A DNA stretch of 21,124 nt. It comes from a virus. The notes under the pieces were generated by a model. It worked only from the letters and a program-made list of their open reading frames with translations. It was not told the origin of the DNA and did not search any database. The translations under genes were made by a program, and so were the position numbers. Positions 1 through 21,124 of the stretch are shown one piece after another (positions within the stretch are counted from its first letter, which is position 1; the number at the start of each line of letters is the position of its first letter). The stretch is from IMG/VR virus record IMGVR_UViG_3300025646_000459, positions 1-21,124 of that record, one strand, 5' to 3'.

Positions 1-2
1 AT

Positions 3-263
3 GTGTTTTTGTATAATGTTGAGAAACGAGAACTTTGCTATTACACTGGACGATCTTTATCAGTTCGACGCACTATGGTCGATGGATTTGATCCAGATAA
101 ATCTTGGGTCAGAACTCTCAGGAAACCAGAAGAGTTTTTATCTGAAGTAATCTCATCCACTAAATTTAATGTAGAAACTATTGGTAATCACTTAACTACT
201 AAACCAAAGACTCCAACTGGGAGGATGACTTCCAAGCACATTCTCATCAAAGTTATTGCATGA
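3..263 (+). CDS. Conserved-looking hypothetical protein, probably 5'-truncated by the window edge
   Basis: This reading frame is open from the window edge to the TGA at 261-263. A GTG lies at position 3 and an ATG at 75, but the gene more likely starts upstream of the window, so I treat it as a C-terminal fragment. The visible part is about 86 residues, basic and soluble. It has a Trp-Val-Arg-Thr-Leu stretch, then a Pro-Glu-Glu-Phe-Leu segment, and ends in a hydrophobic KHILIKVIA tail. I recognise no domain. Its stop codon overlaps the start of the next small gene (ATGA), which supports the frame and places it in the same operon as RNase H. No function can be assigned. Confidence 0.55.
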   Translation: MFLYNVEKRELCYYTGRSLSVRRTMVDGFDPDKSWVRTLRKPEEFLSEVISSTKFNVETIGNHLTTKPKTPTGRMTSKHILIKVIA

Positions 264-418
264 ATGAAAAGTTACTAAATAAAAATGTAAGAGCAATGAT
301 AAGTGGGAGGAAAAAAGACTTGCAAAAGCCTGACTTCCACTTCGACAAATTAGTTTCCTTCTTCAAAAGAAACTATAGAGTGGAAGTCAAGATCTTCGTA
401 GAAGACAAACAAGACTAA
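260..418 (+). CDS. Small basic hypothetical protein (52 aa)
   Basis: This short gene starts with the ATG at 260-262, which overlaps the upstream TGA in an ATGA junction, and ends with TAA at 416-418. The 52-residue product starts MNEKLLNKNVRAM. It is rich in Lys and Arg in the first half and has an FDKLVSFFKRNYRVEVKIFV segment that looks like a helix followed by a beta strand. There are no cysteines and no membrane segment. The translational coupling to the gene before it and the sensible amino-acid composition are the evidence that it is real. I do not recognise a family. Small coupled genes of unknown role are common in T4-like replication operons. Confidence 0.6.
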   Translation: MNEKLLNKNVRAMISGRKKDLQKPDFHFDKLVSFFKRNYRVEVKIFVEDKQD

Positions 419-438
419 AAACTCTAAAGGAAAGAACC

Positions 439-675
439 ATGGGAAATCTATTACTTTTGCTTACTGTCTTTGCAGTAGGATTCGTTTTAATAGGATTATC
501 ATTTTTAGTTGGTATGGTTTTTGGATGGTTCGCAAATGAATATTTTAATCCAATTTCTAATCATGCATCCTCTGGCCATCCAGAAATGTATGATGAAAAT
601 GGAAACTATATTACCGAAGAATTAATTGCTGTACGTTTTGAGGAAGAGGACGAAGAAGATTACGAAGAGGATTAA
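439..675 (+). CDS. Small membrane protein with N-terminal transmembrane helix and acidic tail
   Basis: The 78-residue product opens with a strongly hydrophobic segment at about residues 4-32, with many Leu, Val, Phe and Gly. This should form one transmembrane helix. A polar middle (about 35-60, with MYDENGNYITEELIAV) follows, and then a very acidic C-terminus of Glu and Asp (about 67-78). An AAGGA Shine-Dalgarno element lies at 427-431, seven bases before the ATG. The protein most likely sits in the host inner membrane with one end exposed. The acidic tail could contact a basic or metal-binding partner, but that is inference. It lies just upstream of RNase H with a 3-base gap, so it is cotranscribed with replication genes. 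The family is unknown to me beyond resembling small cyanophage hypotheticals. Confidence 0.7.
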   Translation: MGNLLLLLTVFAVGFVLIGLSFLVGMVFGWFANEYFNPISNHASSGHPEMYDENGNYITEELIAVRFEEEDEEDYEED

Positions 676-678
676 TTT

Positions 679-1560
679 ATGATACTGGTCGATATGAATC
701 AGTGCATGATAAGTAATTTGATGATGCAAACTAGACTGAGTGACGGACTAGATGAAAATATGGTCCGTCACATGGTACTCACATCTCTCAAATCATACAA
801 GAAAAAATTTCATGCAGAGTATGGAAATTTAGTTCTTTGTTACGATAGCAAACACTATTGGAGGAAAGAAGTTTTTCCATACTATAAACAAAATCGAAAA
901 AAGGATAGAGAAAAGTCTTCATTTGATTGGCATCAAATCTTTGAAATTCTCAATAAAATTAGAGACGAAATCCGAGAAAATTTTCCATACATTGTAATGG
1001 AAATTTATGGAGCCGAAGCAGATGACATCATCGCAACTCTATCTAAGCACGTTACTGTGCAAAACATCAAAAGGCAAAAAGAAAATCTAAAAATCGAAAA
1101 GGTTTTAATTTTATCGGGGGACAAAGACTTTATTCAATTATCAAAGTATCCCTGTGTAACTCAATACAATCCTGTTCAAAAGAAGTATGTAAATGATGGA
1201 ATAGATCCTAAGTTATACATCAGAGAACATGTGATTAAAGGTGATAGATCAGATGGTATTCCAAATTTTTTATCCGAATCTGATACCTTTGTTTCGGGCA
1301 AAAGGCAACGACCTATCAGCAAAAAGAACATTGCAAAATGGATCAATGCGGAGCCAGAAACTTATTGCAATGAGCAACAGTTAATTAACTATCATCGCAA
1401 TCAAAAACTTATAGACCTAGCTTGTATCCCATCTGAAATCGAGGATAAAATTATTGCGGAGTACAACTTGTTAAATAGTAGTACACCAAATAAAATTTCA
1501 ATGAACTACTTCATTGAAAACAGGTTAGCATCATTATTAAATGAATTGGAGGATTTTTAA
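679..1560 (+). CDS. rnh: RNase H / 5'-3' exonuclease of the T4 Rnh (FEN-1-like) family
   Basis: At 293 residues this is close to T4 RNase H (about 305). T4-type RNase H removes RNA primers and a few adjacent DNA bases from lagging-strand fragments. The two-metal acidic cluster of the FEN-1/5'-nuclease fold is visible: Asp5 in the first strand (LVDMNQ), Asp56 (CYDSKHYWR), Glu113, Asp115 and Asp116 (GAEADDIIA), Asp148 and Asp150 (LSGDKDFIQL), and Asp189 and Asp192 (KGDRSDGIPN). The basic stretch at about residues 63-79 corresponds to the arch region that handles the 5' flap. The C-terminus ends ELEDF, which recalls T4 Rnh, where the tail region contacts gp32. The gene lies upstream of the gp33-gp59-gp32 block, as in T4. 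No key residue appears to be missing. Confidence 0.93.
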   Translation: MILVDMNQCMISNLMMQTRLSDGLDENMVRHMVLTSLKSYKKKFHAEYGNLVLCYDSKHYWRKEVFPYYKQNRKKDREKSSFDWHQIFEILNKIRDEIRENFPYIVMEIYGAEADDIIATLSKHVTVQNIKRQKENLKIEKVLILSGDKDFIQLSKYPCVTQYNPVQKKYVNDGIDPKLYIREHVIKGDRSDGIPNFLSESDTFVSGKRQRPISKKNIAKWINAEPETYCNEQQLINYHRNQKLIDLACIPSEIEDKIIAEYNLLNSSTPNKISMNYFIENRLASLLNELEDF

Positions 1561-1563
1561 CTC

Positions 1564-2016
1564 ATGGCTGAACTACCAGTAGAAAGACTTCTTCTATCAG
1601 AAGTCCTACAAAAAGTATCGAATGCAAAAACGAAAAAGGAAAAGATTGATCTGCTACACAAGTATAAAACTCCAGCACTTCAATCAATTCTAATTTGGAA
1701 CTTTGATGAAAGTGTAGTTACTCTTCTACCAGATGGCGAAGTTCCCTATACACCAAATGAAGCTCCAATAGATACAGAACACACACGATTGATTCATGAA
1801 TATCGTATTCTGTATAATTTCGTAAAGGGTGGAAATGATGGTCTTGCAAACAATAAGCGAGAGACCATGTTCATTCAATTACTAGAAAGTCTTCATCAAG
1901 ACGAAGCTAAAGTTCTCTGTATGGTAAAGGATAAAACTTTAGGTAAGAAATATAAGATTACCAGAGCATGTATCGAAGAAGCCTATCCAGAGATTAAGTG
2001 GGGAAATAGGTCGTGA
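1564..2016 (+). CDS. Conserved T4-like cyanophage protein of unknown function (DUF6433-like)
   Basis: The 150-residue soluble protein has an amphipathic helical N-terminus (LLLSEVLQKVSNAKTKKEK), a central region with LIWNFDESVVTLLPDGEVPY, and a conserved-looking HTRLIHEYRILYNFVKGG segment. It ends with KITRACIEEAYPEIKWG. The overall pattern matches a family I recall as near-universal in marine T4-like phages and often labelled DUF6433; this assignment comes from memory. No catalytic motif is evident. It occupies roughly the place where T4 has dsbA, between rnh and 33, but the sequence does not look like DsbA. A 3-base gap separates it from RNase H and a 1-base gap from the next gene. Its function is unknown, and a replication or transcription role is only suggested by context. 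Confidence 0.75.
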   Translation: MAELPVERLLLSEVLQKVSNAKTKKEKIDLLHKYKTPALQSILIWNFDESVVTLLPDGEVPYTPNEAPIDTEHTRLIHEYRILYNFVKGGNDGLANNKRETMFIQLLESLHQDEAKVLCMVKDKTLGKKYKITRACIEEAYPEIKWGNRS

Positions 2017-2017
2017 C

Positions 2018-2275
2018 ATGTGTAAAATTGTACATCAAGACTGCAACAGGGATTTAGCAAAGGATAAGTCCCTCCCACTAAATTCATATCTGGTTACGTA
2101 TGTACTTGACAACGACACCAAATATGATATAGTAGTATGTAACAAGCGAGCCCAGATCTTCGACATATACTGGGACAAGTATAGAGAAGGTCTGAAGGAC
2201 ATTCGCTGGACTGATGGTAAAGTCAACCCCAAGCTATGGGGTGTTGAACCAAAACAACCTAAAAAGAAAAAATAA
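2018..2275 (+). CDS. Small hypothetical protein with lysine-rich tail (85 aa)
   Basis: The ATG at 2018 follows the upstream TGA by one base. The 85-residue product has a beta-rich middle (LNSYLVTYVLDNDTKYDIVV), a DIYWDKYREGLKDIRWT segment typical of a short conserved cyanophage family, and a C-terminal KQPKKKK tail that could bind nucleic acid. Cysteines occur at residues 2, 9 and 41, but they are not spaced as a zinc site. No function is known to me. The gene also contains a good sigma70 promoter sequence (2106-2133) that could serve thyX downstream. It is translated within the replication operon. Confidence 0.7.
   Translation: MCKIVHQDCNRDLAKDKSLPLNSYLVTYVLDNDTKYDIVVCNKRAQIFDIYWDKYREGLKDIRWTDGKVNPKLWGVEPKQPKKKK
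2106..2133 (+). promoter_or_regulatory. Candidate internal sigma70 promoter upstream of thyX
   Basis: A perfect -35 box TTGACA (2106-2111) and a -10 box TATAGT (2128-2133) are separated by 16 bases. The expected start is near 2140, inside the preceding gene and about 138 bases before thyX. It would let the host polymerase transcribe thyX, phoH and the genes downstream separately. It lies in coding sequence, so chance occurrence is possible. Confidence 0.4.
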
Positions 2276-2277
2276 TT

Positions 2278-2940
2278 ATGAGCAATGTTTTTTTGATTTC
2301 GTTAAGCCAAGGAGCTGGTAAACTAGAAGGTAAAACTGCACAAGAAGTAATTACCTATACTGCTCGTGTAAGTAACCCATCAAACCAAGAAAATTTTGAC
2401 ACCGCATCTGGTCTTCTTCGTTATTGCATTCGTGAAAATCATTGGAGTATTTTTGAACAGGCTGATATGACTCTAGAGATTAACACTACTAGAGGAATAG
2501 CGGCGCAAATTTTACGTCACCGTTCATTTACATTTCAGGAATTTTCACAACGGTATGCTGACACAAAACTTCTGCTCGATAAACCTTCAATTCCAGATCT
2601 TCGTCGTCAAGATACTAAAAATCGTCAAAACTCAATTGATGACATTAGTGATTATGTGAAGCTTCGTATGCAAGGTGAAATTGCAGAATACTTTGAGCAG
2701 GGTCAACAATTATATGATTCGTTACTCAAGCAAGGTGTGGCAAAAGAATGTGCAAGATTTGTACTTCCACTAGCAACACCAACTCGGATTTACATGAAAG
2801 GATCCTGCCGTTCATGGATTCATTATATTAATCTTCGATCTTCAAATGGAACTCAAAAGGAACACATGGATATTGCAAATGAATGCAAAGATGTGTTCAA
2901 GACTTGTTTTCCAGATGTTGCAACTGCACTAGAGTGGTAA
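2278..2940 (+). CDS. thyX: FAD-dependent thymidylate synthase
   Basis: ThyX makes dTMP from dUMP using methylene-tetrahydrofolate, NADPH and FAD, and so supplies thymidine for phage DNA. The ThyX signature RHRxxSxxxxSxRY is visible at residues 80-93: RHRSFTFQEFSQRY. Upstream, the SNPSNQENF and HWSIFEQADMTLEI segments match the usual family order. Downstream, ARFVLPLATPTRIYMKG and SWIHYINLRSSNGTQKEH correspond to the dUMP-binding half with its conserved Arg and Gln. The length of 220 residues is normal for ThyX, which works as a homotetramer. It replaces the unrelated ThyA (td) of T4, a common swap in cyanophages. It is preceded by a 2-base gap and followed by a small gene with its own strong ribosome site. 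Confidence 0.96.
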   Translation: MSNVFLISLSQGAGKLEGKTAQEVITYTARVSNPSNQENFDTASGLLRYCIRENHWSIFEQADMTLEINTTRGIAAQILRHRSFTFQEFSQRYADTKLLLDKPSIPDLRRQDTKNRQNSIDDISDYVKLRMQGEIAEYFEQGQQLYDSLLKQGVAKECARFVLPLATPTRIYMKGSCRSWIHYINLRSSNGTQKEHMDIANECKDVFKTCFPDVATALEW

Positions 2941-2958
2941 TTACCAGGAGGAATAAAT

Positions 2959-3192
2959 TTGCCAACTTATAGATTTAAAGATAATACCACTGGTGAAGAA
3001 TTTGAGAAGTGGATGTATATGGCTGAACGAGAGCCATACCTAAAAGAAAACCCACACATCACCCAAGTTCCGACAGGAATGTATTCTATTAGTGAGGTTG
3101 GGGACTGGAAAAATTCTAAAGTCCCTGGCTCATTCAAAGATGTGTTAGGTCGCATCAAAAAATCATATCCAAACTCCACTTTTGAAGTATGA
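2959..3192 (+). CDS. Small FmdB-like protein lacking the zinc-ribbon cysteines (TTG start)
   Basis: The start is a TTG at 2959-2961, fixed by a full AGGAGG Shine-Dalgarno at 2946-2951 with a 7-base spacer. The 77-residue product begins MPTYRFKDNTTGEEFEKWM, which recalls the MPTYxY...GxxFE opening of FmdB-type zinc ribbons. There is not one cysteine, so it cannot form the CxxC...CxxC metal site. Related Cys-less versions are, to my memory, common in T4-like cyanophages. The function is unknown. Its TGA overlaps the phoH ATG (ATGA), so the two are translationally coupled. The combination of a rare start codon and a perfect ribosome site may set a fixed expression level. Confidence 0.75.
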   Translation: MPTYRFKDNTTGEEFEKWMYMAEREPYLKENPHITQVPTGMYSISEVGDWKNSKVPGSFKDVLGRIKKSYPNSTFEV

Positions 3193-3944
3193 CAAGTTCC
3201 CGCAGAAAGAAAACCGACACAACATTCGCAGACGTACCTGCTAAGAAAATGAGACGTAAAAAGCCCATTGATTCTGAGCACATGAAGGATATTCAACCTT
3301 TGACGCCAGCTCAGGAAAAAGTATTTGATGAATACTCCAGCGGAAAGAATCTTTTCCTATATGGAGCAGCGGGAACAGGTAAAACATTCGTTAGCTTATA
3401 TCTAGCTCTTCAGGATGTTTTTAATGAGAGGACTCCATATGAAAAAATCTATATGGTTCGTTCTCTAGTTTCCACAAGAGAAATTGGTTTCCTTCCAGGG
3501 GACCATGAAGATAAATCAAGTCTTTACCAGATTCCATATAAGAATATGGTAAAGTACATGTTTGAAATGCCTGATGATGCATCATTTGAAATGCTATATG
3601 GCAATCTAAAAAATCAAGGAACTATTAGTTTCTGGTCTACTTCATTCATTCGTGGCACAACACTAGATGATGCAATTATCATTGTGGATGAAAGTCAGAA
3701 CTTAAATTTCCATGAACTAGATTCTATCATTACTCGTGTTGGCCAAAATTCTAAGATTATTTTCTGTGGTGATGTTCAGCAAACTGACCTTATAAAGACT
3801 AATGAACGGAATGGTATTTTGAACTTCATGAGCATTCTACAAACCATGGAAGAGTTTTCTATGGTAGAATTTGGAATCGAAGACATTGTACGTTCTGGTC
3901 TAATCAGAAGCTATCTAATTAGTAAATTGAATTTGGGATTCTGA
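3189..3944 (+). CDS. phoH: PhoH-like P-loop ATPase
   Basis: PhoH-family proteins are RecA/helicase-like NTPases, frequent in marine phages. A role in phosphate stress or RNA metabolism has been proposed but is not settled. Walker A is GAAGTGKT at residues 59-66 and Walker B is IIIVDE at 163-168, followed by SQN. The PhoH-typical MVRSLVSTREIGFLPGD lies at 89-105 and FCGDVQQTD at 192-200. A basic N-terminal extension (residues 1-27, with RRKKTD and KKMRRKK) may bind RNA. The length is 251 residues. The ATG is shared with the preceding stop. One base separates it from the nuclease gene that follows, so PhoH is made together with the replication proteins. Confidence 0.93.
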   Translation: MTSSRRKKTDTTFADVPAKKMRRKKPIDSEHMKDIQPLTPAQEKVFDEYSSGKNLFLYGAAGTGKTFVSLYLALQDVFNERTPYEKIYMVRSLVSTREIGFLPGDHEDKSSLYQIPYKNMVKYMFEMPDDASFEMLYGNLKNQGTISFWSTSFIRGTTLDDAIIIVDESQNLNFHELDSIITRVGQNSKIIFCGDVQQTDLIKTNERNGILNFMSILQTMEEFSMVEFGIEDIVRSGLIRSYLISKLNLGF

Positions 3945-3945
3945 C

Positions 3946-4623
3946 GTGTTTGTACATTTAGATCATGCTCCGCTGATTGATTTAGAAGCTATAACCTCAG
4001 ATAGCGGAAGGTTATATGTTACTCCAGATGGTAACAAATATCCTTCCGTTACTACTGTTATTGGTGCAACTTCAAAAAAATCTATTCTAGAATGGAGAAA
4101 ACGAGTAGGGGAAAAGGAAGCAAATAGAATTTCTTCTAGAGCTGCTTCTCGTGGTACATATCTTCACTCTATGAATGAAGATTACCTAAATAATATATTC
4201 AATGAAGAGAAGTACAAGGATAAAGTACTTCCATTGTTCATGTTTAAACATTTAAAGCCCTTCCTAAACAAGATTAATAATATTCATGTTTTAGAAGGTG
4301 CTTTATATAGCGATAGACTAAAACTTGCTGGACGAGTTGACTGCATTGCAGAATACGAAAATGAACTAGCAATTATAGACTTTAAAAGTTCCACTGAACC
4401 CAAGAAGAGAGAGTGGATTGAAAATTACATTGCTCAGGAATGTGCATATGCAATGATGTATTATGAACGTACTGGCATTAAAGTAAAAAAACTTGTGACT
4501 TTAATCGCCTGCGAAGATGGAGAAATTCAAGTCTTCCAGGAGTACGATATTATGAAATATATGAATGTTTTGATGGAATACATTAAAGAATGGAACACCC
4601 AAAATTCTATGTCACTTCAATAA
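3946..4623 (+). CDS. PD-(D/E)XK (RecB/Cas4-like) exonuclease
   Basis: The start is GTG at 3946, one base after the phoH stop. The 225-residue protein carries the RecB-family nuclease core: a conserved SRGTYLHSM helix near residues 68-76 with His74, Glu117 in LEGALYS, Asp132 in GRVDCIAEY, Asp145 and Lys147 in AIIDFKSS (the D...ExK-type motif), and AQECAYAMMYYE at 163-174, which matches the Q-x-x-x-Y motif. These should coordinate the catalytic metal. Such single-domain nucleases in T4-like cyanophages are commonly labelled exonuclease. A role in recombination or host DNA breakdown is likely but not shown here. The N-terminal SVTTVIGATSKKSILEW segment is typical of this phage subgroup. It overlaps gp33 by one base. 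Confidence 0.88.
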   Translation: MFVHLDHAPLIDLEAITSDSGRLYVTPDGNKYPSVTTVIGATSKKSILEWRKRVGEKEANRISSRAASRGTYLHSMNEDYLNNIFNEEKYKDKVLPLFMFKHLKPFLNKINNIHVLEGALYSDRLKLAGRVDCIAEYENELAIIDFKSSTEPKKREWIENYIAQECAYAMMYYERTGIKVKKLVTLIACEDGEIQVFQEYDIMKYMNVLMEYIKEWNTQNSMSLQ

Positions 4624-4961
4624 TGAATTCAGATAAACAACTCAAAAAAAACGGAAAGGGTCCAATACGAAACGACTCGTTTTATAAACATACCCCTCAA
4701 GCCACTGAATCATTTGATGAAATTATTGAGAATAAATTTATGACAGCATCTAAATTTTCCATGGAAGTGGAAGAAATTGTTAAGACAAATCATGGTGGAC
4801 TTAGTTATATTGACGCAATATTAGTATATTGTGAACAACATAGTATTGAATTAGAAAGTGTATCTAAACTAATCTCTAAGCCACTTAAAGAAAAACTTAA
4901 AGTTGATGCTCAGCGTATGAACTTTATGAAAAAAACTTCTCGTGCAAGACTTCCTCTATGA
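4623..4961 (+). CDS. 33: Late-promoter transcription co-activator gp33
   Basis: In T4, gp33 binds the host RNA polymerase beta flap and links it to the sliding clamp gp45 during late transcription, acting with the sigma-like gp55. I place the start at the ATG at 4623-4625, which forms a TAATG overlap with the upstream stop. It gives 112 residues, the same length as T4 gp33. An upstream in-frame ATG at 4590 would add 11 residues and overlap the nuclease by 34 bases. The core FMTASKFSMEVEEIV, SYIDAILVYCEQHSIELESV and DAQRMNFMKKTSRARLPL regions match gp33, with the C-terminal basic-hydrophobic tail that in T4 contacts the clamp. The gene order nuclease-33-59 and the late promoters at 8531-8572 fit. 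It overlaps gp59 by ATGA. Confidence 0.85.
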   Translation: MNSDKQLKKNGKGPIRNDSFYKHTPQATESFDEIIENKFMTASKFSMEVEEIVKTNHGGLSYIDAILVYCEQHSIELESVSKLISKPLKEKLKVDAQRMNFMKKTSRARLPL

Positions 4962-5545
4962 ATGGGTTTGAAGTTTATAAACTTTACCTTGCAATAAAAT
5001 TACACTTTACTTCAGATAGCTATAACTATTTTACCTTTAACGGAAAAACAAGAACTACTCTTCAATCTTTTGAAAAACGAAGAGACAAATATTTTTTTAA
5101 AAAGTTAGCTACAAAATTCAATCAAGATGAATTAATTCAGTATTTTGTAGCGCACTTTGTTCAAAATGGAGATACTTGGATTGGAGATATTTCTAAAATA
5201 GAAAATTCTTCAGTCTATAATAATTGGATAAAGAAAATTCAAAGTATGAGTTTTGTGTTCTCAAATGATTTAGATGTATTATTAACTGATAATTCATTTG
5301 AAGATTTATTTAAAGTCATAAATACTCATCCTCCAATTATAAAGCAGTATCTATCAAGTCGTATAAGTTTAGAAACGCTGGTTATTCTTAACCAACTGTT
5401 AAACTTTATCAAGGACTTTGATAAATCAATTAATGATCCAATAGTTTGGCCAGACATTAAAAAGAAGGTGTTGAAATACGAACCTTTTCTTTCTTTGGAC
5501 AAACCTAAATATAAGCAGATAGTTTTGTCGAAGGTTTCTAGCTGA
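4958..5545 (+). CDS. 59: Replicative helicase loader gp59
   Basis: gp59 loads the gp41 helicase onto forked, gp32-coated DNA. The 195-residue protein begins MNGFEVYKLYLAIKLHFTSD and continues YNYFTFNGKTRTTLQSFEKR, the hallmark N-terminus of the family. FFKKLATKF and ELIQYFVAHFVQNGDTWIGD follow. The C-terminal half is all-helical with many Lys and hydrophobic residues (about 110-190), which fits the two-domain helical fold. T4 gp59 is 217 residues, so this is slightly shorter. The start overlaps the gp33 stop (ATGA). The end forms a TGATG overlap with DUF1825, an insertion between 59 and 32 relative to T4. The assignment is firm from N-terminal motif and synteny together. Confidence 0.9.
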   Translation: MNGFEVYKLYLAIKLHFTSDSYNYFTFNGKTRTTLQSFEKRRDKYFFKKLATKFNQDELIQYFVAHFVQNGDTWIGDISKIENSSVYNNWIKKIQSMSFVFSNDLDVLLTDNSFEDLFKVINTHPPIIKQYLSSRISLETLVILNQLLNFIKDFDKSINDPIVWPDIKKKVLKYEPFLSLDKPKYKQIVLSKVSS

Positions 5546-5880
5546 TGTCGTTTTTTGAACAAGATCTAATTCGTGATGAATTAACGGAAATGACACAATT
5601 GTATCATGAAATTGCTGCAATTATGTATAGTCCACATGAAAAATCTGAAGAAACTCGTAGAGATTGTTTAGATAAATTGAACAGACTTGTAGAACTTCAA
5701 GAGCTTCTCTATTTCAGAGCAAAGTATTCTAGCGATGAGGAAGCTGAAGAATTTGTTAGTATGTTACGAGCATCTGCTACATTCCTTGGGGTGCCTCCAG
5801 AAGTTGATGTGTCACAAATCTTCACCCACATGAAGGAAGACATCATCCGAGCCAAGGAGGCACTTGACAAATCTCTCTGA
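5545..5880 (+). CDS. DUF1825-family protein, of cyanobacterial type
   Basis: The 111-residue, fully helical protein begins MSFFEQDLIRDELTEMTQLY. It has a central LDKLNRLVELQELLYFRAKYSSD and ends with SATFLGVPPEVDVSQIFTHM followed by a Lys/Glu helix. This pattern (an MSFF start, a LERLLEKQQxLYxR-like core, and a FLGxPPEVD motif) matches the DUF1825 family, found in cyanobacterial genomes and in their T4-like phages. The biochemical role is unknown. It is coupled to gp59 by a TGATG overlap and lies just before the gp32 promoter, whose -35 box is inside this gene's last codons. The family assignment is from memory. If correct, it is one of the best indications of a cyanobacterial host. Confidence 0.8.
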   Translation: MSFFEQDLIRDELTEMTQLYHEIAAIMYSPHEKSEETRRDCLDKLNRLVELQELLYFRAKYSSDEEAEEFVSMLRASATFLGVPPEVDVSQIFTHMKEDIIRAKEALDKSL

Positions 5881-5892
5881 TCCTGCTATGAT
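5864..5892 (+). promoter_or_regulatory. Consensus sigma70 promoter for gp32
   Basis: A perfect TTGACA (5864-5869) lies 17 bases before TATGAT (5887-5892). Transcription should start near 5899, giving a leader of roughly 55 bases before the gp32 ATG. The -35 box overlaps the end of the DUF1825 gene. A dedicated strong promoter fits the very high gp32 levels needed to coat single-stranded DNA. Confidence 0.8.
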
Positions 5893-5899
5893 ATTCTCA

Positions 5900-5937
5900 T
5901 GGGTTGGGGTCCACAAGCCAAATCCATTTAATCCAAC
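5900..5937 (+). promoter_or_regulatory. Possible pseudoknot in the gp32 leader
   Basis: By hand-folding, TGGGTT (5900-5905) can pair with AATCCA (5921-5926), with one G-U pair. Bases from the enclosed loop, GGGT (5907-5910), can pair with ATCC (5931-5934), also with one G-U, giving an H-type pseudoknot. A competing stem, GTTGG (5903-5907) with CCAAC (5933-5937), also exists. T4 gene 32 mRNA has a leader pseudoknot that nucleates gp32 binding for translational self-repression, so this may be its counterpart. The stems are short and unverified. Confidence 0.3.
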
Positions 5938-5954
5938 AAATACGGAGAATCCAC

Positions 5955-6857
5955 ATGTCTTTTGCAACACTAAAGCGTAACTCAACTAACTCATTTGACA
6001 AGCTAACCCAAGAAATCGAAAAGATGTCTATCACAGAAGGAGGTGCAGACGAAAGGTTCTGGAAGCCTGAGATGGATAAGTCAGGTAACGGGTATGCTGT
6101 AATTCGTTTTCTACCAGCTCCTGAGGGCGAAGATGTACCTTGGGCCAAAGTCTGGAGCCATGCTTTCCAAGGTCCTGGTGGCTGGTATATTGAAAACTCT
6201 TTAACCACACTCAACAAGAAAGATCCTGTAGGTGATCTAAACCGTCAACTCTGGAACAGCGGTAGCGAGCACGACAAAGAAATTGCCCGCAAACAGAAGC
6301 GTAAGCTAACCTACTACACCAACATCTATGTAATCAAAGATCCTGCTCACCCAGAAAACGAAGGCAAGGTGTTCCTTTATAAGTTTGGCAAGAAGATTTT
6401 TGATAAGATCACTGAAGCTATGCAGCCAGCATTTATTGATGAGAAACCAATCAATCCTTTTGATTTCTGGACTGGTGCTGATTTTAAACTGAAGCTTCGT
6501 AAAGTTGATGGTTATTGGAACTATGACAAGTCTGAATTTGCAACCCCTGGAATTCTAGGTGATTTTGATGATGATAAGCTAGAGCAAATCTATTCAAAGG
6601 CTTATAGCCTAGCTCAGTTCTCTGCAGATGATAACTTCAAAACTTACGAAGAACTAGCCAAGCGTTTGAATGATGTTCTAAACTCAAAGCCAGTTGTACG
6701 TATTGATCGTGAAACTTATGAAGATGAGGAGTCTGTAAATGAAAACGTCGCTACTTTTGCTTCTACTTCCACTCCTTCCTTCTCTTCTCGTTCTAGTAGC
6801 ACTGAAGATGAAGATGACACTCTCAGCTACTTTGCACGACTAGCTGAAGAAGACTGA
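5955..6857 (+). CDS. 32: Single-stranded DNA-binding protein gp32
   Basis: gp32 coats single-stranded DNA and organises replication, recombination and repair. The start is ATG 5955, with GGAG at 5944-5947; an upstream in-frame ATG at 5904 would fall inside the leader. The 300-residue protein (T4: 301) has an N-terminal LKRNST close to the basic LAST motif for cooperativity, a core with aromatic residues (WSHAFQGPGGWY, KRKLTYYTNIYVIKDPAHP, VFLYKFGKKIFDKI) for base stacking, and a Ser-rich linker. The acidic tail (EDEDDTLSYFARLAEED) would recruit gp59 and other partners. There is no cysteine anywhere, so the Zn site of T4 gp32 is absent. It is monocistronic between a consensus promoter and a strong terminator. 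Confidence 0.95.
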   Translation: MSFATLKRNSTNSFDKLTQEIEKMSITEGGADERFWKPEMDKSGNGYAVIRFLPAPEGEDVPWAKVWSHAFQGPGGWYIENSLTTLNKKDPVGDLNRQLWNSGSEHDKEIARKQKRKLTYYTNIYVIKDPAHPENEGKVFLYKFGKKIFDKITEAMQPAFIDEKPINPFDFWTGADFKLKLRKVDGYWNYDKSEFATPGILGDFDDDKLEQIYSKAYSLAQFSADDNFKTYEELAKRLNDVLNSKPVVRIDRETYEDEESVNENVATFASTSTPSFSSRSSSTEDEDDTLSYFARLAEED

Positions 6858-6864
6858 TAATATT

Positions 6865-6891
6865 AAAGGAGGCATAAAGCCTCCTTTTTTT
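6865..6891. terminator. Rho-independent terminator after gp32 (likely bidirectional)
   Basis: A perfect 9-bp stem pairs AAAGGAGGC (6865-6873) with GCCTCCTTT (6879-6887) around an ATAAA loop, followed by Ts to 6891. It begins 7 bases after the gp32 stop. The run of T is best for the + strand. On the - strand the hairpin is followed by TTTAATATTA, a weaker tail. The gp53 stop codon (6890-6892, - strand) abuts it, so the same hairpin probably ends both convergent units. Confidence 0.9.
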
Positions 6892-7543
6892 ATAGCTCGG
6901 TTTCTGAGAATCTAATTCCGTTGGAATCAATTTTGTACTCTGTATCATATGCAAATAGAGTAGCAATCTCTTCTTCCATGGTGGTTAAAAATTGTGGCTG
7001 AATTAAAAATATTTCTTTTTTGTTTTCGTTCTCTCTGTATTCAAATTCTCTATTAGTAATTGGGGTCATTACTTGAGATCCAGATAGTAATGATCCATTT
7101 GTTTTAGTGAATGTATATGATGGATAATAACCAGCTGCTTGCTGGTCTGCTCTTCCTTCATTGTATTCAATAATTACACCACCATTTAAAACGATATTGG
7201 AACCTTCGTATATTTCTTTTGTTTCCCAAAATTTAATATTATCTTGAGTATCTCCATATTTCTTTTCTATTGCTAGATCTAATTCGTAATCTGATACAGG
7301 CCAGTCATTATTGATGTCAATAATATTATTAAGGATTAATATTGTCCAATACCAATCAGGAGATCCATATTGTTTATTTGATACTTGTTCTGGAGTTTCA
7401 CCTTGTTGAATGGTATATCTTGTGGATGCAAGATATAATGCATTTAGATTGTCTCTAAATCTAACTCTACGAAATAAATTTTTAGATAATTTTATTCCAC
7501 CTTTATATGGATAATAAAAGTCTGGCTGAGAATTAAAAAACAT
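6890..7543 (-). CDS. 53: Baseplate wedge protein gp53
   Basis: In T4, gp53 joins neighbouring baseplate wedges and gp6 at the rim of the hub. The 217-residue protein starts MFFNSQPDFYYPYKGG. It has FRRVRFRDNLNAL, then TRYTIQQGETPEQVSNKQYG, a LysM-like segment also seen in T4 gp53, and DWYWTILILNNIIDINNDWP, a strong family signature. T4 gp53 is 196 residues. A GGAG ribosome site lies at 7550-7553 on the - strand, six bases before the start, and the gene follows gp48 by 12 bases. It converges on gp32. In T4 gene 53 is near gene 4, as here, but this one is inverted relative to gp4. Confidence 0.88.
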   Translation of the reverse strand: MFFNSQPDFYYPYKGGIKLSKNLFRRVRFRDNLNALYLASTRYTIQQGETPEQVSNKQYGSPDWYWTILILNNIIDINNDWPVSDYELDLAIEKKYGDTQDNIKFWETKEIYEGSNIVLNGGVIIEYNEGRADQQAAGYYPSYTFTKTNGSLLSGSQVMTPITNREFEYRENENKKEIFLIQPQFLTTMEEEIATLFAYDTEYKIDSNGIRFSETEL

Positions 7544-7555
7544 TATTCGACTCCA

Positions 7556-8533
7556 TTACTTTCCTTTAACGACATCGTTTGCGGTAATAATTTCAGTTTC
7601 TGCAAATGCCATTGTGACTTCATATGCAACTGGGGCAGGACCACTCAATCCAGCTCCTGCAGTATTAATATGGGTTGCCCAAACATTATCTGGAGTATAA
7701 TTAACTTGAATATTTTTTAGCACACAAGGTTTGATTTGTGGAAGTGATTGAATTGATGTTTGAGTTCCAGCCTGTTTCCATTTTAAATCAAAGATGTTTG
7801 GAACAGTTAACCATCTGTCTTCTAATTTGGATATTACATTGTATATTGCAGGAGGTTGTGCTCCTTGATTTTGAATTGGTCCACTACCACTATAATTAGG
7901 CAGTGAATAGTATCTAAGAGTTTTGATAATGTTATGAATTCTGACCTGTTCAGATGCATTTCTAGGAACTAATTTCCAAGAAAAATTAAACTCTCTCATC
8001 GCAATTCCTTTGAAAATCTGTTCGACATACGGATTTAATATTTTCCCTCCAATGCCACTGGTCAATGCTTCCGCTGGTGGTGCTCCTGGAATATTTTTGA
8101 TTGCGTTTAAAATAAATTCTGCAGTTCCAGCACCCGCCATTGTACTAATCATATTACCGATTTGACCTGGATCGTTTACTGCTGCTCCTGCTAGGCCAGG
8201 TAACATTTTACCTAACATCCCTATATTTTCAGAAGACCAAGATAGTTGATCGTTATAGTTAATATCATTTGGAACTGGCAATAGCACAGTTGCCATGGTT
8301 TTACGTCTACTCGGAGTTGTTGCTCGTTTATTATTAATTACTTCATATACATCTGCACTTTGAACATCAGTAACAAAAGGATTTGCTTGCGTCCCTAAAT
8401 TAGTATTAGCAATCGGAACATACTCCATAATATCAATTTGGAGCATATCTAACATTTCTCTTTTATCAGGCCAATATAAATCCTTATCAAAAGATTGTTG
8501 GGTATATCCTTTATTTACTGTTGTAAGGGCCAT
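7556..8533 (-). CDS. 48: Baseplate tail-tube cap protein gp48
   Basis: In T4, gp48 sits on the baseplate hub and, with gp54, starts tail-tube polymerisation. The 325-residue product (T4: about 364) has an N-terminal MLQIDIMEYVPI segment, a Gly/Ala/Met-rich helical middle (residues about 108-150), and a motif run NPYVEQIFKGIAMREFNFSW then KLVPRNASEQVRIHNIIKTL. It finishes with the beta-rich YTPDNVWATH and YEVTMAFAETEII segments. The last two parts match the tube-fold strands and are what I recognise as the cyanophage gp48 signature. It is first in a leftward two-gene unit with gp53. The start codon overlaps the late promoter for the opposite gene. A tube-initiator (gp54) identity is less likely but not excluded. 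Confidence 0.78.
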   Translation of the reverse strand: MALTTVNKGYTQQSFDKDLYWPDKREMLDMLQIDIMEYVPIANTNLGTQANPFVTDVQSADVYEVINNKRATTPSRRKTMATVLLPVPNDINYNDQLSWSSENIGMLGKMLPGLAGAAVNDPGQIGNMISTMAGAGTAEFILNAIKNIPGAPPAEALTSGIGGKILNPYVEQIFKGIAMREFNFSWKLVPRNASEQVRIHNIIKTLRYYSLPNYSGSGPIQNQGAQPPAIYNVISKLEDRWLTVPNIFDLKWKQAGTQTSIQSLPQIKPCVLKNIQVNYTPDNVWATHINTAGAGLSGPAPVAYEVTMAFAETEIITANDVVKGK

Positions 8534-8538
8534 AAATA
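8531..8538 (+). promoter_or_regulatory. T4-type late promoter for the gp4 structural operon
   Basis: CATAAATA on the + strand matches the NATAAATA late -10 element used by gp55-type sigma in T4-like cyanophages (T4: TATAAATA). Transcription would start near 8544, about 26 bases before the gp4 ATG. It overlaps the gp48 start codon on the other strand. No sigma70 -35 is needed or seen. Confidence 0.7.
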
Positions 8539-8564
8539 TTTTATGATATGCCTTTTATAATAAG

Positions 8565-8572
8565 TATTTATG
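8565..8572 (-). promoter_or_regulatory. T4-type late promoter for gp48-gp53
   Basis: TATTTATG on the + strand reads CATAAATA on the - strand, a late -10 element. It would start RNA near 8559, about 26 bases before the gp48 ATG. It overlaps the gp4 start codon. Together with the + strand element it forms a mirror-image divergent late promoter. Confidence 0.7.
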
Positions 8573-9007
8573 AATACTCTAAAGGGAAAATTTACCCCAA
8601 AGAATATTCAAAAGTATAGAGGGGACCCTAGAAATATAATTTATAGATCTTCATGGGAATTGAAGTTCATGAAGTATTGTGATACTAGATCTAATGTATT
8701 AGAATGGGCATCTGAAGAATGTGTTATCCCATATAGGTCGCCATTGGACAATAGAATTCATAGATACTTTGTTGATTTCTATGCCAAAATTCAAGAAGCT
8801 GATGGTACTATCACTAAGTATTTGATTGAAATAAAACCTAGTAAACAAACAGTCCCACCAAAAAAACCTCAACGACAAACTAAAAGTTATATCTATGAAG
8901 TAACTGAATACGTTAAGAACCAAGCTAAGTGGAAAGCTGCCAAAGAATTCTGTGATGATAGAATGTGGAAATTTAAAATCCTCACAGAATCGGAGTTAAA
9001 GGTATGA
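8570..9007 (+). CDS. 4: Head-completion nuclease-like protein gp4
   Basis: gp4 is needed to finish DNA-filled T4 heads before tail joining and belongs to the TnsA-like endonuclease fold. The 145-residue protein (T4: about 150) has the family opening GKFTPKNIQKYRGDPRNIIYRSSWELKFMKY. Trp and Glu in VLEWASEECVIPYRSP and Asp in HRYFVDFYAKI follow, and then EIKPSKQT. The sequence D...(E)xK, here VDFY then LIEIKPSK, is the PD-(D/E)XK metal site. The C-terminal NQAKWKAAKEFCDDRMWKFKI also fits. It is the first gene of the rightward late operon and lacks a clear Shine-Dalgarno. Its ATG overlaps the opposing late promoter. The stop overlaps the next gene (ATGA). Confidence 0.9.
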   Translation: MNTLKGKFTPKNIQKYRGDPRNIIYRSSWELKFMKYCDTRSNVLEWASEECVIPYRSPLDNRIHRYFVDFYAKIQEADGTITKYLIEIKPSKQTVPPKKPQRQTKSYIYEVTEYVKNQAKWKAAKEFCDDRMWKFKILTESELKV

Positions 9008-9567
9008 GAAGAGAAGTATCAGCCAGAACAAAAAATACTTCACAGCTTAATATATTTGAGCAGGTAGATGAAATCGCAAATAAAAAAAGAAAAGGATTTC
9101 ATACTCTATCATATAGTTGGTACAAAGATACGGTTGCTGAAGTTGCTAGGAAGAATGATATTTACAAAACGTTAGTCACTCTTGATGAAACACTTATCCC
9201 ATCTGGAGGCAATTTATATTTGTTTGAATATAATGCAACTTGGGCAAAAAAACTTCCATACTATGATGAGTTTCCTTTAGTGTATATGCTACAAGGAGGA
9301 AGGAAATTCTTTGGGGCTAATCTTCACTATTTAAATTATCCAACACGCTATAAAGTTTTGCAGAGTATTATAGATGGACGACCAACAATTCCTAAACAGT
9401 GCTTTCATAATTATGTTTATGAAGGTCTTGATACACCACTATTTAAAATAAATAGTGAAGACTGGATGAAATCTATTTTTCTACCGTTGGAAAGTTTTGT
9501 GAGTAGACAAGCAGGTTCATATAAACAAGTTAGTAAATCCTTTGTCTGGGGAGACAGCCGTAAATGA
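9004..9567 (+). CDS. Conserved T4-like phage protein of unknown function
   Basis: The 187-residue protein begins with a basic segment and a long helix (SQLNIFEQVDEIANKKRKGF), then HTLSYSWYKDTVAEVARKND. The most distinctive part is FEYNATWAKKLPYYDEFPLVYML, followed about 15 residues later by GANLHYLNYPTRYKVLQSII. The pattern YDxxPLVxxL...GxNxHYLxxxxRxxLL recurs in phages of several types, to my memory, without an assigned role. It overlaps gp4 (ATGA) and the next tail gene, so it is a late gene. Its position between head-completion and tail-tube genes suggests a head-tail or DNA-end function, but nothing in the sequence proves that. I see no similarity sufficient to call it the DNA-end protector gp2. 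Confidence 0.75.
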   Translation: MRREVSARTKNTSQLNIFEQVDEIANKKRKGFHTLSYSWYKDTVAEVARKNDIYKTLVTLDETLIPSGGNLYLFEYNATWAKKLPYYDEFPLVYMLQGGRKFFGANLHYLNYPTRYKVLQSIIDGRPTIPKQCFHNYVYEGLDTPLFKINSEDWMKSIFLPLESFVSRQAGSYKQVSKSFVWGDSRK

Positions 9568-10397
9568 GTATCAATACTACTCCTACCAACTTTAGCGAAT
9601 TTAAAAGTTATGTGCAAAAGCATGGCTTTTCACTAAGTAATTTTTATGATGTTCAGTTTCAGTTGAGTAATGAATCTAAAAATTCTCAATTATTAAAAAA
9701 TATATTTAATCTTGGAATTACTGGTAGTTCTAATGCGACTGATGTATCATTTATGGATGGACTACTTAGGTTATATGCAGATGAATGTTCTATCCCTGGG
9801 TATTCAATTTCTACAGGAGATTATAGATTAAACAATAGCCCAACGCTAAAATATGCTTATGGTATTGTAAATAATGAAATTACAATATCATTTATTTTAG
9901 ATGCAGACGCAGAAGTGAGAAGGCTTTTTGATGCTTGGGGAAATTACATTTATGGTAGTGTTTCATTGTCAGGTGGAAACGTATCTAATACTAATTTAAA
10001 TTTTAATACTAAAACAGATCTTGGAAGAACTAGATATCGTGATGATTACGTAGCAGATATTATTGTCGCTAAACTAGAGAGACACAGAAGCAGTAGAAAA
10101 AATACAAGAACTAGACTTACTAATATTGATTCTCAACGCAATTATTATTCTAATAAAGAAATTATTCCAGACTATAATGGTCCTCTTTTACCTGGGTTTG
10201 GCAAACCATTTTATACCTATTCTGTTAGATTGAGAAATTGTTTTCCTACAACAATCTCTTCCATTCCTTTGTCTAGTGGATCATCTCAATTAGTTAGAGT
10301 TCAGGTAACATTTGAATATGAACTTGCAGTTCCTTCATCTCAAACTGCAGCGGGCAGTGTATCTGAGGCATCGAATTGGGGAGAGATCGTTAACTAA
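9564..10397 (+). CDS. 54: Tail-tube-fold protein, likely baseplate tail-tube initiator gp54
   Basis: The 277-residue protein has the order expected of the gp19/gp54 tube family: an N-terminal FSLSNFYDVQFQL strand, a central ADECSIPGYSISTGDYRLNN loop, then EITISFILDADAEVRRLFDAW, and C-terminal RNCFPTTISSIPLSSGS with VRVQVTFEYEL. The CxIPG motif and the final beta hairpin ending in an F-x-Y-E/A strand are typical of tube proteins. Because it lies beside hub genes rather than next to a tail sheath, I favour gp54 (T4: 320 residues) over the main tube protein gp19. It may also be a gp48 relative. An ATGA overlap couples it to the previous gene; a 35-base gap follows it. Confidence 0.6.
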   Translation: MSINTTPTNFSEFKSYVQKHGFSLSNFYDVQFQLSNESKNSQLLKNIFNLGITGSSNATDVSFMDGLLRLYADECSIPGYSISTGDYRLNNSPTLKYAYGIVNNEITISFILDADAEVRRLFDAWGNYIYGSVSLSGGNVSNTNLNFNTKTDLGRTRYRDDYVADIIVAKLERHRSSRKNTRTRLTNIDSQRNYYSNKEIIPDYNGPLLPGFGKPFYTYSVRLRNCFPTTISSIPLSSGSSQLVRVQVTFEYELAVPSSQTAAGSVSEASNWGEIVN

Positions 10398-10432
10398 CCT
10401 AAATAAATTGAGATTATGTTATAGTATTTACT

Positions 10433-11143
10433 ATGCCTTTACCAAAAATTGTAACACCGACGTATGAATTGCGTTTACCATCAACAGATCAATTAGTTAA
10501 ATACAGACCATTCCTAGTAAAAGAAGAGAAAGTTCTTCTCATGGCTATGGAATCTGAAGATGAATCTCAGATGATTAATGCAGTGAAAACAATTCTAAAA
10601 AATTGCATTATTTCTAAAGTTAAAGTTGATGACTTAGCTGTATTTGATATAGAATATCTATTCCTCAATATTCGTGCAAAGTCTGTTGGTGAACAGATTG
10701 ACTTAAACATTACATGTCCAGATGATGGAGAAACTGTAGTTCCTATTGAACTCAATGTTGAAGATATTCAGATTCAAAAGTCTGAAGATCATTCTAGAAT
10801 TATTCCATTGAATGATACAATTTCTGTTGTAATGAAATATCCTAGTATGGAAATGTTTGTTAAAACAAACTTTACTGCTAATGCAAAAACTGAAGATGTA
10901 TTTGAAATTGCTGCCTCTTGTATTGAGCAGGTTGTAGAAGGTGAAGATGTATATGAAACTAAGAGTTTTAGCAAAAAAGAAATTAATGAGTTTCTAGATA
11001 GTTTGGATACAGCTCAATTTTTGTCAATTCAAAAATTCTTTGAGAGTATGCCAAAATTATCCCATACAGTTAAAGTTACTAATCCAGTAACTAATGTTGA
11101 AAGTGATGTTGTATTGGAGGGTCTTGCGTCTTTTTTCGCATAG
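10433..11143 (+). CDS. 26: Baseplate hub assembly protein gp26 (upstream half of a probable frameshift pair)
   Basis: The 236-residue protein begins MPLPKIVTPTYELRLPSTDQ, with LVKYRPFLVKEEKVLLMAME and the helical AVKTILKNCIISKVKVDDLA, FDIEYLFLNIRAKSVGE, and a CPDD turn. This is the T4 gp26 family (T4: 208), required for hub assembly. The C-terminal half is again helical (SFSKKEINEFLDSLDTAQFL). The gene ends in-frame at TAG 11141-11143, immediately after a run of six T. A TTTTTTC heptamer, an internal GGAGGG and a downstream stem-loop suggest that some ribosomes shift by -1 here and continue for 62 residues into a gp51-like segment. Short and long forms would be 236 and about 297 residues. Confidence 0.82.
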   Translation: MPLPKIVTPTYELRLPSTDQLVKYRPFLVKEEKVLLMAMESEDESQMINAVKTILKNCIISKVKVDDLAVFDIEYLFLNIRAKSVGEQIDLNITCPDDGETVVPIELNVEDIQIQKSEDHSRIIPLNDTISVVMKYPSMEMFVKTNFTANAKTEDVFEIAASCIEQVVEGEDVYETKSFSKKEINEFLDSLDTAQFLSIQKFFESMPKLSHTVKVTNPVTNVESDVVLEGLASFFA

Positions 11144-11164
11144 CCCTAGCACATGAGTCGCTAG
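11116..11164 (+). promoter_or_regulatory. Probable programmed -1 ribosomal frameshift signal
   Basis: Three elements lie in the standard arrangement. An internal Shine-Dalgarno GGAGGG (11116-11121) ends 9 bases before the heptamer. The heptamer T_TTT_TTC (11131-11137) is in the gp26 frame as X_XXY_YYZ. A 5-bp stem, CTAGC (11146-11150) with GCTAG (11160-11164), begins 8 bases after it. Spacings resemble those known for bacterial dnaX. The gp26 stop follows one codon after the heptamer. Confidence 0.7.
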
Positions 11165-11325
11165 AAAATTTCTTCAGAGTAAATTTCATATTAATTCAAC
11201 ATCAAAAGTGGTCACTATTTGAAATCGAAAATATGATACCATGGGAAAGGGAAATCTATGTTCAAATGTTGATTGATCATATTGAAGAAGAAAATAATAA
11301 AAATAGAACAACAACATCGTTGTAA
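11137..11325 (+). CDS. gp51-like extension, reached only by -1 frameshift from gp26
   Basis: From 11137 the -1 frame stays open for 62 codons to TAA 11323-11325. It encodes RIALAHESLENFFRVNFIL, then HQKWSLFEIENMIPWEREIY and MLIDHIEEENN. This is good protein sequence. The ENMIPWEREIYVQML pattern (a helix, then PW-E-x-x-x-Y) is typical of the short gp51-like or tail-chaperone T segments of phages. Upstream in this frame there is a stop at 11104-11106. Between that stop and the conserved part there is no ATG, GTG or TTG; the first is ATG 11233, deep inside. So independent initiation is unlikely and fusion to gp26 is the simplest reading. A separate non-canonical ATT or ATA start is the alternative. 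Confidence 0.7.
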   Translation, partial: RIALAHESLENFFRVNFILIQHQKWSLFEIENMIPWEREIYVQMLIDHIEEENNKNRTTTSL

Positions 11326-11329
11326 ATAA

Positions 11330-14092
11330 ATGGCAGAACCAACCACTCAGAGATCATTTAGATCTTTTTCTGAGTCACTCAAATCTAAAAAACTTTCCCC
11401 AGTAAATCCATCAGCTATTACTGGGGGAAGACCTATTAGATTGTCTGGAAATATTGTTGCCAAAAAAGAAGTCGAAGAGCTTGGACAGATTAGAAAAACT
11501 TTAGGATTTTTACTTGCAATTGAAAAAAGATACTATAAGTTTCTTGGTGATAGAATTTTAAATTTCGCAAAGGAAGAAGAAAGAAAAAAATTAAAAGAAC
11601 GAGAAAGATTACAAGAAGAAGGTAATCAAAAAAAAGGTAAAGATAAAACTTCAAACCCGATTGTAGAGAAAGCAAAATCTGATTTATCTATGATTGGAGG
11701 ATTCTTTAAGAATCTTCTCAAATTCTTCATTGGGTATAAAGTTTTACAGTGGGCATCAAATCCTGCAAACATAAAAAAGATTCAGGATTTTGCTAATCTA
11801 TTCATAAAATTATTTAAATTTATTAGTGCAGTCACTGAATTTGGTGTGGACGCATTAATGAAAACTATTACGGTTACTTCTAAAGTAATCAATGGAGTAT
11901 TTGATTTTATAGGTAAAGTAGCAGAATTTTTTAGTTTCAGTTGGCTGGGTGGTGGAATTGAATGGTTGCTCAAAACTATAGAGGACGTAACCTCAGTATT
12001 TGCTAGCATTCCAAATGCCATAACACTGACTATAAAATTTTTAACTAATCTACTACCGAACTTTTTAGAATCAGTTTTAACGAATGGACTACTTGGAGGT
12101 CAAAAAGAACTTCAGGGTCAATCCGATCAGGCAATAGATGCAAAGAAATCAGCAGAGTCTCCTACTGAAGTTAGTGGAGATACTGATAAAACAGGTCAGA
12201 GTGATCTTGGTGAAAAGGCGAAAGAATCTCTATCAAACATTGGTAAAAATATTCTAAAGACTTTATTCCCTGGAATAGATATTGCTACCAATATTGGAGC
12301 AAAGATTGGTGGCTCTATAAAATCATTCTTTACTGGAGGCAAGTCCCAGGAAGAACTTCCAAAACTAGCGAAAGGTGGTATTGTAACTAAACCGACTGAA
12401 GCGATTGTTGGAGAGGCAGGACCAGAAGCAATTTTACCACTTGATAAGTTGGGATCATTTGGTATTGATGGATTTAAGGCAGCCACCAATAAGGTAATTC
12501 CTAAATTCATGACCTTACTGACATTACCATTCAAGATTATTGGTGCTGGTATATTAGCATTAATTTCATCTACAGTAGGAAAAATTCCTGGCATTGGTCA
12601 GTTTATAAAACCTTTAGTTTCTAACATTGCATCTGGATTTGGGTTACCTCCAGGATTAGTTTCTGGGATGACTGGATTTATTGGTGGTGTTGGTGAGATG
12701 ACAACATCCGAAGTTGGAAATATTGCAGAGTTATTTGGAAAGCAAGAAGTAAATATTCGACAACAAAAAGGAGAAGAGTTTAGTCCTTCACGAGATACAT
12801 CTGTAAAAGGATTACTTGGAAATATTTTGAGTGCATTGATCAGCAAGCAAAAGAAAACGGTTACTCCTGCACCAACAACCCCGCCAGCACCCACTGCACC
12901 ACCTGCAGCCACACCTGCACCACCTGCAGCCACACCTGCAGCTCCTGCAGCCACACCTGCAACTTCAGGGAATGAGCCAGCTGCAACACCAGCTCCCACC
13001 TTGTCTCCAATATTTGATAGGTCTCAGCAATCTGGTGCGGTTCCTGGTCAGGGTGGAGGAGACAAGATTCCAGCACTACTAGAACCAAATGAATATGTGC
13101 TGAATAAAAATGCAGTTAGGGGATTGGGGGGAGCAAAAGAATTAGACAAAATAAATTTTGGGGTGTTTCCTAGATTTCAAACAGGTGGATCTGTATTATC
13201 AAAATTGGGAGATAGTTCTAAATTAGCATCAGCTCCCAGAGGATATTGTGTCACTGGTGTTCTTGATACAATGCAAAAAAATGGAGTGCCCAATCCAGCA
13301 GGAACTTCAAATGATCCAAACAATCCAAGAGGTCTTGCTGCTCAACTTATTAAAAATTATGGTTGGGGATCTATTTCTGGGTTAGGATCACCAATTAATC
13401 TAAAAAGTCCGTATGGAAATGTAGGTGCAAATGCAATGTCATTTTCTGAATGGAAATCTGCGGTTAAAGAAAATAAAATTGCAAGTGGTTCTATCGTATT
13501 CACAACTAAAAATTCTGACTGGTCTGGAAATCAATCTAGTGGACACGACGCAGCGATTGCAAAGAATGGTGGAAGAAAATTGTGGAGTGGGCATTGGCAA
13601 TCACAAGTCGATGGTGTCGGTGCTGTTTATGGCACAGCATCAAACAAAATAATTGCATTAACTCCTGGCGGTACACAAGTAGCATATGATGGGTCTAAAA
13701 CATCAGATGATGGCGAAACTTCAAATGATCAAGCTCAATCTACAGAATTTACTGTAGAAGCGGCAACAACGGTTGCAGAAAATCTTGGAAAATTATTCAA
13801 GATGTTAAATGCTCCAGCTCCATCTCAAGATTCTGCACCACCAACAGCAGCTCAAGTACAGCCAAAAATAACCCAAACTGTTTCACAATCATCTGGAAAT
13901 TTACAGAGAGTTCAGAAAGAAAATTTACAACTTCAAAGTCAATCTAGAAGTCAGTCTAAGTCTGGTGGCAATGTTGTCACATTAGGACAGCCAAATAAAA
14001 CTATTAGTGAAACAAGTTCTCAGCCAATGCCTGCGACACTTGGTGGTACTAGTCCACCAAATCCATTAATCAATTATCCGATAGCACCATAA
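11330..14092 (+). CDS. Large tail/baseplate protein with tape-measure-type motifs and a CHAP-like hydrolase domain
   Basis: The 920-residue protein has a charged coiled N-terminus (about 40-115) and FFIGYKVLQW (133-141). Long hydrophobic helices follow (about 150-250). GGIVTKPTEAIVGEAGPEAI lies at 349-368 and recurs in phage tape-measure proteins. A Pro/Ala/Thr-rich linker spans about 512-558, and GDKIPALLEPNEYVLNKNAV starts at 577. Residues about 636-780 look like a CHAP/NlpC-type papain-fold peptidoglycan hydrolase: Cys640 (GYCVTG), IASGSIVF, and His739 (SGHDAAIA). The position, in place of T4 genes 28/29 before gp27, suggests a hub or tape-measure role with a lytic domain delivered at infection. 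VAENLGKLFKMLNAPAP near 815 is shared with the next protein. The hydrolase call is moderate; the structural call is stronger. Confidence 0.72.
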   Translation: MAEPTTQRSFRSFSESLKSKKLSPVNPSAITGGRPIRLSGNIVAKKEVEELGQIRKTLGFLLAIEKRYYKFLGDRILNFAKEEERKKLKERERLQEEGNQKKGKDKTSNPIVEKAKSDLSMIGGFFKNLLKFFIGYKVLQWASNPANIKKIQDFANLFIKLFKFISAVTEFGVDALMKTITVTSKVINGVFDFIGKVAEFFSFSWLGGGIEWLLKTIEDVTSVFASIPNAITLTIKFLTNLLPNFLESVLTNGLLGGQKELQGQSDQAIDAKKSAESPTEVSGDTDKTGQSDLGEKAKESLSNIGKNILKTLFPGIDIATNIGAKIGGSIKSFFTGGKSQEELPKLAKGGIVTKPTEAIVGEAGPEAILPLDKLGSFGIDGFKAATNKVIPKFMTLLTLPFKIIGAGILALISSTVGKIPGIGQFIKPLVSNIASGFGLPPGLVSGMTGFIGGVGEMTTSEVGNIAELFGKQEVNIRQQKGEEFSPSRDTSVKGLLGNILSALISKQKKTVTPAPTTPPAPTAPPAATPAPPAATPAAPAATPATSGNEPAATPAPTLSPIFDRSQQSGAVPGQGGGDKIPALLEPNEYVLNKNAVRGLGGAKELDKINFGVFPRFQTGGSVLSKLGDSSKLASAPRGYCVTGVLDTMQKNGVPNPAGTSNDPNNPRGLAAQLIKNYGWGSISGLGSPINLKSPYGNVGANAMSFSEWKSAVKENKIASGSIVFTTKNSDWSGNQSSGHDAAIAKNGGRKLWSGHWQSQVDGVGAVYGTASNKIIALTPGGTQVAYDGSKTSDDGETSNDQAQSTEFTVEAATTVAENLGKLFKMLNAPAPSQDSAPPTAAQVQPKITQTVSQSSGNLQRVQKENLQLQSQSRSQSKSGGNVVTLGQPNKTISETSSQPMPATLGGTSPPNPLINYPIAP
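12899..12961 (+). repeat. Three tandem 21-bp repeats encoding Pro-Ala-Thr linker
   Basis: Copies lie at 12899-12919, 12920-12940 and 12941-12961. The first two are identical and the third differs at two bases. The unit keeps frame and encodes PPAATPA (last copy APAATPA), within residues 524-544 of the 920-residue tail protein. It forms an extended flexible linker ahead of the hydrolase domain. Confidence 0.9.
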
Positions 14093-14093
14093 C

Positions 14094-17051
14094 ATGGAAA
14101 AGTTAACTCCAGTTAGACCAGCTTCCATTATCGGTAATACTCGTCTCAAAGAATTGAAGACGATAAAAGGTGTTGCGACTAATTTAATTTCACAGAAAAA
14201 GAAAAATTTTGATCTAGAAAAAAAGTTTTTTAAAGTCGAAAAGGATTCAATTACTAGAGCTAGGTCATTAGAAAAAGAAAGACAGCAAGAACAAAAGAAA
14301 CCGAAGTCGGGTGCGGCTGCAATAAAAAAAGAAATCAAAGAACAGTCAGTAAAGTTATATGATTTGTTCAAATTTTTTGTTGGATATAAAGTTCTTCAGT
14401 GGATGTCTAAAACTGAGAATATAAAGTCTCTTGGTGAAATTGCAAAGGCAATGCAGAACATATTCAAGGTAATTGATTACCTTGCTGGAATTGGGGTTGA
14501 AGGTGTTCTTGGTGGATTACATAGTGTTTTATTTGGAGGAAGTTTTCTAGAAAGATTCTTTGGAGTGTTCAAAGCCATCGGTGGGCTTTTTATTATCAGA
14601 AGATTATTATCTCCAGGTAAAATACTTAAAGACATTGCTTGGATTCTAAAGAATAAAAAAAATATTAGTAGAGTATTCAAAGCAATAGGTTCTGGTAAAT
14701 TCAAAGAAGCTATTGGAAGAATCTTTAAATTATTAAATCCAACTTTGTATACTACATATACAAAAGGTTTAACTGCTGGAATTAAAAGAGTAGTTTTAAA
14801 AGTATTTGGTAAAAATGCATTAAAATTTCTAACTAAAGTAGCATCTAAAATTGGATTTGCATCTGCAAAGCAATTTGTAAAAAATACTATAAAGACTGCT
14901 GCCAAACCATTAAGTAGAATTCCTTTAGTTGGTCCTATACTTGGATTTGGACTCAACTTAATTTTTGGTGATCCATTAGATAAGGCGGCAGTCAAACTAA
15001 TTGGATCTAGCATTGGTGCCTGGCTTGGTGGTATTGTTATGGGAGCATTGGGAAGTATTATCCCAGTTGCTGGAACTGCTGCAGGTGCTGGATTTGGAGC
15101 TGTTGTTGGTGGGCTAGTTGGAGATTGGGTTGGGGATAAACTATATGGATTCTTCAAAGGATTTACTGCACCAAAAGAACCTGCTCTTGCAGTTGGTGGT
15201 ATTGTAACAAAACCAACTAGAGCACTTATTGGTGAGGCAGGACCAGAAGCAGTTATTCCATTGCCTAGAATTTATGATGGCACTATATTAAATGCTCCAA
15301 TTGGCATAGTTGCATCTTCTATGATTGGTGGAATGGATGCAGTTATAACTTCACTTGGACCTATTGGATTAACAATTCGTCCATATGCATCTAGTTTATT
15401 ATCACCTTATCGAAGAGAATTTGGATCAAGTAATTATGTATTTACTTCCAATATTCGTGGTGCTACTAATGAATTTGATATCAAAGAATCAAAAGTAGAT
15501 AACAAAGAAGTTGAAAAAATAATTGGTTTGAATAAAACTTTGAATATCATTTCAAAGAAGGAATCTACTGATGAATCTAAAAAGTCTAGATATAATTCTG
15601 GCAATAGCATCAGAGAAATTCTTGCTGATATTTTAAACAATATTATTAACTTAGATTTTACTAAAAAGAAATCCACAAGACCTAGAAGACCAGGAGATCC
15701 TACTGGAGATATTGGTGATCTTACTGGTGAAGTAGATTTGTCATCTGCAGATGATAGAACATTATTAAAACAACTTGCACTTGCAGAAGCTGCTGGTGAA
15801 GGTGTAATTGGAATGGCACTTGTAGTTAATTCAGTACTGAATAGAAAGAGAATACTGGATGGTGGGAAATCTGCAGGGTTTTATGGTGCGAATGATAAGA
15901 GTATTCGTGGAATCATTTATGGTTCAGGACAATACACCCCAGTCAGTAATGGGAGTATAAACAAACAGTGGGGACAAGGATCATTAGATCTTGCCGAGAA
16001 AGCCCTCCAAATGGGTATGGATAAAACTAAGTTGAAGTCTGCACTAGAAGCTGAAGGTCTTAGTGGCAATACCGTAAAGTATTTAATTAATGCAACTGGA
16101 TTTAGAAACTATGCAGCAGGAGCAGAAATAGATACTTCTCAGCAAGTGAACGAAACGAATTATAAGAGACACACATTTAATACTGCTGGTGTTGCAAAGA
16201 TGCAACAAGGTGGATTAGTTTCCAGGGGAGATATTACTAGTAAGTTTGGAAATAAAGAACAATTTAGAAAACATGCACATGAAGGCATAGATATTGCGTT
16301 TGCTTCTGGAACACCATTATCTTTTAATTTGGGTGGACAGTTTATAAAAATTGGTAGAACTTCTAGTATAGAAAAAGAAGCGAATGGTGGTTATGGTCAA
16401 TATATGGATGTGAAATTAACTGATGGAAAAATTGCCAGACTTGCACATTTAAGTTCTATACCATCATGGGTAAAGGAAGGACAAAGTTTTAATCCAAATT
16501 CAGTTATTGCAATGAGTGGTGGAGTTCCAAAAACTCCAGGTGCAGGTAGATCTGGTGGAGCACATTTACATTTAGAGCAACATACCACGAAAAAAGATTT
16601 AGCAGAAACTTTAAATGGTAAAGTTGATCCGTTGACTCAAGGATTATTTTCATTACTGAGAAAAGGTGGAACTCCTGGTCAAACAACGTCTCCAGCTGCA
16701 CCTTCGACCACACCTACTGCACCAGCTGATAGTGTTGCTCCAGCAGAAGAAACTGAATCAACTGACCCAGCATTTAATCCAACTGATGTAGCGAATAATC
16801 TTGCAAAGTTGTATCAAATGTTAAATGCTCCAGCCAAATTCAATGGAGCACAAATGGAAAAAGATAGTATGGAACATCTTCAGGCATTTAAAGACTTTGC
16901 TCCATCGCCAGATACATATATTGTAATGGGTGGAACAAATATAGTATCATCTACTAATCTGATAACACCAATGAAATTTCCAGACTATTCTACAGGATCA
17001 TTTTCTACAATAGATAGTTCAATGGCATTCAATCTCAAAACAAGACTCTAA
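14094..17051 (+). CDS. Large tail/baseplate protein with SleB-type hydrolase and M23 peptidase domains
   Basis: The 985-residue protein is a paralogue of the one before it, sharing FFVGYKVLQW (94-103), GGIVTKPTRALIGEAGPEAV (368-387) and a VANNLAKLYQMLNAPA box (899-914). A glycine-zipper hydrophobic segment (about 302-349) may cross or enter a membrane. Residues about 553-695 resemble the SleB-type cell-wall hydrolase: LKQLALAEAAGEG with Glu565, VVNSVLNR, and a GSGQYTPV turn. Residues about 711-850 are an M23 zinc peptidase: HEGIDIA (His729, Asp733), LAHLSS (His785) and GAHLHLE (His824, His826), all ligand and catalytic positions present. So it can probably cut both glycan and peptide bonds. 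One base separates it from the gene before; it overlaps gp27 by TAATG. Whether it is the tape measure is uncertain. Confidence 0.75.
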   Translation: MEKLTPVRPASIIGNTRLKELKTIKGVATNLISQKKKNFDLEKKFFKVEKDSITRARSLEKERQQEQKKPKSGAAAIKKEIKEQSVKLYDLFKFFVGYKVLQWMSKTENIKSLGEIAKAMQNIFKVIDYLAGIGVEGVLGGLHSVLFGGSFLERFFGVFKAIGGLFIIRRLLSPGKILKDIAWILKNKKNISRVFKAIGSGKFKEAIGRIFKLLNPTLYTTYTKGLTAGIKRVVLKVFGKNALKFLTKVASKIGFASAKQFVKNTIKTAAKPLSRIPLVGPILGFGLNLIFGDPLDKAAVKLIGSSIGAWLGGIVMGALGSIIPVAGTAAGAGFGAVVGGLVGDWVGDKLYGFFKGFTAPKEPALAVGGIVTKPTRALIGEAGPEAVIPLPRIYDGTILNAPIGIVASSMIGGMDAVITSLGPIGLTIRPYASSLLSPYRREFGSSNYVFTSNIRGATNEFDIKESKVDNKEVEKIIGLNKTLNIISKKESTDESKKSRYNSGNSIREILADILNNIINLDFTKKKSTRPRRPGDPTGDIGDLTGEVDLSSADDRTLLKQLALAEAAGEGVIGMALVVNSVLNRKRILDGGKSAGFYGANDKSIRGIIYGSGQYTPVSNGSINKQWGQGSLDLAEKALQMGMDKTKLKSALEAEGLSGNTVKYLINATGFRNYAAGAEIDTSQQVNETNYKRHTFNTAGVAKMQQGGLVSRGDITSKFGNKEQFRKHAHEGIDIAFASGTPLSFNLGGQFIKIGRTSSIEKEANGGYGQYMDVKLTDGKIARLAHLSSIPSWVKEGQSFNPNSVIAMSGGVPKTPGAGRSGGAHLHLEQHTTKKDLAETLNGKVDPLTQGLFSLLRKGGTPGQTTSPAAPSTTPTAPADSVAPAEETESTDPAFNPTDVANNLAKLYQMLNAPAKFNGAQMEKDSMEHLQAFKDFAPSPDTYIVMGGTNIVSSTNLITPMKFPDYSTGSFSTIDSSMAFNLKTRL

Positions 17052-18373
17052 TGAATCAAGAATTTCCTGGAGATTTTTCTCTAAAATCAATAAAACTATA
17101 TCCTATTCCTGCTGTCAATAGAAGTGAACGTACCTTTGTGGATATTAAAGAACTTGTTCAGGAAGTTACTTTTTATCAAAGTATTATTTCTACCAGTTTA
17201 TATTGTCAACTTGTAGTTAACGATATTGGAGAAAATTTAATTGAGACTTTACCTTTGATTGGACGAGAGAGAATTGAATTAAATATCTCAACACCATATG
17301 CAAAGTATGATTTAAATTTTTATATTCATAAAATTGATGGTCGAGTGATGCAAGAGAAGAACCAAGTTTATGTGGTTCATGCTGTGAGTAAAGAAGCATT
17401 AGATAATGAATACACTAGAATTCGTGAAAGAGTAGATGGGAAAAAAGCAGAAGTATTTCTAGAAGAAAAACTAAAAGCAATAAGCAAGAAGGAATTTAAA
17501 AAGAATGTAGATGCTACACTATATCCATTTGATATGTATGTTCCTAATTGGAGATTATTTGATACCGCAATATGGATGTCTCGTAGAAGTGTTCCAGTCA
17601 AAAATAAATCTTCAGTTGGGTATTTGTTCTATGAAACATTTGATGGATATAATTTTAAATCTCTAGATACTTTATTTGATGCAGATGCATATCCAAACAA
17701 AACAATTAAATATACTTTTGTCCAGGGAAATACTGATGCATCTAGAACAGATTTTAATAATTATAGGATTATGAATTATTCATCGACTAAAGCTTTTGAT
17801 ATTTTAGATGACCTTCGCAATGGAGCTTTTGCACATAATGCATTGTACGTAGATATTAATAATCGTAATTTTCAAAATTGGAATACTAATGTATCAACAT
17901 ACTGGAAAGATATGAGTCATCTCAATAAAATGACACCATACCAGGATACAGATTTATTGAAAAGACCATCTAGATTAATCTATAGACCTACAACTACGTC
18001 AACGTTTGGATGGAAAGATTTATCAAATGAAGACATTGAAAACTTAAATAATGTAGATGAAGTAAATAAAAATTATGAAAAGTCTATCTATAGATATTAC
18101 TTCCTAGAATATAATAAATTAGAAATTGCTATTCCTGGAGATTTAAAAATACAACCAGGGTATGTCATTAATGTTTCGATTCCTTCACCAAAAAGAACTA
18201 AAGATAACAAAGTAAAAGAAGACACTAGATTAAGCGGAAGGTATATTGTTCATTCTGTCAAGCATACCATCCTAAATAGAACTGAACTTAGAACTATTGC
18301 TACATTAACGAGAGATTCATTCGGTGGCAATGAAATCAAAACAACTAATGTACCCAGCGGAGCAACATTCTAA
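17051..18373 (+). CDS. 27: Baseplate hub protein gp27
   Basis: In T4, trimeric gp27 forms the hub cup on which gp5 sits. The 440-residue protein (T4: 391) has an N-terminal KLYPIPAVNRSERTFVDIKE and VTFYQSIISTSLYCQLVVND. Next comes LIETLPLIGRERIELNIST with an IHKIDGR strand, and then QEKNQVYVVHAVSKEALDNE. This last run, with a strand ending in a V-x-H-x-x-S-x-E-A turn, is the gp27 signature. FDILDDLRNGAFAHNALYVD and the C-terminal LEIAIPGDLKIQPGYVINVS fit the later tube-like domains. It overlaps the 985-residue protein (TAATG) and abuts the CP12-like gene. Position before gp5 supports the call. Confidence 0.85.
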   Translation: MNQEFPGDFSLKSIKLYPIPAVNRSERTFVDIKELVQEVTFYQSIISTSLYCQLVVNDIGENLIETLPLIGRERIELNISTPYAKYDLNFYIHKIDGRVMQEKNQVYVVHAVSKEALDNEYTRIRERVDGKKAEVFLEEKLKAISKKEFKKNVDATLYPFDMYVPNWRLFDTAIWMSRRSVPVKNKSSVGYLFYETFDGYNFKSLDTLFDADAYPNKTIKYTFVQGNTDASRTDFNNYRIMNYSSTKAFDILDDLRNGAFAHNALYVDINNRNFQNWNTNVSTYWKDMSHLNKMTPYQDTDLLKRPSRLIYRPTTTSTFGWKDLSNEDIENLNNVDEVNKNYEKSIYRYYFLEYNKLEIAIPGDLKIQPGYVINVSIPSPKRTKDNKVKEDTRLSGRYIVHSVKHTILNRTELRTIATLTRDSFGGNEIKTTNVPSGATF

Positions 18374-18589
18374 ATGGATAAAAATATAGATCAACATATT
18401 GATCGCAATCGAGATGAATTAATAGATTGCAATGTCAATTCCCAAAGACGTAGATTTCTAGAAAGTGAACTAGAATCATTAATTAAATATAAAGAAGCTC
18501 ATCCAACTAAAACAGAAGATCCAAGTCCATTAGATTTATTCTGCAACGAAAACCCAGACGCTCCTGAATGCCGTATCTACGAAGTGTAA
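18374..18589 (+). CDS. Small CP12-like protein within the hub operon
   Basis: The 71-residue protein starts directly after the gp27 stop with no gap. The N-terminus is polar and helical (DRNRDELIDCNVNSQRRR), with a single Cys19. The C-terminus PLDLFCNENPDAPECRIYEV (52-71) looks like the GAPDH-binding tail of CP12, whose usual form is C-x-x-NP-x-x-x-EC-x-x-Y-D/E. Cys57 and Cys66 would be the redox-active pair. Spacing from an ELESL helix to Cys57 also resembles CP12. The central AWDxVEEL motif and the second N-terminal Cys are missing, so the PRK-binding loop looks incomplete. Cyanophages are known to carry CP12, which shuts the Calvin cycle towards NADPH production. A structural role that merely reuses the motif cannot be excluded. 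Confidence 0.6.
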   Translation: MDKNIDQHIDRNRDELIDCNVNSQRRRFLESELESLIKYKEAHPTKTEDPSPLDLFCNENPDAPECRIYEV

Positions 18590-18592
18590 TAA

Positions 18593-21043
18593 ATGTCAAT
18601 CAATCCTACATTACAAAATTCTGCATTCCTTGGTAATAATGATTTCACTTGGTGGCTAGGCACTGTAGAAAATCCTGATGATCGAGATGCTAAACTGGGT
18701 AGAGTTCGTGTAAAAATTCTCGGTTTCCATGATCCATTTGAGAAGCCAGAAAATTTACCATGGGCACTTGTTCTTCAACCAACTACTAATGCTGCCACCA
18801 GTGGTATTGGAAACGCTGCTAATGCGGGATTGAAAGCAGGTAGCTTTGTAATGGGATTTTTCTTAGATTATCCTGACTGCCAGCAGCCTGTAGTCATGGG
18901 TTCATTCTACAGTCAAATCAGACCAATTTTTGCAGATCCAGATAGCCTTGCAGCTGCAAATAATCCTGGAATTGTAAATGTAGTAACATCTCAAGAATCT
19001 AAAACTGGACAACCACAAGATGCAGAAAGAACTAATGATGCAGGTGGGCTTGCATCAGATTCTGTTGCAGCTGCTTCTCTTCCTGCATCTCCATCTAATC
19101 CATCTGGTAATTTAGGTGCAACTTCTATTGCAGATGGTAAAGATGGTCCAGCAAAAACACTCGCAGAAGATATTAAAAGATGTATTGAAGGACTTGGAAA
19201 TATATTTAAAACTGGAGTTGTATATAATCCAAACGCAACTAGTCCAAAATTAGCAAGAGACTTATCAATAGAGGAACATTTTGTTACAGTTAGTAATGTT
19301 GCAGCATTTCCTCCAATTGGAGTCATTCAAATAGGAAGTGAAAAGATTGGGTATAATGGAAAAAATGAAAAGTCTTTGGTTAATATAAAAAGAGGACTAC
19401 AAGGAACAACACCTACTGCACATTCTTCTGGAGCTTCAGTTAAATATATCAAAAAAACTGATACTCCTATTGAAATCTATGGTAAATTTACAAATAAAGT
19501 TGTAGATTTAAAGACTGCTGTAGATAGATGTATTAAAGTAATTAGAAATTTAGTTTGGTATATTGTCAATAAAGTTAAATCTTGGTTGATGGAAGAAGTC
19601 ACCAGAATTTTAAATAATATTGGATTGGGTGCAAGTAGTCCTATTCCATATTTTGTTAAAACTATTACTGAAGTTGTAGTTCAAGTTTTACGAACTATTG
19701 CATGTACAATTGATGAAGCATTAGTAGATGCATTGATGAATGGAATCGAAGGATTCATAAGGGACTTCGTTGAAAATATGGCTAATGATTTATTAGAATT
19801 GGCAGATAATTATATTCGATTTGCAGAAGAATGTGTTAATAATATATTTGGATCTATTTTTGAAATTGTAGCAATTGGAACTGAAATTGCAAGTGCTATT
19901 CAAGGTATTATTTCATTAATAAAAAGTGTTGGTAATATTGGAAAGATGGGAGATTTATTTGATGAGAAAGGATTTGTAAATGCAAACATGCTAGCCAATA
20001 TTGGAAATATAGTTGGGTTTATTTTAAATTTACTTGGTATTGGTTGCAATAAGACTACAGATTCTCCATTGCAAATTGATTGGAATGAATGTGCATTGAC
20101 AGGCAATAATTGCAACCCATTCAATTTTAGAGTTACTAGTAATATTGCAGGTAAGTGGAATCCAGAATATTCAAAGGTTTTTGTTCAGGCTTCTGAAGCA
20201 GGTCATGCTATTGTTATGGACGATACTCCATATCATAATAGACTTGTAATTGAAGCTGCTGGAAGTAGAACTGGATTTCAGGTTGATGATGATGGAAACA
20301 TTCGTGTCACTAACAGTAATAATAAAGTAGAGGTTACTTTTGGCAAGCAAGAAGTTACCATCATGGGAGATGCCCATGTAAAAGTAAAGGGTGATTATCA
20401 CTTAAAAGTTGGAGGTAACTACCATCTAGAGGTTGATGGACAATATAATGTGTTTGCAAATAGAGAAAGTAAAATAACTTATAACGGAGAACACGAGACA
20501 ATTTATAGTAATGATGCCAAACTAAGTGCAGCAAATGGATTAGCAATCACTGGGTCTAAAATAGGTCTCAGTGCATCTGGGCAGTTGGATATGTATGCGC
20601 CAACATTTAGCACTGTTTGCACAGAACAAAATCACTTACTATCTGGTTCATGGAATTTATTTGCAATGTATGAAAACAAATATATTGGCTTGAATAAATT
20701 TTGCTTGGTTGGAGGAAATAAAATCAATCTTCGTGCAGGTACAAATACGGATATTGGAACTGGAGTATCTAATAAATTCCAAGCAACTGCGGAAAAAGTT
20801 TGGAAAGGTGGGTTATATAATACTACAATTATGGGAGTGAATAGTGTTAATCGTTTAGGTATTAATAATGATATCACGAAGGGAATAACATCAAACAGTA
20901 GATTAGCTGTTCAAGTGGAAACAGTTGGTGGAGCTAATTTCTGTGTTACTGCAGCCCCAGAATCAAGGAGTGTAGAGGGGCCATTGTTAGATGAGAGTGC
21001 TTCATTTGCAATGAGAATAGCACCTGCCATCTTCGATACATAA
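18593..21043 (+). CDS. 5: gp5-like baseplate hub/spike protein without lysozyme domain
   Basis: The 816-residue protein begins with a gp5/VgrG OB-fold (about 15-110: WWLGTVENPDD, LGRVRVKILGFHDPFE, LPWALVLQP, GSFVMGFFLDYPDCQQPVVM). A low-complexity Ala/Ser/Pro stretch follows (112-185). Next is a small beta domain with FPPIGVIQIGSEKIGYNGK (about 225-285). Then comes a long hydrophobic helical region (about 298-490) with several Cys. From about 520 it turns beta-rich, with strand repeats VKVKGDYHLKVGGNYHLEVDGQYN (split over 596-619), the triple beta-helix seen in the T4 gp5 needle. I find no T4-type lysozyme between OB and needle; T4 gp5 is 575 residues with lysozyme at 174-339. It closes the late operon. 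Confidence 0.85.
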   Translation: MSINPTLQNSAFLGNNDFTWWLGTVENPDDRDAKLGRVRVKILGFHDPFEKPENLPWALVLQPTTNAATSGIGNAANAGLKAGSFVMGFFLDYPDCQQPVVMGSFYSQIRPIFADPDSLAAANNPGIVNVVTSQESKTGQPQDAERTNDAGGLASDSVAAASLPASPSNPSGNLGATSIADGKDGPAKTLAEDIKRCIEGLGNIFKTGVVYNPNATSPKLARDLSIEEHFVTVSNVAAFPPIGVIQIGSEKIGYNGKNEKSLVNIKRGLQGTTPTAHSSGASVKYIKKTDTPIEIYGKFTNKVVDLKTAVDRCIKVIRNLVWYIVNKVKSWLMEEVTRILNNIGLGASSPIPYFVKTITEVVVQVLRTIACTIDEALVDALMNGIEGFIRDFVENMANDLLELADNYIRFAEECVNNIFGSIFEIVAIGTEIASAIQGIISLIKSVGNIGKMGDLFDEKGFVNANMLANIGNIVGFILNLLGIGCNKTTDSPLQIDWNECALTGNNCNPFNFRVTSNIAGKWNPEYSKVFVQASEAGHAIVMDDTPYHNRLVIEAAGSRTGFQVDDDGNIRVTNSNNKVEVTFGKQEVTIMGDAHVKVKGDYHLKVGGNYHLEVDGQYNVFANRESKITYNGEHETIYSNDAKLSAANGLAITGSKIGLSASGQLDMYAPTFSTVCTEQNHLLSGSWNLFAMYENKYIGLNKFCLVGGNKINLRAGTNTDIGTGVSNKFQATAEKVWKGGLYNTTIMGVNSVNRLGINNDITKGITSNSRLAVQVETVGGANFCVTAAPESRSVEGPLLDESASFAMRIAPAIFDT

Positions 21044-21049
21044 TCATGA

Positions 21050-21068
21050 GGGGGGTTGACACGCCCCC
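21050..21068. other. GC-rich hairpin between gp5 and next promoter
   Basis: GGGGG (21051-21055) can pair with CCCCC (21064-21068) around an 8-base loop, 7 bases past the gp5 stop codon. No T-run follows, so it is not a standard terminator. The loop holds the TTGAC of the next promoter's -35 box. It may slow polymerase or protect the 3' end of the hub mRNA. Confidence 0.55.
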
Positions 21069-21084
21069 AGTAGCGTGCTATACT
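21056..21084 (+). promoter_or_regulatory. Consensus sigma70 promoter for the gene at the right edge
   Basis: A perfect TTGACA (21056-21061) lies 17 bases before TATACT (21079-21084). The expected start is near 21091, giving a short leader before the ATG at 21107. It marks a new, probably early, transcription unit after the late hub operon. Confidence 0.85.
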
Positions 21085-21106
21085 ATGTGGGTACTGAGGG
21101 ATGCCT

Positions 21107-21124
21107 ATGAACATTCGGGATAAT
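21107..21124 (+). CDS. Start of a new gene, cut by the window edge
   Basis: The ATG at 21107 is preceded by GAGGG (21096-21100) with a 6-base spacer and lies downstream of the consensus promoter. Only six codons (MNIRDN) are visible. An in-frame ATG at 21101 abuts the ribosome site and is the poorer start. No identity can be given. Confidence 0.5.

Follow-up and report, generated by a model that had tools for sequence, protein, structure and literature searches.

How can two operons of virion genes be transcribed in opposite directions out of 42 bp, when the apparent promoter of each lies upon the start codon of the other? This is the question raised by the region between gp48 and gp4 in the viral record IMGVR_UViG_3300025646_000459. 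The window, by which we mean the whole 21,124-nt stretch analysed, is the complete record and is probably a fragment. Its genes resemble those of T4-like cyanophages by their PHROG matches; megablast of positions 7500-9500 against phage records gave no match. The genes around the junction are as follows.

6890 to 7543, - strand: gp53, baseplate wedge subunit (PHROG 232, E 3.5e-47)
7556 to 8533, - strand: gp48, baseplate tail tube cap (PHROG 230, E 1.3e-66)
8570 to 9007, + strand: gp4, head closure/completion protein (PHROG 218, E 6.6e-61)
9004 to 9567, + strand: gp2, DNA end protector (PHROG 429, E 2.3e-33)
9564 to 10397, + strand: tail-tube family protein, at the place of gp54 in Aeromonas phage AsFcp_2 (PHROG 45, E 8.8e-34; gene order)
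10433 to 11143, + strand: baseplate hub subunit, gp26 by gene order (PHROG 150, E 7.9e-81)

The gap between gp48 and gp4 is 36 bases, or 42 bp when both start codons are counted, with the complement of the gp48 ATG at 8531-8533 and the gp4 ATG at 8570-8572. An earlier note had reported that mirror-image late promoters span these 42 bp and that each overlaps the start codon of the other gene. The sequence bears this out: two separate copies of the same octamer face each other across 26 bp, and each holds the complement of the opposite gene's ATG. The elements of the control region are listed below, with the leaders predicted from the T4 rule that the late octamer occupies positions -13 to -6 (PMC1524935).

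8531 to 8538, + strand: CATAAATA, -13 to -6 element of a very probable late promoter serving gp4 and the rightward operon; it begins with the complement of the gp48 ATG (three bases)
8565 to 8572, - strand: CATAAATA, very probable late promoter serving gp48-gp53; it begins with the complement of the gp4 ATG (three bases)
8544 to 8569, + strand: 26-nt 5' leader predicted for the gp4 RNA
8534 to 8559, - strand: 26-nt 5' leader predicted for the gp48 RNA
8544 to 8559: 16 nt common to both predicted leaders and mutually antisense, from the geometry

The same rule returns the starts proposed earlier, 8544 on the + strand and 8559 on the - strand. The conclusion then drawn, that the two leaders do not overlap, is mistaken. 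Since transcription from the left promoter heads rightward and that from the right promoter leftward, the predicted leaders share the 16 nt from 8544 to 8559.

Considered alone, the window is just suggestive. It has a single exact pair CATAAATA..TATTTATG within 60 bp, whereas 300 dinucleotide shuffles of the window gave a mean of 0.007 (2/300 with one). A looser pair of N[AC]TAAATA motifs, however, appeared at least once somewhere in the 21 kb in 45/300 shuffles, so the exact place of the pair and its conservation must decide. N[AC]TAAATA is found eight times on the + strand of the window and on the - strand only at the gp48/gp4 junction.

The identity of the octamers is best judged alongside known late promoters. 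CATAAATA differs from the T4 octamer TATAAATA by one mismatch at the first base (T in T4, C in the window), a position reported to be poorly conserved in most T4-like phages (PMC1524935). Many relatives of the window carry CTAAATA, the form described for Aeromonas phage Aeh1 in the same source. NATAAATA has been published as the late motif of S-PM2 and Syn9 (PMC2984593); it is of the same motif class and likewise stands upstream of late genes. As in T4-type late promoters, then, each octamer is close to TATAAATA and lies at a normal leader distance from virion genes that run in the same direction. The preference for the sense strand was seen in relatives, the window being a fragment.

Syn9 illustrates this preference most clearly. 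NATAAATA occurs 37 times on its + strand and once on its - strand, and the lone - copy is at the gp4/gp48 junction, which lies at 5141-5179; CTAAATA occurs 23 times on + and twice on -. Base composition was rejected as the cause of this bias: in strand-bias shuffles (eight genomes, 12 shuffles each) ATAAATA in Syn9 is expected 23 times on + and 20 times on -, against the single antisense copy observed. Five further cyanophages had 33-61 late motifs on one strand and 2-7 on the other, with S-BM3 at 34 versus 3 on reversed strands; the minority-strand count expected from shuffles is 14-58. Minority-strand copies occur off the junction as well in cyanophages other than Syn9, and a minority-strand ATAAATA or CTAAATA sits at the junction in all of these cyanophages except P-TIM40. 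In T4, whose late genes are divided between the strands, the bias is not strong (38 versus 27 motifs).

A motif so rich in A and T beside start codons could instead be a signal for the initiation of translation. On reading of the sequence neither gene has a clear Shine-Dalgarno, as the earlier note had also remarked. Among the exact pairs collected from relatives (described below), 147/155 have a core that reaches 2 nt into the gp4 start codon or stops directly at it. The gene starts of Syn9 led us to reject this reading, which is very improbable. A late motif in the direction of the gene was found at -60 to -13 in 28/225 gene starts, whereas an opposite-strand motif at the start codon was found in only 2/225 genes, gp4 and gp48. 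That these are exactly the two divergent genes fits a pair of promoters and speaks against a translation signal, and the orientation of each motif suits a promoter of the opposite gene. The distance from core to start in Syn9 is 31 for gp4 and 39 for gp48, as against a range of 22-60 and a median of 33 among 27 other motif-gene pairs, motifs being sought up to 60 nt from the gene; for gp4 in the window it is 38 nt. Leaders of normal length in an intergenic space of 36 bases necessarily bring the octamers close to the start codons. On this evidence, gp4 and gp48 very probably each have one of the two CATAAATA octamers as a T4-type late promoter.

Conservation was assessed across gene-4 junctions. 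Loci were gathered with the gp4 proteins of the window, T4, Syn9 and P-SSM2, and from named phage records; three viral-contig searches contributed the best 80 of at least 589 relatives. The 275 sources yielded 274 with a gp4 start, 272 with at least 60 nt upstream and 192 distinct junctions, reduced to 189 by leaving out three (L108, L109 and L119) in which no divergent partner was found. With the core defined as [AC]TAAATA, 155 of the 189 distinct junctions among the matches listed have two exact cores facing each other, and shuffled junctions contained an exact pair in 0-0.7%, depending on the group. The pair accompanies every type of partner: gp48 (55/80), a tail-tube gene (69/75 and 23/25 in two reference sets), gp53 (5/5) and the four junctions without an identified partner gene (3/4). 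The gp4-side core is exact in 183/189 and the partner-side core in 158/189. These 189 rows are strongly related, forming 32 clusters at 80% gp4 identity, of which 19 have at least one exact pair. Absence of the motif in close relatives had been named as grounds for giving up the idea of paired late promoters; among the matches listed, all five of the closest (L003-L006 and L050, gp4 88-91% identical) keep both octamers.

When the whole records of 21 phages were scanned for face-to-face core pairs spanning 28-48, 12 proved to have a pair at the gp4 junction; three pairs lay elsewhere (one in P-TIM40, two in T4), and the reversed control pattern turned up once in each of six records. The P-TIM40 pair lies inside a primase-like reading frame, named from its translation, and is probably due to chance. 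Exact spans appear bimodal, at 28-37 and 38-41 (21 for T4 and one other); as the rows are closely related and modal spans scatter across the 80%-identity clusters, we make no claim on helical phasing. Mutual overlap with both start codons is a true feature of the window but not a general one, occurring in 8/155 exact pairs. Both motifs overlap or abut (within 1 nt) start codons in 101/155, partner starts being assigned roughly.

We propose that the junction comprises two ordinary T4-type late promoters, whose -10-like octamers would be read by the sigma-like gp55 together with gp33 and the sliding clamp gp45, the factors on which the late promoters of T4 depend. The left promoter would drive gp4-gp2-tube-gp26 to the right and the right promoter gp48-gp53 to the left, the face-to-face spacing being just enough to give each gene a normal leader. 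T4-type late promoters have no conserved -35 element, which leaves each octamer free to sit on or against the start codon of the other gene. Polymerase with gp55 is reported to open the DNA from -12 to +2, and gp33 to contact just the upstream DNA backbone (PMC7892883); with little besides the octamer being read, the octamer may lie within a start codon. The geometry of the 42 bp implies that two open complexes could not coexist. Two polymerases would then be unable to open both promoters at once and initiation would be mutually exclusive. Such exclusion is most likely a by-product of compaction rather than a selected function, and the selected feature would be one late promoter each way at the divergent junction upstream of gene 4. 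We consider it likely that this account, two ordinary late promoters in a compact face-to-face layout with exclusion as its by-product, is the correct one.

The earlier note went further and saw in exclusion or collision a built-in means of balancing transcription. On that proposal the overlap itself would be selected and would keep transcription of the tail-cap/wedge genes in proportion to that of the head/hub genes. Exclusion is indeed very likely on the geometry, given the unwinding just described. A polymerase leaving either site must also traverse the opposite promoter, and 152/155 exact pairs have predicted leaders that overlap by 4-17 nt. At an E. coli bidirectional promoter, strong activation of one side is reported to be capable of repressing the other, competition arising in that case only; the same account describes the basal activity of all five tested promoters as too low for it (PMC12825309). 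Phage late promoters may be strong enough to compete, so the two could interfere; compaction nevertheless explains the layout more simply. Beyond the geometry nothing speaks for a balancing function, and several observations speak against it. The distances from promoter to start are ordinary, as for single late promoters in Syn9, and in T4 a gap of 3 nt keeps the predicted starts from overlapping. Of the 23 junctions in L028, a cluster near the window, 19 have no exact pair. In phages related to AsFcp_2 the gp48/gp4 pair is retained with its promoters standing back to back, and the partner core is kept less strictly than the gp4 core. Back-to-back pairs between the same genes and a laxer partner arm together argue against a tuned balance, which we regard as quite unlikely.

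Another possibility is that the two arms act in RNA, pairing in early read-through transcripts to hide the start codon, whereas the late RNA, which begins within the hairpin, lacks the 5' arm and is translated. A switch of this kind is established for e, soc, 49, I-TevI and segB of T4 (PMC3014915, PMC2988022), and T4 has two other face-to-face pairs, at segB and I-TevI. At 37 C the + strand 42-mer by itself has a predicted folding energy of -8.2 kcal/mol. When the 155 exact pairs were folded at 25 C, mean arm pairing in read-through RNA was 0.69, and the gp4 start region was more than 0.2 more open in the late RNA for 74% of them. Any motif repeated in opposed orientation yields an inverted repeat, so that arm pairing is expected in any case; with the loops shuffled it was still 0.59, real exceeding shuffled in 98/155. 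The difference was larger for junctions with gp48 as partner (0.51 versus 0.30 with loops shuffled). Symmetry of the bases shows the same mixture. Inner positions 5 and 7 are symmetric in 100/155 and 67/155, above all 500 shuffles, but positions 3, 4 and 6 fall under expectation, the first base inward of the core (position 1) is near chance (54/155 versus 42.8 expected, maximum 57), and relatedness of the rows can itself produce an excess. In longer RNAs from the window the start codons are equally paired with or without the 5' arm. Early read-through from gp32 would moreover be limited by a terminator-like stem at 6865-6887. A selected RNA switch thus seems to us unlikely at this junction.

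That terminator-like stem-loop, with 9 pairs and a T run, lies between gp32 and the convergent gp53; four terminator-like stems were found in the stretch versus 2.2 expected. At 8564-8577 the window reads GTATTTATGAATAC, which is predicted to place the gp4 AUG at the loop of a small hairpin, in the late leader too.

Junctions that deviate from the exact pair define the range of the arrangement. One or both exact cores are missing in 34/189, the partner arm being inexact in 31/189. The L028 cluster, whose gp4 is about 70-75% identical to that of the window, contributes 19 of these, and 16 of the 19 have CATATATA on the gp48 side. In S-WAM1 and P-TIM40 (L094 and L098, ~2485-2495) the pair is absent and the start codons of gp48 and gp4 overlap in CCATGG. 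A later set of more distant phages, counted apart and with gp4 starts assigned more roughly, comprised 64 loci and 33 distinct junctions. Three of the 33 have the exact face-to-face pair, four a back-to-back pair, 17 the gp4-side core only, six the partner-side core only and three neither. The six with the partner-side core only are relatives of Shigella phage Ag3 (Ackermannviridae). The four back-to-back junctions (L351-L354) have gp4 60-100% identical to that of AsFcp_2 and share the gp48/gp4 gene pair with the window. Three of them and AsFcp_2 itself read TATTTAGCTAAATA.

TATTTAGCTAAATA is a 14-bp perfect palindrome made of two back-to-back late cores and stands 19-32 nt before gp4 (L351-L353; also L106).

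The genes beside the pair have changed while its place has not. It stays upstream of gene 4, and the partner is gp53, gp48 or a tail-tube gene. In order A, found in the window, Syn9, ACG-2014b and Syn33, gp53 and gp48 run leftward from the junction and gp4, (gp2), tube and gp26 rightward. In order B, found in P-SSM2, S-PM2, S-T4, S-CREM1, S-H38 and others, gp26 and tube run leftward and gp4, (gp2), gp48 and gp53 rightward. S-CAM7 and ACG-2014f also have a tube-like gene opposed to gp4, with gp48 on the other side. The two orders differ by an inversion of the promoter-gp4(-gp2) block. A combined tree of gp4, gp48, tube and gp53 was built from 45 of 156 usable rows (31 B, 14 A). It requires at least two changes of order, S-CREM1 and S-H38 falling inside the A group on starred branches, and a tree forcing all B rows together was rejected (AU p=0.0003, from a quick search and with one long branch, S-PM2). 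The gp4-only tree of all 189 rows has five changes among three partner types, the T4 type included. We infer from these trees that gene order at gene 4 changed at least twice within the cyanophages. Order A would be ancestral judging from the outgroups, as gp48 opposed to gp4 is common to AsFcp_2 and Ag3, and gp53 opposed to gp4 is found in T4 and Acinetobacter phage Stupor.

Compared directly with L097, L100 and the window, S-CREM1 (L089) and S-H38 (L092) have the promoter-gp4(-gp2) block inverted relative to gp48-gp53 and tube-gp26.

In a further reading, the pair would be an orientation-neutral landing pad and an evolutionary pivot. For activation gp45 must reportedly be loaded in the right polarity (PMC7892883). 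A clamp-tethered late polymerase would therefore track DNA with polarity, and an opposed pair would serve complexes arriving in either orientation, tying both operons to both replication strands. If so, repeated inversions of the gene 4-gene 2 module need not have cost its expression, and the junction would survive a change of partner. We offer this as a speculation and consider it unlikely.

Whether or not it is a pivot, the compact pair of ordinary late promoters has parallels elsewhere. The 53/4 junction of T4 likewise has late promoters both ways at a divergent junction adjoining gene 4. There the core pair spans 21 bp and is tighter, the octamers are clear of the start codons with a Shine-Dalgarno-like GGAG between them and, unlike those of the window, the predicted transcripts do not overlap. 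Both 53/4 promoters may well be listed singly, reportedly, in the T4 promoter tables of Miller et al. 2003. For S-PM2 and Syn9, opposed pairs do not figure in the motif description in the accessible parts of PMC2984593. The E. coli bidirectional promoters of Warman, Grainger and co-workers are similar in that a short pseudo-symmetrical DNA gives transcripts both ways with one polymerase at a time; there, a shared -10 contains the two starts or is flanked by them (PMC12825309), whereas the window has two separate facing elements and predicted transcripts that overlap. A symmetric bidirectional promoter with a shared -10 element was accordingly rejected for the window, its two octamers being 26 bp apart. 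We know of no regulator of the window pair such as acts at Pc/Pr of plasmid pLS20. Those promoters of divergent genes also overlap, but they are unequal and work through a regulator and DNA looping (PMC4207663).

T4-type late promoters are the known part of these findings and the compact opposed layout is the new part; in the open-licence literature we found no description of the face-to-face pair, of the gene-4 pattern or of its changes of side. The gene-4 pattern and its changes of side are more interesting than the pair itself. If the proposal is right, T4 late-promoter logic becomes a rule for many T4-like phages, with a late promoter each way before gene 4 in cyanophages and T4 despite the change in gene order. 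The junctions would then offer a natural series (back to back, nearly coincident, face to face) for measuring interference between near-identical late promoters, and a clear case of inversion of a gene module beside a symmetric control element.

Some further observations concern neighbouring features and annotation. A further divergent junction of T4, between inh and segE/uvsW at 112022-112041 (L349, 41023-41042), also has late cores face to face, with a span of 20. In the window the late-type motif CCTAAATA occurs at 10398-10405, at a normal distance before the hub gene (10433), and again at 5504-5511, at a normal distance before a reading frame at 5545. The annotated gp4 starts of S-BM3 (L091, ~2489-2588) and Bellamy (L099, ~2495-2624) lie well downstream of the homologous start by the promoter pair and are possibly mis-annotated; the homologous start in S-BM3 is TTG.

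Follow-up and report, generated by a model that had tools for sequence, protein, structure and literature searches.

A short CP12 gene between the gp27-like and gp5-like baseplate-hub genes of a cyanophage

CP12 is a protein of carbon metabolism, and the question raised by the locus described here is why a gene for it should stand between two genes of a phage baseplate hub. The locus is part of a viral DNA stretch of 21,124 nucleotides (IMG/VR record IMGVR_UViG_3300025646_000459, positions 1 to 21,124), referred to as the window. Phage CP12 is among the main candidates for the means by which infecting cyanophages halt carbon fixation. Cyanobacterial and plant CP12 proteins inhibit GAPDH through a C-terminal disulphide loop, and in plants the AWD_VEEL core and an N-terminal cysteine pair matter for the binding of PRK. 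The cyanophage cp12 gene itself and its place in the hub are already known. The present survey adds that phage and picocyanobacterial CP12 have a single short form in common, which lacks the PRK-binding core, and that cp12 comes in two upstream arrangements between which timing can be compared.

Identity and genomic position of the gene

The open reading frame at 18374-18589 on the plus strand encodes a product of 71 amino acids, MDKNIDQHIDRNRDELIDCNVNSQRRRFLESELESLIKYKEAHPTKTEDPSPLDLFCNENPDAPECRIYEV, the C-terminal end of which reads LFCNENPDAPECRIYEV. In a Pfam search, this product matches PF02672 (CP12) with an E-value of 8.5e-12 and a score of 46.1 bits (cut-off 22.7); residues 6-70 align with profile positions 2-70 of 70, essentially the whole domain, and the match is far beyond chance. 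The PHROGs search returns phrog_627, a family annotated as of unknown function (E 3.8e-18), and in a phmmer search of the PDB the top ranks are taken by CP12 chains (6gfo, 3zdf, 6kez, 3b1j, and 3qv1), aligned over the C-terminal part. By these Pfam, PHROG, and PDB matches the gene is a CP12 of the picocyanobacterial/cyanophage type, with a Cys57-Cys66 loop, CNENPDAPEC, and an RIYEV end. The C-terminal cysteines stand eight residues apart around a central proline (C57-P61-C66), and 10 of the 13 residues from C57 to Y69 are the same as in the CP12 of 6gfo/3zdf. On residue identity and cysteine conservation, codons C57 to V71 (18542-18586, plus strand) are predicted to encode the GAPDH-binding loop and tail. 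An AlphaFold model of the product has a mean pLDDT of 89.9, and its best Foldseek match is the full-length CP12 in 6gfo, a weak one (E 0.38) with no significant match found; as the model has just three helices, its fold carries little information. The gene is a CP12 and a member of a known T4-like cyanophage gene family (T4-GC 337, PHROG 627), as a reading made from the sequence alone had proposed and as the profile search it called for now establishes.

That sequence-only reading had also placed the gene correctly between its neighbours. Upstream lies a gp27-like hub gene (17051-18373, plus strand; phrog_350 tail protein, E 9.3e-93), the TAA stop of which abuts the ATG of cp12 with a gap of 0. 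Downstream, the ATG of a gp5-like baseplate hub gene (18593-21043, plus strand; PF06714 Gp5_OB, E 3.4e-10) follows 3 nt past the cp12 stop, and its product also matches baseplate hub and tail lysozyme PHROGs.

Elsewhere in the same operon, gp26 (10433-11143) ends in ...TCT TTT TTC GCA TAG, with a slippery site, T TTT TTC, at 11131-11137 and a gp51-like reading frame in the -1 frame, open to about 11324 (FFRIALAHESLENFFRVNF...MIPWEREIYVQMLIDHIEEEN). TTTTTT[C/T] is present in the same frame at 59/59 distinct gp26-gp51 junctions from the window and related viral contigs, and the gp26 stop lies 2-3 codons past the site in 75 of 80 loci. By analogy with the lambda G/GT tail chaperones, the arrangement resembles a programmed -1 frameshift that would give a gp26-gp51 fusion. 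The title of an article by Vladimirov et al. from 2022 on T4-like tail chaperones (cited in PMC10885494) reportedly argues for a mechanism other than frameshifting; cyanophages may differ from the mechanism which that title announces.

A tblastn search of annotated phages with the cp12 product finds 385 records with E-values no higher than 10, of which 365 cover at least 80% of the query, and nearly all of them are cyanophages. The products are named 'CP12', 'CP12 carbon metabolic regulator', or 'carbon metabolic regulator', and many are 'hypothetical protein'. S-CBS4, a phage that is not T4-like, has a weak match only. Matches in the Campylobacter phages CP21 and CP220 (E about 0.7-3), considered as a hub-linked CP12 with a non-photosynthetic host, were dropped as chance because that in CP21 falls within a hypothetical gene of 451 codons. 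A gp27-like tail gene and gp5 flank cp12 in S-SZBM1, ACG-2014b, S-RSM4, P-SSM4, S-T4, DSL-LC03, S-PRM1, and S-CAM4, with cpeT and other genes sometimes inserted between cp12 and gp5 in phages with this arrangement; in P-HM2 and MED4-213 it adjoins talC. Among 177 sequence clusters, 148 have cp12 in the hub and 29 have it elsewhere (talC-linked or other), a fraction that is not an unbiased estimate, since phage CP12 queries were used to assemble the sample. The gp27-gp5 slot is the commonest place of cyanophage cp12 and not an exception, and the location 'near gp5' was recorded by Sullivan 2010 (PMC3037559). The hub position had been taken as unusual in the sequence-only reading, a view that neither the cluster counts nor the existing annotations of many phages sustain.

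So close an association invites the explanation that the protein is a CP12-derived structural or assembly component of the baseplate hub, placed between gp27 and gp5 for that reason. The prevalence of the hub position and the junctions of 0-3 nt with gp27 and gp5 in the window speak for such a role. Against it, the linkage to hub genes is common and not strict, as the clusters with cp12 beside talC or elsewhere show; S-PM2 is without cp12, and the gene is listed under carbon metabolism and is absent from non-cyanophage T4-like phages (Sullivan 2010, PMC3037559). The C-terminal GAPDH-binding signature is also kept. A conserved GAPDH-binding end together with free movement of the gene favours a metabolic role, and a structural one is very improbable; recruitment of the CP12 tail for a structural task, as once suggested for this locus, is hard to square with homology over the full length, copies outside the hub, and the lack of cp12 in S-PM2.

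Exactly one CP12 was found in each of 14/14 complete phages and 11/11 IMG/VR relatives. The idea that the phage might carry a second, canonical CP12 gained nothing from these 25 relatives, in none of which was one found. The gene in the hub is most likely the sole CP12 of its source phage, a reading that rests on the relatives because the window's own record, at 21 kb, is too short to show it directly.

A short form shared by phage and picocyanobacterial CP12

The N-terminal cysteine pair and AWD_VEEL, which define the canonical CP12 subtype, are both absent from the window protein, much as the sequence-only reading had stated, with a lone Cys19 present. The comparison of CP12 sequences took in 80 cyanobacterial loci, most of them picocyanobacterial, and 350 phage loci, taken from named phages and from IMG/VR, of which 242 differ in protein or upstream sequence. 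AWD occurs in 0/242 phage and 0/80 host proteins. The C-terminal cysteine pair is kept in 242/242 phage and 80/80 host proteins, that is in all 322, so the poor conservation that would have told against a CP12 did not appear. A cysteine beyond this pair is present in only four of the 242 phage proteins, the window protein included, and its Cys19 is a private feature that is not conserved. In a joint alignment of phage and host proteins, the invariant positions are R27, E32, L33, L36, and Y39 in the helical half and C57, P61, E65, and C66 in the C-terminal half. Judged from this alignment, phage and host CP12 are laid out alike, and what had been taken for a missing half is read as a different but conserved helix.

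Selection acts on the whole of this short form. Within the closest clade, the pairs with a finite dS give dN/dS values of about 0.07-0.29; in several pairs, synonymous changes are close to saturation. The last 23 codons have accumulated fewer replacement changes than the first 48, though the first 48 are also constrained, and both halves of cp12 are under purifying selection.

These data bear on the proposal that the phage protein is a phage-specific 'half-CP12' which has shed its PRK-binding part and sequesters GAPDH alone. The absence of both AWD_VEEL and the N-terminal pair, and the slower evolution of the C-terminal part relative to the N-terminal one, would agree with it. Its claim to be a phage modification fails on the hosts, for picocyanobacteria have the same layout, so that the phage has shed nothing. 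Some positions of the N-terminal half are invariant in phages and hosts alike, pN in this half is well below pS, and the CP12s of Synechococcus elongatus and Galdieria, which are without the N-terminal pair, still form the ternary complex (PMC9406205). A phage-specific 'half-CP12' is, on balance, unlikely. With one short form in phages and hosts, PRK binding bears on how phage and picocyanobacterial CP12 both regulate the Calvin cycle.

In a tree built on only 75 columns, with weak resolution of the inner forks, phage and host CP12 are split by one branch with a support of 99. The window protein groups with phage and not host CP12, and its nearest rows are those of hub phages. This tree is in line with an old acquisition from a host and with no recent exchange within the sample. 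The CP12 of P-SSM2 (T4-GC 63; locus L027, 5938-6204) is very divergent, with a long branch and insertions, and its gene lies among unrelated small genes.

Upstream sequence and timing of expression

The late promoter motif of S-PM2 is NATAAATA (PMC2984593). A motif search of the window gives four occurrences of ATAAATA, fewer than the 11.2 expected by chance. Two of the four form a divergent pair (8531, 8572) heading the minus- and plus-strand tail blocks: late-promoter-like CATAAATA at 8531-8538 on the plus strand, 39 nt before the first plus-strand gene of the hub block (8570), and late-promoter-like ATAAATA at 8565-8572 on the minus strand, directed to the gp48/gp53 block. A relaxed late-like TAAATA (CTAAATA) at 10400-10405 on the plus strand precedes the start of gp26 (10433) by 33 nt. 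This puts the nearest motif in a promoter-like place about 8-10 kb ahead of cp12. A closer TAAATA, at 18273 and about 100 nt short of cp12, is internal to gp27. In the window lineage, there is no promoter-like site of its own before cp12.

Related loci fall into two arrangements. TAAATA is found 23-37 nt before the cp12 ATG in 84 of 95 roomy clusters of any neighbourhood (25/29 non-hub clusters and 59/66 hub clusters with a gap of at least 16 nt) and in 2/82 hub clusters of the tight class, with a gap of at most 15 nt. The window belongs to the tight class, and its nearest relatives are equally tight to within a few nucleotides. Among named phages, S-T4 and DSL-LC03 are of the tight class and P-SSM4 is of the spaced one. 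The split between spaced and tight clusters has a Fisher p of 1e-30, a statistic that ignores the relatedness of clusters, and in a control interval 60-74 nt before cp12 the motif was not found in non-hub or spaced hub loci. For 27 of the 59 spaced hub cases, part of the motif is supplied by the gp27 stop codon (TAA+ATA), which raises the chance rate there; the non-hub cases are independent of this overlap. The same test at other starts finds the motif before gp5 in 35/136 and before gp27 in 18/129, so other genes have such a site too. A late-promoter-like (N)ATAAATA precedes cp12 by 28-32 nt in related loci of each kind, whether in the hub, next to talC, or elsewhere (for example, in loci L024, L025, L026, L029, L034, and L037). 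It is as if cp12 moved with its own promoter in these related loci.

Two cyanophage CP12 transcriptional classes can tentatively be drawn from this split. In one, cp12 would have its own late-type promoter wherever it is placed; in the other, spacer and promoter would have been lost and cp12 tied to the translation of gp27 from the hub transcript. If this reading is true, the Calvin-cycle brake in the class of the window comes later and scales with tail-hub production. For the window lineage, cp12 is most likely translated as part of the long hub mRNA in coupling with gp27, and we infer hub-coupled late expression there, as the sequence-only reading had expected, with a confidence that is evenly balanced. 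Position and coupling may instead be without regulatory meaning, the slot being one of tolerated insertion and the timing the same with or without a promoter-like site; this has a possible but less than even claim. It draws on the 17 changes between hub and non-hub position on the tree, at least three of them forced by starred branches, and on the insertion of cpeT and other genes between cp12 and gp5. In P-HM2, CATAAATA stands 32 nt upstream of cp12, and the gene is classed as a middle gene and highly expressed in light infection (PMC5082946); a middle gene with this motif shows that timing does not follow from motif and position. The motif split itself weighs on the other side, as it suggests two transcriptional arrangements.

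Proposed role and comparison with known CP12 proteins

We hold with high confidence that the window protein is a member of the broad CP12 family with a metabolic role. Most likely, judging from its sequence, it slows the Calvin cycle by binding host GAPDH with its C-terminal disulphide loop. A short CP12 of the picocyanobacterial type would have been acquired from a host in the past by T4-like cyanophages. Under oxidising conditions, a Cys57-Cys66 disulphide would close the C-terminal loop, and the closed loop would dock in the active-site cleft of the host photosynthetic GAPDH (Gap2) and inhibit it. The slower Calvin cycle would leave NADPH and ribose to phage nucleotides, and the conserved N-terminal helices have probably kept a partner or complex-forming role, with PRK a candidate partner. 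The basis of this explanation is homology, single copy in relatives, conservation, gene order, and motif absence, while GAPDH binding, redox control, and timing are its inferred parts. No binding assay on a phage CP12 was found in the literature searched. Counted against the explanation are the missing AWD_VEEL and N-terminal pair and a structural match that is not significant alone.

The closest known counterparts are the cyanophage CP12s of T4-GC 337 / PHROG 627 (P-HM2, P-SSM4, S-RSM4, S-SZBM1, S-CREM1, and ACG-2014b), which have the same length, motifs, and single copy and often share the hub position; identity to the best named phages listed is up to 56%. Unlike these named cyanophages, the window has no spacer between gp27 and cp12, no late-like site before the gene, and no cpeT between cp12 and gp5. 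Picocyanobacterial CP12 resembles the window protein in its length of about 70 aa, its C-terminal cysteine pair only, and its lack of AWD_VEEL, and the two share RH...EL..L..Y and C..NP...EC. The phage proteins form a separate clade, with a middle two residues shorter, and have (D/N)P..S.Q.RR where the picocyanobacterial host has A.A.GN..K.RH. Canonical CP12 of Chlamydomonas, plants, and many cyanobacteria shares the domain profile and the C-terminal GAPDH-binding loop with the window protein but has N- and C-terminal cysteine pairs and AWD_VEEL, whereas the window protein has the C-terminal pair and lacks the N-terminal pair and AWD_VEEL.
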